In this document: one piece after another, positions 1 to 64,000 of the stretch | How the letters are laid out: each line of letters begins with the position of its first letter | Position numbering within the stretch: position 1 is the stretch's first letter | From: Cellulosilyticum lentocellum DSM 5427 | GTDB lineage: Bacteria; Bacillota; Clostridia; Lachnospirales; Cellulosilyticaceae | Direction: 5' to 3' | DNA: 64,000 nucleotides | NCBI RefSeq assembly: GCF_000178835.2 | Contig: NC_015275.1 | Span: 2,873,001-2,937,000, forward strand | The notes under the pieces: generated by a model | Database searches by the model: none | Seen by the model: only the letters and a program-made list of their open reading frames with translations | Told to the model about the DNA's origin: nothing | Translations under genes and position numbers: made by a program

Positions 1-193
1 CAATAGCTAATTTCAACTTGCTTTTATCTGCAAAGTCTATTTTCTCTAGATACATTTCTTTATCATTACCATTAGTAGTATTTATATCTATTCCAAGTAT
101 TGTTGCCATTTGTTTAGCTGTGTAGGCTCTAACAATAATTCTAATGATACCTTTATATCTTATTCTTATTCCTTGAATTGGTATTATTAACAT
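1..193 (-). CDS. Unknown protein of the mobile element, 3' part off the left edge
   Basis: An open frame starts with ATG (complement of 191-193) four bases after a GAGGTGAG ribosome-binding site and reads without a stop to the edge of the window, 64 codons. The visible N-terminus begins MLIIPIQGIRIRYKG and is basic and isoleucine-rich; I do not recognise a domain. It lies on the same strand as, and downstream of, the primase-helicase block of the integrated element, so it is probably an element gene. Its existence as a real gene rests only on the start signal and the open frame. Confidence 0.4.
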   Translation of the reverse strand, partial: MLIIPIQGIRIRYKGIIRIIVRAYTAKQMATILGIDINTTNGNDKEMYLEKIDFADKSKLKLAI

Positions 194-473
194 TACTCAC
201 CTCATGAAATAACCAGAATTTTAGTGTTCCTATACTATTAATTTTCCTAAAATAAAATACTTTCATTTTTCTTCTTGCCTAAATGAATCAATATTCTTTA
301 TGCCCCAATCTATCGTCTAGTTAGAAGTAATATCTGTTAAAATTATATCTATATTTCTTCTGATAATTTATGTTATTCATCATAAATATAGCATATGTGA
401 CTTTAATCATCTGTCACATTTTGTCATACAAATAACATATTTTCTTACTGATAAAGCAACCAACGTTCTATTT
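194..473. other. AT-rich gap with no gene seen
   Basis: No frame of useful length has a credible start on either strand. The longest, 37 codons on the minus strand, overlaps the start of the leftmost gene in another frame and has no recognisable content. The stretch probably carries the promoter of that leftmost gene; I see no repeat or RNA in it. Confidence 0.4.
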
Positions 474-504
474 CCGACACAAAAGGCACCTATTACTAGG
501 TGCC
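474..504 (-). terminator. Intrinsic terminator after the 163-aa gene
   Basis: GGCACCT (485-491) and AGGTGCC (498-504) form a perfect 7-bp stem with a 6-base loop. Read on the minus strand it is followed by TTTTGTGT. It sits 14 bases past the stop of the 519-1010 gene. Confidence 0.75.
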
Positions 505-518
505 CTATACTTCATTAC

Positions 519-1010
519 TTATGCAATTTCTACATACCTATATACTGACATACACTCTACATCCGTTCGCATTATATATTCATCTTCCCCTATATATTGC
601 ACCATAAATCCTTTATTAAAGAGTGAGTCTTCTATTTCCAACTCATTTCTCAGCAACTGAGTTAATGGATAAAATCTCACGCCATAATAATTCTCTGTAT
701 CACAAATAAGAATCTTTCCTTCCTCTCCACAGCTCTTTAAAAATCGCTCTGCTGCATACATTCTGCCTGTATAACTTTCTATTTTTCCATCATTAATATA
801 ATCGGTTGCTCTAAACAGTATAGGTGTCTCTTCTGGTGTATATCGCTCTAAAACCATTTCCCACACTTCTAGCCATTCTTCTTGCCTTTCATCTTCTCCA
901 CTATAAATCCAGTTTGCTAAAAAGCTATACGTTTCTTTATTAACTGCTTTTTTCGTTTTAATCGCCCTAACAAGGCAGTTTGCAATCTTTGTTTTCTCTC
1001 TTTTAGTCAT
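519..1010 (-). CDS. Hypothetical protein of the mobile element (163 aa)
   Basis: This is a soluble, acidic protein of 163 residues that I do not recognise. The N-terminal 25 residues are lysine-rich (MTKREKTK...), and the rest is mixed helix and strand with many aromatic residues. There is no signal peptide and no membrane segment. It is the third gene downstream of the primase-helicase on the same strand and is followed by a clean intrinsic terminator, so it probably closes the replication-side transcript of the element. In satellites of this kind such small genes often have phage-interference or packaging roles, but nothing in the sequence shows that here. Confidence 0.6.
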   Translation of the reverse strand: MTKREKTKIANCLVRAIKTKKAVNKETYSFLANWIYSGEDERQEEWLEVWEMVLERYTPEETPILFRATDYINDGKIESYTGRMYAAERFLKSCGEEGKILICDTENYYGVRFYPLTQLLRNELEIEDSLFNKGFMVQYIGEDEYIMRTDVECMSVYRYVEIA

Positions 1011-1191
1011 CTTCTTTTATGTCCTCGCTTATGTTTTCATTTTTAAAAATTATCCCCCTCAAAAAATTTCATTTCAGGAATTTTGTGTGAGCGTATCGCC
1101 TCTCGTGGTCGACCTCTATATTCACCTTTTTCCCTTGAAACTAGGGGGGATAGGCATTTTATTATTAACCTCTGTTCCTAATAAAGTCTCT

Positions 1192-1533
1192 TTATGGTGC
1201 TAATACAAAATATAAAACCTCTCTTATTTGCCTTATTTCTTTATATAAATGCTCTGTATTTTCACTCATATGATCAGACATATTTTCAATTTGATATGCT
1301 ATTTCAGCTAAAAGATTTGTCTTTCTGCAAAACTCTTCTTCACAATAGGCTTCTGCCTGCTCTACTGTATTAAATGACTTAATTCCTAATATCTTGTTAT
1401 GTTTATCCCTAAAATAAACATCCGAACCCTCTCTTTCCATTGTTTTTACATAATAGCTATTAATATATTTCTTTTGATTTAAATCGATATACATTTTTGT
1501 TTTCCTTTTCAATTTCTTCTTTTTCGTTATCAT
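1192..1533 (-). CDS. Hypothetical protein of the mobile element (113 aa, or 100 aa from an inner start)
   Basis: This small protein has a very basic start (MITKKKKLKRKTK) followed by a compact domain and a C-terminal helix. No family is recognised. Two starts are possible. The ATG at 1533 is preceded by a tight CCAGGAAA. The inner ATG at residue 14 (base 1494) is preceded by AAGGA at normal spacing and would give 100 aa without the lysine stretch. It lies directly beyond the candidate replication origin, on the same strand as the primase-helicase, so it is likely co-transcribed element cargo or an accessory replication gene. Confidence 0.5.
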   Translation of the reverse strand: MITKKKKLKRKTKMYIDLNQKKYINSYYVKTMEREGSDVYFRDKHNKILGIKSFNTVEQAEAYCEEEFCRKTNLLAEIAYQIENMSDHMSENTEHLYKEIRQIREVLYFVLAP

Positions 1534-1548
1534 TTTCCTGGGTTCTTG

Positions 1549-1769
1549 CGGTAGTCCAATCGGTAGCTGTCACATTCAAATCCTTTGATTATCATACGCT
1601 TCGCTAGTTTCGGTAGTACACACCCAAACCTAGCTTTACTAATAAACTATTTTATCCTTTTAAAGTCTTCTTATTAATTAGATCTATACACAAACTACTT
1701 ATCCTTTTAACTATCTCTACTACCGATAGCCCTTGATATCTCTAACTTCTTCTACCTACTAAACTACCG
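1549..1769. other. Candidate replication origin: five inverted iterons around an AT-rich core
   Basis: Three copies of CGGTAGT/C (1549-1555, 1561-1567, 1611-1617) and two of the complement ACTACCG (1719-1725, 1763-1769) flank about 100 bases of AT-rich DNA. The core and right side also hold a 12-base direct repeat TTATCCTTTTAA (1652-1663, 1699-1710) and the 10-mer ACAAACTACT twice (1690-1699, 1781-1790). The block lies immediately 3' of the primase-helicase gene. In staphylococcal pathogenicity islands the origin occupies this same place and consists of short iterons on either side of an AT-rich segment. Origin function is inferred. Confidence 0.6.
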
Positions 1770-1791
1770 AAAAACTATCTACAAACTACTG

Positions 1792-3984
1792 CTAATTTAC
1801 ATTAACAAATTGGCTAACTGTTAATACCAATGCTATGTCTCTATAATAAACATTCCTTCCATCGCTTTCTTTAGGAATGCGCTTCTTCATATCTAAGCCA
1901 AATCTTGTTTTGTTATCTGGTACTTCATTATTAGCTCTACACCATTCTACATATTTGGTATACAAATCCTTTGCTTGTACCTTTGATCCTTCCTTATGAA
2001 TCGTACACTCTTTAAGAAAAAGACCTAATGTATCACTTTCTTCTTTAAATTCATGTACTAGATTAATAACTGCTGGCGGCTCTTTTAGTCCTTCCTCCAA
2101 ATATAAATGGATACCTTGAATACACCACCATAAAATACCCCCTACTTCTTTCATAAGCTTTTCTTTTAAATGCTTATCTTTCTTTTCCTCTGGCAAATCC
2201 AGTTTAAAAGGAATGACCTTTAACCGTCTCCAAATCCCTTTATCCGTTCCTACAACCTCTGGCATATGATTCGTAAATAGCCATAGTTTAAACTGTGGCA
2301 AAAAAGAAGTCGGTTCACAATATAAACGCCTTGCTGTGACCTTATCTTCACCTGTAAGCTGCTTAATTAATCCTTCATTAAATCGTACTCCTTTATTACT
2401 TTCTACGCATACGACCAAACGTGCATCCATTAAATTGATAATGTCAGGACTTGCCTCTGATCCTTGCCTAATTTGAGAGATTGTTTCTGCCTGTGGACAC
2501 TTCACATAGTCATTTAGTATATAACTTAAAATGTCCTTAAATACCCCTTTTCCATTGGCTCCATCACCATACCCAATAAACATACACTGTTCATGAGTAA
2601 AGCCTGTTAAACTGTAACCTATGGCCTTTTGAACATACCTCATTAACTCTCTATCCCCTAAGAAAATCTGCTTTATAAATTTTTCCCAATTAGGAGCTGC
2701 TATATTTTCTACATATGCAACATTGGTAACTTGCGAAAGATAATCTGTCGCTCGATGTTCTTTAAGTTGCTTATCATTAATATCGTAAGTGCCATTTGGC
2801 ATATTAATAAGGTGTCTTGGCTGATTAAAGTGTGTAGACACAATCGGCAATAAATGCTTAGTCTCATTCAAAATAGAACTCTTTCCTCTATAACTTCTGC
2901 AATTTTTAAGGTGCATATTGTATAAGAAAGTTTGTTTCTTTTTCTCTCTGCCCTCTGGCATTTTACTTAAGATTAAAGCAAAATCATGCCCCATACGTTC
3001 AATCATTTTACCAGCCAGTATTCTAACACCATCTACTCTATCTTCTTCCCACTTAATGCCATTGTATAGATACCATTTATTCATATCATAGGCAAAGCAA
3101 AGTCTATCTTTGTACATTATGGCCATCGTATGAGCATTATCTGTATCATCTAATCGATAATTCTTATAAGGCTCACTAATTCGCTTCTGCTCTTCTACTT
3201 GCTCAATAAGCTCTAAGAGTTCATGCTTGGTATGCCCTTCTTCTAGGTAGTCCGTCACATCACCATGTGGTTCTTTGCTTGGTACGACCACCCTAATAGT
3301 TTTAGCAACTACTGCTAGGTCAGCACAGATTTTCTTACTTAGTTGCTCACCTGCTTCATCATTATCTTGAAAAATGATTACATCTAGATTCTCAAAGTAT
3401 TGTTTAAAATCCTCTAACCATGCAGTGGCTCCTCCTGCTGTGGTGGCTAAAAGTCCCAATTGCTGTAGTGTGTGGACATCCTTCTCACCCTCTACGTAAT
3501 AGATAGGCTTCTGTTGTTCTTTCGCTTCCTTAATAGCTGATTTATTATAAAGTGTCTTATTAATGTTCTTAAAAACATTCTTCCAAATCACTTTTTCTTC
3601 CTTTACACGAAAATGACGAATTTCCTTGCCCTCATATCGTGCCTTATAGTACAATACATTTTGCAATTGATCATCATAATAGGGATATAAGGCTTCCAAT
3701 CTTAAATCACCCTTTTTAGGATCTTGCCACACCTTTACTTTTTCTCGCCAAGTTAGAGTATAGGTGTTGTTTTGTTTAAAGAGATATTTCATTTCTAGTC
3801 CAATAGCACCTAGAATCATTTCTGTACTGCATCCTGCGTGACAATGTAACAAAATGCGTTCATCCGTTTCTTTGATTGATAAACTTGGTTCTTTATCTCT
3901 ATGAGCAGGACAACAACAAATATATGAGTCTGCTCCATTCTTTTTTACCTTTTCTAATCTTTCTAATAAATCCTCGATCCTCAA
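1792..3984 (-). CDS. Primase-helicase (CHC2 zinc finger, Toprim, SF3 helicase) of P4/satellite type
   Basis: This is a fused replication initiator. The open frame extends to 4080, but a TTG at 3984 lies six bases after a perfect AGGAGG, giving 730 aa, and I chose that start. From it, a CHC2-type zinc finger is seen (Cys25, His28, Cys48, Cys52). A Toprim domain follows (Glu166 in VEGEKD, then DND at 207-209). A linker leads to an SF3/D5-like helicase with Walker A GDGANGKG (473-480), Walker B near 521-528, the sensor TNHMPEV and a WRRL arginine finger. Phage P4 alpha protein has a similar primase plus SF3 helicase plan and also binds origin iterons. The matching iterons begin just beyond the stop codon. 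It drives autonomous replication of the excised element. Confidence 0.9.
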   Translation of the reverse strand: MRIEDLLERLEKVKKNGADSYICCCPAHRDKEPSLSIKETDERILLHCHAGCSTEMILGAIGLEMKYLFKQNNTYTLTWREKVKVWQDPKKGDLRLEALYPYYDDQLQNVLYYKARYEGKEIRHFRVKEEKVIWKNVFKNINKTLYNKSAIKEAKEQQKPIYYVEGEKDVHTLQQLGLLATTAGGATAWLEDFKQYFENLDVIIFQDNDEAGEQLSKKICADLAVVAKTIRVVVPSKEPHGDVTDYLEEGHTKHELLELIEQVEEQKRISEPYKNYRLDDTDNAHTMAIMYKDRLCFAYDMNKWYLYNGIKWEEDRVDGVRILAGKMIERMGHDFALILSKMPEGREKKKQTFLYNMHLKNCRSYRGKSSILNETKHLLPIVSTHFNQPRHLINMPNGTYDINDKQLKEHRATDYLSQVTNVAYVENIAAPNWEKFIKQIFLGDRELMRYVQKAIGYSLTGFTHEQCMFIGYGDGANGKGVFKDILSYILNDYVKCPQAETISQIRQGSEASPDIINLMDARLVVCVESNKGVRFNEGLIKQLTGEDKVTARRLYCEPTSFLPQFKLWLFTNHMPEVVGTDKGIWRRLKVIPFKLDLPEEKKDKHLKEKLMKEVGGILWWCIQGIHLYLEEGLKEPPAVINLVHEFKEESDTLGLFLKECTIHKEGSKVQAKDLYTKYVEWCRANNEVPDNKTRFGLDMKKRIPKESDGRNVYYRDIALVLTVSQFVNVN

Positions 3985-4027
3985 ATCTTTCCTCCTGCAT
4001 GTCTTCCTTAAATGTCTTTTTATATTA

Positions 4028-4204
4028 TTAGTGCATAACCTGTTTCTTGCTCTGTAAATACTTATATAAATCCTGTTCATCTACTCTTAATGCTCTTTTA
4101 CCTAATACAATCTTAGGAAAGCCTTTGGACCAGAACATATTATAAGTTGCAGTTGTACTCAATCCCGTAATCACTTGTGTCTGCTTTGGTGTCAATAATT
4201 TCAT
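4028..4204 (-). CDS. Small helix-turn-helix protein, excisionase/AlpA-like (58 aa)
   Basis: ATG at 4204 is preceded by GAGGAG at eight bases. The 58-residue product reads MKLLTPKQTQVITGLSTTAT at its N-terminus and continues with a wing containing FPKIVLGKRALRV. That is the pattern of MerR-like winged-helix excisionases and AlpA-type activators of phages and satellites. It starts five bases after the Cro-like gene and precedes the primase-helicase, the usual order of regulator, Xis, Rep. It may act as excisionase for the integrase at 5087-6241, as activator of the replication module, or both; sequence alone does not decide. Confidence 0.8.
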   Translation of the reverse strand: MKLLTPKQTQVITGLSTTATYNMFWSKGFPKIVLGKRALRVDEQDLYKYLQSKKQVMH

Positions 4205-4209
4205 GCTCG

Positions 4210-4410
4210 TTACTCCTCTTTCAATAAATCTTCTACTTTGACTTCTAATGCTTTTGCTAATTTACCTATTGTCTGTGGCCTTGCCACTTGTCTACCACTT
4301 TTTAAGCGTTGTAAGGTCACTCTAGATATACCAGCACATTTCGATAATTCTTCTGCTGAAAAACAATTTCTTGCAATTTCAACAGAAAGTTTATGTGTAT
4401 CTATTTTCAA
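4210..4410 (-). CDS. Cro/C1-type helix-turn-helix regulator (66 aa)
   Basis: A single HTH_3 domain fills the protein: the recognition region is SAEELSKCAGISRVTLQRLK, followed by PQTIGKLAKALEVKVEDLL, typical of Cro-like regulators. The start is TTG at 4410, seven bases after GGAGG. It is divergent from the 176-aa repressor, with three near-identical operators between them, so the pair forms a CI/Cro-like switch (compare Stl/Str in pathogenicity islands). It is the first gene of the transcript that continues into the excisionase-like gene and the primase-helicase. Which of the two regulators binds which operator cannot be read from sequence. Confidence 0.85.
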   Translation of the reverse strand: MKIDTHKLSVEIARNCFSAEELSKCAGISRVTLQRLKSGRQVARPQTIGKLAKALEVKVEDLLKEE

Positions 4411-4427
4411 TTCTCTACCTCCTTTTA

Positions 4428-4518
4428 GATACGTTTTGTATCGAATACCTTTTAACTATAAGATACATTTTGTATCTAGTCAATACTGTTTCAAAATATT
4501 ATGTATACATTTTGTATC
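4428..4518. promoter_or_regulatory. Divergent control region with three GATACATTTTGTATC operators
   Basis: Three 15-bp inverted repeats stand at 4428-4442 (GATACGTTTTGTATC), 4462-4476 (GATACATTTTGTATC) and 4504-4518 (TATACATTTTGTATC). Centres are 34 and 42 bases apart. They fill the space between the TTG start of the Cro-like gene and the ATG of the CI-like gene, so they must overlap both promoters. The arrangement is that of a phage-type genetic switch. Confidence 0.85.
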
Positions 4519-4555
4519 GTTTATGGTAAATTACATAATGAAGGAGTGAGGAAAT

Positions 4556-5086
4556 ATGTTAGGTAATAATATTAAGACTGCACGTAAAAAACTAAAATTA
4601 ACTCAAAAAGAACTCGCTCAACAATTGGGTATAGCAGAGATTACAATAAGAAAATATGAAAAGGGAGAAAGGGAACCTAATTTAGAAACTATAGAAAAAT
4701 TAGCGGTTACTCTTAAAGTTACCCCTTATGAATTACTTGGTAATCTTAATAACTCAGTAGCTCTTAATCATGCACCAATGGCAGAGGTTACTAAAAATCT
4801 CTCTTTATTAGCCGGATCGCCTGATGATGCCATAAATGGGCTTGGTACTAACTTAGAGATACTCATAGAGAATATAACAGCGAATACCTTAAATAAGCAT
4901 AATGTACCTTATACAAGGCATGATGCTCATGCCTATATTGATGCTATGAATAAACTACTCAACAAACTCTGTATCATTGCTAATCCCATGCAATTCATTA
5001 ATGACCCAGAGCATACCAATCTTATAAAGGAGATTGATAATTTTATGGGATATAAGCTTAACCAATTTAACGAACAGGAGGATTAA
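4556..5086 (+). CDS. CI-like helix-turn-helix repressor of the element (176 aa)
   Basis: Residues 5-60 form a classic HTH_3 domain (LTQKELAQQLGIAEITIRKY, then LETIEKLAVTLKVTPYELL). The remaining ~110 residues are helical and resemble no peptidase: there is no S24 Ser/Lys pair, so this is not a LexA-type self-cleaving repressor. That leaves relief by an antirepressor protein as the likely mode of induction, as in satellites that sense helper-phage proteins. Its start has AAGGAGTGAGG ahead of it. The stop codon directly abuts the integrase ATG (TAAATG), so the two are co-transcribed and integrase level follows repressor expression. Confidence 0.88.
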   Translation: MLGNNIKTARKKLKLTQKELAQQLGIAEITIRKYEKGEREPNLETIEKLAVTLKVTPYELLGNLNNSVALNHAPMAEVTKNLSLLAGSPDDAINGLGTNLEILIENITANTLNKHNVPYTRHDAHAYIDAMNKLLNKLCIIANPMQFINDPEHTNLIKEIDNFMGYKLNQFNEQED

Positions 5087-6241
5087 ATGACCAAAGCTAC
5101 ACAAGAAAAGACTAGAAAGAAAGGACAAAATGTAGACGGACTCTATACTGCTACCGTTGATACAGGTATACGAAATGCTAATGGTACTAAAAAATACAAA
5201 TATTTTAGAGCCAAAACTAAAAAAGAATTAAAGGCAAAAGTAGATGCTTATAAAATGGATGTGGCACTTAATGGTAAACCACTTGATAAAACAACTGTAA
5301 CGCTCTCTGAATGGGTTTATCAGTTCTTATTTGTTCATGTGATTCATGAGGTCGCACCTACTACATTTCACCGTTATGTTAATCTATATGAGGTGCATAT
5401 AAAAGATAGTTATATTGGTGACATAGGCTTACAATGCATTACACATACACAAATACAACGATATTTCAACAATAAAACCGATAAGGCAAAAGCCACCTTA
5501 CAAAAAATAAAAAACCTATTAAATAAGGCGTTTAAATCAGCTATTCATAATAACTTTATTAGATATAATCCAATGGATGGCATTATTATCCCAAAAACAG
5601 CTAAAGAAGCTAAGGAAATCAAAATCCTAACGACCCAAGAACAGTTACGTTATATAGAAGCCTCAAAAGCTGAGCCAAACGGCCTCTTCCTTCGTCTTGC
5701 TCTTTATACAGGTATGAGACTGGGAGAAGTTCTTGCACTTAAATGGGAGAATGTGGACTTAGAGCAAGGTACTATTACCGTCAAAGAAAGTATGAAACGT
5801 TCTAGAGTCTACAGTGATGATGGGAACTTTATTGTGGAGGATGTGATTAAAGAGCCTAAAACTAAAAAAGGTATCAGGCTCATATATATACCTGATATCC
5901 TTATTGAGGAACTAAAACAAATTGAAAAAGAAGATGGCCTCGTGTTTGACACCAATGAATCTACAGTTAATCATATGCATGATCGCATCTGTACTGCTGC
6001 TAAAATCAATCCAAATAAAGTTTATAAAGGTGAAACTGCAACAACTGTCTATGGTGTAGGTATACACGCTTTAAGGCATACATTGGCTACTAGACTACTT
6101 GAAAACAACGTAAACATTAAATATGTGAGTGATATATTAGGACATAAAAACATTACTACTACCTATAATATCTATAGTCATGTCTTAGATGATAGCAAAA
6201 GAGAAGTAGCTACTACAATTAATCAAATCTTTACTTATTAA
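5087..6241 (+). CDS. int: Tyrosine-family site-specific integrase (384 aa)
   Basis: This full-length phage-type integrase integrates and, with an excisionase, excises the element. An AP2-like arm-binding domain occupies about residues 15-60, a SAM-like core-binding domain about 70-160, and the catalytic domain about 180-375. Catalytic residues are visible: Arg211 (TGMRLGE), His327 and Arg330 (HALRHT), His353 (LGHKN) and nucleophile Tyr363 (NIYSHV). A lysine in the beta hairpin near 261 completes the set. It points toward the tRNA-Glu gene 2.3 kb away, the likely attachment site. Its ribosome-binding site AGGAGG lies at the end of the repressor gene. Confidence 0.95.
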   Translation: MTKATQEKTRKKGQNVDGLYTATVDTGIRNANGTKKYKYFRAKTKKELKAKVDAYKMDVALNGKPLDKTTVTLSEWVYQFLFVHVIHEVAPTTFHRYVNLYEVHIKDSYIGDIGLQCITHTQIQRYFNNKTDKAKATLQKIKNLLNKAFKSAIHNNFIRYNPMDGIIIPKTAKEAKEIKILTTQEQLRYIEASKAEPNGLFLRLALYTGMRLGEVLALKWENVDLEQGTITVKESMKRSRVYSDDGNFIVEDVIKEPKTKKGIRLIYIPDILIEELKQIEKEDGLVFDTNESTVNHMHDRICTAAKINPNKVYKGETATTVYGVGIHALRHTLATRLLENNVNIKYVSDILGHKNITTTYNIYSHVLDDSKREVATTINQIFTY

Positions 6242-6244
6242 AAG

Positions 6245-6275
6245 GCTCAGTACACTTTAACTGAGCTTATTTTTA
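6245..6275 (+). terminator. Terminator of the repressor-integrase transcript
   Basis: GCTCAGT (6245-6251) pairs with ACTGAGC (6260-6266), an 8-base loop, followed by TTATTTTTAT. It lies four bases past the integrase stop and separates it from the convergent cargo gene. Confidence 0.8.
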
Positions 6276-6294
6276 TAAAATAGATTTTTCACTG

Positions 6295-7788
6295 TCATCT
6301 AGTAATAACTCCCATGTCACAAAGTTTATTTACAGTTTTAAGGAATCGTTTAGAATTATCTTCTCTAAATCTTAAATACTCTTGATTTACTATCGTCCTC
6401 TGACAATGAGGTAATTCCCCTAACGAAAAACTATTATATTCTCCACGTTTCTCCTGATCGATTAATGCCTCAATTATAGAAGCACCAATAAGTGAAAATC
6501 TTTCAATGTCATAAAAACTAACGATTTTTATATGATTACTCATCCATATGTACGCTGATGAACCACTCTCAATCTTTAACTTTTGAGCTGCATTTTCATA
6601 GATTAAATGCCGTGGAATATAATTATCTTCCAATATTGCTGCTATACCCCATGTATTTTCCCTTGTAATTTTTATATCTGAAATAAACGGATTATATTTT
6701 ATTCCGAATGCTTTAGTTAGCTGATTATAGACCTGAACAATTATTTTACCCATAATATCTATGGTTTTATCAAAACTTCTTTTATCCATTACTCTTAAGC
6801 CAATACTTGGTACAGAAGATTTACTGTCTATTAATAAATACTGGTCCTTTTCTCTTAATAGAACATCTAACGATTTTCCAGTATCTTTCTTTGATTCTTC
6901 ATAATCAACCTCTTTAAATATTTCATCATATGACATAGAATTTTTTAGTAGCTCATACAAATAATTTTCTAGAACCTCTTTACCAATCTTTTGTCGCAAT
7001 GAATCATTATTCTGTGTAATCCTATATAATAACGATGAAGAAACATTTCTCTTAATAAGATGTGGCAAAGGAAAATAAACATAATTATTTTCTTGAATAA
7101 ATGCATAGGTATACGAAGGTCTCAGGCAATATATATATAACTCTGGTTTATCTGTCACTAACTTTAATTGTCTAATATATTCATCTCTTGTAATTGATAA
7201 AGCACTATATGCATTAGGATAGAACTCATTCAGTACATAGTTTACAATGTTATTAATATTAACTTTGTCAGGAATACTATAGATAGTATTTAAAAAATAT
7301 CCAAGTTCCATAAATTCATTAAAACCAACGCCAAACTTATCAACAAAGCATTTTTGTACATCAACATTTTCACTTTTATAATTTAATATATAACTATATT
7401 TAAACAGCCTATAATAGAAACATTCTTGTGGATAAAATTGATTTAATCCCAAACTTACAAGCATCATTGCCAATCCATTTTCGTCCAAATTTTTAGGTAC
7501 ATAATTTCGAATAGCATTAATCATATGTATAAACTTTTTTTCTTCTTTACCATCGAAATTATTGTTATTATATTCCTTATTTGATGTAATAGCCAACAAT
7601 ACAAAAGTCTCTAATTCCCAAGGATATGGAATCCTTAACCTTAACATTTTTTCTACGTTAATAGCTCCATTAACATCAACTAATTTATGTGAATATTTAT
7701 GACATATACGCATTTTTTCTTCAAAACAATATCTATTTAAAATTCTACCAATATCACCATAAGTACAATAATGATTTTCCCCTAGCAA
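6295..7788 (-). CDS. Cargo protein with PD-(D/E)XK nuclease motifs (497 aa), candidate defence effector
   Basis: I do not recognise the family as a whole. Residues 1-260 look like an alpha-helical domain of unknown type. From about 268 a PD-(D/E)XK nuclease core can be read: Glu274 in a helix (EVLENYLYELL), Asp308 in KSLDVLL, the D-x-K pair Asp321/Lys323 in YLLIDSKSS, and a following helix with Gln352 (VQVYNQL). The start is TTG at 7788 behind AGGGGG. It lies between the integrase and the tRNA attachment site, 47 bases after the 197-aa gene on the same strand and very AT-rich, a position where satellites carry accessory and anti-phage genes. Defence function is an inference from domain and place. 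Confidence 0.7.
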   Translation of the reverse strand: MLGENHYCTYGDIGRILNRYCFEEKMRICHKYSHKLVDVNGAINVEKMLRLRIPYPWELETFVLLAITSNKEYNNNNFDGKEEKKFIHMINAIRNYVPKNLDENGLAMMLVSLGLNQFYPQECFYYRLFKYSYILNYKSENVDVQKCFVDKFGVGFNEFMELGYFLNTIYSIPDKVNINNIVNYVLNEFYPNAYSALSITRDEYIRQLKLVTDKPELYIYCLRPSYTYAFIQENNYVYFPLPHLIKRNVSSSLLYRITQNNDSLRQKIGKEVLENYLYELLKNSMSYDEIFKEVDYEESKKDTGKSLDVLLREKDQYLLIDSKSSVPSIGLRVMDKRSFDKTIDIMGKIIVQVYNQLTKAFGIKYNPFISDIKITRENTWGIAAILEDNYIPRHLIYENAAQKLKIESGSSAYIWMSNHIKIVSFYDIERFSLIGASIIEALIDQEKRGEYNSFSLGELPHCQRTIVNQEYLRFREDNSKRFLKTVNKLCDMGVITR

Positions 7789-7835
7789 ATGCTCATCCCC
7801 CTATAATAGGATTACTATGATTATCAATCCAAACA

Positions 7836-8429
7836 TTAATGAATTAGATTAGTGATTTTAATCCCATCTAGCCTTAATAAAGTATTAGATTCCTCCATAT
7901 GCCATCCATCTTCTTTTTTGGCTAAAAAACATAAAACGCCATATACTGGTTTCTTTTTCTTAAATGCAATGTTTCCTTCAATAGCTATCTTAGATGCATT
8001 AAGTATTTTTGTTCTCTCTTCCTCATCTCGAAAATAATATGTAACACCTACAACAATCTGATTATTGCAGTTTATTTTAGATGCACACTTAGATTTAGGA
8101 TGCCCATTCAACTTAGATGTAATACCATTATTAGTCCTTATAGCAAAACATGCTGCATAAAATGGTGCATAGGCATACATCTCTACCATATCAAAACAAA
8201 ATTCTATATTCATCCATCCATAACCATAGTCATTGTAATTTAGTAATGAAAATGTACTCTCATCTAGTTCAGAATATGGATTATCTGAGTTAAATAATTT
8301 TGCCTTACATTCACGTAATACTAAACAGTTTTGTCTTATTTTTGTGCTCTCACTGACCTCATTTTGTGCTGAAAATATTGTCTGTACACCACCTACTAAA
8401 TCAACTACTGCGCCTATATTTTCTAACAT
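7836..8429 (-). CDS. Unknown cargo protein (197 aa), partner of the nuclease-like gene
   Basis: No family is recognised. The first 20 residues (MLENIGAVVDLVGGVQTIF) would form a hydrophobic or amphipathic helix without the positive charges of a signal peptide. The rest is a mixed domain with many aromatic residues (YNDYGYGWMNIEFCFDMVE). Cysteines are scattered and show no clear metal pattern. AGGAGG stands 14 bases before the ATG, unusually far, so translation may be weak or start elsewhere. It is the upstream gene of a two-gene unit with the nuclease-like protein, next to the tRNA end of the element. A sensor or regulator role for the nuclease would fit but is speculative. Confidence 0.65.
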   Translation of the reverse strand: MLENIGAVVDLVGGVQTIFSAQNEVSESTKIRQNCLVLRECKAKLFNSDNPYSELDESTFSLLNYNDYGYGWMNIEFCFDMVEMYAYAPFYAACFAIRTNNGITSKLNGHPKSKCASKINCNNQIVVGVTYYFRDEEERTKILNASKIAIEGNIAFKKKKPVYGVLCFLAKKEDGWHMEESNTLLRLDGIKITNLIH

Positions 8430-8498
8430 AATCTTTAGTATATCCTCCTATTTATTATAAATAAAATAACGTGTGCTTTATAAAAGTAAACTCAAAAA

Positions 8499-8518
8499 TT
8501 TGCAGTTTATTTGCAGTT
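8499..8518 (+). repeat. Tandem TTTGCAGTT repeats near the attachment tRNA (integrase arm-site candidates)
   Basis: TTTGCAGTT occurs at 8499-8507 and 8510-8518, one helical turn apart (11 bases), about 55 bases from the 3' end of tRNA-Glu on the element side. Integrases with an N-terminal arm-binding domain use such direct repeats near the core site. The role is inferred. Confidence 0.45.
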
Positions 8519-8522
8519 AACG

Positions 8523-8550
8523 CAAAAACAGCCCAGCTATCTCTAGCTGG
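8523..8550 (-). terminator. Terminator downstream of tRNA-Glu
   Basis: CCAGCTA (8533-8539) and TAGCTGG (8544-8550) form a 7-bp stem with a 4-base loop. On the minus strand it is followed by GCTGTTTTTGCG. It ends the tRNA transcript before the element's cargo genes. Confidence 0.7.
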
Positions 8551-8570
8551 ACCTTTTGTCTATCAATGAA

Positions 8571-8642
8571 TGACCCATACGGGAATCGAACCCATGATTT
8601 CACCGTGAGAGGGTGACGTCTTGACCGCTTGACCAATGGGCC
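8571..8642 (-). tRNA. tRNA-Glu (anticodon CUC), probable integration site
   Basis: A 72-base cloverleaf reads on the minus strand. The acceptor stem is GGCCCAT with ATGGGTC and discriminator A. The anticodon stem is TCACC/GGTGA with loop CTCTCAC, so the anticodon is CUC. The T-loop is GGTTCGATTCC. CCA is not encoded. The 3' end faces the integrase-bearing element, and tRNA 3' ends are the classic target of tyrosine integrases, so an att core probably lies within the T-arm/acceptor region; its partner copy would be beyond the left edge. Confidence 0.95.
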
Positions 8643-8714
8643 GGAACATGTATTAGTTTACCACACTGTTTTATTTTTTTCAATATCAAATAAATATTTT
8701 TTATTTTATGTTTA

Positions 8715-8755
8715 AGTAAAAAAATACTAGAAAGGCTATTAGCCCCTCTAGTATT
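8715..8755 (-). terminator. Terminator of ssb
   Basis: AATACTAGA (8723-8731) pairs with TCTAGTATT (8747-8755). On the minus strand the hairpin is followed by a T-run (complement of the A-rich 8717-8722). It starts four bases after the ssb stop codon. Confidence 0.8.
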
Positions 8756-8758
8756 AGG

Positions 8759-9100
8759 TTAAGCTTCTACGGCTTCTTCTTTTACTTTAGACTTGTTTTT
8801 ACCCACAAGTTCAAAGGTTTCTATAACCACATTAGTGCTTGTCCTTTGAGCGCCATCCTTATTAACATATGATTCACTTGCTAAATGGCCTGATACAGCT
8901 AATTTGGTACCCTTTTGCACATAACTGGATAGACGTTCAGCTTGTGTACCGAAGGCTACCATATTAATAAAGTCTGCTGATCTATCCTTGCTTCCTATTG
9001 GATTCACTGCTAAAACAAATTGTACATATTTATGATGTGTTGCAGATTCTTTAAGTTCTAAATCCCTAGTAACATTGCCCATTAAATTCACTTGATTCAT
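8759..9100 (-). CDS. ssb: Single-stranded DNA-binding protein, short form (113 aa)
   Basis: The OB-fold of bacterial SSB spans residues 1-100: MNQVNLMGNVTRDLELK, FVLAVNP, FINMVAFGTQAE, KGTKLAVSGHL and VIETFELVG are all recognisable. The tail is short and basic-acidic (NKSKVKEEAVEA) and lacks the DDDIPF-like tip that recruits repair proteins, so this is a secondary SSB rather than the replication-fork paralogue. It stands alone with its own terminator, just outside the tRNA-Glu gene and 2.2 kb from an ERF annealing protein. SSB plus ERF is a phage-style recombination pair, so an old prophage origin is possible. Confidence 0.92.
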   Translation of the reverse strand: MNQVNLMGNVTRDLELKESATHHKYVQFVLAVNPIGSKDRSADFINMVAFGTQAERLSSYVQKGTKLAVSGHLASESYVNKDGAQRTSTNVVIETFELVGKNKSKVKEEAVEA

Positions 9101-9162
9101 AGTGTACCTCCTTTGTTTTTAGGAGTATACTCACTTTTTCAAATATTATACACTTTTCTTGC

Positions 9163-10062
9163 TTAACTCTTAACTTTTTCTAAATATTCATAAGCCTCAT
9201 TGATATCGCGAATTTTTTGATTAGCAAAAGCAATATAATCTTCTGGAACGCTACCAGAAGCTAATTTATCTGGATGATATTCTTTAACAAGCTTTCTATA
9301 AGCTTTCTTGATTTCTGATAGACTTGCATCAGGACTAACACCTAATACTTCAGAATATTTTTTCACCAAATCTTCTCTGCTTTGCATACTTGGATTGCCT
9401 CCACCTTGGTAGCCATAGCTTTCTCCAGTAAAGGCTGCTCTAATAGCTTGGTATTCATAAGCTGAAATACCTAGGTCTAATAAAATTTGTCTTGTCATAT
9501 TTTCTTTAGCAGTATTGGTATCTCCACCTTGCATAGCAATACCTATGAATAGATAGGCTAATGCTAAAATAATATCTCGGCGATGACCATAATAAGTCTT
9601 GACCACTTGGGTAAAAATTTGATAATGCTCAGGATGATCTTTACCATAATCAAAAGCTTCAGCATAGCTATTGAGCTCTGATGCACTCATTCCAAAATGC
9701 CCTGCTATAAACTGCTTTATAAAATGAATTTCATCTTTTGTTACACTACCATCTGACTTAGCAATCATAGCTGATAAAGCCATCATTGAAGCAATGACAG
9801 GATTTTTATCTTTAAAAGCTGGTTCATCCCTGATTTCCTTTGGCAATTTAGGATATTTTTTAGGCATATAGCAAATACCTATCAGTATAAAAATTGGAAA
9901 TGGCCAAGGTAAAATTAACGTTAATCCTGCCCATATCCAACTGTTTCTCCCTTTAAAATAAGCAATGGCACCTACTAAGCCTGCTAAAGCAAACTTAATC
10001 AGCCATAAGAAAAGGCTCATTCCAAGACCCAAAAGCTCCATCAAAAAATCAACTATAAACAT
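9163..10062 (-). CDS. Membrane-anchored TerB and DnaJ domain co-chaperone (DjlA-like, 299 aa)
   Basis: The frame opens at 10113, but no ribosome-binding site precedes that ATG. The ATG at 10062 has AGGTGA five bases before it and gives MFIVDFLMELL at the N-terminus. Two hydrophobic segments (about residues 8-32 and 38-65) anchor the protein. A TerB-like helical domain follows (MALSAMIAKSDGSVTKDE onward, about 90-200) and then a C-terminal J domain with the HPD motif at 263-265. The TerB plus J layout resembles DjlA, a membrane co-chaperone that stimulates DnaK ATPase, but here the J domain faces the cytoplasm after two membrane helices. Substrates are unknown. It appears monocistronic. Confidence 0.88.
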   Translation of the reverse strand: MFIVDFLMELLGLGMSLFLWLIKFALAGLVGAIAYFKGRNSWIWAGLTLILPWPFPIFILIGICYMPKKYPKLPKEIRDEPAFKDKNPVIASMMALSAMIAKSDGSVTKDEIHFIKQFIAGHFGMSASELNSYAEAFDYGKDHPEHYQIFTQVVKTYYGHRRDIILALAYLFIGIAMQGGDTNTAKENMTRQILLDLGISAYEYQAIRAAFTGESYGYQGGGNPSMQSREDLVKKYSEVLGVSPDASLSEIKKAYRKLVKEYHPDKLASGSVPEDYIAFANQKIRDINEAYEYLEKVKS

Positions 10063-10236
10063 CGTGTCACCTAACACCCTTCTTCTATAAAATCTATTGT
10101 CCCATTTTATCATATTTAAAGCTAAGATGCATTATGTTCTGCTAATCCTTGGCAAGAATTGTCGATGAAAAGCGTGCACCTTAAACTTTCTTTGTTAATA
10201 TGATAAAGTAGAACTCTTTACTACTTTCTCATATCG

Positions 10237-10265
10237 TTGTTAATTTCTGATGAAAGTCGTATAAT
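10237..10265 (+). promoter_or_regulatory. SigA-type promoter of dapA
   Basis: TTGTTA (10237-10242), a 17-base spacer and a perfect TATAAT (10260-10265). The transcript would begin near 10272, leaving a leader of only about 30 bases before the GGAGG site at 10289-10293, too short for a lysine riboswitch or T-box. Confidence 0.85.
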
Positions 10266-10300
10266 AGACTTATGTATTAAGTCGTTTTGGAGGAAATATA

Positions 10301-11179
10301 ATGAAAAAACCTATTTTTACTGGATCCGGTGTAGCCATTATTACGCCTTTTAATGAACAAGGTGTAGATTTTGATAAATTCAAAGAACTCATTGAATGGC
10401 ATATTGCTGAAGGTACAGACGCCATTATTGTTTGTGGTACTACTGGTGAATCTGCTACTTTACCTATGGATGAACACAAGGCCCTTATTAAATGTTGCGT
10501 AGAGCAAGTAAACGGACGTATTCCTGTTATTGCCGGTGCTGGTAGCAACGATACACGTCATGCCATTGGCACTAGTCAATATGCAGAAGAAGTCGGTGCT
10601 GATGCTCTTTTATCTGTGGTACCTTATTATAATAAGACCACACAAAAAGGACTTTATGAACATTTTAAGGCTATTGCAAGCAGTACTAACCTCCCTATTA
10701 TTCTTTATAATGTACCGGGACGTACAGTGTTAGATATGGCACCAACTACTGTTAAAGCACTTTCAGAAATCGAAAACATCGTAGGTATTAAAGAGTGTAA
10801 TTTCGCTCATGTTGGCGAGATTCGTAAGCTTTGTGGCCCTGATTTTGCCATCTACTCAGGAGAAGATGCTAATGTTCTCCCTCTATTAGCAATGGGAGGC
10901 TTAGGTGTTATCTCTGTTATGGCTAACATTATCCCTCGTGATACCCATGATATAGTAGCAAAATTTATGGCTGGCGATATTGAAGGTAGTCGTGAACTTC
11001 AACTTGGTGTATTAGACTTAGTTCATGCTCTCTTTATTGAAGCAAGTCCAAGTCCTGTTAAAGAAGCTATGAATATGATGGGTATGGGAGTCGGTAATTG
11101 CAGATTACCATTAGTACCTATGGATCCTGTTAATAAAGAATTTTTATCTCGTACCTTAAAAGCTTATGGTTTAATTTAG
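10301..11179 (+). CDS. dapA: 4-hydroxy-tetrahydrodipicolinate synthase
   Basis: This enzyme condenses pyruvate with aspartate semialdehyde, the first step of the diaminopimelate/lysine branch, in the cytoplasm. It is a full-length 292-aa TIM barrel. The Schiff-base lysine is Lys164 (VGIKECN), the proton-relay Tyr136 lies in LYNVPGRT with Arg141 for the carboxylate, and the substrate-loop GTTGES is at 46-51. The gene is monocistronic with its own promoter and terminator. The diaminopimelate dehydrogenase gene at 33024-34016 supplies the short route from tetrahydrodipicolinate, so this strain probably makes meso-DAP by DapA, DapB and Ddh. Confidence 0.97.
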   Translation: MKKPIFTGSGVAIITPFNEQGVDFDKFKELIEWHIAEGTDAIIVCGTTGESATLPMDEHKALIKCCVEQVNGRIPVIAGAGSNDTRHAIGTSQYAEEVGADALLSVVPYYNKTTQKGLYEHFKAIASSTNLPIILYNVPGRTVLDMAPTTVKALSEIENIVGIKECNFAHVGEIRKLCGPDFAIYSGEDANVLPLLAMGGLGVISVMANIIPRDTHDIVAKFMAGDIEGSRELQLGVLDLVHALFIEASPSPVKEAMNMMGMGVGNCRLPLVPMDPVNKEFLSRTLKAYGLI

Positions 11180-11215
11180 TCCTTATCTTTACTTTAAGCT
11201 CTAATTTTTACAAAA

Positions 11216-11248
11216 AATCAAGAGAGCCTAGGCCCTCTTGATTTTTTT
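11216..11248 (+). terminator. Terminator of dapA
   Basis: AATCAAGAG (11216-11224) pairs with CTCTTGATT (11235-11243), followed by five more T residues. It lies 37 bases after the dapA stop. Confidence 0.85.
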
Positions 11249-11286
11249 ATGTCAATCCTAATATCATTTTCACTTTTTAAAATAAG

Positions 11287-11961
11287 TTATTTGCTATTTT
11301 CAATTTGATTGCTTTTAACTGCCTCTACAATAATATCGCAGGCTTTTTTAATCATAGGATCCTTTGATTTCTCACTTAACCAATCAAAATAACTTTTATC
11401 TGTTTTATAAACTTGTTTTAAAGTTTCTCCTCGATGTTTATTGCCAAAGGGAATAACTACTGCTCCTGCTGCTTCTGGTGACATACTGATTTCTTCTTTA
11501 ATGGCTATGCCTCTCACAGGTTCTTTTTCTTGCCCTTTTGTTGCTTTATTGGCATCATCATCTTCCCCTGTATTTAAGTTTAAAATCGCCTGATAAGAAT
11601 ATCTTCTTAAGTAGCTAATAACACTTCCCGCTGCTTGAGGGTCTTTGGCAATTTCATAGCCTCCCCCTCTAGCTATCCTCGTAGGTAACATATAAAGTGG
11701 TTCACTCTCAATAAATTCACCACTATCATGAAGTAGCACCGTTTGAACACCTATTTGACCATCCTCCCTAGTTAAAGGGAATTGCAAAATGGATAAGCCA
11801 TTGGCTTGTAAAATAGGCCTTGTAGCTTCGATTAAAGCATCTAAGGTCACATATTCACTTTTAAATTGTGGATTTTCTGCATCCTTGGCAATGCTAGTAA
11901 TTTCACCATTAAACTTAGCTAAAGCACTACCAATTTGTTTAATACTATCACTCTTTCTCAT
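11287..11961 (-). CDS. ERF-family single-strand annealing protein (224 aa)
   Basis: This is a phage-type recombinase that anneals complementary single strands. Features of the ERF family are present: the N-terminal helix with IGSALAKFNGEI, the SEYVTLDALIEATRPIL segment, the strand LSILQFPL, and the signature AGSVISYLRRYSYQAILNL followed by the acidic EDDDAN. The C-terminal third is variable, as usual. The ribosome-binding site is AAGGAGGGC before ATG 11961. ERF genes normally sit in prophage early regions beside ssb. Here the gene is solitary among housekeeping genes, with ssb 2.2 kb away, so it is either a domesticated gene or a remnant of an eroded prophage. Confidence 0.88.
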   Translation of the reverse strand: MRKSDSIKQIGSALAKFNGEITSIAKDAENPQFKSEYVTLDALIEATRPILQANGLSILQFPLTREDGQIGVQTVLLHDSGEFIESEPLYMLPTRIARGGGYEIAKDPQAAGSVISYLRRYSYQAILNLNTGEDDDANKATKGQEKEPVRGIAIKEEISMSPEAAGAVVIPFGNKHRGETLKQVYKTDKSYFDWLSEKSKDPMIKKACDIIVEAVKSNQIENSK

Positions 11962-12070
11962 TTTTGCCCTCCTTTCTTATTCCTTTGTAGTTTCTACTAC
12001 ATTTTTAAATTGGTTTACTTATAGCTTTTGCAACTTCAAAAAGCTTATAACAAGAAATCCTTGTCAAAAT

Positions 12071-12102
12071 AAAAAACACCTTAACACAAAATGTTAAGAT
12101 GT
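12071..12102 (-). terminator. Terminator of the antiporter gene
   Basis: ACACCTTAAC (12076-12085) and GTTAAGATGT (12093-12102) make a 10-bp stem with one G-U pair on the minus strand, followed by TTTTT. It lies 34 bases past the stop of the 12137-13354 gene. Confidence 0.8.
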
Positions 12103-12136
12103 TTCTTTATGTAAAATCATTTATTAGTTTTTTATT

Positions 12137-13354
12137 TTAAGCAACTTTTACTGTCTTTTTTTCAGTCGTTCTATTTTCAACTTCTGAGTTTTTAAAAACC
12201 ATTTTAAGCAAAATAGGGGTTAAGATAGTAGTTACAACTACCATAATAACAATAGGTCCAAATAGTACCGTACTTAACAAACCTAGGCTAGCTCCCTTAC
12301 TTGCTACAATCAGGGCTACCTCACCCCTTGAAATCATTCCAGTACCTATTTGTAGAGCCTCCTTACCTGAATAGCCACAAAATTTAGCACCTATACCACA
12401 TCCTATAATCTTTGTTAAAATAGCCACTATTAATAATGCTCCTGCAAAGATCATGAGTTGTATTGACATTTGCTCTATTTCTACTGTTAAGCCAATACTA
12501 GCAAAGAATACCGGTGAAAGAAGTAAATAAGACATGGTTTCAAAACGATGACTAATATAATCTCTTTTTATTGTATTAGAAATAATAAGTCCTGCTAGAA
12601 AAGCACCTGTAATATCAGCCACACCAAACACTTCTTCTGCAATATACGCTAAAAGTAAGCAAAATACAAAAGCAATAATGACATAACGGCGACGGTCTTC
12701 ATCATCTTTCATAGTCCATTTTCTAAAGAATCTATAGAATCCAAAACCAATAATTCCTGAAAATACAAAGAATAAAGCAATTTTTAATAATACAATTCCT
12801 ACATTAACACTTGTATCTGCTAAACTTGTAATTAAAGTTAGTGCAATAATCCCTAGTATATCATCAATTAAAGCTGCTCCTAAAATAGCATTTCCTACTG
12901 ATGTAGAAAGTTTACCCATCTCCTTTAGTGTTTCTACAGTAATACTTACAGAGGTAGCTGTTAAAATAATCCCTACAAAAATATTTTGTAAAATCATAGG
13001 TGTTTCTGGTACAGCAAACTCCTTTGTATTTAAAAGTGCTGCCACAGCAAGTCCGCCTAGAAGCGGTATGATTACACCAAATAACGCGATAATAATAGAA
13101 GCTTTACCTGTCTTTTTCATTTCTTTAATATCTGTTTCAAGACCTGCTGCAAACATAAGGGCAATTACCCCTAATTCTGCCGTTTGCTTAATAAATTCTG
13201 TTTCTTGTATTATATTGAGCATAGCTGGTCCTAATATAAGTCCTGCTAAAAGTGCTCCAACCACTTGTGGCATATGAAATTTTTTAGTAACTAAGCCTAA
13301 TATTTTAGTACTCATTAAAATAATGGCTAAGTCAAGTAAGTAATGATATGACAT
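12137..13354 (-). CDS. Cation:proton antiporter, CPA2 family (405 aa)
   Basis: An integral membrane exchanger with about twelve hydrophobic segments and no cytoplasmic TrkA/KTN domain, so shorter than KefB/KefC. Family landmarks include VGALLAGLILGPAML near the start, GVIALMFAAGLETDI in the fourth segment and ADITGAFLAGLIIS in the core. The last is the region that carries the transported-ion aspartates in NapA/GerN-type proteins. A conserved basic residue stands in MISRGEVALIVAS. It probably exchanges Na+ or K+ for H+. A LysR regulator is transcribed divergently 165 bases away, the usual geometry for control of the neighbour. Confidence 0.9.
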   Translation of the reverse strand: MSYHYLLDLAIILMSTKILGLVTKKFHMPQVVGALLAGLILGPAMLNIIQETEFIKQTAELGVIALMFAAGLETDIKEMKKTGKASIIIALFGVIIPLLGGLAVAALLNTKEFAVPETPMILQNIFVGIILTATSVSITVETLKEMGKLSTSVGNAILGAALIDDILGIIALTLITSLADTSVNVGIVLLKIALFFVFSGIIGFGFYRFFRKWTMKDDEDRRRYVIIAFVFCLLLAYIAEEVFGVADITGAFLAGLIISNTIKRDYISHRFETMSYLLLSPVFFASIGLTVEIEQMSIQLMIFAGALLIVAILTKIIGCGIGAKFCGYSGKEALQIGTGMISRGEVALIVASKGASLGLLSTVLFGPIVIMVVVTTILTPILLKMVFKNSEVENRTTEKKTVKVA

Positions 13355-13519
13355 ATGTTTCCTCTCCTGCTCTGCATGTTCCCTATGACATGCTATAAAA
13401 TACTATAATTTGGCTCGTTTATCTAAGCAAAATTTAGTATAATAATATCTAGGTCATAAGTAAAATAAATAATTTATATACTATCGATTAATTTTTTTAA
13501 TAATAAAGGAGACAAAACT

Positions 13520-14431
13520 ATGCTAGAGGAACTCAAAACTTTTATTGCTGTCGTAGAAGAAAAGAGTTTTACTAAAGCTGCAGAGAAGGTTAATTTATCT
13601 CAGCCTAGTGTGAGTGTACATATTAAGCATTTAGAATCTTATTTTAATACACTCCTTATTACGCGTTCTATGAAGCCTAAAAAGATTATGATTACTGAAA
13701 GCGGGCATTTGCTTTATAAGAGAAGTAAGCAGCTTCTGTCATTACTTGATACTACCAAAGAAGAACTCCATCATATTAATAGTTCTTTTAAGGGCCATCT
13801 TAAAATTGGTGCTACTTCTACCATTGGTGAATATCTGCTTCCTTCTTTTTTAGCGGATTTTTGTAACCACTATCAAGATATTAACATCGAAGTATCTATT
13901 GGTAATACAGCTGAGATTACTAGTAAGATGAAAACTTTGCAACTTGATGTAGCCTTAGTAGAAGGTGTGCTTTCCATTCCTTCCTTTAAACAAAAATGCT
14001 TTTTTGAAGACCAGCTCGTTCTTATTGCTCCTAGCAGCTATCTCTTTAATGAAGAATTATTAGCTTCTCATCTTCTCCATAAACAGCGCTGGTTGACAAG
14101 AGAGCATGGTTCTGGTCTTAGGGAAGCTTTAGATGCTTTTTTAGTGGCTCATCAAATCATTCCTAAAAGTAAATTGGTTTTAAGTAGTAATTATGCCATT
14201 AAGGAAGCCGTGAAAAATGGGTTAGGAATTGCTATGATTCCAAAATCTATGATTAAACAGCTTGGCTCCTTAACTACTATTCAGGTACTTCAGCTTAATA
14301 CTTCCTATAAAATTGCATTTTCTTCCCTACTTCCAAAAGATTTACCTACTTCTCCTATTACAGATTTATTTTTAGAAAGCTTCGTACAATATATTAATAC
14401 AGAATACAAACACATTATAAGGAATTCATAA
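13520..14431 (+). CDS. LysR-family transcriptional regulator (303 aa)
   Basis: The N-terminal winged helix is standard (MLEELKTFIAVVEEKSFTKA, then NLSQPSVSVHIKHLESYFNT), with a linker helix to residue 85 and a substrate-binding domain from about 90 to 295 (LKIGATSTIGEYLLPSFL; VALVEG; NYAIKEAVKNGLGIAMIP). The start follows AAGGAGAC. It is divergent from the antiporter gene and converges on the HAD gene. By the common rule for this family it likely controls the antiporter gene and itself from the 13355-13519 interval; I could not pick out a convincing T-N11-A palindrome there. The inducer is unknown. Confidence 0.92.
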   Translation: MLEELKTFIAVVEEKSFTKAAEKVNLSQPSVSVHIKHLESYFNTLLITRSMKPKKIMITESGHLLYKRSKQLLSLLDTTKEELHHINSSFKGHLKIGATSTIGEYLLPSFLADFCNHYQDINIEVSIGNTAEITSKMKTLQLDVALVEGVLSIPSFKQKCFFEDQLVLIAPSSYLFNEELLASHLLHKQRWLTREHGSGLREALDAFLVAHQIIPKSKLVLSSNYAIKEAVKNGLGIAMIPKSMIKQLGSLTTIQVLQLNTSYKIAFSSLLPKDLPTSPITDLFLESFVQYINTEYKHIIRNS

Positions 14432-14440
14432 AGAAGCTAA

Positions 14441-14476
14441 AAAAGCAAGCAGTGACTTATTTCACTACTTGCTTTT
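14441..14476. terminator. Bidirectional terminator between lysR-type and HAD genes
   Basis: AAAAGCAAGCAGTGA (14441-14455) pairs with TCACTACTTGCTTTT (14462-14476), 15 positions with one mismatch. A and T tracts at the two ends serve both strands. The HAD stop codon lies in the loop. Confidence 0.85.
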
Positions 14477-15125
14477 CGCTTTTAATTAAATCAATCACTT
14501 CATGAAGACTTGATAAAATAAAGCTTGCATCTTCCCTCATTTCATCATCAGCTTTGACTAAGTCAGGGATTAAAACACCATACATCCCGGCTGCTTTAGC
14601 TGCTTTAATTCCCATTTTAGAATCTTCTAAAACCATACACTTCTCAGGTATTTTTTGTAATGCCTGAGCCGCTACTTGAAAAATCTCAGGGTTAGGTTTA
14701 GATTCCACTACATCTGAGCCACATACAATATGATCAAAGCGTTCCTTTACACCACCTAAGCTTAAATAAGCTAAAGCCTTTTCTCTAGTGCTAGAAGTAG
14801 CTACTGCCTTAGAAATGCCTTCTGCTTCTAAAAAATCTAAAAGCTCCATCAGTCCAGCTTTTTTCGTTATTCCTTGTTTTTCAAGTATTTGGTCTGCTAG
14901 CTCTCTTTTCTTTTGACTTGCTTCCTCATACGGAAAATCTTCTCCATAAATCTTTCTTAAGATCATGCCAATGGTTCTACTATTTCTAGCTACTAACTGA
15001 ATATAAATATCCCAATTAAATTCATAACCATAAAACTTAGCTGCCTGCTCCCATGCTTCATAGTAAACACGTTCTGTATCAAACATCAATCCATCCATAT
15101 CAAAAATGACAAGCTCTGGTCTCAC
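14457..15125 (-). CDS. HAD-superfamily phosphatase, beta-phosphoglucomutase-like subfamily (222 aa)
   Basis: The frame opens at 15194, but GGAGGAGG precedes a GTG at 15125 by seven bases, so the protein begins with (V)RPELVIFDMDGLMFDTE. Motif I is DMDG at 9-12 (nucleophile Asp9, acid/base Asp11). A helical cap follows, motif II is near VATSS, and KPNPEIF plus EDSKMGIKAAKAAGM complete motifs III and IV. Substrates of this subfamily are small phosphorylated sugars or nucleotides; beta-phosphoglucomutase is possible, but the cap does not let me decide. It is monocistronic and convergent with the LysR gene. Confidence 0.9.
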   Translation of the reverse strand: MRPELVIFDMDGLMFDTERVYYEAWEQAAKFYGYEFNWDIYIQLVARNSRTIGMILRKIYGEDFPYEEASQKKRELADQILEKQGITKKAGLMELLDFLEAEGISKAVATSSTREKALAYLSLGGVKERFDHIVCGSDVVESKPNPEIFQVAAQALQKIPEKCMVLEDSKMGIKAAKAAGMYGVLIPDLVKADDEMREDASFILSSLHEVIDLIKSEKQVVK

Positions 15126-15286
15126 TATATTTCCTCCTCCTATTTTTCTACATGAATCTGCTTTTATTACCTTATTAGTATAACAATAGTTCAAGAGGAG
15201 TGAAACCCATCATGCAGTATCTTTTATATTGGGTAACTCAAAATGTAAACAAGTACCTACATTTGTGTTGAAGGCCTATTTAGTAA

Positions 15287-15325
15287 AAAGGGTGCTTAGT
15301 ACATCTTTCTTTTATGTACTAAACA
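15287..15325 (-). terminator. Terminator of the two-gene ABC exporter
   Basis: On the minus strand TGTTTAGTACAT (from 15325) pairs with ATGTACTAAGCA (to 15293), 12 bp with one G-U, then CCCTTTTTAC. Confidence 0.82.
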
Positions 15326-15333
15326 CTCTATCC

Positions 15334-16014
15334 TTACATAATATCCATATCCACTACAACAGCAATGGCTCGTCTGGTTAAAAGTATACCCAAGCCTGCA
15401 GCTAAAACAACCAAAATAAGTGCTATACCAAATAAACTACTTCCCTTAATACTATAAAGAAAAATGGCTAATACAGCCGAACCAATTAAGGTTTTTTGAG
15501 AAGAAATCCATTTAACATCACACATCAATGGTATTAATGCTGCCAAACTTGCAAAAGCACTATGAAGCAGACTAGCTACTATATAGCTTACAAAAAAACT
15601 TATACTCATACTCCCTTGAGCAAAACCTAATGCTAGGTTTAAAATAGCAAGCACAATAAAATGAAATAGCATACTCAAAAACATGAGAGGCATGGTTACA
15701 CTTATAACAAGAATAACTTTTACTACTAGCAAACGTTTACGAGAAAGTGGATAAGTAAATAAAATACTAATTGACTTACTATTTATTTCTTCACTAAACA
15801 TACGGATGATTAATAGTCCTGCAAAAATAGTAAAAACAATTTTATTATAAGCAATAACATTGGAGAAATAACTTGTATAATCCTTATAGCTTCCCTCCAT
15901 TAATACCCCTGACATAATTAAATAAATTAATAAAATACCACTTGTTAATAGCCCTCCCATTACAATTTGCTTGAAATTATTTTTTTTCATTTCTAGCAAT
16001 AATAACTGTTTCAT
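15334..16014 (-). CDS. ABC-2-type transporter permease, bacitracin/lantibiotic-exporter type (226 aa)
   Basis: The longest frame starts at 16038, inside the end of the ATPase gene. The ATG at 16014 follows AAGGGGGTAGGGCA and begins MKQLLLLEMKKNN, the usual amphipathic start of this family, so I use it. Six hydrophobic segments are present, with the typical cytoplasmic loop RMFSEEINSKSISILFTYP after the second. It pairs with the ATPase whose stop codon is four bases upstream. Such BcrA/BcrB-like pairs export or give immunity to cell-wall-active peptides. No two-component genes adjoin, so the cargo is unknown. Confidence 0.88.
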   Translation of the reverse strand: MKQLLLLEMKKNNFKQIVMGGLLTSGILLIYLIMSGVLMEGSYKDYTSYFSNVIAYNKIVFTIFAGLLIIRMFSEEINSKSISILFTYPLSRKRLLVVKVILVISVTMPLMFLSMLFHFIVLAILNLALGFAQGSMSISFFVSYIVASLLHSAFASLAALIPLMCDVKWISSQKTLIGSAVLAIFLYSIKGSSLFGIALILVVLAAGLGILLTRRAIAVVVDMDIM

Positions 16015-16018
16015 TGCC

Positions 16019-16735
16019 CTACCCCCTTGATAATACATTCAAAAAGTGTTCTTCCAAGGATGTCTGCTCATTTGCTTTAATATCTGCTAGTGCTACTTCT
16101 TCTAATAACTGCCCGCCTTTAATGCAACCAATGGTATCTGCTATTAACTCAATCTCTGATAAAATGTGGCTTGAGATTAAAATGGTGATTCCCTGTTCTC
16201 TACACAAGAATTTAAGCAACTCTCTGATATCTTTAATACCTATAGGATCAAGGCCATTAACAGGTTCATCTAAAATAAGAAGTTCTGGACGATGAACTAG
16301 TGCTCTAGCAATGCCTAGGCGTTGCCTCATTCCTGCTGAAAACTGACTTACTTTTTCATTTGCCATACCTTGTAAACGTACAAGTTTTAAGGCATTGGCC
16401 ACACTTTCTTCAGCCTCAATTTCCATGTAGCTACATTGGAGTTCTAGGTTCTCTTTTACTGTAAGATGATTATAAAAAATAGGATACTCTATCATATTTC
16501 CTATGCGACGTAACAAACGTGGCTGCATTTCACTAATTTCTTCTCCAAAAAGCTGAATGCTTCCACTATCTGCTTTTACTAAATGTAATAGCATCCTCAT
16601 AAGCGTTGTTTTACCTGCCCCATTAGGCCCTAGAAAACCATATATTTCTCCTTGTTTCACATGAATACTCACATGGTCTATAATTTGTTTGTCTCCTATA
16701 CGCTTACATAAATCATTGGTGGTAATAATCTCCAC
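16019..16735 (-). CDS. ABC transporter ATP-binding protein, BcrA-type (238 aa)
   Basis: All nucleotide-binding motifs are visible: Walker A GPNGAGKTT at 36-44, Q-loop region around 80, signature FSAGMRQRLG at 132-141 (the SAGM variant usual in drug-export ATPases), Walker B LLILDEP at 152-158 and the switch His190 in SSH. The domain is followed by a short C-terminal tail with no accessory domain. It energises the membrane protein encoded immediately downstream. A BcrA-like role in peptide or drug efflux is inferred from similarity of motif variants and operon form. Confidence 0.92.
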   Translation of the reverse strand: MEIITTNDLCKRIGDKQIIDHVSIHVKQGEIYGFLGPNGAGKTTLMRMLLHLVKADSGSIQLFGEEISEMQPRLLRRIGNMIEYPIFYNHLTVKENLELQCSYMEIEAEESVANALKLVRLQGMANEKVSQFSAGMRQRLGIARALVHRPELLILDEPVNGLDPIGIKDIRELLKFLCREQGITILISSHILSEIELIADTIGCIKGGQLLEEVALADIKANEQTSLEEHFLNVLSRG

Positions 16736-16874
16736 TTATTTTCCCCCCTAACTCATTCCTTCTTCAATAAACCTCCTTATATCATATACAAAATATTGAA
16801 ATTATTCAATTTTTTAAAACCACTTTATTAAGTTTATAAATTTTCAAATTAATTTTAAGAAATCATCTTTTTAT

Positions 16875-18266
16875 TTAAAGTTCCTTAATTGCTTTTCTTT
16901 TTATTTCTCCCCATTTATGTCCATTTTTCCTATGCCCTAAAAAGCCTAATAAGCGGTAAAAGCTTAAAATTTGTCGATAACCCATTGTTTCAATTAAAGA
17001 TAAAAGTATGAGTTTACCTATAACTTTTTCATTGTTTTTTTCTTTAAAAGCATACACTTCTAATAATAGTGCTGCTATAGACACAAAAGCATTAGCAACT
17101 AATAAAAAAACATACAGTTTTAACACATAAATGGTATCAACTAAACCTAATACGCTTAATACCACTAAAGAAACGATACCAAAGATTTCTATAAGGGGCG
17201 AAATAAGTTCAAATAAAATGTAATAAAGCTTTGCTCCAAACCAACGCCAACTTAAAAACAGCTGTGGATGGGAAAATAAACTTTGTATCAAGCCCTTTTG
17301 CCACCTCTTTCGTTGAGTTCCTAAACCTCTTATGGTATCTGGCGCTTGTGTGTAGCAGGTAGCATCTACTACTTGTTTGATTACGTATGGCCTATTTTCT
17401 TTTAGAAAATGGCTATGGAGCCTCATGACTAGCTCCATATCTTCACCTATAGTCTTTGTTTTATACCCACCCACTTCAATAACGGCTGATTTTTGAAAAG
17501 CACCAAATGCCCCTGAAATAATGAGATTCATATTCATAAAGTCCCATCCTATACGACTTGTTAAAAAAGCTCTTTTGTACTCTAGCATTTGAAAACCAAC
17601 TAATAAGTTCTTTGGTTTCTGCTTAGCTACGATTTCTCCTTCTTTAAAAGTAACATCATTAGCAATCTTAATATTGCCACCTACTGCTAATGTTTGTTTG
17701 TTTTCAATAAACGGTACTATGAGTTCTTTTAAAGCATCTTTTTGTAAAATACAATCTGCATCAATACCTACAAATATATCATACTGAGCATAGTTAATCC
17801 CTGCATTTAAGCAATCTGCTTTTCCCCCATTTTCTTTATGAATTAAAATGAGGTTAACACCTTCTTGCTCACTTCCATAAACTTCAATAACAGGCTGTGT
17901 TTCTATAGCTTTTAAAGTAGGTTTAAAAATTTTTTTCATCTGAAAAGCTTCAACTAACACCCTTAAGGTATCGTCTGTAGATCCATCATCTACTATAATA
18001 ATTTCATACTGCTGATAGGTTGATGCTAATAGTGAACGTATAGTTGATGTAATTGTAATAGCTTCATTATAAGCAGGTACAATAATAGAAACTGGTATGT
18101 TTTCTCCCTTTTCTACAACCAATACTTGTTTAAAGGCTTTGTAATGTCTATACTTTTTAAAATGATAATAGGCCATAATGGTAAATAAACCGGCTATTCC
18201 TACACTACAAAGTGTATAAACTAATACAACACCTGTTAATACTTCTTTTAAACCTTCTAATTCCAT
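16875..18266 (-). CDS. Membrane glycosyltransferase family 2, processive polysaccharide synthase type (463 aa)
   Basis: This looks like an inverting, membrane-bound synthase of the PgaC/IcaA/hyaluronan-synthase group. One membrane helix (about 12-34) precedes the GT2 domain. Catalytic signatures are DDGS (93-96), DAD (169-171), GED (274-276) and QRKRW (318-322), the last marking processive enzymes that extrude the chain. Three or four C-terminal membrane helices (about 340-440) would build the channel. It is last of a three-gene operon with a HEAT-repeat membrane protein and an anchored glycoside hydrolase, a combination suggesting synthesis, assembly and trimming of an exopolysaccharide. The sugar donor cannot be read. 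Confidence 0.9.
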   Translation of the reverse strand: MELEGLKEVLTGVVLVYTLCSVGIAGLFTIMAYYHFKKYRHYKAFKQVLVVEKGENIPVSIIVPAYNEAITITSTIRSLLASTYQQYEIIIVDDGSTDDTLRVLVEAFQMKKIFKPTLKAIETQPVIEVYGSEQEGVNLILIHKENGGKADCLNAGINYAQYDIFVGIDADCILQKDALKELIVPFIENKQTLAVGGNIKIANDVTFKEGEIVAKQKPKNLLVGFQMLEYKRAFLTSRIGWDFMNMNLIISGAFGAFQKSAVIEVGGYKTKTIGEDMELVMRLHSHFLKENRPYVIKQVVDATCYTQAPDTIRGLGTQRKRWQKGLIQSLFSHPQLFLSWRWFGAKLYYILFELISPLIEIFGIVSLVVLSVLGLVDTIYVLKLYVFLLVANAFVSIAALLLEVYAFKEKNNEKVIGKLILLSLIETMGYRQILSFYRLLGFLGHRKNGHKWGEIKRKAIKEL

Positions 18267-18274
18267 AACGCCTC

Positions 18275-19396
18275 CTAACTTATTTGTTCTAATAAAAATT
18301 GACGGTAGCGCTCTAATTCTTCTTCAGATTTTCTCGTTTCTTCCGTCATGATATAAGCTTTTAATTGCGCTTCATCTATCAATACCGCTTCTAATAAGTT
18401 CTGAATGGTGACTTGGTGTTCTTTAATCAAGCTTTGCTTTTGATTCATCCTGTAATAAAAGCTTTTAGCTGCACTTTCTCTTACTTTATAAGAAGGGTCG
18501 TCTATAGCTTTTTTCAAAGCTAACATACTTTTTGAATCTTGATAATATTTCAAAGCTTTAGCACTTAACCTTCTTATTGCTTCATGCTCATGAGCTAAAT
18601 GAGCTATTAAATGATCTTCTGCAGACTTAGAGATCACTTTTTCAAAGTAAAGAATGCATAAGCATTTAAGCTGGATAGTACTGCTATTACTCACTAGGTA
18701 CATTTCTACTAACCTAGCCACTGCTGCTTCTTCTTTTAAAGTAAAATAAGCAATCATAATAGGGGACAATTGCTTATCTTGATTTTCTAGCTGTAATATC
18801 ATTTCTTTAGTAAATGCTACGTTTTCTCCTCTATAATTTAATAAACATTCAATGAGAATCTTATCATCCATAGTGGGTTCTTCAATTTTTAATTGTTTAA
18901 TCCCTTTTAGTAAAGCTTCAGTAGCACCTATAGCTGCTAAAGCTTTTAAACGACTGATACGAATATAAAGAGAATCGTCATAAGCTAAAGATTCTATATA
19001 AACTTGGTCTTCAAAGCTTCCAAACTTTTCTATGCACTGTAATTTAAAAAGCTTATTAAATTCTTTATTGGAACTACTTCTTATAAAAGGAGCTACAATC
19101 TCACTTTGTCGAATCCATACAACATTATCTTGGTTTTCCTCTACCTTATCCAATAAATAAGTCAGCAAGGCAAGCTTATGCTCCCTTTTTTTTAGCTTTT
19201 GACTGCTTTGCTTTATTTTTTTATTAGTACATCTACCTGTTTGTTTAAACGCATATAAATCTTTTTCTATTGAGTCTTCTAAATATTTTATTCTCTTATA
19301 AAAGCTGCTACCCTGCTTATAACTCAAATGTACATATCCGTATACGCCTATCGCAACCAAAACAAGTATAAGCCCCATATAATAAACGGCTGTCAT
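18275..19396 (-). CDS. Membrane-anchored HEAT-repeat protein (373 aa)
   Basis: A single N-terminal membrane helix (MGLILVLVAIGVYGYVHL) is followed by a basic stretch. Then come tandem alpha-alpha repeats from about residue 100 on: LYIRISRLKALAAIG, EAIRRLSAKALKYY and YKVRESAAKSFYYRM are typical HEAT repeat helices. No catalytic residues are evident. The stop is eight bases before the glycosyltransferase start and the gene follows the hydrolase by 31 bases, so it is co-transcribed. HEAT scaffolds bind proteins, so it may organise the synthase complex at the inner face of the membrane; that is inference from position. Confidence 0.85.
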   Translation of the reverse strand: MTAVYYMGLILVLVAIGVYGYVHLSYKQGSSFYKRIKYLEDSIEKDLYAFKQTGRCTNKKIKQSSQKLKKREHKLALLTYLLDKVEENQDNVVWIRQSEIVAPFIRSSSNKEFNKLFKLQCIEKFGSFEDQVYIESLAYDDSLYIRISRLKALAAIGATEALLKGIKQLKIEEPTMDDKILIECLLNYRGENVAFTKEMILQLENQDKQLSPIMIAYFTLKEEAAVARLVEMYLVSNSSTIQLKCLCILYFEKVISKSAEDHLIAHLAHEHEAIRRLSAKALKYYQDSKSMLALKKAIDDPSYKVRESAAKSFYYRMNQKQSLIKEHQVTIQNLLEAVLIDEAQLKAYIMTEETRKSEEELERYRQFLLEQIS

Positions 19397-19427
19397 ATTT
19401 TCTCACCCTCCTTACTATTTATTAGCT

Positions 19428-21536
19428 TTAAGAAATAGTTGCAAAAGATTTTTTTATTGTCTCATAAGATTTTTTTAGTCGCTCATGATAAACTGGCAAA
19501 TCCCACCCTTCCCAACGATAAGGTAGCATGGGTAGCTGGCTTCTCATCTTACCTTCTTCTATAACGGAAATACCTACTTTCATTTCTTCTACTGTTATAT
19601 GATTGATTTCATCTGTCTGATAAAAATCATCAATGACTTGATGCTTTCCTGGATTAGAAATTTGGAGCATCAGCCATGGAATTCTCATTTCAATTTCATC
19701 TCCTACGACTATAAAATCTGCCAAAGAATCATATTGCTCTGAATCAGGATTGGTATTTCCTGCTCGCAACTTACCAACCTCCACTTTTTTTAGAGGTATC
19801 GTTTCTCCTGTCAATGGAAACATGGATTCTCCCAGTACAACTTGACTAAAAACGTTAAAATGCTGACTTGTCGCTTCTGGTTTTTCAGGTTTTTCATTTA
19901 AGTAAGCAGATGCATCATAATAGTCTTGCACCAATAAACTAGCTTCCTCATTACCTGTTAGTTTAATGATAAAATCAGTACCTTCGTTAAAGGTGACTTC
20001 ATAGCCTTCTAATCCATAAGCACCTGAACGTGGTGTGATATCAATAGGAATAAGTAGTTCTTCTTTTGATAAATCCAATTGATCTTTATGAATCCTTAAG
20101 TAAACAAAAGCTGCATCACTTCTCATATATAAAGATAGGTCCTCTGCTCTTCCTACCAAATCCTTCTTATCCCAATCATTTACCTTCCCATCTAAAAAAA
20201 CGCCCTCCCCTTCTTTTCCTGGTTCAAAACTTAAAAGTCCAAAACATTGTTCATTAGTTAGGCGATCATGCCAGTAAGCTCTATTATCTGCTTCATCTAA
20301 ATCCATGGTATTCCATGTTCTTTTAAACCACTCATCTTGCCATGAAAAAATAATAGCACCAGCATAATCTTCCTCATAGATATCTTGTAACATAGAAGCA
20401 TTCATCTCCCCTTGTTCCTTTTCACTCACCAGCCCTTGATTAAAACCACGATGAGTATCTATATGAGTAATTCCTCTAGATGTAGGTACCCCAAACTCTG
20501 AAACAATGACTGGTCCTGTATGGTGAGCTTTTAACTGCTTTAAATACATTCTATAACTATTTACCTGTGCATCTTCCTTGGCAGGTGTAATATATTGAGG
20601 ATCATAGTTTAAGAAATCTGGATAGTATGGATAAATATGATAGCTATTAAATAGTCCACTTTTAAAAGTATCCTGACTTTTAATTGTTTCTGTATCTATG
20701 GTAACGATACGATTGGCTTCGTCAATATCATTAGCTTGGTCAAATGGATCCGTGGTTAACCAATTAGTAATAGCTACTGGTTTTTGCATTTGATAGGTTC
20801 TTGTTTCATAAGCAATGGTATGCTCTAGCATCTGGGCAAAAAATAACTCTGTAGGTCTTGCTTCTTGTGTATAAATATATTCGCCTGTAAAGTCTCCTTT
20901 ACCCTCATGTAACTGATTAGTTGCTTCCACAAAATAAGGATCCCATTCAATTCCTAAAATATAACCTACTACATAAGGTGAAACATCTTGGTTATAAGTG
21001 CCATAACCCCTTCCCTTTTTAGCTTCTATCTCTGCATTCCCATGTAGTACATCAATAATGTTACTCACTTCTTGCTTAAAGCTTTCCATAAGTTCTTCAT
21101 CAAAAGCATCCATCTTTTCCTGCATTAACTCTTCATCTATCCAGACACCTTGTAATAAGTAAAGTGGTTCTTTTGCCTTACGGTTATACGCTGCTAGGGC
21201 CTCATAAAAAGCTGGCATTTGAAGGGTATACACACGGATCACATTAGCATTCATTTCTTGAATTTGACGAAACCACTTTAAATACTCTTTTTTAGTAACT
21301 CCAAATTCACCAGGATAATAACCTGGTTTTGTTGTTCCTAAATTAACACCTTTTAGAAACAGCTTTTCCCAATTATCCCCTTTAGAAATTTCCAAGTAAT
21401 CTCCATTTGCTCTTGCTACCTGACTAACACCCTCTTCTTTATTTAATAAAGGACGTCTTTCTTGTCTCATAATTACTTCTCCTATAAGCCATACTGTGCA
21501 TAAAAGCACAATCCCTATTGTTACATACTTCTTCAT
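19428..21536 (-). CDS. Membrane-anchored glycoside hydrolase, clan GH-A-like TIM barrel (702 aa)
   Basis: An N-terminal membrane segment (residues 5-21) without a convincing cleavage site places the protein outside the cell but anchored. Residues 45-400 resemble a (beta/alpha)8 barrel of clan A: NVIRVYTLQMPAF near strand 2, candidate acid/base Glu197 in GIEWDP and candidate nucleophile Glu347 in VSEFGVP, followed by IIFSWQDEW. The C-terminal 300 residues form beta-rich domains with a DOMON/carbohydrate-binding look (VFLDGKVNDWDKKDL). I cannot assign a GH family number. It is the first gene of the exopolysaccharide-like operon and may trim or cut the polymer made by the GT2 enzyme. A TATAAT lies about 35 bases upstream. 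Confidence 0.78.
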   Translation of the reverse strand: MKKYVTIGIVLLCTVWLIGEVIMRQERRPLLNKEEGVSQVARANGDYLEISKGDNWEKLFLKGVNLGTTKPGYYPGEFGVTKKEYLKWFRQIQEMNANVIRVYTLQMPAFYEALAAYNRKAKEPLYLLQGVWIDEELMQEKMDAFDEELMESFKQEVSNIIDVLHGNAEIEAKKGRGYGTYNQDVSPYVVGYILGIEWDPYFVEATNQLHEGKGDFTGEYIYTQEARPTELFFAQMLEHTIAYETRTYQMQKPVAITNWLTTDPFDQANDIDEANRIVTIDTETIKSQDTFKSGLFNSYHIYPYYPDFLNYDPQYITPAKEDAQVNSYRMYLKQLKAHHTGPVIVSEFGVPTSRGITHIDTHRGFNQGLVSEKEQGEMNASMLQDIYEEDYAGAIIFSWQDEWFKRTWNTMDLDEADNRAYWHDRLTNEQCFGLLSFEPGKEGEGVFLDGKVNDWDKKDLVGRAEDLSLYMRSDAAFVYLRIHKDQLDLSKEELLIPIDITPRSGAYGLEGYEVTFNEGTDFIIKLTGNEEASLLVQDYYDASAYLNEKPEKPEATSQHFNVFSQVVLGESMFPLTGETIPLKKVEVGKLRAGNTNPDSEQYDSLADFIVVGDEIEMRIPWLMLQISNPGKHQVIDDFYQTDEINHITVEEMKVGISVIEEGKMRSQLPMLPYRWEGWDLPVYHERLKKSYETIKKSFATIS

Positions 21537-22045
21537 TTTTACTCTCCTTTTGTGCTCCTAACGACTCATTATAACAAACTCTTGTTTGAAATAGGATGTA
21601 AAATAAAAAGAATTAAAACTTCGATTTTTCAAGCATTCGTAGCCCTTAAACGAATAAATTAACGTACTATTTTTACTTTAATGTTATTTGATATTTTAAC
21701 TTAGTTTATATTTATATTTTACTTATGATAGATTTTGTTCATTATGATATTTTTATAATACTTTATCCTAATCTCCCTAGAAATCATATTTATTTTGAGT
21801 ATTTTAGCAAGTACTTGTGTTACTTTTTCTAAATCCTTTCAAATAATAACTATAAAGATATATAGTATATTACACCATTTAATATAATGACTATTTTATA
21901 AATATGTATATTTCACTCTTCACTGACTTAACTATAAATACCAATTTTCTCTCTCATCATTATCCTACGTCCTATCTATATAATTATATTTCATTTTGGA
22001 AACCTTAACATGTAAAACGATGGACTACATGGAGGTGCTTTCCCA
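21537..22045. other. Long AT-rich intergenic stretch
   Basis: About 500 bases with no supported gene. The first 60 contain the promoter side of the polysaccharide operon (a minus-strand TATAAT, and the small inverted repeat CAAAC-TCTT-GTTTG beside it). The rest is extremely AT-rich and carries scattered stops in all frames. A GGAGGTG ribosome-binding site at 22031-22037 belongs to the broken gene that follows. Confidence 0.5.
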
Positions 22046-22213
22046 GTGAAACATTATCATGGTAGTTATAAAAAACATTTTTATTTTGAAGGCTGGTATT
22101 CTAAACATCAGGGTGAGAATCATACTTTAGCCATGATTCCTGGTGTTCAATTTGATCAATTTGGTAGTCATTCGGCCTTTATCCAAGTGATTACATTCTT
22201 ATTTAGGTGTTAA
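22046..22213 (+). pseudogene. Truncated tocopherol-cyclase-like gene (N-terminal 55 codons)
   Basis: GTG 22046, nine bases after GGAGGTG, opens a 55-codon frame whose product contains KHYHGSYKKHFYFEGWYSKH and later AMIPGVQFDQFG and SAFIQVIT. That is the N-terminus of clostridial proteins in the tocopherol cyclase family, which are normally about 300 aa. The frame stops at 22211-22213 and I find no continuation in the next 100 bases in any plus frame, so the gene is truncated rather than merely frameshifted. It lies in an otherwise non-coding 850-base gap. The family assignment is from memory of the FEGWY motif and should be checked. Confidence 0.6.
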
Positions 22214-22300
22214 GGTAACAACCTACTCTAAGACTGCTCTTACCTTAGTGCAATCCCCTACCCTCCAAGTCTTTTTTTAAAACAGTCATTCTAAACCATT

Positions 22301-22321
22301 AAAAGCCCCTAATATAGGGGC
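22301..22321 (-). terminator. Terminator of the five-gene ABC/adaptor operon
   Basis: GCCCCTA (22305-22311) and TAGGGGC (22315-22321) form a tight GC-rich hairpin with a 3-base loop. On the minus strand it is followed by TTTTAATGG. It lies 64 bases past the stop of the last gene. Confidence 0.75.
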
Positions 22322-22384
22322 CTTGAGATGAATAATCCATGAAAGTCCTGTGGCTATAGTTAACTATCATTTCTTTATGGATAA

Positions 22385-23509
22385 TCAGCTTATTTTTGAT
22401 TTAGAAAGCACTAAAGCCAGTTTTGAAATGGTATTAGGCAATGAATTCACTTGAAATACAAGCCATTTACACATAGGAAAGCTTAGTATGATTTGCAGTA
22501 GACTGATTAACTTAGCACCTTGCTTGATTTGCCAATAAATAGGTTCAAATAATGTTAAACTTATTCGCATGAAACGATGATAGGTTACAAGTTGTTCTTT
22601 AAAATGTTTTATATAATAACTGATTTCAAAAAGGTTATAAGGTGGTAAAGCTTCACTAGGCAGATATACCCCTCTTAAAAAAAAGAATCGAGTTATTAGA
22701 ATGAGTATTAAATAGCTGACAATGTGGATGCCTTTCTGCCTTACGTTTAAATGAAGATGCAATAAACATCTATAGCTTGCCATGAAGCAATACAATATTA
22801 ATATAACTCCAGCAACACTTGTAGCTGCTACTTTTAAGCTTCTTAGAGAAGCTTTTACATCCTCTCCATGCAGTATTTCACTATTCTCCTCGGTTAATCC
22901 TAGCGTTAAAAGTGCCTTTTCTTCAATGATCTCACCTGCTACTTGACTTGGTAAAATAACAGCCTTTATCGGTGCCTTTTTTCCTAAGGTACTTGTTGCA
23001 GGAAAATAAATGACATCCTCTCCTAAGTCAAACCAATAATCCCAAAAGTACCTGTACTTACGATACACACCCACAATCTGATAGACCATACCTTCTATTT
23101 CACATACATTTCCCGTCACTTGTATGGAGCCAAAATACTGCTTTGCAACTTCATCACTAAGTAATATCACATTTCGTCCTTCTCTATCAGCTGCTGCCCC
23201 CCAGAAGGCACCATCTACTATCTGAATAGGTTCCATCATAGGAAGATTGCTGGTAGTCCCTCTTCCAACAAGCTCTCTCTCCTTTTTAACCTTTAATGTC
23301 ACTGACTGCTCATTTAATACAACTGGCTGAAGCTTTTTATAGCTATCGCTTTCACAAAAGCTTGTTACTTCCAGCTTTTCTTTTGGGTAAATTTCTATTC
23401 TTCCCTCAGTATAAACTTGGGGTAAGCTTTCAATAAGACCTATTTTCAAACATTGTAAACCAATAAATAGTAACAAACAAAGAAGGCCCCTCTTTTTTAT
23501 AGTCTTCAT
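22385..23509 (-). CDS. MacB-like membrane protein with an extracytoplasmic core domain (374 aa)
   Basis: One N-terminal membrane helix (about 8-26) leads into an extracytoplasmic domain of roughly 190 residues that resembles the MacB periplasmic core: GAFWGAAADREGRNVILLSD, then AKQYFGS, CEIEGMVYQIVGVY and VIYFPATS. Further membrane helices follow near 228-246 and 260-280. The C-terminus is poorly defined and lacks a full FtsX permease. ATG overlaps the end of the adaptor gene by four bases (23506-23509), so the two are translationally coupled. MacB-type proteins work with HlyD/MacA adaptors, which fits the gene next door, but no matching ATPase is encoded in the operon. Confidence 0.7.
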   Translation of the reverse strand: MKTIKKRGLLCLLLFIGLQCLKIGLIESLPQVYTEGRIEIYPKEKLEVTSFCESDSYKKLQPVVLNEQSVTLKVKKERELVGRGTTSNLPMMEPIQIVDGAFWGAAADREGRNVILLSDEVAKQYFGSIQVTGNVCEIEGMVYQIVGVYRKYRYFWDYWFDLGEDVIYFPATSTLGKKAPIKAVILPSQVAGEIIEEKALLTLGLTEENSEILHGEDVKASLRSLKVAATSVAGVILILYCFMASYRCLLHLHLNVRQKGIHIVSYLILILITRFFFLRGVYLPSEALPPYNLFEISYYIKHFKEQLVTYHRFMRISLTLFEPIYWQIKQGAKLISLLQIILSFPMCKWLVFQVNSLPNTISKLALVLSKSKIS

Positions 23510-24873
23510 TTAAGTGCTACCTCCTGCCCATCTTTTAAATCTCCTAAATGGGAAGTAATGATCCTTTGGTTTTGATCTATCTGAGCTGATATAGCTACTT
23601 TGTAGTCTCCTTCCTCTAAAATCGTCACAGGTACTTCTCTTACTTTATAAACCTTTCTACCAATCCCTTCACTTTCCTCTACTACTAATACATAAGCATT
23701 AGTATACACCTTTTTAATGGCACTTTGATCCACAATCATCTGATACTCACTAGAACGGTTGGTTATTTCTACACTCACTGTCTTATAAGTAGTAGGCTCT
23801 AACTGCATTTGTTTTAAAAGCTGCTCCTCAACTTCTGCAGTCATTACATATTGTCCATTTTCTTCTTTAAACTTTTTCTTATTAATACTAGCTTCGTAAC
23901 GCATTTGATTAAAAGTAAAACTTACTCTTTGTCCCATTTGTATTTTATTAGCTGTTTCTTCAGATACTTCAAAGCTTAAACCATAGTTAAGTGCTTTAGG
24001 AATAACAACTAAAAGCTGCTCCCCAGTTTGAACATACGCTCCCTTTGCTACATTTAAGCGATAAACATATCCTTCCATAGGACTTACTAATGTTTCACTT
24101 AAAGAAGACTGATTGATTAGTTGTTGTTTTTGCTTGTTTAAAAATTGCTCTTCTTTTAAATCCTCAAGGCTAAGTGTCACTTCAGCAAGCTGATTTTGTA
24201 TATCTTGCATACTTTGCTTTAACGCTGTTTCTATAGCTTTTGCCTCATCTACTAAGCTTCTTTCTAAAGTAGCTAACTTATTTTTTTCTGCTTCATAGCT
24301 ACTGATTGCTATAAGACCTTCTTTATGTAGCTCCTCATTCACCTGAACTAATTTTCTTTGCTCTTTAATCTGCTCTTTTAAGTCTATTAACTTGCTACTC
24401 GTTTCGTACTGTTCTAGTTCTTTTTGCTTAATCTCATAGCTAATTTCTAGTTGGGCCACTTCCTCTTCTTTACTTGCGATCTGCCTTGCTAATCTTTCAT
24501 ATGCAATTGTAAGTTCTGTTTCTTGGAAGGCTTTATTACTAGCTTCAGTCTCATAATCGCCTTTTTGTACAGTACAAAGAGCTTCTCCCTTTTCTACAAA
24601 TTCCCCTTCTTGTTTAAAAACTTCTATAACTTGACCACTTATAGAAGGTACCAATATAGCTTGCTGACTTTTTAAACTTTCTTCATTTAAGCCTATTTTA
24701 CCAGTCGCTAAATACTTCACTTCTACAACGCCGCTTTTAACTTGAGCAGTACTTACTACAGGTAATAGATACTCATAAATGCTTCTCGAAATAAATGTAC
24801 ATCCTATTAGTACTGCTAAAAATAGCAGGATTACTTGAATTAGTTTTTGCTTAAGGGATTGTGTTTTCTCCAT
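23506..24873 (-). CDS. HlyD/MacA-type membrane-fusion (efflux adaptor) protein (455 aa)
   Basis: An N-terminal membrane anchor (about 14-32) is followed by a split biotinyl-lipoyl domain (PSISGQVIEVFKQEGEFVEK, then its second half near SPMEGYVYRLNVAKGAYVQT). A long coiled-coil hairpin spans about 120-245, rich in Glu, Lys and Gln. Beta-barrel domains end with KEVPV-like strands and DLKDGQEV. In Gram-positive bacteria such adaptors assist MacB-like exporters or act in signalling complexes. The gene starts 10 bases downstream of a sugar-type ABC permease, an unusual neighbour. Confidence 0.87.
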   Translation of the reverse strand: MEKTQSLKQKLIQVILLFLAVLIGCTFISRSIYEYLLPVVSTAQVKSGVVEVKYLATGKIGLNEESLKSQQAILVPSISGQVIEVFKQEGEFVEKGEALCTVQKGDYETEASNKAFQETELTIAYERLARQIASKEEEVAQLEISYEIKQKELEQYETSSKLIDLKEQIKEQRKLVQVNEELHKEGLIAISSYEAEKNKLATLERSLVDEAKAIETALKQSMQDIQNQLAEVTLSLEDLKEEQFLNKQKQQLINQSSLSETLVSPMEGYVYRLNVAKGAYVQTGEQLLVVIPKALNYGLSFEVSEETANKIQMGQRVSFTFNQMRYEASINKKKFKEENGQYVMTAEVEEQLLKQMQLEPTTYKTVSVEITNRSSEYQMIVDQSAIKKVYTNAYVLVVEESEGIGRKVYKVREVPVTILEEGDYKVAISAQIDQNQRIITSHLGDLKDGQEVALK

Positions 24874-24883
24874 GACTTTCTCC

Positions 24884-25720
24884 TTACTTTAAACTAGATA
24901 TTTTTAAACCGTCTGACAAATCATCTTGGGCATAAATAACTAATAAGAGTGGCAAAACCATATATAAAACACTACATGCAAAACCAATATGTATATTTGA
25001 CATTGCTAGACTGGATAAATACACAGACAAGGGTAGTTTTTCTCTAGTGCTTATAAAAATCAAAGGCTGCTCTACCATACTCCAATAATCTATAAATAAT
25101 AAAACTGCTGCTGCAACAATAACTGGTTTACACATAGGTACCAAAATATAACTTAGCACTTGCCTATCATTAGCACCTAATAAACGTCCTTCTTCTATAA
25201 AACTAGCATCTATACCTTCCATAAATTGCTTTAAGAAAAAAACACCAAAGGTTCCAAATGCCCCTGGTAAAATTAAAGCCTTATAACTATCTAAGAACTG
25301 AAGCTTACTTAAGATCATATAGTTAGGTACCAATGTTACTTGAAAAGGCATGAGCATCATAATAATATAAATGAAAAATAAAGTTTCTGAACCCCAGAAC
25401 TTTAACTTACTAAAACCAAAAGCTGCTAATATACTTAGTAACAGCTGCAAGATAACAATGGGCACAACAACTCTGAGTGTATTCCAAAAATAAACTAAAT
25501 ACTGAGGTGTTCGAAATAAAAGGCGATAATACTGGTCTAAATTGATATAGAAGGGCTTTGGAAATGTTCTTTCCCATAAGCCCATAGGTTGACTATAAAT
25601 CGCCTTAATAAGTGCTTCACCTTTTAAAGAGTGAGAAAATAAATAGTATACTGGAAATAAAATGCTCACTATTAGTAGTCCCATACCTACATAAGTCATT
25701 CCTTGTTTTAACTTCTTCAT
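24884..25720 (-). CDS. ABC transporter permease, MalG/carbohydrate type (278 aa)
   Basis: Six membrane helices and the cytoplasmic EAA loop, here EEGRLLGANDRQVLSYILVP, mark this as a MalG-like inner-membrane subunit. The N-terminal region LLIVSILFPVYYLFSHSLKG and the stretch LMPFQVTLVPNYMILSKL are also typical. It pairs with the MalF-like permease encoded ten bases upstream and with the large binding lipoprotein at the head of the operon. A shared MsmX/UgpC-type ATPase encoded elsewhere must energise the pair. The substrate is not evident. Confidence 0.92.
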   Translation of the reverse strand: MKKLKQGMTYVGMGLLIVSILFPVYYLFSHSLKGEALIKAIYSQPMGLWERTFPKPFYINLDQYYRLLFRTPQYLVYFWNTLRVVVPIVILQLLLSILAAFGFSKLKFWGSETLFFIYIIMMLMPFQVTLVPNYMILSKLQFLDSYKALILPGAFGTFGVFFLKQFMEGIDASFIEEGRLLGANDRQVLSYILVPMCKPVIVAAAVLLFIDYWSMVEQPLIFISTREKLPLSVYLSSLAMSNIHIGFACSVLYMVLPLLLVIYAQDDLSDGLKISSLK

Positions 25721-25729
25721 TATTTTCTC

Positions 25730-26575
25730 CTATCCATTTTCTCTTATATACCGTTGTTGCCATCTTGCCCCGAAAAAGATAATCGTAAAAATGACTGTAT
25801 ATAAAGCAAAAGCTGCAGTCGTTAATAAGTCATAATTTAGTTTAGCAAAATGATTATTCATAAAATGTTGTAATAAGTATAGCTTCCTATTGGGATAATC
25901 TCCTTGAAGTAAGTATACTTCTCTAAAAATTTTAAAGCAGTTAGATAAGGAAATAACCACTGTAAAAAATAGCATGGGTATTAAATAAGGTATTTTAATA
26001 AAACTAGCAATCTTAAAAAAGCCCGCCCCATCTAGCCCTGCAGCTTCTTCATACTCTTTTGGCATGGTAAGGAGTGTCCCTATCATAAGCAGTACATTAT
26101 AGCCAAGATTTTTCCATATAATAAGACCAATAATAATCCACGGTGCCTTATCACTTTGAAGCCAATCTAGGTGAGTACCTAAAACTGCATTTAAAATGCC
26201 TTCCTTAGCAAATAAATCTTGCCAAACTAACATAAGTGAAGCTGCTGGTAATGCCATAGGGATAAGTAAAAGTCCCTGTAACCATTTTCTTTTAGCAAGT
26301 TGCTTTTCAATTAATAAAGCTATTATCAAGGATAAAAGGCACAAGCTAGGAAGGGCAACCCCTATAATGAGTAGTGTATTGCCCATAGCCAAACGATAAT
26401 TGGCGTTACTAAATAAAGTTTTAAAATGTGCTAGTCCTACAAATCGCCTGTCATTTAAGCCTGCCGTAAAGCAGTATACAAAGCTCTTCAAAAAAGGAAG
26501 TATATAAAATAATAGTACCCCTGATAAGCTCGGTAATACAAATAATAAGCCCTTCCACTTTCTAAGCTGCTTCAT
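25730..26575 (-). CDS. ABC transporter permease, MalF/carbohydrate type (281 aa)
   Basis: Six membrane helices, starting with LLFVLPSLSGVLLFYILPF, the standard opening of UgpA/MalF-like subunits, and an EAA loop EEAAGLDGAGFFKIASFIKI. It is the second gene of the operon, 15 bases after the binding-protein gene and ten before the MalG-like partner. Together the two would form the membrane channel of a CUT1-type importer. No ATPase gene is present within the operon. Confidence 0.92.
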   Translation of the reverse strand: MKQLRKWKGLLFVLPSLSGVLLFYILPFLKSFVYCFTAGLNDRRFVGLAHFKTLFSNANYRLAMGNTLLIIGVALPSLCLLSLIIALLIEKQLAKRKWLQGLLLIPMALPAASLMLVWQDLFAKEGILNAVLGTHLDWLQSDKAPWIIIGLIIWKNLGYNVLLMIGTLLTMPKEYEEAAGLDGAGFFKIASFIKIPYLIPMLFFTVVISLSNCFKIFREVYLLQGDYPNRKLYLLQHFMNNHFAKLNYDLLTTAAFALYTVIFTIIFFGARWQQRYIRENG

Positions 26576-26590
26576 AGTCTAATCCTTTCT

Positions 26591-28921
26591 TTATTCCTTA
26601 CCATAAAGTTCTAACTGTGGTTTCAGTCGTTCTACTGCTTGCTTAGCACTTTCCTTGTTTTCAAAGTATGCTTTGCTTCCTTCTACAATAAGATTAGTGA
26701 GGGTCTCATCATCTAGTATAGCTGTTTTAATTTGTTTTACTTCTTCATAAAAAGCCTGTAATGCTTCCTCATGTCCCCATTCCACAAAAAGTATGTCATG
26801 GTCATCAACTGAATACATATAAGATGCATTTTTATTAGTGTTTTCTCCTTTAATCCATTTTTCAAAAGCACCTCCATGAGTTGGAAAGCCTTCTAAAGTA
26901 TCTGTTAGCTGCACCTTTTCATCTAATATGAATGTCATTATCTCTTCAGTAATCATCTTATTTTTGCTACTTGCATTAAGCCCAATGATACTACTGGGTT
27001 TATAAGTACACTGTTCTTCTTGCCGTACTATTTTAAAGCTACCTTCCCCCTTTTGTTTATTAGCCTCATTGCAAATAAGTAAATCTAATATACTGCCTAC
27101 ATCCTCTACAAATACATGGCTTTTTCCAAAAGCATATTCAAATATATTCTGTGTATTAATGGCTTCATGTCGATTTTCCATCATAGTATTATAGCCTTTG
27201 GATACTTCTTCCTGTTGCCTAGAAAAGGTTTTAATAGTTTCTAAAAACTGTATTAATGATTCTTCTTGTAATTCTCCTTGTTCATTAAACCATCTTTTTT
27301 GCATTTGTCCGGCAAATAAATGAATGAGACCTTCTGAATCCTGCTCAGGTAATATCATTTCTTTTGAATGTGCTTTTTGATAAGCCCCTAGCTCTTCTAG
27401 ATTATCTACTTCATCAAGTACCTCCGGATTTCCCCATATAGTTGGTACTTTAAACCTAAGAGGAAGTGCATAAAGTTGCTCATCCTTTTGAAAAGGAGCA
27501 GTTGCAAATTCAAACATCTGCTCTTTTTCCTTTATTTCACTTAAGTCTGCCAAAACACCTTTTTCCATATAAGTATCTATTGGAAGACCATCTAAGACCA
27601 TGATATCTGGTCCTTCTCCAGCTAAAATAGCTGTATTAAGTGCTTTAATAGCATCTTCTCTTGTAATCCCCTCTTCTCCAGTAAGACCTACTTGCACATT
27701 AATGCGTACTTCTGGATGTTGTAATTGATAAGCTGTTAATGCTTCTTGCAGTGTTCTATTGGTTTCCAATGTATAAGCATTTAATTCTGTAGTAGGTAGT
27801 GTAGGCGTGGTTTCGGAATAGCGATACAGTTTAATCACATTTTGATATTGATCATTGGTCATCTGCACAATAAAACGTCCATCTTTTTCTATGGCATTGA
27901 CTAAACTATAAGAAGGTAATCCCAAAGAAAGTCCTGTACTACTCATGAGCTCTTCCCAAATACTTCCGCCTTCTGCAAAGTGGCTAATACCATTACCAGT
28001 AACAAGGTACATATTATTATTTTCTGTTGGTAATAAAACTGAAAGTTCATCAACATTTTCACAAGGTACAAAGTGATCTACTTGACTTGCATTTTCATTA
28101 TAAGTATCTATTTGTTTATCCACTAAATTAATGGCATAAAGCATATTATTAATCTGTGCGATATTCCCATCTGCCTCTGAATACTTTCTAACTTCATTTC
28201 CTGTATTAAGGTCATAGCCTATTTGTCCAGTCATACTGCCAGATACCACTAATTGATTATCAGGTAAAATCACAAGATGAGATGGAATAATATAACCTAA
28301 GCTATCTGTTATTTGCAGCTGACAAGTTTCTATAGCATCTCCTTCAACATAAATAACATAGGTATATGTATTTTTGACTACTTCACTTGTGCCATCCTCA
28401 TTAGTTATTAAAAATGCGCCTTCTTCTTTAAGGCCTAGTCCATCTTCACCTTGTTCTGCCTGCCCAAGGTTTGCTTCTTCTGTACTTCCAGTATCACTAT
28501 TTTCTGCCTTCGTTTCCATATCTCCAGGTGCTACATTTGGGTCTTGTTCTCCTAAATCACCAACCATAATAAAGTAAGGCTCTCCTTTATCATTGACAGC
28601 CATAGCAGAAATCCAGTTGTAAGCATATTGCTTATTAAAAACTTCAAGCCAAGCTGGCTCTACTTTTCTCCAAACACCCTCTTCTTGTTCCTCAAAGATA
28701 ACAAAACCTTTTTCTGTTTGTTGATAAATTTGTGGTTTACCTTGATTCGATACTAAAAATGTTGGAGCTTCTGGCATAAAGCCATCAATGGTCACTTCTT
28801 CCTCTATGTAACGTCCCATAGCTACTTCTCCTGTAGCAGTTTCTGTTTCTTTATTACACCCTACTACTGCTAGTAACATCAAGCTACAAATCAGCATGCC
28901 TACTAAACTCTTTTTTAACAT
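26591..28921 (-). CDS. Large substrate-binding lipoprotein with an extra N-terminal domain (776 aa)
   Basis: The frame starts at 28945, but AAGGAGAGATAAGA places the start at ATG 28921 (MLKKSLVGML). The lipobox LLAVVGC gives lipidated Cys22. The C-terminal half (about 390-776) is a type-1 extracellular solute-binding protein: LQEALTAYQLQHPEVRINVQ, GEGPDIMVLDGLP, and LPLRFKVPTIWGN. The preceding ~350 residues are unusual for the family: beta-rich, repeated short strands that could form a propeller (LVILPDNQLVVSGSMTG; MLYAINLVDKQI), with an acidic low-complexity insert near residue 130. Typical sugar-binding proteins are 400-450 aa, so this is a fusion. It heads the operon and faces the two-component genes. 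Confidence 0.85.
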   Translation of the reverse strand: MLKKSLVGMLICSLMLLAVVGCNKETETATGEVAMGRYIEEEVTIDGFMPEAPTFLVSNQGKPQIYQQTEKGFVIFEEQEEGVWRKVEPAWLEVFNKQYAYNWISAMAVNDKGEPYFIMVGDLGEQDPNVAPGDMETKAENSDTGSTEEANLGQAEQGEDGLGLKEEGAFLITNEDGTSEVVKNTYTYVIYVEGDAIETCQLQITDSLGYIIPSHLVILPDNQLVVSGSMTGQIGYDLNTGNEVRKYSEADGNIAQINNMLYAINLVDKQIDTYNENASQVDHFVPCENVDELSVLLPTENNNMYLVTGNGISHFAEGGSIWEELMSSTGLSLGLPSYSLVNAIEKDGRFIVQMTNDQYQNVIKLYRYSETTPTLPTTELNAYTLETNRTLQEALTAYQLQHPEVRINVQVGLTGEEGITREDAIKALNTAILAGEGPDIMVLDGLPIDTYMEKGVLADLSEIKEKEQMFEFATAPFQKDEQLYALPLRFKVPTIWGNPEVLDEVDNLEELGAYQKAHSKEMILPEQDSEGLIHLFAGQMQKRWFNEQGELQEESLIQFLETIKTFSRQQEEVSKGYNTMMENRHEAINTQNIFEYAFGKSHVFVEDVGSILDLLICNEANKQKGEGSFKIVRQEEQCTYKPSSIIGLNASSKNKMITEEIMTFILDEKVQLTDTLEGFPTHGGAFEKWIKGENTNKNASYMYSVDDHDILFVEWGHEEALQAFYEEVKQIKTAILDDETLTNLIVEGSKAYFENKESAKQAVERLKPQLELYGKE

Positions 28922-28964
28922 TCTTATCTCTCCTTTCTTCTTCACTCTGTACTATATCAAATCA

Positions 28965-29021
28965 ATCTCTAAAAATCCTCAAAGGATTTTAGAGATAATT
29001 TAGAGATAATTGTGTTATAAT
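28965..29021. promoter_or_regulatory. Divergent operator/promoter: direct and inverted TTTAGAGATAA repeats
   Basis: TTTAGAGATAA occurs twice in tandem (28988-28998, 28999-29009), exactly 11 bases apart, the spacing of OmpR-family half sites. An inverted copy TCTCTAAAAATCCT lies at 28966-28979 and pairs with AGGATTTTAGAGA (28983-28995). A perfect TATAAT at 29016-29021 directly follows and would serve the response-regulator gene. The block lies between that gene and the lipoprotein operon, so the encoded regulator probably binds here to control both. Confidence 0.75.
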
Positions 29022-29051
29022 ATGAAAAATCACACAATAAGGAGTTGCATG

Positions 29052-29732
29052 ATGAGAATCTTATGCATTGAAGATGATACTGAACTTGCTGAAAGCATTT
29101 GCTTTCATTTAAAACATGTAGGCTATAACATCGATTGCTCTGAGGATGGCCTAGAAGGCTTCGAACTGGTAAAAACCAATACATATGATTTAGTTATTTT
29201 AGACCGGATGTTACCTAGCTTAGATGGCTTAAGCCTCTTAAAGCGCATTCGTGCTTTAAATCTCCAGCTCCCTGTTATTATGGTCACTGCTTTAGATGGC
29301 ATAGGCGATCGTGTCGCTGGGCTTAATTCAGGTGCTGATGATTATTTAGTCAAACCTTTTGCCATAGAAGAGCTCATTGCTAGAGTTGGCGCTTTAAGCC
29401 GTAGACCTAGTCAAATGATAAATACTGAACAAATCCATTTTGCAGATGTTACCTTAGACTTGCTAGGTCTTTGCTTAACAGGTCCCCTTCGTTCTTGTTC
29501 TCTTTCTAAAAAAGAAGGAGATTTAGCTGATTTCTTTTTAAGACATCCTAATGAACCTTTAACAAGAGAACTCCTTTTATCTAAGGTATGGGGCCCTGAT
29601 ACAGAGGTAGAAGATGGTAATTTAGATAACTATATTCATTTTTTAAGAAGACGCTTAAAAGCCGTTGGTAGTGAGTTACATATTAAAACGCTACGTTCCA
29701 TTGGTTATACTTTGGAGGCTACTTATGCTTAA
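29052..29732 (+). CDS. OmpR/PhoB-family response regulator (226 aa)
   Basis: AAGGAG at 29039-29044 supports the start ATG at 29052 (MRILCIEDD); an overlapping ATG at 29049 is possible. The receiver domain (1-118) has the acidic pair Glu7/Asp8-Asp9 region, phospho-acceptor Asp51 (VILDRMLP), Thr79 in VTA and Lys101 in VKPF. The winged-helix DNA-binding domain (about 128-224) ends with DNYIHFLRRRLK and TLRSIGYTL. Its stop overlaps the start of the kinase gene (ATGCTTAA). It very likely binds the 11-bp repeats in its own upstream region. Confidence 0.95.
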   Translation: MRILCIEDDTELAESICFHLKHVGYNIDCSEDGLEGFELVKTNTYDLVILDRMLPSLDGLSLLKRIRALNLQLPVIMVTALDGIGDRVAGLNSGADDYLVKPFAIEELIARVGALSRRPSQMINTEQIHFADVTLDLLGLCLTGPLRSCSLSKKEGDLADFFLRHPNEPLTRELLLSKVWGPDTEVEDGNLDNYIHFLRRRLKAVGSELHIKTLRSIGYTLEATYA

Positions 29733-31020
29733 AACACTCCGTACACGTTTAGCTAAGATTTGTATGCTTATTACGGCAACGCTTCTAGCTATGATGTCTT
29801 TGATTTCTTTAGGTATTTTAGAAAAGCAATTTAATGCCCAGCAATATACCTTAATTGAGAATCAGTTAAATAGCATCGTTTTTCGTTTACAAACAGAGCG
29901 AAGTATTAGTCATACTTTTTTATCTAAATTAGAAGCTACTAATCAGCTTTTAATTAAGATAGAGGATAATAGTATTCCTCTTCTTTTTAAAGGTAATACC
30001 CCTTCTATTACGCCTAGAACTCAACTTTTTGCAGAAGCAACTACTCTTGCTGAGACTAACTATCATTTTAGCACCTCTAATTTATTTACCTCTACTTTAG
30101 ATATTCCCAAAGTCAGTTTTGAGTTTAGAACACCCCAGCATGAACACTATTTAGCTATTATTGGGACCTTTTCTTCTGAAGTTGGGCATTTTCGTTTGAT
30201 TTTATTAAAAAACATGAAAAGCATGGATCGCTATATTGGGTTTCTACGATGGCTATTTGTAGGGCTTACCATCATTGGCTTTTTATTATTGGGTATTTTT
30301 AGCTTTTGGTTTTCAGGACAAGCAACTCGTCCTATTGAACTTGCTCAAAAAAAGCAAACAGACTTTATCGCTGCTGCTTCTCACGAACTACGTTCACCTC
30401 TAGCTGTAATTCATACGAATACCTCGGCTTTAGCACTTAACGCTAATCAAGAAACACTTCGTTTTACTATCAGTATTCATAATGAATGTACACGTATGAA
30501 GCACCTCATTGATGATCTTCTTTTACTGGCTAATATGGATGCTAAACATTGGTCTATTCAAACTACTCCCACAGAAATAGATACTTTAGTTCTAGATATG
30601 TATGAGTGCTTTATACCCCTAAGTAAGCAAAAGGATCTTATTTTTAATGTCATTCTTCCTGATGATTTGGTTCCTACTTTAATGATTGATAACGAACGTA
30701 TTCGCCAAACCTTAAGTATTTTGTTAGATAACGCTTTTACCTATACACCGGCTGGCAATAAAGTATCGCTCGTATTAAATTATACTCCTCATGAGCTTAC
30801 TATTTCAGTCATCGATAATGGCCCAGGTATTGCCGAGGAGCATAAACCCTATATATTTGATCGTTTTTACCGAGTCGATACCTCAAGGCATGATAAAAAC
30901 CACTACGGTCTAGGTCTCAGTATTGCTTATGAAATGATGCAGCTTCATCATGGGCAGCTTACACTTCAAGACACCCCAGGTGGTGGTTGTACCTTCAGCT
31001 TAATTTTTCCTTTAAAATAA
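29725..31020 (+). CDS. Sensor histidine kinase (431 aa)
   Basis: GGAGG six bases before ATG 29725 fixes the start. Two membrane helices (about 11-31 and 173-196) enclose an extracytoplasmic sensor region of some 140 residues. The HisKA domain carries phospho-acceptor His220 in AASHELRSPLAV. The ATPase domain shows the N box LLDNAFTYTPAG, G1 IDNGPGI, F box FDRFYRVD and G2 GLGLS. No HAMP domain is obvious between helix 2 and HisKA, only a short TRPIELAQKK linker. It is partner of the preceding regulator. The stimulus may relate to the cargo of the divergent binding-protein/adaptor operon. Confidence 0.94.
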   Translation: MLKTLRTRLAKICMLITATLLAMMSLISLGILEKQFNAQQYTLIENQLNSIVFRLQTERSISHTFLSKLEATNQLLIKIEDNSIPLLFKGNTPSITPRTQLFAEATTLAETNYHFSTSNLFTSTLDIPKVSFEFRTPQHEHYLAIIGTFSSEVGHFRLILLKNMKSMDRYIGFLRWLFVGLTIIGFLLLGIFSFWFSGQATRPIELAQKKQTDFIAAASHELRSPLAVIHTNTSALALNANQETLRFTISIHNECTRMKHLIDDLLLLANMDAKHWSIQTTPTEIDTLVLDMYECFIPLSKQKDLIFNVILPDDLVPTLMIDNERIRQTLSILLDNAFTYTPAGNKVSLVLNYTPHELTISVIDNGPGIAEEHKPYIFDRFYRVDTSRHDKNHYGLGLSIAYEMMQLHHGQLTLQDTPGGGCTFSLIFPLK

Positions 31021-31036
31021 TTTTATTTTTACATAC

Positions 31037-31083
31037 AAAAAGAGCAACGACTAAAAGCATTTCTTTTAATCATTGCTCTTTTT
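31037..31083. terminator. Bidirectional terminator between the kinase and ridA genes
   Basis: AAAAAGAGCAA (31037-31047) pairs with TTGCTCTTTTT (31073-31083). The A and T tracts form the outer part of the stem and give a U-run in both directions. Confidence 0.8.
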
Positions 31084-31096
31084 ATGATAATCTTGC

Positions 31097-31471
31097 TTAT
31101 TTACAAGCAATAACTTCTACTTCACAAAGTACATTTTTAGGTAACGTTTTAACAGCTACGCAAGAACGTGCTGGTTTACTTACAAAATATTTAGCATAAA
31201 CTTCGTTAAAAGCAACAAAGTCTGCCATGTCTGCCAAAAAGCAGGTTGTTTTAATAACTTTATCAAAGCTTGTCCCACTTGCTTCTAAAACAGCTGCTAA
31301 ATTCTTCATCACTTGCTCTGTTTGAGCTGTAATCTCTTCTCCTACAATTGTCATCGTAGCTGGGTCTAAAGGAATTTGTCCTGAAGTAAATACTAAATCA
31401 TTCATGCATACTGCTTGAGAGTATGGTCCAATAGCTGCTGGTGCAGCATCTGTATGTGTTGTTTTTAACAT
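31097..31471 (-). CDS. RidA-family enamine/imine deaminase (124 aa)
   Basis: The small trimeric RidA/YjgF protein hydrolyses reactive 2-aminoacrylate and related enamines that arise from serine and threonine dehydration. Motifs AIGPYSQAV, FTSGQIPLDP, NLAAVLEASG and PARSCVAVKTLPKNVLCEVE are conserved, including the carboxylate-binding Arg in PARS and the terminal Glu. It is monocistronic and sits about 9 kb from the serine dehydratase operon, whose Fe-S enzyme could also release aminoacrylate; that link is functional rather than positional. Confidence 0.95.
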   Translation of the reverse strand: MLKTTHTDAAPAAIGPYSQAVCMNDLVFTSGQIPLDPATMTIVGEEITAQTEQVMKNLAAVLEASGTSFDKVIKTTCFLADMADFVAFNEVYAKYFVSKPARSCVAVKTLPKNVLCEVEVIACK

Positions 31472-31597
31472 GTTGCGCCTCCTGTTTTATTTTATGACTC
31501 GATTATATTGCTTTACTGGACTTTCGTCAATATTTTTAATAATGTCTATCCCTTGCTATAAAAATTGTCTTGTTGCTTCTTTTACGCTCAGATACTT

Positions 31598-31825
31598 TTA
31601 TTTGGTATTATAAAGCTTATATAAATGATATAAATTAATGAGGATAATGGCAAGGTTAGCAACTGCTACAGGATATGCACCTACAATAAAGCCATAAATA
31701 ACAAATAATAAACAACCTACTGTATTAAGCAGACGAAGCTTAATCACATCTGTCATTAAAAGCGAAATGGCAATCATAATAGAAGCTGCATAACCTACCC
31801 ATTCAATCCATGATGTAGCGGACAT
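31598..31825 (-). CDS. Small three-helix membrane protein, YgjV-like (75 aa)
   Basis: Nearly the entire protein is hydrophobic and predicts three membrane helices (about 6-24, 28-47, 51-70). The pattern VIKLRLLNTVGCLLFVIYGF plus GAYPVAVANLAIILINLYHL resembles YgjV-type inner membrane proteins and, more loosely, the half-transporters of the SemiSWEET fold. A start at 31825 follows AGGAAGAAAAT. There is no informative neighbour: the upstream Ca/Na exchanger is 80 bases away. Function unknown. Confidence 0.7.
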   Translation of the reverse strand: MSATSWIEWVGYAASIMIAISLLMTDVIKLRLLNTVGCLLFVIYGFIVGAYPVAVANLAIILINLYHLYKLYNTK

Positions 31826-31905
31826 ATTTTCTTCCTACCTTTCTAGTCTTCCTTAAAATGTCTTCGTAATACTATATGACGCTAAATCATATTATTTGCT
31901 GTTTT

Positions 31906-32877
31906 TTAGTTTCTTATTATAATAAACACCATATAGCAAAGATAACTAAGCACTAATAAGCTTCCTTCTAGCTTGCTAATTTTAACTTTAGTAATAGAGA
32001 AAATATAGGTTATGATACTTACGATTAATAGAACTATCATATCCATGAAAACAGCACCATTAACTTCTATAGGGAAAATCACAGAAGAAATGCCTAAAAT
32101 AAAGAACACATTAAAGATATTAGAACCAATTACGTTGCCTAGGGCAATATCACTTTTACCTTTTCTAGCTGCTATAATGGAAGTCACAAGCTCTGGTAAA
32201 GAAGTGCCTACCGCAACAATGGTAAGTCCTACTAATTTTTCGCTCATTCCCCATGTTAGTGCAATTTGACTCGCAGCATCTACAACTAATTGTCCACCCA
32301 CTATAATCCCAACTAATCCGCCAATGGCAATGAGTATGCTTTTTCCTATTCGAATCTCTTTTTCTACTCCTTTATTATCAGTTATAGAAGCTTCTGCTGT
32401 GCTATTTCTGTGGTTCAAAGCAATTTCAATGAGATAATACATATAAATTCCAAAAAGCACTAATAAGATTAAGCCATCCCCTCTAGAAATAGTATTCAAG
32501 CTAGTAGATTGAAAAATAGTATCATTAGCTAATATAAGTAAGATAAAGGAGGATAATAAAGCAAAAGGAAATTCTTTAGTGATGATAGATTTTTGCACTT
32601 GTAAAGGGGTAATAATCGCTGCAATACCCACTACAATAAGTAAATTAAATATATTAGAACCTACTACATTACCAATAGCAATATCATTTTGCCCCTTTAA
32701 AGCAGAAGTAATACTGACAGCAGCTTCAGGCGCGCTTGTCCCAAAAGCAACTATAGTTAAACCAATAATCAAATTGGGTATTCTTGCTCTAATAGCAATG
32801 TCAGATGCACCTTCTACGAAATAATCTGCACCTTTAATAAGTAATATAAATCCTAAAATAAGCCACACATAAATCAT
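31906..32877 (-). CDS. Calcium/sodium antiporter, CaCA family (YrbG-like, 323 aa)
   Basis: Ten hydrophobic segments arranged as two homologous halves carry the alpha-1 repeat (VAFGTSAPEAAVSI and GNVVGSNIFN) and the alpha-2 repeat (VAVGTSLPELVTSI and GNVIGSNIFN) with the ion-binding Glu residues in each. A short hydrophilic loop with STAEASITDNKG separates the halves. This layout defines K+-independent bacterial Ca2+/Na+ exchangers such as YrbG. It is probably monocistronic. Confidence 0.94.
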   Translation of the reverse strand: MIYVWLILGFILLIKGADYFVEGASDIAIRARIPNLIIGLTIVAFGTSAPEAAVSITSALKGQNDIAIGNVVGSNIFNLLIVVGIAAIITPLQVQKSIITKEFPFALLSSFILLILANDTIFQSTSLNTISRGDGLILLVLFGIYMYYLIEIALNHRNSTAEASITDNKGVEKEIRIGKSILIAIGGLVGIIVGGQLVVDAASQIALTWGMSEKLVGLTIVAVGTSLPELVTSIIAARKGKSDIALGNVIGSNIFNVFFILGISSVIFPIEVNGAVFMDMIVLLIVSIITYIFSITKVKISKLEGSLLVLSYLCYMVFIIIRN

Positions 32878-32950
32878 AGATATCGTCTCCTTACTAGTTA
32901 TAATATTAAATATTGTTAGTATTGTTATGCTGTTATATTTTCATTCTAAA

Positions 32951-32970
32951 ATAAAAGCCTTTTAAAGGCT
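32951..32970 (-). terminator. Probable terminator of ddh
   Basis: AGCCTT (32956-32961) and AAGGCT (32965-32970) form a short hairpin; on the minus strand it is followed by TTTATTTTAG. It lies 54 bases after the ddh stop. The stem is short, so strength is uncertain. Confidence 0.5.
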
Positions 32971-33023
32971 ACTCCATCCTCTAAAAAGCTTTTACTCATT
33001 TTCTATTTATTTAATAAGTATTA

Positions 33024-34016
33024 TTATAATAAGTTCTTAATTAATTCAGCTGATGAAAGTGGTGAAAGATAAGAAAGTGGTACATCAAATACTGTTTTAG
33101 CACCTAATGTGCCTTCCTTGTTCATTCTAACAGCAGCTCTTGCATAAGCTACAAGTGCAGCAGCTGTAAATTCTGGGTTGCTATCTAATTTAAGTGAGAA
33201 CTCAATGATTTGTTTATGTTCATCGTTAGCACCTGTTACACCACTTCTAAATACGAAACCACCATGTGGCATTTTGCTATGATTAGCACGAAGTTCTTCT
33301 TCTGTAATAAAGTGAACAGTTGTATCATAATCAGCGAAGTAGTTTGGCATATTTTTAATATCTGCTTCAATACGTGCACGATCTGCGCCTTCTTCTGCTA
33401 CTACAAAGCATTCTCTTGTATGTTTTTCTCTTGTTGTTAAAGATGGATTATTACCATTTCTAACTGCTTCGATAGCTGAATCTACTGGAATCGTATATTG
33501 GATACCGTTTTTAACGCCTTCTACTCTTCTAATAGCGTCTGAGTGTCCTTGACTTACCCCTTTACCCCAGAAAGTATAGTCATTACCTTTTGGTAAAATA
33601 GCACCTGACATCATGCGAATCATTGAGAATAAACCTGGATCCCAGCCTACTGAAATGATACTTGTTTTACCAGCTGCTTTTGCTGCTTTTTCTACTGCTG
33701 CTTGGTATTCTGGAATTCTTGCATGTGTATCAAAACTATCAATGGTGTTGAACATACTTGCCATTTCTGGGCCTTGTACTGGCAAATCTGTTGCTGAACC
33801 ACCACATAAAATCATCACATCAATGGCTCCTTTATAGCCTTCTAGTTCATCCATATGTACCACCTTTGCTGATGGTGTGGCGATTTTTACAGTTTCTACT
33901 GGTCTTCTTGTAAATACTGCAACAAGTTCCATGTCCTCATTTTGTCCAAGCGCCACTTCTACTCCACGGCCAACATTTCCATATCCAACGATACCTACTC
34001 TTACTTTCGTACTCAT
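33024..34016 (-). CDS. ddh: meso-Diaminopimelate D-dehydrogenase (330 aa)
   Basis: This enzyme reductively aminates tetrahydrodipicolinate to meso-diaminopimelate with NADPH and ammonia, in one step bypassing the succinylase or acetylase routes. The nucleotide-binding motif is VGIVGYGNVGRGVE at the N-terminus, with FTRRP after strand 2 for NADPH preference. Family landmarks DSFDTHARIPEY, ISVGWDPGLFSMIRMM, FWGKGVSQGHSDAIRR, and MPHGGFVFRSG follow. The ATG at 34016 lies six bases after AGGAGG; an in-frame GTG just before it is too close. Together with dapA it provides peptidoglycan and lysine precursors. It is monocistronic. Confidence 0.96.
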   Translation of the reverse strand: MSTKVRVGIVGYGNVGRGVEVALGQNEDMELVAVFTRRPVETVKIATPSAKVVHMDELEGYKGAIDVMILCGGSATDLPVQGPEMASMFNTIDSFDTHARIPEYQAAVEKAAKAAGKTSIISVGWDPGLFSMIRMMSGAILPKGNDYTFWGKGVSQGHSDAIRRVEGVKNGIQYTIPVDSAIEAVRNGNNPSLTTREKHTRECFVVAEEGADRARIEADIKNMPNYFADYDTTVHFITEEELRANHSKMPHGGFVFRSGVTGANDEHKQIIEFSLKLDSNPEFTAAALVAYARAAVRMNKEGTLGAKTVFDVPLSYLSPLSSAELIKNLL

Positions 34017-34090
34017 CACAAACCTCCTTAGTTTCCTGCTGTTATTAACTCATTTGTACACTACTCACAACTGACCACTAAACTCTACCC

Positions 34091-34135
34091 AATTTAGTAG
34101 TATTGATTAGTAGTATTGATTAGTACTACTAAATT
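34091..34135. repeat. Tandem 13-mers inside a long inverted repeat upstream of ddh
   Basis: TAGTAGTATTGAT occurs twice in direct tandem (34095-34107, 34108-34120). The ends AATTTAGTAGTA (34091-34102) and TACTACTAAATT (34124-34135) are perfect 12-bp inverted repeats. The block lies about 75 bases upstream of the ddh start and 50 bases past the catalase stop on the minus strand. No T-run follows, so it is more likely an operator than a terminator. Confidence 0.6.
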
Positions 34136-34185
34136 ATCTTTGATTTCTTTTCATTTGTCAATATCAAATCACTTCAAAATACAAC

Positions 34186-35700
34186 CTATACTTTCCCTTT
34201 AGGCATAGTTGCTGCAACACGCTTTTCCTGTGTCATATCAGCTAACTTTTTAATAGTTTCAAAATCAAGACCTAAGCATTCTGCAATAAGCTGCCCCATT
34301 TGATGATCTGCTTTATAAAACAAAGCTGTTTGGCGATATTGCAATGCAGGATCTGCATGTTTTAAGTTGTCGGTCACATTATAAATAAAGTGTGCTTTAT
34401 CATCACTGGTCATAGCTCTATAAAATTCACCAGGCTGCACAAAATCAGCATCTATGCTTTCAATAACATGTCTCTTAATTTCTCCTATTACAGGAATAGG
34501 CGGTGGTGCTACTTCAGGTGATACCACTACATTAACAAAACTACTAGGAAAATAATTCGGTACATTACCCATATTGCCATTAACCTGCATATTACCATCT
34601 CTTTGTGTAGTATATAAACAAGCTTTTGGTTTATTAATAGGAATTTGTGTATTGTTAGCACCTAAACGATAACGATGGGCATCTTCATAAGCCATTAATC
34701 TCGTTTGTAAAAGCTTATCTGGTGAAGTCCATATACCTGGTACAAAATGAGCTGGTGCAAAAGCTACTTGTTCTACTTCTGCAAAAAAATTGATGGGGTT
34801 TTTATTAAGTACAATCTTACCTAAAGGAATAAGTGGATGATCCTCTTCATACCATGTTTTCGTTACGTCAAAAGGATCTACGCGGTAATGGGCAGCTTCT
34901 TCTGGTGTCATGATTTGCACGCATACAGTCCACGAAGGATATTCTCCTCTTTCAATAGCGTTAAACAAATCTTGAACGGAATAATCTGGATTCTCACCTG
35001 CTATTTTTTCTGCTTCTGCTGCTGTAAAGTTTTTAATACCCTGATTCGTAAGCACATGATATTTTACCCAAACATATTCTCCTTTTTCATTGTACCACAT
35101 GAAGGTATGGCTACCGAAACCATCCATATGCCTAAATCCCATAGGTGTACCTAGATTAGAAAAAAGCCGCATCACTTGATGCAACGATTCTGGTGTTAAA
35201 GAAAGAAAATCCCAAAACATATTAGGGTCCTTTAAATTGGTTTGTGGATTTCTCTTTTGGGTATGAATAAAGTCTGGAAATTTAATACCATCTCTAATAA
35301 AGAAAATCGGTGTATTATTACCTACTAAGTCATAGTTACCATCCTCAGTATAAAACTTCATAGCGAAACCTCTAGGATCTCTAGCAGTATCAGCAGATCC
35401 CTTTTCACCACCTACTGTAGAAAAACGTATAAAAATATCCGTTCGTTTACCTACTTGATTTAAAAACTTTGCCATAGTGTACTTAGATAAATCATTGGTT
35501 ACCTCAAAATACCCATGAGCTCCTCCACCTTTAGCATGTACAACCCTTTCTGGAATACGCTCCCTATTAAAATGAGCTAGTTTTTCCTGCAAATAAGCAT
35601 CTGCCAGTAAATCAAAGCCTACTTTTTTTCCCGTACTTATAGCTGCTTGATCACTTGTAACTGGTATGGATACACTCGTTGTTAATTTATTTTCTTCCAT
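34186..35700 (-). CDS. katA: Monofunctional heme catalase, small-subunit clade (504 aa)
   Basis: It disproportionates hydrogen peroxide. Active-site residues are visible: His55 in VVHAKGGGAHG, Asn128 in LVGNNTP and the proximal heme-ligand Tyr in RLMAYEDAHRYRLG. Other family blocks include GFAMKFYTEDGNYD and DFIHTQKRNPQTN. Length and N-terminus match clade-3 catalases such as Bacillus KatA. A start at 35700 follows GGAGGAGGC. Heme catalase is not universal in obligate anaerobes, and it implies heme uptake or synthesis and exposure to oxygen. I see no convincing PerR box in the 120 bases upstream. Confidence 0.96.
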   Translation of the reverse strand: MEENKLTTSVSIPVTSDQAAISTGKKVGFDLLADAYLQEKLAHFNRERIPERVVHAKGGGAHGYFEVTNDLSKYTMAKFLNQVGKRTDIFIRFSTVGGEKGSADTARDPRGFAMKFYTEDGNYDLVGNNTPIFFIRDGIKFPDFIHTQKRNPQTNLKDPNMFWDFLSLTPESLHQVMRLFSNLGTPMGFRHMDGFGSHTFMWYNEKGEYVWVKYHVLTNQGIKNFTAAEAEKIAGENPDYSVQDLFNAIERGEYPSWTVCVQIMTPEEAAHYRVDPFDVTKTWYEEDHPLIPLGKIVLNKNPINFFAEVEQVAFAPAHFVPGIWTSPDKLLQTRLMAYEDAHRYRLGANNTQIPINKPKACLYTTQRDGNMQVNGNMGNVPNYFPSSFVNVVVSPEVAPPPIPVIGEIKRHVIESIDADFVQPGEFYRAMTSDDKAHFIYNVTDNLKHADPALQYRQTALFYKADHQMGQLIAECLGLDFETIKKLADMTQEKRVAATMPKGKV

Positions 35701-35825
35701 ACTGCCTCCTCCATTTTTATAAATAGCCCTCTTATTAGTTTATGAGGCTGAAGTAGTCTAATATGATGAAGTAATTATTAAAATTTTTAAAACATATTTA
35801 ATATTATTTTCTATTATGTTAAAAT

Positions 35826-36009
35826 AAATACAGGTGAGTTACTAAGATTTGTTCTGGTATCGAACCTCTTATTTTAATTATCGTACTGATTGCACAAGGG
35901 TTCGTCCCAAGTGGTAAGGCGGAGCATATGGAGACTTTATAGGAGCAAGGCCTTTTTAGGTACTACTTCTTCTTTTGCTATCCCTAGGCCTCTTGGCCTA
36001 GGGATTTTT
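35826..36009 (+). ncRNA. Candidate structured leader RNA of the hydrogenase-maturation operon
   Basis: About 180 transcribed-looking bases lie between a probable promoter (TTAAAATAAATA around 35818-35829) and a very strong intrinsic terminator at 35980-36009, all upstream of the first hyd gene. Inside are CGAACC (35861-35866) and GGTTCG (35899-35904), which can form a stem, and AGGCCT (35948-35953), which can pair with AGGCCT in the terminator's left arm (35986-35991) as a mutually exclusive antiterminator. AGAGGTTC (36042-36049), beyond the terminator, is complementary to GAACCTCT (35862-35869). I recognise no known riboswitch consensus. It may be a riboswitch, an attenuator or an independent small RNA. 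Confidence 0.5.
35980..36009 (+). terminator. Strong intrinsic terminator upstream of the hyd operon
   Basis: ATCCCTAGGCC (35980-35990) and GGCCTAGGGAT (35995-36005) form a perfect 11-bp stem with a 4-base loop, followed by TTTT at 36006-36009. No protein gene on this strand ends before it, so it terminates a leader or small RNA. Confidence 0.88.
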
Positions 36010-36104
36010 CGCTTTTATAACCTCTATTTTGTGTTTTGCTGAGAGGTTCAATCCACATCTTTTCAATTTTTTTATTTCATTTTAATAAGGAAAGGATATG
36101 AGAA

Positions 36105-36374
36105 ATGGAAACAAGAATTGCTTTAATTGGAATCATAGTAGAAAATAAAGATTCCGTAGAAAAAATCAATGGCATTTTACATGAGTATGGTGAACATATT
36201 GTAGGCCGAATGGGTGTGCCCTATAAACCTAAAAACGTTTCTGTGATTAGTGTCATTATAGATGCTCCTAATAGCGTGATTAGTGCTTTGTCAGGAAAAT
36301 TGGGGATGATTCCTCATGTCAACGTGAAGACCGTGTATTCAAAAATAAATGAACCTCTAGAAATGCAGGATTAA
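36105..36374 (+). CDS. TM1266-family [FeFe]-hydrogenase-associated putative regulator (89 aa)
   Basis: A small ACT/NikR-C-like ferredoxin-fold protein: METRIALIGIIVENKDSVEK, then YGEHIVGRMGVPYK and VSVISVIIDAPNSVISALSG. Members are found next to hydrogenase or hydrogenase-maturation genes and are annotated as iron-only hydrogenase system regulators, without proven DNA binding. It is first in the operon hydE-hydG-hydF, with three bases to the hydE start, and sits behind the structured leader. The start follows AAGGAAAGGATATGAGAA. Confidence 0.9.
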   Translation: METRIALIGIIVENKDSVEKINGILHEYGEHIVGRMGVPYKPKNVSVISVIIDAPNSVISALSGKLGMIPHVNVKTVYSKINEPLEMQD

Positions 36375-36377
36375 GTC

Positions 36378-37421
36378 ATGAAGGCCCTTATTGATATCCT
36401 TGCCAAAGAGCATCGTTTAAGTAAAGCAGACTACCTTCTCTTACTTACACACCACCAAGATGAAGACCTTTCTTCTTATCTCTTTGAAAAAGCAAGGCAA
36501 ACCGCTAATCATCTTTTTGGTCATCAGATTTATACCCGAGGCCTTATTGAATTTACTAACTACTGCAAGCAAGATTGTTACTATTGTGGCATTCGACGGA
36601 GTAATACTGAGGCTGCGCGCTATAGGCTTACTTTAGAAGACATTTTATCTTGCACTGAAATAGGTTATCACTTAGGCTTTCGTACCTTTGTTTTACAAGG
36701 TGGTGAAGATGGTCACTTTCAAGATGATACCATTTGTGATATTTTAACAGCTATCAAAAGTCAACATCCTAACTGCGCCATTACGCTTTCTATTGGTGAG
36801 AAAAGCCGCTTAAGCTATGAACGCTTTTTCAAAGCTGGTGCTGATCGTTACCTACTTCGTCATGAAACAGCTAATCTTGCTCATTATAGCCAACTTCACC
36901 CTGCTTCTCAAAGTCTAGAGCAAAGGAAACAATGTCTTTATGACCTGAAAGCTATTGGTTACCAAGTGGGTACCGGATTTATGGTAGGTTCACCTTATCA
37001 AACCTTTGATACGCTATGTGAAGACTTACTTTTCATCCAAGACTTTAAACCCCATATGGTAGGTATTGGCCCTTTTATTCCACATCAAGCTACCCCCTTT
37101 AAAGACCACTCTGCAGGCACCCTGTCACTTACTTTATTTTTAATTGGCCTTCTTAGACTCATCCTACCCAATGGATTAATCCCAGCTACTACAGCCCTGG
37201 GCACCATTGATCCTCAAGGCCGTGAAAAAGGCATTTTAGCCGGCGCTAATGTTGTCATGCCTAACCTTTCTCCGGTTGGCGTTCGTAAGAAATATAGTTT
37301 GTATAATAATAAAATATGTACAGGGGAAGAAGCTGCTGAGTGTTGGGCTTGTCTTAATAATCGTTTAAAACAAATCGGCTATAGCCTAGCTGTCAATCGT
37401 GGTGACTTCTCTCCTTTATAA
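36378..37421 (+). CDS. hydE: [FeFe]-hydrogenase H-cluster maturase HydE, radical SAM (347 aa)
   Basis: HydE is a radical-SAM enzyme that processes an organometallic precursor during assembly of the azadithiolate-bridged di-iron subcluster. The 4Fe-4S/SAM motif is Cys63-x3-Cys67-x2-Cys70 (CKQDCYYC), preceded by GLIEFTNY. LQGGEDG and LRHETAN mark SAM and substrate binding within a full TIM barrel. The C-terminal MPNLSPVGVRKKYSLYNNK segment is typical. It lies between the TM1266-type gene and hydG and is surely co-transcribed with both. Confidence 0.96.
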   Translation: MKALIDILAKEHRLSKADYLLLLTHHQDEDLSSYLFEKARQTANHLFGHQIYTRGLIEFTNYCKQDCYYCGIRRSNTEAARYRLTLEDILSCTEIGYHLGFRTFVLQGGEDGHFQDDTICDILTAIKSQHPNCAITLSIGEKSRLSYERFFKAGADRYLLRHETANLAHYSQLHPASQSLEQRKQCLYDLKAIGYQVGTGFMVGSPYQTFDTLCEDLLFIQDFKPHMVGIGPFIPHQATPFKDHSAGTLSLTLFLIGLLRLILPNGLIPATTALGTIDPQGREKGILAGANVVMPNLSPVGVRKKYSLYNNKICTGEEAAECWACLNNRLKQIGYSLAVNRGDFSPL

Positions 37422-37433
37422 AGGAGCGTTAAT

Positions 37434-38852
37434 ATGTATAATCCCAAATCTATGACTGCAACTGAATTCATTAATGATGAAGAAATTCTAGAAACCTTAG
37501 CTTATGCAGATGCTAACAAAACTAATAAAATCCTTATTAGTAGCATCATTAAAAAAGCTAAAGACTGTAAAGGCTTAAATCACCGTGAAGCCGCACTCCT
37601 TTTAGCTTGTGAGTTAGAAGAGGAAAACAAAGAAATTGAAGCTTTAGCTAAACAAATTAAACAACGTTTTTATGGTAATCGTATTGTTATGTTTGCCCCA
37701 CTTTACCTATCTAATTACTGTGTCAACGGCTGCATCTACTGTCCTTATCATCATAAAAACAAACATATTACTAGAAAAAAATTGACACAAGAAGAAATCA
37801 GAGCTGAAGTCATTGCCCTTCAGGACATGGGACATAAACGTCTTGCACTAGAAGCAGGTGAAGACCCTGCCAACAATCCACTAGATTACATCTTAGAAAG
37901 CATCAAAACCATTTATAGCATTAAGCATAAAAATGGTGCTATTAGACGTGTCAATGTCAATATTGCTGCCACCACCATAGAAAACTACCATAAATTAAAA
38001 GAAGCAGGTATTGGTACTTATATTCTTTTTCAAGAAACTTATCACAAAAAGAATTATGAAGCACTTCATCCTACTGGTCCTAAGCACGACTATGCTTATC
38101 ATACAGAAGCCATGGACAGAGCTATGGCTGGCGGCATTGATGATGTAGGACTTGGTGTTTTATTTGGTCTTAATAAGTATCGTTATGATTTTGTAGGCCT
38201 ACTTATGCATGCAGAACATTTAGAAGCAGTGCATGGTGTAGGTCCACATACCATTAGTGTTCCTCGTATTTGTCCTGCAGATGATATTAACCCTGATGAA
38301 TTCACCAATGCTATTTCTGATGACATCTTTGCTAAAATTGTGGCAGTTATTCGTATTGCTGTGCCTTATACAGGCATGATTATTTCTACTAGAGAATCTC
38401 CTAAAACTAGAAAGCGTGTATTAGAATTAGGAATTTCTCAAATTAGTGGTGGTTCTAGCACCAGTGTAGGTGGCTATGTCACTCCTGAAAAGGAAGAAGA
38501 AAACTCTGCTCAATTTGAATTAAGTGATACCCGCACATTGGATGAAATTGTAGGTTGGCTCTTAGAGCTTGGCTATATTCCAAGCTTTTGCACGGCTTGC
38601 TACAGAGAAGGCCGTACAGGAGATCGTTTTATGAGTCTTGTTAAATCTGGGCAAATTGCTAACTGCTGCGGACCTAATGCTCTTATGACATTGCAAGAAT
38701 ATCTAGAAGATTATGCTTCTCCTACAACTAAGGCAGCTGCAACCTCTATCATTGAAAGAGAACTTAAAACCATTACCAATCCAAAAGTTCTAGAAAAAGC
38801 AGTTAGCCAATTAAAAGCTATTCAAGGTGGAGCTAGGGATTTTAGATTTTAA
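37434..38852 (+). CDS. hydG: [FeFe]-hydrogenase maturase HydG, radical SAM tyrosine lyase (472 aa)
   Basis: HydG splits tyrosine to supply the CO and CN ligands of the H-cluster as an iron synthon. The radical-SAM motif is Cys96-x3-Cys100-x2-Cys103 (CVNGCIYC). The C-terminal region carries the second, auxiliary cluster motif (FCTACYREGRTGDRF, then NCCGPNALMT), which distinguishes HydG from the thiamine enzyme ThiH. LEAGEDPANNP and FQETYHKKNYEALHP are other conserved blocks. It starts 12 bases after hydE with AAGGAG ahead. Confidence 0.97.
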   Translation: MYNPKSMTATEFINDEEILETLAYADANKTNKILISSIIKKAKDCKGLNHREAALLLACELEEENKEIEALAKQIKQRFYGNRIVMFAPLYLSNYCVNGCIYCPYHHKNKHITRKKLTQEEIRAEVIALQDMGHKRLALEAGEDPANNPLDYILESIKTIYSIKHKNGAIRRVNVNIAATTIENYHKLKEAGIGTYILFQETYHKKNYEALHPTGPKHDYAYHTEAMDRAMAGGIDDVGLGVLFGLNKYRYDFVGLLMHAEHLEAVHGVGPHTISVPRICPADDINPDEFTNAISDDIFAKIVAVIRIAVPYTGMIISTRESPKTRKRVLELGISQISGGSSTSVGGYVTPEKEEENSAQFELSDTRTLDEIVGWLLELGYIPSFCTACYREGRTGDRFMSLVKSGQIANCCGPNALMTLQEYLEDYASPTTKAAATSIIERELKTITNPKVLEKAVSQLKAIQGGARDFRF

Positions 38853-38931
38853 TCATGCATTTTGAAATAGTTTTCATTTTAAACTTGAATAGCTATAATA
38901 AATCACTTATTTCAAGAAAGGAAGTGTAGAT

Positions 38932-40122
38932 ATGAGTTTGATGGATACTCCGAGAGCTAATCGTCTTCACATTGGCTTATATGGTAAAAGAAATAGTGGT
39001 AAGTCTTCTCTTATTAATGCTTTAACTGGTCAAGAAATTGCTTTAGTTTCCAAGGAAGCAGGTACTACCACTGACCCTGTTTATAAATCTATGGAGATTT
39101 ATGGTATAGGTCCTTGTGTCTTTATTGATACGGCTGGCTTTGATGATACTGGTTCCTTGGGCAAATTACGTGTTGAAAAGACTAAAGAAGCTACACAAAA
39201 GACAGATATTGCCCTTATTGTTTTTACCGATTCTGATTTAGCAGAAGAACTCAAATGGCTTCAGCACTTTAAAGCACAAGATACGCCTTTTATCCCTATT
39301 ATTAATAAAGTAGATACGTTAGAAAATAGGGATAGTCTTGCTGCTCAGATAGAAGCTACTTGTGGCATCTCCCCCATTTTAGTCAGTGCTAAAAATAAAG
39401 AAGGTATCGATGCTATTAAAGAAGCTATTATTCGTCTTTTACCAGAAGACTATGAAGTTAAGAGTATTACAGGACCTCTAGCTGCTCCTGGTGATTTAGT
39501 TTTACTTGTAATGCCTCAAGATATTCAAGCCCCTAAAGGCAGACTCATTCTTCCTCAAGTACAAACGCTTCGTGATCTACTAGATAAAAAGTGTTTAGTC
39601 ATGAGCTGTACCACCGACCAACTAGCTGCTACTTTAAAGGTATTAGCTAAAGCACCTGATTTAATTATTACAGACTCTCAGGTCTTTAAAACTGTTTACG
39701 ATCAAAAACCAAGTAGCAGTAAATTAACTTCTTTTTCTGTTTTATTCGCTGGTTATAAAGGTGACTTACAAACTTTTAAAAAAGGTGCCTATGCCATCGA
39801 TACTTTAACAGAAAACTCTAAAGTACTTATAGCTGAAGCTTGTACACACGCGCCTTTAAGTGAAGACATTGGCAGGGAAAAGCTTCCTCGCTTACTAAGG
39901 CAGAAAATAGGCTCCGGCCTTACTATTGATATTACTAGCGGTCCTCATTTTCCTTCTAAACTTGAAGGCTACGACCTCATCATTCACTGCGGCGGCTGTA
40001 TGTTTAACAGAAAATATGTGCTTTCACGCGTAGCCCAGGCCAAAGCCCTAAATATTCCTATTTCTAACTATGGTGTTGTCATTGCTTACTTATCAGGGAT
40101 TTTAGAACATATTGATGCATAA
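38932..40122 (+). CDS. hydF: [FeFe]-hydrogenase maturation GTPase/scaffold HydF (396 aa)
   Basis: HydF receives the di-iron precursor and delivers it to apo-hydrogenase. The GTPase domain has the P-loop GKRNSGKS (18-25), DTAGFDD for switch II and NKVD for guanine recognition. A dimerisation domain is followed by the Fe-S cluster domain with ACTHAPLSEDIGREKLPR and HCGGCMFNRK, containing the conserved Cys-x-His and Cys-x-x-Cys ligands. A gap of 79 bases after hydG, longer than others in the operon, may hold a weak internal promoter. The hydrogenase structural gene itself is not in this window. Confidence 0.96.
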   Translation: MSLMDTPRANRLHIGLYGKRNSGKSSLINALTGQEIALVSKEAGTTTDPVYKSMEIYGIGPCVFIDTAGFDDTGSLGKLRVEKTKEATQKTDIALIVFTDSDLAEELKWLQHFKAQDTPFIPIINKVDTLENRDSLAAQIEATCGISPILVSAKNKEGIDAIKEAIIRLLPEDYEVKSITGPLAAPGDLVLLVMPQDIQAPKGRLILPQVQTLRDLLDKKCLVMSCTTDQLAATLKVLAKAPDLIITDSQVFKTVYDQKPSSSKLTSFSVLFAGYKGDLQTFKKGAYAIDTLTENSKVLIAEACTHAPLSEDIGREKLPRLLRQKIGSGLTIDITSGPHFPSKLEGYDLIIHCGGCMFNRKYVLSRVAQAKALNIPISNYGVVIAYLSGILEHIDA

Positions 40123-40171
40123 CTTTATTAATCTAGGAAATAGTAATACTAGAAATAAAGGAGGTATCATA

Positions 40172-40294
40172 ATGACTAACTATTCTATTGCTAATTTATC
40201 TGAAGAAGAACTTATAACTGTTAAAGAAGCAGAAGCACTTTTTAAACAAAAAACAGGCAAAACTTATGCCTTGATTGCCTGGGAATCAAAATAA
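40172..40294 (+). CDS. Small conserved-looking protein at the end of the hyd operon (40 aa)
   Basis: A longer frame begins at 40112, but AAAGGAGG at seven bases points to ATG 40172. The 40-residue product, MTNYSIANLSEEELITVKEA followed by EALFKQKTGKTYALIAWESK, is helical and ends in a tryptophan-containing strand. The excellent ribosome-binding site and following terminator argue that it is real. It is 49 bases after hydF and probably co-transcribed. No function can be assigned; it could be a small partner of the maturation machinery or unrelated. Confidence 0.65.
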   Translation: MTNYSIANLSEEELITVKEAEALFKQKTGKTYALIAWESK

Positions 40295-40338
40295 TCATTT
40301 GATATTCCATCACTTATTTTTATTAACTTTTTCCTAAT

Positions 40339-40386
40339 AAGCAAAAGCATCTCCTCTTGATAAAGACCATGCTTTTGCTTTTTTAT
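40339..40386 (+). terminator. Terminator of the hyd operon
   Basis: AAGCAAAAGCAT (40339-40350) pairs perfectly with ATGCTTTTGCTT (40369-40380), followed by TTTTATTT. Confidence 0.88.
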
Positions 40387-40730
40387 TTGAAACAATAGAA
40401 TAGATTGATCACTGTCTATGAATTGCTAAAAAAATAACAACTCTTTTCATATCTTTTTTCTGTTTCACCAATTTTCTATATGTAACTTTTTATTTTATTC
40501 ATTTACCTTTCATATATACCTGGTAATTATTGGAATGTACTTGAAAAACTATACAAACTGTATGTTATGTTTTATAATTTTATTGTAAATAGTTACAACT
40601 AATTATAATTTATGACATGCTTGAGTAATTAATATTTCGAATAATTAATTCGTTATTTTTTTATCATTTCTTATTCTATCTATTAACTACCTCAAGTATT
40701 TTAGTCTAAAAAAATCACCACACAGAAGGG
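40387..40730. other. AT-rich intergenic region upstream of the serine dehydratase operon
   Basis: No gene is supported in about 340 bases. It presumably holds the sda promoter; TTGTAA (40583-40588), 17 bases, TAATTT (40606-40611) is the best match I can see and is weak. No terminator-like hairpin or known riboswitch consensus is present. Confidence 0.45.
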
Positions 40731-40739
40731 ATGTTGTAC

Positions 40740-41420
40740 ATGGCAAACATTGGAGTATTTGACGTCTTAGGCCCTATTATGATTGGTCCCTCCTCATCGC
40801 ATACAGCAGGAGCAGCTAGACTTGGAAAGATCGCTAGAACTATCGTTAATAAACCTATTAAAGAGGTCAACTTTTTACTTCACGGCTCTTTTAGCCAAAC
40901 TTATAAAGGACACGGTACAGACCGTGCACTTGTTGCAGGAATCTTAGGCATGAATCCTGATGATGCTCGCCTTAGAGATTCACTCACTCTCGCAAAGGAA
41001 GCAGGCATTAAAATTACTTTTACCCCAACGGATTTAGGACAAGTTCACCCGAATACAGTTAAATTCCTTATAACAGATGGAGAAGGCATTCACTGGGAAG
41101 TTCTTGGTTCATCTATTGGTGGTGGGCTTGTAGAAATCCACGAAATCAATGGTAATAAAGTTCAAATCACGGGTGAATACCCAACAGTTATCACTTGCCA
41201 CAATGATATTCCTGGTACAGTTGCTAAAATCTCTAGCTTATTTTATGAGAAACAAATTAATATTGCTTTTATGAAACTAGTGAGAAGTCAAAAAGGTAAA
41301 GGTGCTACTATGACTTTCGAAGTAGATCATAGCATTCCGGAAGATATTATTTCTGAAATCAAAAATGTAGATGGTATTAACCGCGTTATTGTCATTAATC
41401 AGCTAGGAGGTGTTTCATAA
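40740..41420 (+). CDS. sdaAB: L-serine dehydratase, iron-sulfur-dependent, beta subunit
   Basis: The beta subunit of the two-part Fe-S enzyme that deaminates L-serine to pyruvate and ammonia. Landmarks are FDVLGPIMIGPSSSHTAGAA, FLLHGSFSQTYKGHGTDRAL and a C-terminal ACT domain (TVITCHNDIPGTVAKISSLF). Of two close in-frame ATG codons, the one at 40740 has AAGGGA at suitable distance, whereas 40731 touches it. The stop overlaps the start of sdaAA (TAATG). Length 226 aa is normal. The ACT domain may bind serine as a sensor. Confidence 0.96.
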   Translation: MANIGVFDVLGPIMIGPSSSHTAGAARLGKIARTIVNKPIKEVNFLLHGSFSQTYKGHGTDRALVAGILGMNPDDARLRDSLTLAKEAGIKITFTPTDLGQVHPNTVKFLITDGEGIHWEVLGSSIGGGLVEIHEINGNKVQITGEYPTVITCHNDIPGTVAKISSLFYEKQINIAFMKLVRSQKGKGATMTFEVDHSIPEDIISEIKNVDGINRVIVINQLGGVS

Positions 41421-42307
41421 TGAGGATTGCTAAATCAGGAAAAGAACTTATCGAAATCTGTAAAGAAGAACAAATCACTTTAAGCGAATATGCAATTCGT
41501 ACAGAAATGGAAAGCAAAGAAGTTTCTAGAGAAACTTTAATGACTCAAATGGGTGCTACTTTAGCTGTGATGAGAGAAGGTGCTACACTAGGTCGTGAAA
41601 AAGAAGTATATTCTTTAAGTGGTCTTATTGGTGGTGATGCTTATCGCTTACAACAATACCTTAACTCAGGGAAATCTTTGATGGGTAATGGCATTATTAA
41701 AGCCATGGCTATGGCTATTTCTTCTTCGGAAGTGAATGGTTCTATGGGTAAGATTGTAGCTTGTCCTACTGCTGGTTCATGTGGCATTCTTCCCGCTGTT
41801 ATTTTAACTGCTGGCGAGCAGCTTGGACAAAGTGATGAAGAAATGATTCAAGGTTTATTTGCCGCTTCTGCCATTGGTATGATTATCGGTATGAATGCAA
41901 CTTTCGCTGGTGCTGAAGGCGGTTGTCAAGCTGAATGTGGTTCTGCTGCTGCTATGGCTGCAGGCGCAGTTGTAGAAATGATGGGTGGCACACCTGAAAT
42001 GAGCTTAGATGCAGCTGCCATCATCTTTAAAAATGTACTTGGACTTGTTTGTGATCCAGTTGCTGGCCTAGTGGAAATTCCATGTGCTAAAAGAAATGTA
42101 TCAGGTGCCATCAATGCCCTTTCAACAGCAGATATGGTCATGGCTGGTGTTAATTCAAAAATTCCTTTTGATGATGCGCTATCAGCCATGTATAAGGTAG
42201 GTCTTGGACTTCCTGAAGAATTAAGGGAAACCGCTCTAGGTGGTGTAGCTATTACACCAACAGGTAAGGCCCTTAAAGAAAAAGTATTTGGAAAAACTGA
42301 TAACTAA
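41420..42307 (+). CDS. sdaAA: L-serine dehydratase, iron-sulfur-dependent, alpha subunit
   Basis: The catalytic alpha subunit that binds the 4Fe-4S cluster which activates the serine hydroxyl. Conserved blocks are SSSEVNGSMGKIVACPTAGS, GILPAVILT, GAEGGCQAECGSAAAMAAGA and LGLVCDPVAGLVEIPCAKRN; the cysteines in these blocks are cluster ligands. It is full length at 295 aa and is translationally coupled to sdaAB by a one-base overlap. A permease-like gene follows 41 bases downstream. Confidence 0.97.
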   Translation: MRIAKSGKELIEICKEEQITLSEYAIRTEMESKEVSRETLMTQMGATLAVMREGATLGREKEVYSLSGLIGGDAYRLQQYLNSGKSLMGNGIIKAMAMAISSSEVNGSMGKIVACPTAGSCGILPAVILTAGEQLGQSDEEMIQGLFAASAIGMIIGMNATFAGAEGGCQAECGSAAAMAAGAVVEMMGGTPEMSLDAAAIIFKNVLGLVCDPVAGLVEIPCAKRNVSGAINALSTADMVMAGVNSKIPFDDALSAMYKVGLGLPEELRETALGGVAITPTGKALKEKVFGKTDN

Positions 42308-42348
42308 AATAACTGATAAAAACTGACAACTAAGCGGAGGCATAATTA

Positions 42349-43380
42349 ATGGATATCTTAATTGGAACAGCTCTATTACTCGCAGTATTAGGACTCTTTA
42401 CTTTATTTAGCTATAAGGCGCCAAATGGTATGAAAGCTATGGGTGCTCTTGCAAATGCAGCTTGTGCAAGCTTCTTAGTCGAAGCTTTCCATGATGCATT
42501 CTTCGGTGGTGTATTAAATATAGAATTTTTACAAGGCGTAGGGGCTGCTAATGGTAGTCTTGGTGGTGTTGCAGCTGGTATTTTAGTACCACTTGCTTTA
42601 GGTGTATCACCTGTTTACGCTGTTCTTACTGGACTTGCTTGCTCAGGCTTTGGTATTTTACCAGGCTTCGTGGCAGGTTACCTTATTTCTTATGTGGTAA
42701 AATTCCTTGAGAAAAAAGTACCAGCTGGTTTAGACCTTATCGTAATCATTGTGATTGCAGCACCTCTTTCACGTTTAATTGCTACAGGCATGACACCTAT
42801 TGTGGATAGTACTTTGTTAAAAATTGGTGATGTCCTCCTTTCATCAGCAAATGCTAGCCCGATCATCATGGGTATTATCTTAGGGGGTATCTTAACAGTT
42901 GTTGCTACTGCACCACTTAGTTCTATGGCCCTTACAGCAATGCTTGGGCTTACAGGTATTCCAATGGCCATCGGTGCGTTAGCCGTATTCGGCTCTTCTT
43001 TCATGAACTTTATCTTCTTCAAAAAAATGAAATTTGGAACAAAGAAAGATACAATCGCTGTAGCTATTGAACCACTTACTCAAGCAGACCTTATTAGTGC
43101 TAACCCTATTCCAGTTTATGCAACTAATTTCATCGGTGGGGCAATGAGTGGTATTATCGTAGCGCTTATGGGACTTACTAATATGACTCCAGGTACAGCA
43201 ACACCTATTGCTGGTTTTGCCGTTATGTTCGCTTATAATCCTCCAATGCAAGTTTTAATTGCTGCTGCTGGATGTATTGCTGTAAGTGTCCTTAGTGGTT
43301 ACATCGGCTACTTTATCTTTAAGAACCATAAAATTAAAACAGCTGCTGAAATCAGGGGAACTGAGGCAACTATTTTATAA
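42349..43380 (+). CDS. PTS-EIIC-like membrane protein in the serine dehydratase operon (343 aa)
   Basis: Eight to ten hydrophobic segments, high in Gly and Ala, with the features of the PTS_EIIC_2 family (LANAACASFLVEAFHDAFFG; NGSLGGVAAGILVPLALGVS; IIMGIILGGILTVVATAPLS). There are no IIA or IIB domains and no such genes nearby, so phosphotransfer is unlikely to be its mode. It is the third gene of the serine dehydratase operon. A role in serine uptake or product export fits the context and is inference. The start follows GCGGAGGC. Confidence 0.8.
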   Translation: MDILIGTALLLAVLGLFTLFSYKAPNGMKAMGALANAACASFLVEAFHDAFFGGVLNIEFLQGVGAANGSLGGVAAGILVPLALGVSPVYAVLTGLACSGFGILPGFVAGYLISYVVKFLEKKVPAGLDLIVIIVIAAPLSRLIATGMTPIVDSTLLKIGDVLLSSANASPIIMGIILGGILTVVATAPLSSMALTAMLGLTGIPMAIGALAVFGSSFMNFIFFKKMKFGTKKDTIAVAIEPLTQADLISANPIPVYATNFIGGAMSGIIVALMGLTNMTPGTATPIAGFAVMFAYNPPMQVLIAAAGCIAVSVLSGYIGYFIFKNHKIKTAAEIRGTEATIL

Positions 43381-43417
43381 AAATAATTGATATTCACATC
43401 ATCTCCTATTACCAATT

Positions 43418-43486
43418 AAAAGCTATAGCTTTTTCTAAGTCATCTCGTTTAAGTAACTGATTTCTTAGAAAAGCTATAGCTTTTTA
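43418..43486 (+). terminator. Terminator of the serine dehydratase operon
   Basis: A long stem pairs 43418-43439 (AAAAGCTATAGCTTTTTCTAAG) arm-to-arm with 43464-43484 (CTTAGAAAAGCTATAGCTTTT), one bulged base, ending in a T-run. Confidence 0.85.
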
Positions 43487-43595
43487 TGTACCATTTCTTA
43501 ACAAATCTTAATACTTTCATGATATTCAATTTAATATTTTTTGGTTATAATATATTTATAATAATAAAAAAAGAAAAAATAGAGAGAGTTATCGT

Positions 43596-44204
43596 ATGAA
43601 TGAAAAAATTATATCTAAAAAAGTGCTTCGGCTTATATCCATTCTAGGCATCGTTGCTACTATTCTAGCTATTATTTATGGCTATCAAAAAGGCATCTTT
43701 ACTTCTACTGATAGACTTCAAGCAGCTGTTAAAGAAGCAGGTATTTGGGGACCTCTTTTATTTATTGGAATTCAAATCGTACAAGTTGTTGTACCTATTA
43801 TTCCTGGAGGTATTACTTGTGTGGCAGGCGTTGTGATTTTTGGACCTTTAGAAGGTTTCCTCTATAACTACATAGGTATTGTTATTGGTTCCATTATTAA
43901 CTTTGCCTTAGCCCGCTCTTATGGTCAAACCTTCATCCGCAGTATGGTCTCAGAAAAACTCTACGAAAAATACATTGGCTGGCTCAGTGAAAGAGAACGC
44001 TTTGACAAGCTTTTCGCCCTAGCCATCTTCTTTCCAGTAGCACCAGATGACTTTTTATGTATGCTAGCAGGCCTTACTAAAATGACTTATAAGAAGTTTA
44101 CTACCATTATTCTATTGGGTAAACCAGCAGCCTTAATGGCTTATAGCTTTAGCTTAACAGCTGTACTTCAGTTTGTAACACGCTATGTTACAAGATACTT
44201 ATAG
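43596..44204 (+). CDS. TVP38/TMEM64-family (VTT domain) membrane protein (202 aa)
   Basis: Five or six membrane segments with the VTT (DedA-like) core: IIPGGITCVAGVVIFGPLEG, the re-entrant GSIINFALARSYG and FPVAPDDFLCMLAGLTKM. Family members include eukaryotic TMEM41/VMP1 scramblases and bacterial DedA proteins, some of which flip lipid carriers or phospholipids. Monocistronic with a weak ribosome-binding site (AGAGAG). Substrate not evident. Confidence 0.9.
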   Translation: MNEKIISKKVLRLISILGIVATILAIIYGYQKGIFTSTDRLQAAVKEAGIWGPLLFIGIQIVQVVVPIIPGGITCVAGVVIFGPLEGFLYNYIGIVIGSIINFALARSYGQTFIRSMVSEKLYEKYIGWLSERERFDKLFALAIFFPVAPDDFLCMLAGLTKMTYKKFTTIILLGKPAALMAYSFSLTAVLQFVTRYVTRYL

Positions 44205-44220
44205 GGTACAATAAAAGTAA

Positions 44221-44285
44221 AAAAGTAAGAAACTACCATCCTCTAGCACTTCAATAATGCTAGAGGATGGTGGTTTCTTACTTTT
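44221..44285. terminator. Very long bidirectional terminator between VTT and rhomboid genes
   Basis: Bases 44221-44248 pair with 44258-44285 over 28 positions with a 9-base loop and few mismatches. The outer AAAA/TTTT pairs give U-tracts on both strands. The rhomboid stop codon lies within the right arm. Confidence 0.88.
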
Positions 44286-44841
44286 TATTCATTACAAAAC
44301 CTAAGCCACAACCACAAATACCTCCTATGATATGAGTCAGTTGTGAAATATTATCTTGACTGATAAGGCCATTAATGATTTCATTTCCTATATAAGCTGC
44401 AGCTACTAAAATAAGTGTTAAAGGAATGCCACCTTGCTTAATATTAGCAAAGGAACTTAAAAGAATCAACATAAAAGCAATACCACTTGCCCCTAACAAG
44501 GCGGTATCAAAAAAAATAATATTGATTAAACCTGTTATAAAAGCCGTAAAAACAATCATCCCTAATAGTTTTTTACTCCCATACTTTTCTTCTAGCATAG
44601 GACCTACCAAAAGAATGAGCATAAAGTTATTTAAAAAATGCTGCCAATCAGCATGTCCTAAAATATGTGTAAATAAACGTATGTAAGAAAGTGGATTTAG
44701 AGGTGAACTCTTATAAACACAAAATAAAAGTTGTGTAGATAGACCTGCTGTTAAGTAACCTAATATAACTGCAAAAAGAGAAAGAAGCGTAAAACTTAAG
44801 ATGACGGGGGAATTATATTTAATCTTTTTTAAGTAATTCAT
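44278..44841 (-). CDS. Rhomboid-family intramembrane serine protease (187 aa)
   Basis: Six membrane helices form the minimal rhomboid core. The catalytic dyad is visible: the nucleophile Ser in LLGASGIAFM (GxSG motif, helix 4) and His in LTHIIGGICG (helix 6). The HADWQHFLNNFMLI stretch supplies the conserved helix-2 His and Asn. Of two adjacent ATG codons (44844, 44841) the second has AGGAGG at better spacing. It cleaves membrane-spanning substrates; none can be predicted. It is monocistronic and convergent with the VTT gene. Confidence 0.94.
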   Translation of the reverse strand: MNYLKKIKYNSPVILSFTLLSLFAVILGYLTAGLSTQLLFCVYKSSPLNPLSYIRLFTHILGHADWQHFLNNFMLILLVGPMLEEKYGSKKLLGMIVFTAFITGLINIIFFDTALLGASGIAFMLILLSSFANIKQGGIPLTLILVAAAYIGNEIINGLISQDNISQLTHIIGGICGCGLGFVMNKK

Positions 44842-44896
44842 CATTTCCTCCTATTACTTTTTTATTAGTATAGCACAGGAAAATAATAGCGTCATC

Positions 44897-46366
44897 TTAC
44901 AAATTTTTTATTACCCCGATTAGCTTACCCATAGCTCTAAATTCACCATCTTCAATAACAATCGGTCGATATTTAGGATTTTCACTTACTAATAAAATAT
45001 GCTCTTCTTCCTGAACAATTCGCTTGAGTGTGATGGCTCCATTATAGTAAATTGCAGCAATCTCATGGTCACTCACACTACCTGCTTGGATGACTACATA
45101 GTCACCATCATCAATACCTGCCCCAATCATACTATCTCCTTGTACATGCAGCATATAAGTATTCTTTTTATGTCCTGTTAATTCTCCTGGTATTTCAAAG
45201 CTGCCACATGTATCATCTACTACTTCAATAGGCATACCAGCTGCAATATCAGAATAAATCGGTAGGCTTTGTACATCTTCTTGCTTAACTTCATCAATAT
45301 AAGTCTCTCCTGCACTTGTGTCTTGCTTAAAGATGGTTTCAAGGCCTGTTAATTTATTAATATATTTATAAGTTTCCACATACCATGGTAAATGAGAGGC
45401 TTGATGATTATTTAGCTGATTGGTCATAAAGATTTCTAATGGTGTAGGTTCTAAAGAAATCTGTTTCTTAGCCTTTACTTTTCCTTTTTGTCTCATTCCT
45501 TTTAAGCGCCTTACTCTTCCAGTCATATCATAGCCTAACTTTTTGTAACTAGTTCCTCTCGTAAGCCCCAACATTCTAGAAAACTCAGGCTTAATAGCTA
45601 CCAAGAAAAGAACCTCTCCTTTTTGCTCTTTTCTTAATAAACCAAGGAGTTCTAACTGTACCTCGGTTAATAAATGGGCATCATCTACAATCAAATGTAC
45701 ATACTGTCCTTTCAGTCTGCCCTCTTTAAGCGCTATTAAAAGCCTTAAATCTCTTTGACTAGTCGTCATTTTACCTTGTTCTTCTAATTCAACCTCTATA
45801 TATGTTTTCAGTGCCCATAACGCTTGTCTGGTTTTTCCTTTTTTAGGCCATTTCATTTCACAACCAACGCGATCTGCATCTAAATAGCCCTCTAATGAAG
45901 TGTAACCTTTAACATCCATCCATTTCATTTCTTCTTTTAAAAGACGCTTTTCTTTTAAGCATTTTACACGTGGATATTCTTTTTTCACCTGATGAATGGC
46001 TTCTTCCAATAACATTTCTGGTATTTCTTCTATATAAATATATGGCTTTTCTTTAAAACATTCCTGAGCTAATTGGACTAACAAGTCTTCTAATCTATAG
46101 ATTATTCCTTGATTTAAATGGCTATCACTTTCAAATAAGCTCATATTTTCTATACTTTTAACAGTCGCTAATTGCTGCTTAGCGACTTCATAAGCTTCAC
46201 TTTTAATTGCAACAAAAAGGAGTTTTTTTCCTGTATTTTCTAATAGGTAGAGCATACGTGCAATCCCAATAGTCGTTTTTCCTGCCTGTTCTTCTCCTTT
46301 AATGATGCTTTGTCCTGTAATAGGATGGTGTGCTATTTTCTTTTGTGAATAAGTTAATTTTTGCAT
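44897..46366 (-). CDS. UvrD-like NTPase domain fused to a LexA-type S24 autopeptidase (489 aa)
   Basis: The N-terminal ~310 residues look like domain 1 of an SF1 helicase: Q-motif-like TYSQKKIAHHPITG, a degenerate Walker A GEEQAGKT (24-31) and a Walker B VDDAH (227-231) where the usual DE pair is DD. No second RecA domain is present. The C-terminal ~120 residues are a LexA/UmuD-type peptidase: cleavage site Ala376-Gly377 in IAAGMPIE, catalytic Ser412 in QGDSMIG and Lys448 in TLKRI. There is no helix-turn-helix, so it is not a standard LexA repressor. It may be a DNA-damage-sensing NTPase released by RecA-stimulated self-cleavage. Monocistronic. Confidence 0.88.
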   Translation of the reverse strand: MQKLTYSQKKIAHHPITGQSIIKGEEQAGKTTIGIARMLYLLENTGKKLLFVAIKSEAYEVAKQQLATVKSIENMSLFESDSHLNQGIIYRLEDLLVQLAQECFKEKPYIYIEEIPEMLLEEAIHQVKKEYPRVKCLKEKRLLKEEMKWMDVKGYTSLEGYLDADRVGCEMKWPKKGKTRQALWALKTYIEVELEEQGKMTTSQRDLRLLIALKEGRLKGQYVHLIVDDAHLLTEVQLELLGLLRKEQKGEVLFLVAIKPEFSRMLGLTRGTSYKKLGYDMTGRVRRLKGMRQKGKVKAKKQISLEPTPLEIFMTNQLNNHQASHLPWYVETYKYINKLTGLETIFKQDTSAGETYIDEVKQEDVQSLPIYSDIAAGMPIEVVDDTCGSFEIPGELTGHKKNTYMLHVQGDSMIGAGIDDGDYVVIQAGSVSDHEIAAIYYNGAITLKRIVQEEEHILLVSENPKYRPIVIEDGEFRAMGKLIGVIKNL

Positions 46367-46446
46367 GTCCGCCCTCCTTCTTATGTTTTACTGATTACTT
46401 TTTATTATACGAATTTATGTCATCTTAATCAAGCAAGAAAGATAGC

Positions 46447-46479
46447 AAAAAAAGACTACCGCAACTTAGTGCAATAGTC
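46447..46479 (-). terminator. Terminator of the hsp20 gene
   Basis: On the minus strand GACTATTGCA (from 46479) pairs with TGCGGTAGTC (to 46454) with two G-U pairs and a 6-base loop, then seven T residues (complement of 46447-46453). Confidence 0.85.
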
Positions 46480-46495
46480 CTCTAGGTCTTAACTT

Positions 46496-46942
46496 TTATT
46501 GGATTTCAATTAATCGTTTTGCTTTTGGTACTTCTTCTTTTGGAATATTTATCTTCAATACACCTTCTTCTAGTTTAGCTGTAATGCCTTCAACTTTAAC
46601 ATCTTTTAAGCTAATTGCACGCTCCATAGAAGTCATGCGACGTTCTCTATGGATATAGTGATCTTTTTCATCATTTACTTCTTGTTTTTGTTGCACGGCT
46701 ATAATCAATTGATCATTCTGATAGTCAATAGCAATGTCTTCTTTTTTAACGCCTGGCATCTCTGCTTCAATAGCATAGCCATTCGCATCTTCTTTAATAT
46801 CTACCTTAAAGGTGTCATACTTAAAATCCCTTAAGCCGAGAAGATCATTGTTAAAAAAGTCATCCATTACATGATAAAAGTCTGCAAATCCGTTGTTGTT
46901 CCTTTGAACTGCTTGACGATTGAATGGTGTTAATCCAAACAT
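46496..46942 (-). CDS. Small heat shock protein, Hsp20/alpha-crystallin family (148 aa)
   Basis: A holdase chaperone that forms oligomers and keeps unfolding proteins soluble. A short N-terminal arm (MFGLTPFNRQ...) precedes the alpha-crystallin domain (about 42-135: FKVDIKEDANGYAIEAEMPG, then MERAISLKDVKVEGITAKLE and GVLKINIPK). The C-terminal extension is short and has the IxI-like RLIEIQ. It is monocistronic, directly controlled by a CIRCE operator 38 bases upstream, so it belongs to the HrcA regulon in this organism. Confidence 0.96.
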   Translation of the reverse strand: MFGLTPFNRQAVQRNNNGFADFYHVMDDFFNNDLLGLRDFKYDTFKVDIKEDANGYAIEAEMPGVKKEDIAIDYQNDQLIIAVQQKQEVNDEKDHYIHRERRMTSMERAISLKDVKVEGITAKLEEGVLKINIPKEEVPKAKRLIEIQ

Positions 46943-46979
46943 ATAAACTCCTCCTCTAAGAAACCTTTTTATAGTTTTG

Positions 46980-47045
46980 TTAGCACTCTAATTGGTCGAG
47001 TGCTAATTACACTTATAATATAGGCTTCTTAAATGTTATTGTCAA
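46980..47045 (-). promoter_or_regulatory. SigA promoter and CIRCE (HrcA) operator of hsp20
   Basis: TTAGCACTC (46980-46988), nine bases, GAGTGCTAA (46998-47006): a perfect CIRCE element. On the minus strand TTGACA (complement of 47040-47045), 17 bases and TATATT (complement of 47017-47022) form the promoter, so the operator covers the transcription start. Confidence 0.95.
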
Positions 47046-47104
47046 GTATTTTTTTATTTTTTTATAAAAATTTTGTATTTACGAAATTTGCTTTAAACCT
47101 TCAT

Positions 47105-47127
47105 TAAAAAAGAGCCGTACATGGCTC
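47105..47127 (-). terminator. Terminator of the flavin reductase gene
   Basis: GAGCC (47112-47116) and GGCTC (47123-47127) form a hairpin, followed on the minus strand by six T residues. Confidence 0.8.
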
Positions 47128-47131
47128 CTTT

Positions 47132-47881
47132 TTACTGGCTAAATAATTCATAATAAATGCGATCTTTACTTACGCCTAACCCAAGTAAACTTTCCTCTAA
47201 AGCTTTCATAAATACTGGTGGCCCACAAAGATAAAAAGTACTTTCTAAATTGGCTTCTGTACTTAACCATTCTTTAGTAACAAAGCCTATTTCATCATAG
47301 TCTCTTCCTTTTTCATCTTCTGCTAGAGGATTAGAATAAAAAACCGTATTTCTGAAGCCCTTTAGTTCTGCAATCATGTGAATATCTGTTTTAAATGGAT
47401 GAAGCTTTGAGTTTTGCACGGCTTGAATAAAATGAACTGATTTTCTAGTATCAGCTGCTTGATAAAGCATGGATAATAGTGGAGTGATGCCTATCCCACC
47501 TGATATGAGGGTAATAGGTGCTTCTGCGCTCTCTTCTTTTAAAGTAAATAACCCCATAGGAATCATGGCTTCAATACAATCTCCTATCTGTAATCTTTCA
47601 TGAAGATACGTACTTATTAACCCACCTGGTATTTTTTTAACACTGATACGATAAAGCTCGTCATTAGGAATGATGGATAAACTATAGGTTCTCAGCACAT
47701 CTTTATAAGCTGCTTCCTCTGTTACTATTTTAAAAGGAAGATATTGCCCTGCTTCATGTTTGACAAGTTTGCCACCATCTTCTGCTTTAAAGTAAAAAGA
47801 AGTAATATCCTCACACTCTTTAATTCGATCAACCAAAACAAGTTTCCTAAAACCGCTCCATTTGCCATCTTGTTTCATCAT
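47132..47881 (-). CDS. Ferredoxin-NADP reductase-like flavoprotein (249 aa)
   Basis: An FAD-binding barrel (residues 10-115) with RTYSLSIIPND for flavin binding and the phosphate loop GGLISTYLHE leads into an NAD(P)-binding domain with GGIGITPLLSMLYQA and the C-terminal YLCGPPVFMKALEESL. The closest relatives by motif are the reductase halves of flavohemoglobins, but there is no globin domain and no 2Fe-2S domain, so the electron acceptor is unknown. The promoter carries a Fur/PerR-like palindrome over its -10 box, suggesting iron or peroxide control and possibly a role in ferric or oxidative-stress reduction. Confidence 0.88.
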   Translation of the reverse strand: MMKQDGKWSGFRKLVLVDRIKECEDITSFYFKAEDGGKLVKHEAGQYLPFKIVTEEAAYKDVLRTYSLSIIPNDELYRISVKKIPGGLISTYLHERLQIGDCIEAMIPMGLFTLKEESAEAPITLISGGIGITPLLSMLYQAADTRKSVHFIQAVQNSKLHPFKTDIHMIAELKGFRNTVFYSNPLAEDEKGRDYDEIGFVTKEWLSTEANLESTFYLCGPPVFMKALEESLLGLGVSKDRIYYELFSQ

Positions 47882-47900
47882 TTTTCTCCTTTTTCTTTGT

Positions 47901-47940
47901 TAATAATAATTATTATATAATATGGCATAAATTAATCCAA
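47901..47940 (-). promoter_or_regulatory. Promoter with a Fur/PerR-type 7-1-7 palindrome
   Basis: TAATAATAATTATTA (47901-47915) is a perfect 7-1-7 inverted repeat, matching the Fur (TGATAATnATTATCA) and PerR (TTATAATnATTATAA) boxes at all but positions 2 and 14. On the minus strand TTGGAT (complement of 47935-47940), 17 bases and TATAAT (complement of 47912-47917) make the promoter; the palindrome overlaps the -10 box. Confidence 0.75.
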
Positions 47941-47999
47941 GTCCATTTATATTATATTTTTCATTATCTTATATGATTTATACTCCTTTTTCATAAATA

Positions 48000-48072
48000 A
48001 AGAGGCTACCTATGAAACTTATCTCAAATACACGATATCGTGTATTAAAGTATTATTTCCAGACAGCCTCTT
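48000..48072. repeat. Nested palindrome, AGAGGCT/AATACA repeat family, copy 1
   Basis: Outer arms AGAGGCT (48001-48007) and AGCCTCT (48065-48071) enclose a perfect 20-base palindrome AATACACGATATCGTGTATT (48027-48046). It lies about 80 bases past the stop of the adaptor gene on the minus strand and could act as its terminator (CCTCTTTATTT). A second element of the same architecture is at 63091-63196. Confidence 0.65.
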
Positions 48073-48151
48073 ATCATTTTCTTAATTACGTCCTTTTAAG
48101 AAGTCGTAACTATTTCTTCTACAACAACTTGATTTGTTAGTGAAGCCCTAT

Positions 48152-49312
48152 TTAATAATAAATAATAGCATTTACTTCATAACCTTGTTTTAAAACTGCT
48201 TGATTTTCTGTTACCTCTAATTCTACACTAATCATATTTTCTCCGTTAACAACTTTAGCTGCTTGGGCAATACGTGATACCTTAGCGCTGATTGCATCAT
48301 CTGGGCTCGCTGCTAAGTATAGATCAGCTTTTTCTCCTACTTTAATTTTATTGATAAAGGCTTCTGGTACATCCACTAGAGCGGTTAACTTACTAGGGTC
48401 AATAAGACGCATGATAGGTTCTCCACCTTTTAGCCGCGTTCCTTCAGTTACTAGTATTTCATAAACAACTCCTTCTTTCTGATCCAAAACAATAGCTTTA
48501 TCTTTTAAATAAGCTTTAGTGAGTTTAGCTTTCATTTCTTTCAGCTCAGTTTCTGCTGTTTGTATCTTAATATCTAAGGTCTCTACTTTGCTTGCTTTTT
48601 CTGTACTTGTATTACTTACTGTTAACTGCAAGCTATCTATTGACCCCTTAAGACTATCTACCTCTAATTGCTTACTTGTTGTCAGCTGCTTTAATGCATT
48701 TTCCGCTTGATACTTATTATTTTTAAGTTCTGCTAAACTCATTTCTTTATCTTTTAGTTCTTTATCTGATATCCCTCCTACTTCTATTAAACTCTTACTC
48801 ACCTCATAATCTTTTTCTGCTATACTAATCTGCTGGTCTAATATTTTAATTTGTTCTTCAATCTTTATAAGTTCAGGATCTGTACCATTTGATAACTGAT
48901 TTTGTTTTGTCTTTAACTCACTATTTTTTTGATTAATAGTAACACTTTGTGGATCTAAACTATTATAGGCAGCTTCTCTTTCTACTTTTAAAAGCTGAAT
49001 TTCTTGTTCTTTTTTAATCATTTCATTTTTATAGCTTTCATAATCTAAAGTCATAAGCTGAGTACCTTTTTCGACAAGATCCCCCGCTTTTAAATCAATG
49101 GTTTCAATAGTAGCTGGAAAATCTACTGCTAATTCTCTAATAGTTGCAGCTTCTACTTTTCCAAATACATCTAATTGATTCACTTCCTGATTAACTTCTA
49201 CTTCTTTTACTAATTCCTGTGCATTCACTTCTTGTGAGTTGCAACCAGTCATTGAAACACTTCCTAAGATAATTCCTGTGCTTAATAAAAATAAACTAAA
49301 TTGCTTTTTCAT
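48152..49312 (-). CDS. Efflux adaptor lipoprotein, HlyD/MacA family (386 aa)
   Basis: A signal peptide with lipobox SMTGC gives lipidated Cys24, so the adaptor is anchored on the outer face of the membrane. A half lipoyl domain (IETIDLKAGDLVEKGTQLMT) is followed by a long coiled-coil hairpin (about 95-275) and the second half (VVYEILVTEGTRLKGGEPIM), then a beta-barrel domain (LTALVDVPEAFINKIKVGEK). It is the last gene of a MacAB-like operon; its start overlaps the ATPase gene by 17 bases. Substrate may be a peptide, drug or lipid. Confidence 0.9.
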   Translation of the reverse strand: MKKQFSLFLLSTGIILGSVSMTGCNSQEVNAQELVKEVEVNQEVNQLDVFGKVEAATIRELAVDFPATIETIDLKAGDLVEKGTQLMTLDYESYKNEMIKKEQEIQLLKVEREAAYNSLDPQSVTINQKNSELKTKQNQLSNGTDPELIKIEEQIKILDQQISIAEKDYEVSKSLIEVGGISDKELKDKEMSLAELKNNKYQAENALKQLTTSKQLEVDSLKGSIDSLQLTVSNTSTEKASKVETLDIKIQTAETELKEMKAKLTKAYLKDKAIVLDQKEGVVYEILVTEGTRLKGGEPIMRLIDPSKLTALVDVPEAFINKIKVGEKADLYLAASPDDAISAKVSRIAQAAKVVNGENMISVELEVTENQAVLKQGYEVNAIIYY

Positions 49313-50015
49313 ATCCTTCTCCCCTTATCTTTGTAGACTGTTCTTCACAAATACAACCGTCTTTCACCATAATTAAATGTGTTCCATAATCTGCCGCTTC
49401 CCTTGAATGGGTAACTTGAACAATGGTTTTCCCTTGTGTTTGATTAATCACTTGTAAAAGTTCCATAATCTCTTTTCCTGTTTTACTATCTAAATTTCCA
49501 ATAGGTTCATCTGCAAAAATAATATCTGGTTTATTAATAAGTGCTCTTGCAATGGCCACTCTTTGTTGCTGACCACCTGAAAGCTCTCTTGGTGTATGCC
49601 TTCTACGCTCTGTCAATCCTACAATTCTCAGGATTTCTTCTAAATCCTCTTTATAATCCTTCATTTTTTTACCATCTAATAAAATCGGTAACATAATATT
49701 TTCTTCTACATTTAAGTTGGGAATCAAATTGTAAAACTGAAATACAAACCCTATATCACGTCTACGCATTTCACTTTCTGCTTGATCCTTCATTGTAGAT
49801 AATTCTTTGCCATTAATCTTAATAGTCCCAGTAGTTGGTTTATCTAGCCCTCCTATTAAATAAAGCAAGGTGCTTTTCCCTGAACCAGAAGGCCCCATAA
49901 TTGAATAAAAGCTTCCCTTTTCAACTGTTAAGTTGATATCTTTTAAAATCTCTACTTTTTCACTCCCTAAATCATAGCTTTTGCATAAATGATTGGTTTC
50001 TATTACATAGGACAT
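49296..50015 (-). CDS. ABC transporter ATP-binding protein, MacB/LolD type (239 aa)
   Basis: Walker A GPSGSGKST (41-49), Q-loop FQFYNLIPNL, signature LSGGQQQRVAIARAL, Walker B IIFADEP and the switch His in VTHSREAADYG are complete. The GNLDSKTG D-loop region and EKGSFYSIMG opening are diagnostic of the MacB/LolD/FtsE-like subfamily, which drives extracytoplasmic mechanotransmission rather than transport through the membrane pore. Operon order is permease, ATPase, adaptor. Confidence 0.95.
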   Translation of the reverse strand: MSYVIETNHLCKSYDLGSEKVEILKDINLTVEKGSFYSIMGPSGSGKSTLLYLIGGLDKPTTGTIKINGKELSTMKDQAESEMRRRDIGFVFQFYNLIPNLNVEENIMLPILLDGKKMKDYKEDLEEILRIVGLTERRRHTPRELSGGQQQRVAIARALINKPDIIFADEPIGNLDSKTGKEIMELLQVINQTQGKTIVQVTHSREAADYGTHLIMVKDGCICEEQSTKIRGEGYEKAI

Positions 50016-50073
50016 TTCTACTCCTCCTCATATTCTTTACTAATACCAATTTTATTTCTATCACTCTATCCAA

Positions 50074-52593
50074 CTATTCAAATTTGATTGCTTCTATAAT
50101 GTTCAATTTAGAGGTTTTAAAAGCTGGAGAAATAGAAGCTACGATAGTCACTAAAGTTGCTACTCCAATATAAACCCATAGGCCATTAGCTACAAAGTAA
50201 ACAATTGGTGGTAGCTGCATACCTTCTATAACATAAGGCATATTGTTCATAATAATCCAACCGGCTCCTATACCTGCTATTGCCCCTAATAGCCCTGTGT
50301 ATAAAGCTTCTAAAAAAATCATTTGAATGACTTGCTTTTTGTTCATGCCCACTGAACGTAATACCGCGATGCTTCTTTTTCGTTCAATAAAGCTAATAAA
50401 TAAATTATTAATAATACCAATTACGCCTATAATGGCTGCCAAAACAGAAAAACCAGACAAAATACTCATAATCTGAGCATTACCTTCCTTATTATTTTGG
50501 AGTTGCTGCCTCATAGTGGCTCCTGATAGATGACGATCCTTATATTTTATCTTTAGTGCTTCTAATACTTCTGTAGGTTCTTTAGACGTTTTTAAGTAAA
50601 TTGTAGTGTAATTGTGAACCCCTATATCTTGTTTAAAATAAGCCTCACCAATCTGAACTAAATCTCCATTGTTCATTAAGGTATCATAAAAACCAATAAT
50701 TTCATAAGTCCGTAATCCCTCTGGCATTTTAAGCTGTATCTTTTGCCCTTCTACTAAGCTATAACGTTTCTTTAGTACATTTGAAAACGCAATATTACGT
50801 CCCTCCCCCAGTTGTTCTAGAATACGATCCTTTTCTTCTTCATTCTCATACCCATAAGTAAGGTAATCAGCATGAACCTTCCCTGAAACACCTTCAATGG
50901 AGGCAAGCTTTACATTATTGTAATCTACTAACTCTATATTCTTACCATAGTAATAACCACTGACATAACAGCCATAAGCATCTGTTACCCCCTCCTCATA
51001 TAGCAAGGAACGTACTGTATTTGTATCCATATTATCTAGAGATAGTTGTACATCATACGCAAAGCTCTTCTCGTAGGCATTTACCACTTCTACTGCTAGA
51101 TTTTCACCGATGTTATTGACCATAAGCAAAATACCGACCCCAAGAGTAATCAGTGACATACTGTTAAGTATACTTTTATTTCCTTTAATATTTTTCACTG
51201 CTAGGACCCCTACATTACCAAATAAGGTTGCAAACAGTTTCTCAGTTAATCTAGAAGAAAGTTTAATAATAGTAGGTAGAATCCCTATTATGCCAATTAA
51301 AGCTAAAAATACACAGATGCTAGCTGCTGTAATCCGATAGCTCTCAGGTAGAATTTTAATCGCTACAATACTAAATACTACTAAAATGATACTTCTTATT
51401 TCTTTACTTCTTTTACGCTTTACTGAGTGATTACTCCCACCTAATACAATTTCCTTAACAGGTACCTTAGCTACCTTTAATATAGGTAAAATACTACTAG
51501 CTAAACAAATAATAATACAAAGTAAAAAAGAACCTAGTAGATAATCTGGCGTAATGACTAAATCTATCTTTCCACCTATACCTTCTGAAGCAGCTACGAC
51601 ACTAAGAAGTACTTTTAAAATAATAATGCCTAGTCCCCATGAAGCAATTCCCCCTAATACACCATAAAAACTGCTTTCTAAAATGAGTACTCGTTTCATC
51701 ATCTTTTGACTAGCACCTACGCTTCTAAAAGTCCCAATAATTGGCATTTTCTCTAGCATAATGACCTTGAATGAAGTATAAACGATAAAAACACTCATCA
51801 CTGTTACAATTAAAGTCATCATCATAAATAAGGTAGAAAACATACTAAGCATGGTTCTTATGTCTTCAATAGGAATAGGTTCTGCTACTTCGTATTTAGG
51901 ATAAGCTACTTTAAAATCTTTTAAGAGCTGTGAAACCTCTACCCCTTCTTTTCCTTTAATGTAAATGCTACTTGGCTTTTGATGTGTTCCTAAATACTTA
52001 GATAAAGTGGTATAGGGCATTAAAATTTGAGACCTATTTCCCTCACTACTAAAGATTCCTACCTTACTGGTAATACCATAAATCATCAACTTCCTTTTGA
52101 TGTTGTTTATACGTATCTCTAAAGCATCACCTATTTCTAATTGATACTTCTTCGCAGTTTGATCACTTATGATGATTTGATTATTGGTAAAGTCTGCATT
52201 GCTACGTTTACTAATGAGCTGTAACTTATTCATTTGCAAGTAATCTTCAAGCGCTACCCCCATAATACTGACTTCATCTACAACCTTTTTTCCACTATCA
52301 TAAGTACCACTGCTACTTAATACTGGAATCATGTATTCTACCTGCTGCTCAAGTGCTTTTCCTGGTGTTAAGCTGATTACTTGACTTGGTGAGTTTTCTC
52401 CTGGTCTAATACAGACCTGCGCCGTTCCAGTGCTTGTTTTCATCTGCTCCACATAAATAGCTAATAAAGAATCGGTAATGGAGAGGGAGGTAAGACATAA
52501 AGCTCCCGATAACATGACTGCTAGTAAAATAAGAAACGTTCTTAGTTTCTTTTCACTCATAGACTTCATAATGTATTTGATAATAATAGGCAT
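50074..52593 (-). CDS. FtsX/MacB-family ABC permease with two FtsX modules (839 aa)
   Basis: An N-terminal membrane helix (about 16-36) is followed by a large extracytoplasmic domain (about 40-245) and a first FtsX module with three helices (about 250-375). A second extracytoplasmic region follows, and a C-terminal FtsX module (about 715-830: SVLAAIIGVIGIINNLFISF, IAVLRSVGMNKKQVIQMIFL) ends with AFKTSKLNIIEAIKFE. The motif FRSVGASQKMMKRVL is the equivalent coupling helix of the first module. Such eight-to-ten-helix permeases occur in Gram-positive peptide or drug efflux and sensing systems. It is first in its operon with a good promoter and an array of 11-bp repeats upstream. Confidence 0.9.
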   Translation of the reverse strand: MPIIIKYIMKSMSEKKLRTFLILLAVMLSGALCLTSLSITDSLLAIYVEQMKTSTGTAQVCIRPGENSPSQVISLTPGKALEQQVEYMIPVLSSSGTYDSGKKVVDEVSIMGVALEDYLQMNKLQLISKRSNADFTNNQIIISDQTAKKYQLEIGDALEIRINNIKRKLMIYGITSKVGIFSSEGNRSQILMPYTTLSKYLGTHQKPSSIYIKGKEGVEVSQLLKDFKVAYPKYEVAEPIPIEDIRTMLSMFSTLFMMMTLIVTVMSVFIVYTSFKVIMLEKMPIIGTFRSVGASQKMMKRVLILESSFYGVLGGIASWGLGIIILKVLLSVVAASEGIGGKIDLVITPDYLLGSFLLCIIICLASSILPILKVAKVPVKEIVLGGSNHSVKRKRSKEIRSIILVVFSIVAIKILPESYRITAASICVFLALIGIIGILPTIIKLSSRLTEKLFATLFGNVGVLAVKNIKGNKSILNSMSLITLGVGILLMVNNIGENLAVEVVNAYEKSFAYDVQLSLDNMDTNTVRSLLYEEGVTDAYGCYVSGYYYGKNIELVDYNNVKLASIEGVSGKVHADYLTYGYENEEEKDRILEQLGEGRNIAFSNVLKKRYSLVEGQKIQLKMPEGLRTYEIIGFYDTLMNNGDLVQIGEAYFKQDIGVHNYTTIYLKTSKEPTEVLEALKIKYKDRHLSGATMRQQLQNNKEGNAQIMSILSGFSVLAAIIGVIGIINNLFISFIERKRSIAVLRSVGMNKKQVIQMIFLEALYTGLLGAIAGIGAGWIIMNNMPYVIEGMQLPPIVYFVANGLWVYIGVATLVTIVASISPAFKTSKLNIIEAIKFE

Positions 52594-52689
52594 CTTTTAC
52601 TTCCTCCTTTAATCTGCCTTTTTGCTCCACTTCATATTATTTTTTATAAATAGATACCTCGCCTGTAATAGTACCCTTATTTCACGTTT

Positions 52690-52718
52690 ATACTAATCTT
52701 AAAAATAAGGGCTGTCAA
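52690..52718 (-). promoter_or_regulatory. SigA promoter of the MacAB-like operon
   Basis: On the minus strand TTGACA (complement of 52713-52718), a 17-base spacer and TAGTAT (complement of 52690-52695). The leader to the permease ATG is about 90 bases. Confidence 0.75.
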
Positions 52719-52750
52719 TTAAAATACTGAAAATTCATATTTTTTAACCC

Positions 52751-52783
52751 TTCTCTAATCCTTCTTTAATCTTTCTTTCTAAC
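52751..52783 (-). repeat. Three tandem 11-bp repeats upstream of the MacAB-like promoter
   Basis: TTCTCTAATCC (52751-52761), TTCTTTAATCT (52762-52772) and TTCTTTCTAAC (52773-52783) follow one another without gaps; a weaker fourth unit TTTTCTCAGAT may continue. Tandem 11-mers placed just upstream of a -35 box are typical binding arrays of OmpR-family response regulators. Confidence 0.55.
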
Positions 52784-52899
52784 TTTTCTCAGATTACAAC
52801 CCCAAAATTGTCTTACTAGAGTTTTCTTTTCTCATAACATTTCAGACATTTTATTTTATTATTCAACCTGCCTCTTACTTTTTTTTAGTATTTATCAAA

Positions 52900-52938
52900 T
52901 AAAAAAGAGACCATTTACTTTATCAGTAATAGTCTCTT
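52900..52938 (-). terminator. Terminator of the FIST/chemotaxis gene pair
   Basis: On the minus strand AAGAGAC (from 52938) pairs with GTCTCTT, with an inner TTACT/AGTAA stem, and is followed by TTTTTTATTTG. It begins 24 bases past the stop. Confidence 0.82.
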
Positions 52939-52961
52939 ATACATAAAATATCCCCTTATAA

Positions 52962-53936
52962 CTAAGCATCCTTCTTTAAAGATTCTTTTAACATATTTTC
53001 TAACTGCTGCAAGAAATCAATGATACCACAAATAATAATAGCTTTTTTACTCATTTTAGTATTTAAGATATCTAGCTTGTCCCCAAATTCATTAATCGTT
53101 CCTGTTATAACACTTACCCCTTCTGTTGCATGGTTAATCTCTACATTGGCTCTTTCTATTTCACTTACAATTTGCTTACTTACTTCCTTTACTTCTAGAG
53201 AGCAAGCAGATACTTCTTTAAACTGTTGCTGCACATTTTCTGCATGTTGTAAATTACCTGCAATAGCACCTTTAGAATTTATTATTTCTTTCTTTAAAGC
53301 ATCTAGACTACCATAAAGCGTTTTAATACTTTTATCAATACCGCTTGCTAACTCTTTAGTAGAAGCAGATAATTCTCTAATATGTGTAGCAACTACTGAA
53401 AAGCCTTTTCCTGCTTCTCCTGCTCTACTTGCTTCAATAGAAGCATTTAAAGCTAATAGATTAGTACTCCCTGCAATACCTGTTATGCTCTTTGACATCT
53501 CTTGAATATGTGAGAAATCCTTTTCTAGCATTTGAAAGGTTGTAGTCATACCATCTAGTGCAGAACAAGTTCCTTCTATTTGATGCGTTAATTCATCCAT
53601 TTGTATATCTGCTTTTTGAATGGCTACATCAGATTTTTCCATTCTATGATCAATCTGCCCTACAAATACCTCAAATTGCTTAAAGTGACTATTCACTTGT
53701 TCAATCATCTCATTAATCGTACCCACCTGTTCGTAAGCTGAAGCAAATTCCTTTTGAACATCTAGTAAACATTGAGAAACGTCTATTTCTTCATTCATAA
53801 AGGCATCTACTTTTTTCTCAATATGTAAAATACCATAGTTAATGTACTCGTCATAACTTTCACTTTCTGGTACTTCTGCTAGGTATTCTTCTTCCCTTGA
53901 TTTCTCTTCTCTTTTTCTAGAACCTAACCACTTCAT
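52962..53936 (-). CDS. Soluble methyl-accepting chemotaxis-type signalling protein (324 aa)
   Basis: The hairpin-tip sequence NLLALNASIEASRAGEAGKG followed by FSVVATHIRELSAST is the invariant signature of chemoreceptor signalling domains that bind CheA and CheW. There are no membrane helices and no HAMP domain. The N-terminal ~60 residues are charged and the rest is a heptad-rich coiled coil, so the protein is cytoplasmic and short. Its sensor is probably the FIST protein encoded 12 bases upstream, making a split receptor. It may feed a chemotaxis array or, if no flagella exist, another CheA-based pathway. Confidence 0.92.
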   Translation of the reverse strand: MKWLGSRKREEKSREEEYLAEVPESESYDEYINYGILHIEKKVDAFMNEEIDVSQCLLDVQKEFASAYEQVGTINEMIEQVNSHFKQFEVFVGQIDHRMEKSDVAIQKADIQMDELTHQIEGTCSALDGMTTTFQMLEKDFSHIQEMSKSITGIAGSTNLLALNASIEASRAGEAGKGFSVVATHIRELSASTKELASGIDKSIKTLYGSLDALKKEIINSKGAIAGNLQHAENVQQQFKEVSACSLEVKEVSKQIVSEIERANVEINHATEGVSVITGTINEFGDKLDILNTKMSKKAIIICGIIDFLQQLENMLKESLKKDA

Positions 53937-53948
53937 CCTTCAGCCCCC

Positions 53949-55049
53949 CTATTCAAATACTGCAATAGCCATTGTCTGATTAAAATGCTGCTCATTAAGC
54001 TGCTCTCCATATCCTGAAAAAGCCACATAATCACCGACAGCTTCTCCCATTTTTCTAGCATATGCATTAATATAGCCATCTTGTTCAAATAAGATAGATC
54101 TAGCTAAACAGTGTATCATGATTGCTAAACTTGGACGTGGAATATCTCTCCTAATCTTCTCTATGGTCTTTTCAATCACCTCTTTGTAAGAAGCTGGCTG
54201 CAACAAAACTACTTGTGAGTTGCTATATACCCTTGCATGATAAGCAATACTATTATCTGGTAGTACCATTTGATTAGCTGTAATATACATATCATTTCCT
54301 ATGATTCTTCCTAAAGGACGATTATCAAGATATGGACCTAGTTGGTCAACTCTTGTATTGAGTGCTTTTGCCATAGCTTTAGCTGCTGGCTCATGATTCA
54401 GCTCATGAACAATACGTTTTCTTACATCCACTTTCGTTGCAATAAAATGATGCTCTGTGGGCTCATAAATATTTTCTTTATAAAGCTTAATAGCTCCTTT
54501 AAGATTTCTAATAAGTACAAAAACACAGGCCTTATCATAAACTACTCCATTCAATGAAACCATTGTTTTTTCAGCTACGCCATGGTCTCCTGCAGAACCG
54601 CCAATTAAAGGAATTTTCTTTTCACCGAGCACACTATTTAAAGTGGATAAAATGAGTTCTTCACTGCTAATAAGCGCTGTTGAAAATTCTAAACATATGG
54701 TGTTTCTAGGGTTAGCTAGCTGCTTTACACAATTTTCTACTCGTCTTACATATTTTAAAGGATATTTATCTACTTCTTCTAAAACATCACCAAAACACTC
54801 AATACCTTCTTCAATACCTAATACCATCAATGTATCTTTATAAGCGCCTTCCTTACAAAGACTAACGTAGGTAGTAGAACCCATTATTATACTATCAGGA
54901 AACATCTTCTTCATTTCAATAGTGTATGCTTCAAACTGCTCAACACCTGAATAAAACAGGATTAGCTTAGGTTCCTTTAAACCACCAGCTGCTTCCTCAA
55001 TAGCTTGTTTTGCATCTTTTTGAGTACTTTTTCCAATTTTATATTTCAT
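53949..55049 (-). CDS. FIST-domain sensory protein (366 aa)
   Basis: FIST N and C domains are recognisable: LILFYSGVEQFEAYTIEMKK, then IIMGSTTYVSLCKEGAYKDT and IPLIGGSAGDHGVAEKTMVS in the N part. The C part has VHELNHEPAAKAMAKALN, LGRIIGNDMYITANQMVLPD and a final GYGEQLNEQHFNQTMAIAVF. FIST proteins are soluble sensors thought to bind small ligands such as amino acids. It shares an operon with a chemoreceptor-type signalling protein lacking any ligand domain, so the pair likely forms one two-protein receptor. The ligand is unknown. Confidence 0.88.
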   Translation of the reverse strand: MKYKIGKSTQKDAKQAIEEAAGGLKEPKLILFYSGVEQFEAYTIEMKKMFPDSIIMGSTTYVSLCKEGAYKDTLMVLGIEEGIECFGDVLEEVDKYPLKYVRRVENCVKQLANPRNTICLEFSTALISSEELILSTLNSVLGEKKIPLIGGSAGDHGVAEKTMVSLNGVVYDKACVFVLIRNLKGAIKLYKENIYEPTEHHFIATKVDVRKRIVHELNHEPAAKAMAKALNTRVDQLGPYLDNRPLGRIIGNDMYITANQMVLPDNSIAYHARVYSNSQVVLLQPASYKEVIEKTIEKIRRDIPRPSLAIMIHCLARSILFEQDGYINAYARKMGEAVGDYVAFSGYGEQLNEQHFNQTMAIAVFE

Positions 55050-55201
55050 AGATAGCCTCCTTACTCTGCTAATTATTCTAAATATGTAATTATTTTGTGT
55101 AATTGTATCATATTTTTAGAATTTATTCAACATTTACGAGGTACTATTAATATTCCTGTATATTATTATACTTTTTACCAATAGTTACTTATATTTTTAT
55201 T

Positions 55202-55261
55202 AAAATAGACACTAAAAGCTACAAAACTTCTTTTTGTTTTATAGCTTTTAGTGTCTATTTT
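55202..55261. terminator. Long bidirectional hairpin between the FIST promoter region and the ATP-grasp gene
   Basis: Bases 55202-55227 pair with 55236-55261 with only isolated mismatches, with AAAA and TTTT at the outer ends. On the minus strand it lies about 70 bases past the stop of the ATP-grasp gene and should terminate its transcript. Confidence 0.8.
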
Positions 55262-55327
55262 GACTTCTAATTTATTCTTTAAAAATCCACGTCATTTTTT
55301 TCATTAATAGACCTATAATTTAAGCCT

Positions 55328-56359
55328 TTAAAGGATGACAGGCTGTTCTACATAAACTAGGTCTATAACATCTGGAGGATACACAGGAACTTCTACCACT
55401 TGCCCTAATAGCTTCTTAAGCGCAAGGTAGGGTAAGTTTATGCCTGCATAATAGCTATAATGAATGCCACCCGACATACGGGTATTTACTTCTAACAAAT
55501 AGAGGGTATCTTCATGGTAACGTAACTGTAAATTAAAGGGCTGATTAAATCCAAATCGCTCCGCTAAAACAGCTGCTTTATTTATAAGCTCTTGGCTACA
55601 ACAAATTTCTTGTAATCTCCCAGGACCTTTTCGTCTTGGTACTGCTATTACTCCATGTTGTGTTTTTAGTGCATCAATACTGATTTCCGTTCCTTTTAAA
55701 TAAGGCATGATGATGAGTGGCTTAAACGATTCTATTGAACCTAAAATCTCTACGATTGCTTCATAGCCTATATGCTTTTCACTCATCTCCAGTTGTTTAA
55801 TCGATACTGGGCCATCCTCTATGATATTAAAACTACTAGCGCCTTCTCCCACTGCATATTTAACACATAAAACAGCACTCTTCCCTAACTGTTGCTTTAA
55901 TTTTTCATAGCTGAGTTTAAAGGCTTCCACATTTGTTACTACCTCAAAAGGTGGTACGTTACAAATTTCTGGCAAAGACTTAAAAAGCTCAGCTGTCTTA
56001 ACTTTATTATTAAAGTTTTCTAATAGTTCTATATCATCTTCAACTAATACTTTAATACCTAACTCCGTAAAGGCTTCCTTCCTCTTAGCAATAGCAATCA
56101 TATGACGTTTTGGTATAAATACGTCTACTTGATGCTCCCTACAAAAAGTTAAACACCACTCTACGTAGTCTTCTGGGCTTATTCCCTTCTTAGGTTCTTC
56201 CCAAAATTCATCACAAACCTTTTGATAAACAACATTTTGATTGGTGCTTGTTCCAATAATATGTAAGCTTAAACCCTCAGCTTCAGCCCCTTCTCTTAGC
56301 TGCTTAATAATTTGATACATTGTACTAAACCACTGATTGACCCAAATTCTACACCTCAT
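55328..56359 (-). CDS. ATP-grasp-domain ligase-like protein (343 aa)
   Basis: The N-terminal ~110 residues resemble a pre-ATP-grasp Rossmann-like domain. The ATP-grasp fold follows: LCVKYAVGEGASSFNIIED for the nucleotide loop, LIIMPYLKGTEISIDALKT, and the metal site LLEVNTRMSGGIHYSYYAGI with Glu and Asn ligands. It joins a carboxylate to an amine or other nucleophile through an acyl phosphate; the substrates cannot be read. It is close in style to carbamoyl-phosphate-synthase-like stand-alone ligases. Monocistronic with a weak ribosome-binding site. Confidence 0.85.
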   Translation of the reverse strand: MRCRIWVNQWFSTMYQIIKQLREGAEAEGLSLHIIGTSTNQNVVYQKVCDEFWEEPKKGISPEDYVEWCLTFCREHQVDVFIPKRHMIAIAKRKEAFTELGIKVLVEDDIELLENFNNKVKTAELFKSLPEICNVPPFEVVTNVEAFKLSYEKLKQQLGKSAVLCVKYAVGEGASSFNIIEDGPVSIKQLEMSEKHIGYEAIVEILGSIESFKPLIIMPYLKGTEISIDALKTQHGVIAVPRRKGPGRLQEICCSQELINKAAVLAERFGFNQPFNLQLRYHEDTLYLLEVNTRMSGGIHYSYYAGINLPYLALKKLLGQVVEVPVYPPDVIDLVYVEQPVIL

Positions 56360-56479
56360 AAATTACCTACTTTCATTATTTATTAATAATAGTATATCAC
56401 TTCTTGATATTTCTAAAAATATTTACTTTTGCTTGCTCATATTAACCCAAAAGTGCGCCAGACTGCTTATGTGTTTTCC

Positions 56480-57499
56480 TTATAAAAGCTGCATACTTCT
56501 AAATAACATAATGATTATAAACAAACTAGGCATAGATAAAAGACTGGTCCACACCACAAGTTGCCCTGCTAATTCTTCATCTGATTCCATAGCCCCTGCC
56601 ATAATTGCACTTGAAACTGCTACAGGTGTCCCAAACAAAGTAATAAGTGCTGGATATTCTGTTGTCGTAAAATGGATAAACTGTGTATGCTGAGATAAAA
56701 GCAGTGCTCCACTTAAAGTAAGCAGTGGCGCCACGATTAAACGCCATACCGTTCCAATCATAATATCCTTAGCCAACGCTTTAACAGCTGAAAATCTAAA
56801 CTGCCCTCCTAATACAATAAGTGCCAAAGGCGATGCAATACTGCTGATATTCTTAATAGCAGTATGTAAAAATGGTAAATGGGTTTTTAATGTAAAAGCA
56901 TAACTCTTAGTTGCCTCATCATAAGGTATAAAGCCACGTATAACTAAACACATCATGCCTAATGCCACGCCAATAATAAGCGGATTTTTACAGATGCTAA
57001 TTAAAATCTGTTTGGGGCCAATCTTATTTCCTTTTGGATCCTCTACATAAATAGATAACGCAACAACAGCTAAAATATTATAAAGAGGGATGCTAAAAGC
57101 TGAGATAACAGCAGCAATAGCAACTGCCTTAGAACCTCCTAATGCTTCGGATAAGGGAATGCCTATAATTGCAAAATTAGATCTAAAAATACATTGTAAG
57201 ATAACTCCTTTTTTGCGTGGATCTGATGTACATAGCTTGACTGTTAACATTCCTAATACGAATAAAATTAAAATAGCTAGCACAACAAATGTGATAACAC
57301 TCCAGTTTAACTCGCTTAAATTATCTATAGAATAAACATTATAAAAAAGTAACCCAGGCAATGCTATGTTAAACACAAAGGCATTAGCTTTTTTTAAAAA
57401 TGCTTCATCAAAAAATTCAATTTGCTTTAAACCATAACCTAATGCAATAAGCAGGATAAGTGGTAAAATAGCATTGGCTGAAAATATAAAGGTATCCAT
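56480..57499 (-). CDS. AEC-family (auxin efflux carrier-like) permease (339 aa)
   Basis: Ten hydrophobic segments in two five-helix halves. NAILPLILLIALGYGLKQIE at the start, NAFVFNIALPGLLFYNVYSI, NFAIIGIPLSEALGG and LFGTPVAVSSAIMAGAME with the unwound Pro motifs are typical of the membrane transport (AEC) family, which exports malate, auxin or similar anions by the bile-acid-sodium-symporter fold. Monocistronic. The direction and substrate are not evident. Confidence 0.92.
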   Translation of the reverse strand: MDTFIFSANAILPLILLIALGYGLKQIEFFDEAFLKKANAFVFNIALPGLLFYNVYSIDNLSELNWSVITFVVLAILILFVLGMLTVKLCTSDPRKKGVILQCIFRSNFAIIGIPLSEALGGSKAVAIAAVISAFSIPLYNILAVVALSIYVEDPKGNKIGPKQILISICKNPLIIGVALGMMCLVIRGFIPYDEATKSYAFTLKTHLPFLHTAIKNISSIASPLALIVLGGQFRFSAVKALAKDIMIGTVWRLIVAPLLTLSGALLLSQHTQFIHFTTTEYPALITLFGTPVAVSSAIMAGAMESDEELAGQLVVWTSLLSMPSLFIIIMLFRSMQLL

Positions 57500-57760
57500 T
57501 ATTTGTTTCTCCTTATGTACTCTTTTTGTCTTTTAATACGTCTTTTCTACCCCCTCATTATAACTGAATGTTATAAAAAAAACGACTTTTCTTTTAAGAA
57601 TAAAACGGGCAAAATAATAAGGGGCTTTCGCGCTAAAAACATATCCCTTATAAATATACAGTTTGTTAGGCTAAAACAAATTTATCGCCTTGATGATTGT
57701 ATAAATATAAGCTGAAATGCTTAATGCGGCAGCCCCACAGTTTTAAACATATTTTTCTCT

Positions 57761-59833
57761 TTATACTTCATAAATAGAATAGTTTTTTCCTTCTCTCATC
57801 ATAACAGGGATGACTTCTAATGGTGTAGGTGTTGTGATTACTTGACCCCCCTCGTAGGTTTGTTTTGTATAAGCATCCACCCACTTAGTGCCTTCTGGTA
57901 AATAGACCTGTCTTTCCTTCATACCTGCTTCCATGACAGGTGCTACTAATAAATCAGGGCCGAACATATATTGGTCTTCTACCTCCCAACATTTTGTATC
58001 CTTTGGAAAATCGAAGAACATAGGACGCATAACGGGCTCACCCTTATCACTAGCTGTTTTCATACATGCTCTTATGTAAGGACGTAAATGTTCACGAATA
58101 AAGAGAAATTGTTTTAAAATCTCATAGTTATCTTCTCCAAAGCTCCACACTTCATTGTCTTGTCCTGAGGTTAATTGACGCACACCATTGATAAATTCTT
58201 CTTCTCTTTCATACCATGGTGAACGTTCTCCATGCATACGAAAAACTGGACAAAAAGCGCCCCAAGCAAACCAGCGCACTAATAATTCTTGAAAAGCTTT
58301 ATCTTTAATATCTCCACCTAAGAAACCACCAATATCAGAAGTCCACCAAGGAATGCCTGCAATCCCCATATTCAGTCCTGCTTGAAGCTGCTCTCTCATT
58401 GCCCTAAAGGAAGAGTAAATATCTCCTGACCAAGTCAGTACCCCATATTTTTGGCTACCTGCCCAAGCACATCTCACCAAACTTAAAATTTCTGTTTCTC
58501 CCTCAGCTTTTAAACCATCATAAAAGCCTTTAGCATACATTGCCGGGTAAATATTAGTACACATTAGAGCTGGTCCTTCATAATAACGGTAATTGTCAAA
58601 ATCGTAAGGTCCATACTCAGGTTCAGCTTCATCTAACCAGAAACAGCGAATGCCTTTATTATAATAATGCTCTTTGCAACGTTCCCATACAAATTGCTGT
58701 GCACCTGGATGAGTAGCATCATAAAAAATCGTATTTCCCATCCAAGTCATATGATTTTCATTACCACGGTCTGCATGTACTAGGTAACCTCTATCAGCCA
58801 TTTCTGCGAAATTCTCACTTTTTTCATCTATGGTAGGCCATACAGAAACCACAGTTTCAATACCCATCTCTTTGAGTTCCTTCACCATAGCTTCTGGATC
58901 TGGCCAATCGCGTGGCTCAAATTTAAAATCGCCTTGTCTGGTCCAGTGGAAAAAGTCAACGACAATAGCATCCATAGGAAGTCCTCTTCTTTTATGTTCC
59001 CTCGCTACACTAAGAAGCTCCTCTTGATTACGATAACGTAATTTACATTGCCAATACCCTAAACCATACTCTGGCATCATGGGTGTTCTACCTGTTACAG
59101 CGCTATATTGCTCTTCTATTTCACTCGGTGTATCCCCTGCTGTAATATAATAATCTAACTTCTTGGTGCGCTGTGCATACCACTCCGTTTTATTAGTACC
59201 AAAATGAGCTGTTCCTATAGCTGGATTATTCCATAAAAGTCCATAACCACGACTAGAAATCATAAAAGGAACACTAGCTTGACTATTACGATGAGCAAGT
59301 TCTAATAAAGCTCCCTTTTTATTCAGCTGACGTTCTTGATATTGACCCATTCCAAATATTTTTTCGTCATCAAAAGCTTCAAAACGTGCCATTAAGGTAT
59401 AATCGCTGCTTCCTGCTATAGGTTTTAATTCCCTTGCATCTATACGTAGTGGCACACAATAACGATTTAGACGATTGCGGTTACGCCAGTATTCAGCTGT
59501 TAATAACTCACCTTTTTGATTATAATAGCTAATCCACCCTTCATGAGAAACTTTAGCTGTAATCTTGCCATTAGTGATACTTGCTTCTGTGGCTTTCATA
59601 TGATACGCCTTATAAGCATCTCCCTTGTACCATGGGTCTGTGACATCTATTTCATTAAACACAATGGTTGCCTTACAGTCTTCTACCTTTTCGGTTAAAG
59701 CCCAGTCCTTAGTATCCATAACTGCTTCTTTGGTCATTCTTACCCTAAGACCATTCATTCCCCAAGGTTCAATCCATACCTCAGATAACCCCTCTGCTAT
59801 AATGAGTTTATTATTCTCTTGTTGTAATCTCAT
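57761..59833 (-). CDS. Glycoside hydrolase family 31, alpha-xylosidase type, cytoplasmic (690 aa)
   Basis: The frame opens at 59875, but GGGGGAAAGGTAGC precedes ATG 59833. A beta-sandwich N-domain (LSEVWIEPWGMNGLRVRMTK) is followed by the TIM barrel, with nucleophile Asp401 in CFWLDEAEPE and acid/base Asp471 in TWSGDIYSSF. GIPWWTSDIGGF and FRMHGERSPW complete the active site, and two beta-domains close the protein. There is no signal peptide. Beside a GH74 enzyme, removal of alpha-1,6-xylose from xyloglucan oligosaccharides is the natural role; alpha-glucosidase activity cannot be excluded from sequence. It is second in the operon, 132 bases after the GH74 gene. Confidence 0.9.
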   Translation of the reverse strand: MRLQQENNKLIIAEGLSEVWIEPWGMNGLRVRMTKEAVMDTKDWALTEKVEDCKATIVFNEIDVTDPWYKGDAYKAYHMKATEASITNGKITAKVSHEGWISYYNQKGELLTAEYWRNRNRLNRYCVPLRIDARELKPIAGSSDYTLMARFEAFDDEKIFGMGQYQERQLNKKGALLELAHRNSQASVPFMISSRGYGLLWNNPAIGTAHFGTNKTEWYAQRTKKLDYYITAGDTPSEIEEQYSAVTGRTPMMPEYGLGYWQCKLRYRNQEELLSVAREHKRRGLPMDAIVVDFFHWTRQGDFKFEPRDWPDPEAMVKELKEMGIETVVSVWPTIDEKSENFAEMADRGYLVHADRGNENHMTWMGNTIFYDATHPGAQQFVWERCKEHYYNKGIRCFWLDEAEPEYGPYDFDNYRYYEGPALMCTNIYPAMYAKGFYDGLKAEGETEILSLVRCAWAGSQKYGVLTWSGDIYSSFRAMREQLQAGLNMGIAGIPWWTSDIGGFLGGDIKDKAFQELLVRWFAWGAFCPVFRMHGERSPWYEREEEFINGVRQLTSGQDNEVWSFGEDNYEILKQFLFIREHLRPYIRACMKTASDKGEPVMRPMFFDFPKDTKCWEVEDQYMFGPDLLVAPVMEAGMKERQVYLPEGTKWVDAYTKQTYEGGQVITTPTPLEVIPVMMREGKNYSIYEV

Positions 59834-59965
59834 GCTACCTTTCCCCCTTATTAATTTCTCTTTTATTTGCTTCAATCTTTTTAACTAATTGTATTTAATT
59901 CAATATGTAAATTTATTCCATATTCTAAAATGCTCATTTTATTTTCAAATAGTTAAAGTATTACT

Positions 59966-62296
59966 TTAACCTTCTTCACTCATAGGCTCTCCATATAGAA
60001 CGCCCCTTGAACCTGTGGCAATAAAGAATCTCCCAAAAGTACGACTATCTCCCTCTATACTGTTAATGTCACCAAACATCTGATGCTCAGTACTTAATTT
60101 TACCCATGTTTTCCCCTCATCTAAAGAACGATAAAAACCATAATCACCTTTTAAATCCCCACAAATATATAAGGCTTTATCCTCTTTAAAATAATCACCA
60201 TTAGGTCTTATAACTCCTAGACCAATACGATAAATGATTTCGTCTTCATCACTGAGCTTCTTTAAGGAGAGTTGATCTTCACGCGCATCATACTGCATCT
60301 TCCATAAGCCTTTTTCTCTTAGAGCCATATAAAAAATACCTTCTTTTCCACTTTCACCTCTAATTTCAGTCTGGTTAGCGCAGTCAATCAAAGCAAAGTT
60401 CACTCCTTTAAGCTGCTGATTTACTGGATACTCTTTAAAAGAAGCTCCACTATCTTTACTTATATAAATGCTCCCTTCACTATCAAAGCCATACATAAGC
60501 CGGCTATTCATGCGATCCGCAAACACTTTCATACCTCTATGATTAATGCGCTTATTCTCTAAGTTATAAATCTCACAGCATTTAAAGCTTTTTCCTCCAT
60601 CTTCACTGTGAATCATGGTACACATAGGTAGTTCTATATTGTCAGCAATACTCCATACCAAATGGTCACAATCAGGTGATAAAGCTACCCACCCAGCATT
60701 TACATTAGGTTGTTCAATAGTCCTTAGCTTTTCATCTATTTCCTTAGACAAACCATATGGCATTTTTAGTCTTTCAAAAGTTTTTCCTTGGTCTTTGGAT
60801 AAAATAAGACCACCTTTTGTTTTACCTGTCCAATTACCTCTGGCTGTCACCACTAGTACCTCCGGATTTAGATCAGAATAGTCTGCATTAATACAAGTAA
60901 TATAACGATTCCCCTCGGCATCTGCAAAGGAATTGTCACAAGCCACCTTAAGGTCTTCAAAAGCAAATCCACCTAGATCTCCTAATATATCGATGAGCTT
61001 TACCTTTCCTGCTGGAGGACTATATACATTAAGATGTACTGTTTCTTCGATTCCTGTTGTATCATCTTGAAAATGAGGTAAAGTACTCATCAAATCTTTA
61101 GAACCAAAGATTCCTGTTCCTGAATTAAACCATACTTCATTCCCATTAAAAGGATTAATTTTAATATCACTTAGCCAATGTAAAATGGAATGACCACCAT
61201 TGTATTCTGGCTTCATATAAGAAGTAACAAAGCTTAAATTACCTAACTTCAAATCATCTAGTACAGTTTCCCAATGTTCACCATAATCATAAGAGCGATA
61301 AATACAATCTCCATCCTCTTTACACAAGGTTGTAGCTACTAATAATCCAGGTTGAGTTTTGCAAGAACTTATTCCACTAAAACCGTATTCTAAATCTTCA
61401 TTTGTTTCACTCTCCCTATAAGGCGTTATTTCCCTATAAGAGATGATCTTACCCTCGGTATCTCTTTCATAACGAATAATTCTACCGGCTAAAGCGTCTC
61501 CTGAATCACAGCTATAGCCATTCTCTTTCACATAAGACCGCCTACCTGTTTCTGAAAAGGTAATATATAAATAGTTACCATCATCATCATAACGTTGTGC
61601 CACATAACCTGACATTCTAGAACCTACCACATGAGATTTTTCAGGTTGCCATAGCTTTTCAAAATGACTGCCTCCATCATAAGATACATAGACGCTATGG
61701 CCTCTTTCCTCATCACTTTGCTTTGTTGTCACACCTGCAGTACCTACCACTAATGTTTTGGCATCCTTTGACTGCCATATAAAAGTCATGTACTTCTCAC
61801 CCTGTACTTCTAAACTCTCCCATGACTTCCCTAAATCTTTACTTCTTAAAAGTCCCCCTTGCTGGCTGGCAAAATAAATAGTCTGATCTTCCTGAGCATC
61901 TACAATGAGTCTTAGACCTGTCCCTCTTCCATTTAGGTTACCATGTACTAAAGTAGGGATTGCTTCATAGGTAAAACTTTTTCCACCATCCTTAGAAATC
62001 GCTAAAATGCCTTTATTGTCCTCATTCACACCACAAGCAATAAGTAGCCATTCTGGATGATTGATGTTTAAACCAATGGCTATAGGATAGCTTTCACTTA
62101 AATCTGTTTGTGTGACATGATCCATCAAACTTTTCCACTTGCTCTTTTCATAATCATAACGGTAAACGCCACCTATGTCTGTTCTGGCATAAAGTACATC
62201 TGGCTTTTGCGGATGAAATACAAAGCCTGTTACATAGCCCCCTCCTGGTATGGGTGCATGCTCATAGTGATATGGTATTTGCTTTTTAATTGTCAC
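59966..62296 (-). CDS. Glycoside hydrolase family 74 xyloglucanase-like enzyme without signal peptide (776 aa)
   Basis: Two seven-bladed beta-propellers are expected; many BNR-like Asp-box turns (SKDGGKSF, SYDGGSHF, SKDQGKTF, SLDEGKTW) are visible. Catalytic aspartates match Asp40 in YARTDIGGVYRY and Asp440 in ILGDLGGFAF, with the usual spacing of about 400 residues. SDIKINPFNGNEVWFNSGTG is also conserved. The start is GTG 62296 seven bases after AGGGGG. The N-terminus MTIKKQIPYHYEHAPIPGGG goes directly into the first blade, so there is no secretion signal, whereas most GH74 enzymes are secreted. It probably acts on imported xyloglucan oligosaccharides with the GH31 enzyme. Confidence 0.93.
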   Translation of the reverse strand: MTIKKQIPYHYEHAPIPGGGYVTGFVFHPQKPDVLYARTDIGGVYRYDYEKSKWKSLMDHVTQTDLSESYPIAIGLNINHPEWLLIACGVNEDNKGILAISKDGGKSFTYEAIPTLVHGNLNGRGTGLRLIVDAQEDQTIYFASQQGGLLRSKDLGKSWESLEVQGEKYMTFIWQSKDAKTLVVGTAGVTTKQSDEERGHSVYVSYDGGSHFEKLWQPEKSHVVGSRMSGYVAQRYDDDGNYLYITFSETGRRSYVKENGYSCDSGDALAGRIIRYERDTEGKIISYREITPYRESETNEDLEYGFSGISSCKTQPGLLVATTLCKEDGDCIYRSYDYGEHWETVLDDLKLGNLSFVTSYMKPEYNGGHSILHWLSDIKINPFNGNEVWFNSGTGIFGSKDLMSTLPHFQDDTTGIEETVHLNVYSPPAGKVKLIDILGDLGGFAFEDLKVACDNSFADAEGNRYITCINADYSDLNPEVLVVTARGNWTGKTKGGLILSKDQGKTFERLKMPYGLSKEIDEKLRTIEQPNVNAGWVALSPDCDHLVWSIADNIELPMCTMIHSEDGGKSFKCCEIYNLENKRINHRGMKVFADRMNSRLMYGFDSEGSIYISKDSGASFKEYPVNQQLKGVNFALIDCANQTEIRGESGKEGIFYMALREKGLWKMQYDAREDQLSLKKLSDEDEIIYRIGLGVIRPNGDYFKEDKALYICGDLKGDYGFYRSLDEGKTWVKLSTEHQMFGDINSIEGDSRTFGRFFIATGSRGVLYGEPMSEEG

Positions 62297-62348
62297 AACA
62301 CTTCCCCCTTGTATTCTATTTTCCTTTTGTTTTACATACTTCTTACTT

Positions 62349-62413
62349 TAACGGTATTATAGCTAATCCTTCTTCTTTAAGATACCCTAAAATGTTAAGC
62401 ATTTTTACCGTTA
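62349..62413 (-). promoter_or_regulatory. GH74-GH31 promoter bracketed by inverted TAACGGTA boxes
   Basis: TAACGGTA (62349-62356) and its inverse TACCGTTA (62406-62413) lie 57 bases apart. Between them a minus-strand TATAAT (complement of 62356-62361) is the likely -10, with a poor -35. One box is therefore at the transcription start and the other near -50, suggesting a looping repressor. The regulator is not in the window. Confidence 0.5.
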
Positions 62414-62567
62414 TATCTATTGAAATCATATTTTATTTATAACATTTTAACAACTCAAAATAAACTAACTCTCTATTATTTATCATCAAATTTTAATTTT
62501 TCTCTCACACTTTTCTAAGAGGCACACCTTATACTAAATTTATATTAAAGATAACGGAGGATTAAAT

Positions 62568-63086
62568 ATGGATCGCACATCATTACAATCAAAGAAATTT
62601 TGGGGACTTATTTTACTAGCCTTAGGTATTTATGGTATTTTAAATAACTTTTTTGACTTTAATTTTTTTAGTATGAGCCATTTATGGCCACTATTTGTAC
62701 TAATTCCTGGTTTAGCTTTCGAATATAGCTATTTTTCTACAAGACGTGCTCCGGGGGTCTTAGTACCTGGTGGTATTTTAACAACACTCGGTCTACTCTT
62801 TTTATTTGAAACGAGTACCCATTGGTTTTTCTCAGCTTACACTTGGCCAGTTTATATTTTAGCTCCTGCTATTGGCCTCTTTCAACTTTACTTATATGGC
62901 GGACGTTGCAAGGGCTTATTAATCCCTGTTGGTATTTTAACAACTGTTGCAGTTACTTGCTTTTCTTCTACTGTTCTTGGCCATTTCTTCTTCTTTATTA
63001 ATGGTTCTATCGTTTGGCCAGTTGCTTTAGTACTTATAGGTTTATTTATCTTATTGGGTAAAAGTGATTCGACTAAACATATGTAA
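62568..63086 (+). CDS. Four-to-five-helix membrane protein, LiaI/LiaF-TM (DUF5668)-like (172 aa)
   Basis: Short helices with repeated aromatic-rich motifs: KFWGLILLALGIYGILNNFF, SHLWPLFVLIPGLAFEYSYF, and AYTWPVYILAPAIGLFQLYL and GSIVWPVALVLIGLFILLG. The WP-x3-L-x-P/I-G spacing repeats three times, a hallmark of the LiaI-LiaF transmembrane region family. Members are often under cell-envelope stress control, but no two-component genes are near. Excellent ribosome-binding site (CGGAGGATTAAAT). Monocistronic. Function unknown. Confidence 0.8.
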   Translation: MDRTSLQSKKFWGLILLALGIYGILNNFFDFNFFSMSHLWPLFVLIPGLAFEYSYFSTRRAPGVLVPGGILTTLGLLFLFETSTHWFFSAYTWPVYILAPAIGLFQLYLYGGRCKGLLIPVGILTTVAVTCFSSTVLGHFFFFINGSIVWPVALVLIGLFILLGKSDSTKHM

Positions 63087-63090
63087 AATA

Positions 63091-63196
63091 AAAAGAGGCT
63101 GTCACAAAACGCCTATCAAATACAAGATATAGTCCAGCCCAAACTAATTGTTGGTTAAGTCTTGTATTAGAAAGTTATTTCGTGGCTACCTCTTTT
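63091..63196. repeat. Nested palindrome, AGAGGCT/AATACA repeat family, copy 2; bidirectional terminator
   Basis: Outer arms AAAAGAGG (63091-63098) and CCTCTTTT (63189-63196) enclose inner arms AATACAAGA (63119-63127) and TCTTGTATT (63160-63168). The left end AAAGAGGCTGTC matches the complement of the right end of copy 1 (48000-48072). It lies between convergent genes with A/T tracts on both sides, so it can terminate both. Confidence 0.7.
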
Positions 63197-63203
63197 TTAC
63201 TGT

Positions 63204-64000
63204 TTACTTTAAATCGGCATCTGGTAATAAACTCAAATAGCTTAAATCACCTCTTGCTTCGCTAATAAGCCAATAGTTGTTACCTTCTAATGTATATTTC
63301 TTAATCGTAATTTGTTCTTTTACTGTTTCAAACACCTGTCCTTGAAGCATTTCTTCTACCGCTAAAGTATAAACTAAAGTAGCTTCTGCTTGCTGCTTCT
63401 TATCTAAAATCGTTACCTTGCCTGCTGAAGGACTAGAACCACCTGTTACCCAACCTCGTTTACTTGCTAATACTTGTTGTTTTAGTTCTGGTGAAAGACT
63501 ACTATACTGCAATGCACCACTTCTTACTTGTTGACCTCTAACCCATAAAGCTAGAGTTTCTTCTGGTGTAAGAGGTGCCAGCACCTTTTGCATGTTTTCT
63601 AACTCTTTTTCAATTTGCTCTGGTGTAGGATAAACTATTTCAAGGCCTTCTGAAATCTTAGTAAGTTCTGCTAAAAAAATAGTATTAAACCATTCTGGTG
63701 TTACATAAAGCCGGTTGTTTTTAAAAGCATAATCATACGCTGCAAAAGATATGTTAAAACCATCATCGTCAATGGTGATACCAATAGGTTTTTGATGCAA
63801 CATAAAAGTATCATTACTTTTTAATGGATACGAAGGTATTTCTAAAGTTTTAACTCGATCTGGCAACTTATAAGTAGTGTCTTGATTTTCACTGGTTAAG
63901 CCATTTAAGTATGATAAATAAAGATGTGCTTCTTGATAAGTAGGATTTTCTATAGTTACAGTTCGTGTTTTTTGATCCCAGCTCACTGCTATTCCCATTT
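63204..64000 (-). CDS. Copper-amine-oxidase N-domain-type cell-surface protein, 5' part off the right edge
   Basis: The frame is open to the right edge; the first Met inside the window is not the start. The visible N-terminus GIAVSWDQKTRTVTI is the end of a copper amine oxidase N-terminal (stalk-like) domain, a repeat used at the surface of many clostridia, so a signal peptide should lie beyond the edge. The rest (about 265 residues) contains a second stalk-like stretch (DGFNISFAAYDYAFKNNRLY with VTPEWFNTIF) and a C-terminal domain with LTPEETLALWVRGQQVRSG and a final NTF2-like beta sheet. Function unknown. Confidence 0.75.
   Translation of the reverse strand, partial: MGIAVSWDQKTRTVTIENPTYQEAHLYLSYLNGLTSENQDTTYKLPDRVKTLEIPSYPLKSNDTFMLHQKPIGITIDDDGFNISFAAYDYAFKNNRLYVTPEWFNTIFLAELTKISEGLEIVYPTPEQIEKELENMQKVLAPLTPEETLALWVRGQQVRSGALQYSSLSPELKQQVLASKRGWVTGGSSPSAGKVTILDKKQQAEATLVYTLAVEEMLQGQVFETVKEQITIKKYTLEGNNYWLISEARGDLSYLSLLPDADLK

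Follow-up and report, generated by a model that had tools for sequence, protein, structure and literature searches.

A conserved and apparently undescribed family of leader RNAs with a switch-like build, given the working name hyd leader motif, stands ahead of the [FeFe]-hydrogenase maturation genes, and of one type of importer, in many Clostridia. One member lies on the plus strand at 35832-36009 of the 64,000-nucleotide stretch of Cellulosilyticum lentocellum DSM 5427 analyzed here (henceforth the window), where a hairpin (HP1), a core hairpin, an antiterminator and a terminator precede TM1266-hydE-hydG-hydF. The finding consists mainly in the two conserved, covarying hairpins, which the first-pass annotation of this DNA had missed. 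Much biological hydrogen production is catalyzed at the [FeFe]-hydrogenase active site, and how bacteria control its assembly is, to our knowledge, an open question; we also know of no target for TM1266, a protein labeled "putative regulator". An attenuator before the maturation genes in many clostridial families is a handle on H-cluster control and on TM1266, and the element can be tested in carriers amenable to laboratory culture, Clostridium beijerinckii and Acetobacterium species.

Profile matches bore out the earlier reading of the operon as one for [FeFe]-hydrogenase maturation. Its first gene encodes a TM1266-family protein of 89 residues (36105-36374; TIGR03959, 113.4 bits against a cut-off of 60.8; PF21699) and is followed on the same plus strand by hydE (36378-37421; TIGR03956, 568.4 bits), hydG (37434-38852; TIGR03955, 921.6 bits) and hydF (38932-40122; TIGR03918, 544.2 bits). 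After the hyd operon, 40731-42307 of the window holds two ORFs that, judged by reading their sequence, resemble L-serine dehydratase subunits.

All elements of the leader lie on the plus strand. HP1 (35832-35867) consists of stem P1 (35832-35835 with 35864-35867), a GA/GA internal loop and stem P2 (35838-35842 with 35857-35861), which has a single T-T mismatch in the window. The core hairpin (35881-35922), recognized by two covariance models (R1 and R3), is closed by P0 (35881-35883 with 35920-35922) and carries a CUGA stretch (35886-35889), P3a (35893-35895 with 35911-35913), an AA/AA loop, P3b (35898-35900 with 35906-35908) and an AAGG stretch (35916-35919). Both hairpins show covariation and belong to the minimum free energy (MFE) folds of RNAs ending at 35924 and 36008, where P0 forms two of its three pairs; HP1 in addition passed a held-out model test. 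The perfect 11-bp terminator stem noticed before is indeed there (35980-36005), and with the U tract behind it forms an intrinsic terminator at 35980-36009. The leader segment is more structured than shuffled sequence (MFE -56.6, z -2.19; 3 of 200 shuffles fold as well). The promoter-like sequence is present too, as a predicted TTAATA-16-TAAAAT with a TG at 35798-35825 that would place the transcript start at about P1, but the scan alone proves nothing, since 3 kb of sequence held 9 matches of this kind where 10.4 would be expected.

Relatives of the leader were poorly reached by BLAST, because the element drifts fast: with the 279-bp segment as query against the 24 genomes of the host's family, the only matches besides the window were of 28-35 bases in three genomes, and these fell on a T-rich stretch preceding the start codon. 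The TIGR03959 profile picked up TM1266 in 9 of the 24 genomes, in 8 of them above the cut-off, and a common pattern was seen upstream of it in several loci of the family. We also scanned public genomes for HydG, took the best 80 loci and read their upstream regions; TM1266 was found in 47 of these best 80, where many leaders were clearer. The core that emerged reads roughly ATCGTNCTGA-stem-GA-GGGTTNGTCCC-AA-stem-NAAGGCG and is a hairpin of about 46 nt.

From these leaders we built a core model (R1; 18 sequences, 47 positions), a model of HP1 alone (R2; 29 sequences) and a broader core model (R3; 40 sequences). Searching 97 sources with R1 at E up to 10 yielded 36 matches, of which 22 scored at least 37.6 bits and the next 15.6; those 22 are the 18 training sequences, the window once more (as L001) and three new sequences. 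Among the sources with R1 matches are Clostridium magnum, C. beijerinckii HUN142, C. chromiireducens, C. puniceum, C. neonatale and three Acetobacterium species. The window itself scores 60.1 bits with R1 and 47.5 with R3, being in both training sets, and its whole genome (one 4.7-Mb contig) yielded R1 matches of 60.1 and 15.1 bits. R1 matched in 40 of the 392 genomes of a class sample and 12 of the 398 of a phylum sample. With R3 (E up to 0.01), 70 of the 392 genomes in the even class sample had matches, 75 in all; at least 19 of the 75 belong to the training set or have the same sequence as a member of it. As a check of specificity, no match was found in 22 non-Clostridia genomes that had been reached via hyd-bearing loci (by title Bacteroidota, Alphaproteobacteria or other proteobacteria, and Victivallis), while all four positive controls matched. 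The covariance-model search that had been proposed earlier thus found conservation upstream of hyd operons in other clostridia, with covarying stems, and the idea survived it.

Membership was decided by gene context. We set aside as chance the matches with no hyd or importer gene (L134, L135, L139, L149, L161, L162 and L164), likewise those in G234, G256 (two), G129, G378, G320 and G380 C67, and excluded the match at a contig end in G384, whereas another at a contig end (L146) was retained. Four g5-type leaders (L007, L008, L014 and L011), unmatched by R1 and out of register by one in the A6 alignment, were kept in, and the counts are therefore lower. One of the matches set aside (L134 1524-1571, G375) reaches 33.8 bits with R3 with no hyd or importer gene nearby, and is either chance or an unusual member. 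Core matches of 13-14 bits at L178 5278-5318 and L179 5071-5111 (minus strand) precede TM1266-importer operons in G104 and G404; they are probably diverged members, outside the counts, and L179 shows an apparent GGAAGG/CCTTCC antiterminator. Two genomes have a second TM1266-hydF operon (L173, L174) whose upstream sequence resembles a strongly diverged core with a terminator, and upstream of which R3 gave no match.

On the first core alignment RNAalifold by itself found no pairs; we therefore proposed structures manually and put them to the test afterwards. Among the 40 core sequences, 85.0% of the cells are paired against 73.3% in shuffled alignments (0 of 500 shuffles as high), and 50 cells are changed on both sides against 15.3; the number of pairs with such changes (7) is not special, being reached by 88 of 500 shuffles. 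One P0 pair is C-G in 26 sequences, U-A in nine, U-G in one and unpaired in four. The leader thus has the conserved, covarying, aptamer-like fold expected of a riboswitch.

In HP1, stems P1 and P2 are separated by a 2x2 loop, commonly GA/AA or GA/GA, and a distal stem follows. In the 29 sequences, 88.7% of the cells are paired against 63.7% in shuffles (0 of 500 as high), the covariation score is 0.657 against 0.235 and falls to 0.238 at most when the partners are slid, and 9 of 10 consensus pairs show compensatory changes, a number equaled by 22 of 500 shuffles. These figures are inflated, since the ends of HP1 were chosen by eye for complementarity; the sequences, too, were picked by eye from 61 leaders, three of which were later dropped as chance. 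Fairer evidence comes from the held-out test of R2 on 42 loci unused in building it. There were 25 matches at E up to 10, and 23 of them, in 23 loci, lie within about 125 nt upstream of a core on the same strand; the remaining two lie elsewhere (L143, L152). Some of the loci (L032, L118) are close to training loci and L082 equals L109 in sequence, leaving 22 distinct.

None of the 25 held-out matches lay on a core itself. In 36 further loci, R2 gave 18 matches, seven on the core, five upstream of a core (one being the site already seen as L152) and six elsewhere. The seven on the core comprise three from one genus (L188, L189, L190), two from Acetobacterium-type genomes (L193, L194), L192 and L208. 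Because R2 matches cores and the two alignments share the pattern UGA-stem-AAAG...CUGA-stem-AAA, HP1 and core look like related hairpin modules in series, with HP1 present in many leaders, including that of the window. A simply scored scan for the single best site, run with no control, placed the end of the -10 match 43-65 nt ahead of the core in 20 of the 29 HP1-alignment leaders; for importer operons (see below) the distance was 1-24 nt in 16 of 17 leaders. Leaders of the latter kind would therefore have little room for HP1, and we read the core as the minimal unit.

The earlier view of the leader extended to the hyd operon alone and did not foresee a second operon type, in which TM1266 is linked to an ABC importer. 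Of R3's 75 contexts in the class sample, 54 lie before hyd maturation genes, mostly with TM1266 first, and 11 before the TM1266-linked importer (TM1266, binding protein, permease and ATPase, with not every gene detected in each of the 11). One precedes a different ABC importer (G168), one sits at the contig edge (G384), and eight have neither hyd nor importer gene and are taken as chance, about four being expected from rough E-values. The 66 hyd or importer contexts span 26 families, and TM1266 is the first hyd or importer gene behind the RNA in 61 of them, with other short genes possible in between. Within single genomes the RNA can precede both operon types (G691, G749, G808 and, in the class sample, G332). 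Across the 38 genomes of the class of G749, 15 matches were found in 11 genomes, six before hyd genes, five before the importer, one at a contig end and three before neither. In G404 and G292, an aspartate ammonia-lyase-like gene (named from its N-terminus) and then hydF lie behind the leader. The importer's binding protein belongs to the SsuA/NMT1 group; among solved structures 3hn0, named a "nitrate transport protein", is nearest to it. Behind the importer of G802 lies a HydE-like radical-SAM gene that scores 193 bits, under the 254.6 required for HydE, and similarity alone points to such a gene at this place in G801 and G098. This second regulon, with a nitrate/sulfonate-type binding protein and some HydE-like neighbors, would tie a transported compound to hydrogenase biology.

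Most members carry a terminator. It lies within 230 nt downstream in 88 of the 97 listed, whereas only 28% of 1940 shuffles have one, and the AAGG stretch joins the 5' arm or loop of the terminator by at least five contiguous pairs (G-U allowed) in 80 of the 97, against 36% of the terminators in shuffles; this list includes near-identical relatives. After removal of identical cores (100 distinct among 106, 89 of them with a terminator), RNAfold joined AAGG to the arm of the terminator in 69 of the 89 nascent RNAs, compared with 61 of 445 for shuffled controls. The simple nascent fold lacks the antiterminator in the other 20, the complete terminator hairpin forms in the simple full fold of 69 of 89 and is absent in 20, and both states are seen in 54. 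The leader thus combines a terminator between itself and the first gene with a conserved, mutually exclusive antiterminator pairing, as an attenuator would.

In the window, the antiterminator is the MFE fold of the RNA ending at 35994. Its 5' strand (35909-35926) contains the AAGGC that is common to core P0, and its 3' strand (35976-35994) overlaps the 5' arm and loop of the terminator. The first-pass annotation had proposed a pairing with the terminator arm, and such a pairing is conserved, but the strand engaged is AAGGC at 35916-35920, not AGGCCT at about 35948; in the nascent RNA, A35917-G35919 faces 35983-35985 in the 5' arm. A second complementarity proposed to span the terminator, GAACCTCT/AGAGGTTC, is present in the sequence, but we rejected it, since 32 of 200 shuffles contain an equally long match. 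The MFE fold of the window RNA is HP1 plus core at 35924, whereas at 35960 and 35978 other folds win. At 35994 the antiterminator is preferred (in silico, -36.4 kcal/mol when free against -33.4 with the core forced), and at 36008 HP1, core and terminator coexist. Core and terminator are thus compatible, while core and antiterminator exclude one another, as both need AAGGC.

Computation therefore finds conserved sequence, covarying stems, a constant gene context, terminators across Clostridia and mutually exclusive pairings, which strongly supports the proposal that the leader is structured, acts in cis and switches between terminator and antiterminator. We are highly confident that the segment is a cis-acting transcription attenuator, whatever its sensor. 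As to the sensor, we incline to a direct small-ligand riboswitch of the OFF type, with its polarity, the existence of an effector and direct binding by the RNA all inferred. The 3' side of the core (AAGGC) would be used either in the core fold or in the antiterminator with the 5' arm of the terminator. An effector that stabilizes the core would hold AAGGC, so that no antiterminator forms, the terminator does, and TM1266-hydE-hydG-hydF is not transcribed; without the effector, the antiterminator would win and the operon would be read. In the modeled energies, about 3 kcal/mol would be left for the effector to supply. Our leading candidate for the effector is a small ligand to which the RNA itself binds, and it might report on H-cluster assembly or on the cargo of the TM1266-linked importer. 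Assembly genes and an importer under one leader are the usual riboswitch pattern, and this pairing, along with a compact fold with conserved internal-loop bases, fits direct ligand binding, a reading that we hold to be somewhat more likely than not.

The OFF polarity is argued from the core coexisting with the terminator and excluding the antiterminator. It comes from pairing only, and cotranscriptional behavior can differ, so that the same attenuator might work in the opposite sense, with effector binding leading to readthrough; such an ON switch is improbable given that core and antiterminator contest AAGGC and that core and terminator coexist in the MFE fold of the window. The main rival sensor is TM1266. 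As with PyrR, the protein, either alone or loaded with a metal or ligand, might bind the core and drive termination or antitermination of both operons. The pyr attenuators governed by PyrR have the regulator gene first, also control a transporter, and choose among a protein-binding hairpin, an antiterminator and a terminator; the hyd leader would be similar, with TM1266, a putative regulator, usually encoded first behind it, an importer operon also under the leader and a comparable three-way choice, while TM1266 belongs to another protein family and the RNA sequence differs. TM1266 leads in two otherwise different operon types, occurs in 50 of the 51 RNA-positive genomes examined, and is present in those genomes where the RNA precedes hydE or a transporter without TM1266 (G332, G691, G749, G808). 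Its predicted fold (mean pLDDT 93.5) is closest to Thermotoga TM1266 (2nzc), then to the metal-binding regulatory domain of NikR, followed by IlvN and ACT-type domains, and its 89 residues leave no room for a DNA-binding domain.

Against TM1266 as the sensor, its co-occurrence with the RNA is confounded by their common membership in the hyd system, and it is found in 237 of the 392 class genomes, of which only 63 (a lower bound, given the strict filters of R3) have the RNA in context; the hyd system therefore does not need the RNA. One genome (G812, 89% complete) has the RNA, and TM1266 was not found in it. We also know of no RNA-binding activity in the NikR/ACT-like fold family. We regard it as possible, though doubtful, that TM1266 loaded with a metal or an H-cluster-related ligand reads the core and switches the H-cluster assembly operon together with a dedicated importer. 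If it did, [FeFe]-hydrogenase maturation would be under feedback control by a protein-RNA circuit, and the lack of a DNA-binding domain in this "putative regulator" would be accounted for. Sensing of a ligand by the RNA, the reading we prefer, and sensing by TM1266 can be combined.

Since the leader's anatomy predicts a short terminated transcript, it could also be an independent small RNA, as the first-pass annotation had offered for choice, or a 5' UTR that does not regulate the hyd genes. This is very unlikely because the element keeps its position before the same genes, with the antiterminator pairing preserved across the 66 class-sample contexts in 26 families, and the upstream neighbor, a catalase gene, lies on the opposite strand. 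Scarcely any weight falls on the leader being a diverged representative of an established riboswitch class, be it Moco/Wco, SAM, T-box or NiCo/iron. Moco/Wco RNAs are reported to lie upstream of hydrogenase complexes or genes (PMC5651825; PMC9481103), but a cmscan with Rfam 15 put no related family at the leader. At gathering threshold no family (Moco, SAM, T-box, NiCo or others) matched there, and the only match in the window was a tRNA. A search of 35700-36150 with all 4227 families at E up to 10 gave six weak, unrelated matches only. Seven loci, six with the leader, had no match at E up to 1, and ten more, six with an R1 match, gave only raiA and two tRNAs at gathering threshold.

In the portions of the literature open to our search, the element is not described (PMC8632094, PMC7266159, PMC5651825, PMC6239172, PMC5640608, PMC9481103, PMC10418091, PMC2965389, PMC5209896); supplements and subscription papers were outside its scope, and the element may be an unnamed entry in a large candidate catalogue. 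It is a new family among the attenuator or riboswitch-candidate leaders, itself a known kind, and its regulon is unusual. Orphan riboswitch candidates include the thiS/HMP-PP, NMT1/xanthine and folE/THF-II motifs (PMC7266159). The hyd leader resembles these in having a compact conserved structure before biosynthesis genes or a transporter and, like the thiS motif, a terminator; unlike them, it has no Rfam match, contains two related hairpin modules and is tied to [FeFe]-hydrogenase maturation. With the Moco RNA motif (PMC5651825) it shares a place before hydrogenase-related genes in anaerobes, but the Moco model does not match it, and the Moco motif precedes a hydrogenase complex rather than maturation genes. 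As in tandem riboswitches (PMC9481103), two related modules stand in series in many leaders, except that in the hyd leader the second (HP1) is optional and diverged.

Other leaders and paralogues were seen along the way. A different common leader (approximately GCTCAANGCGGAAATTNNATTGACGCCGAGACC), possibly another regulatory RNA, lies ahead of TM1266 in L084, L089, L094 and L097, and a long common leader unlike the hyd leader lies upstream of TM1266 in L055 and L081, with no Rfam match at gathering threshold in L055. At L176 976-3982, a TM1266 paralogue, at which R3 found no leader, lies directly before nadB- and nadC-like genes (named from the start of their sequences). In one Acetobacterium locus (L042 7317-7520), a raiA RNA lies about 4.9 kb downstream of the leader.
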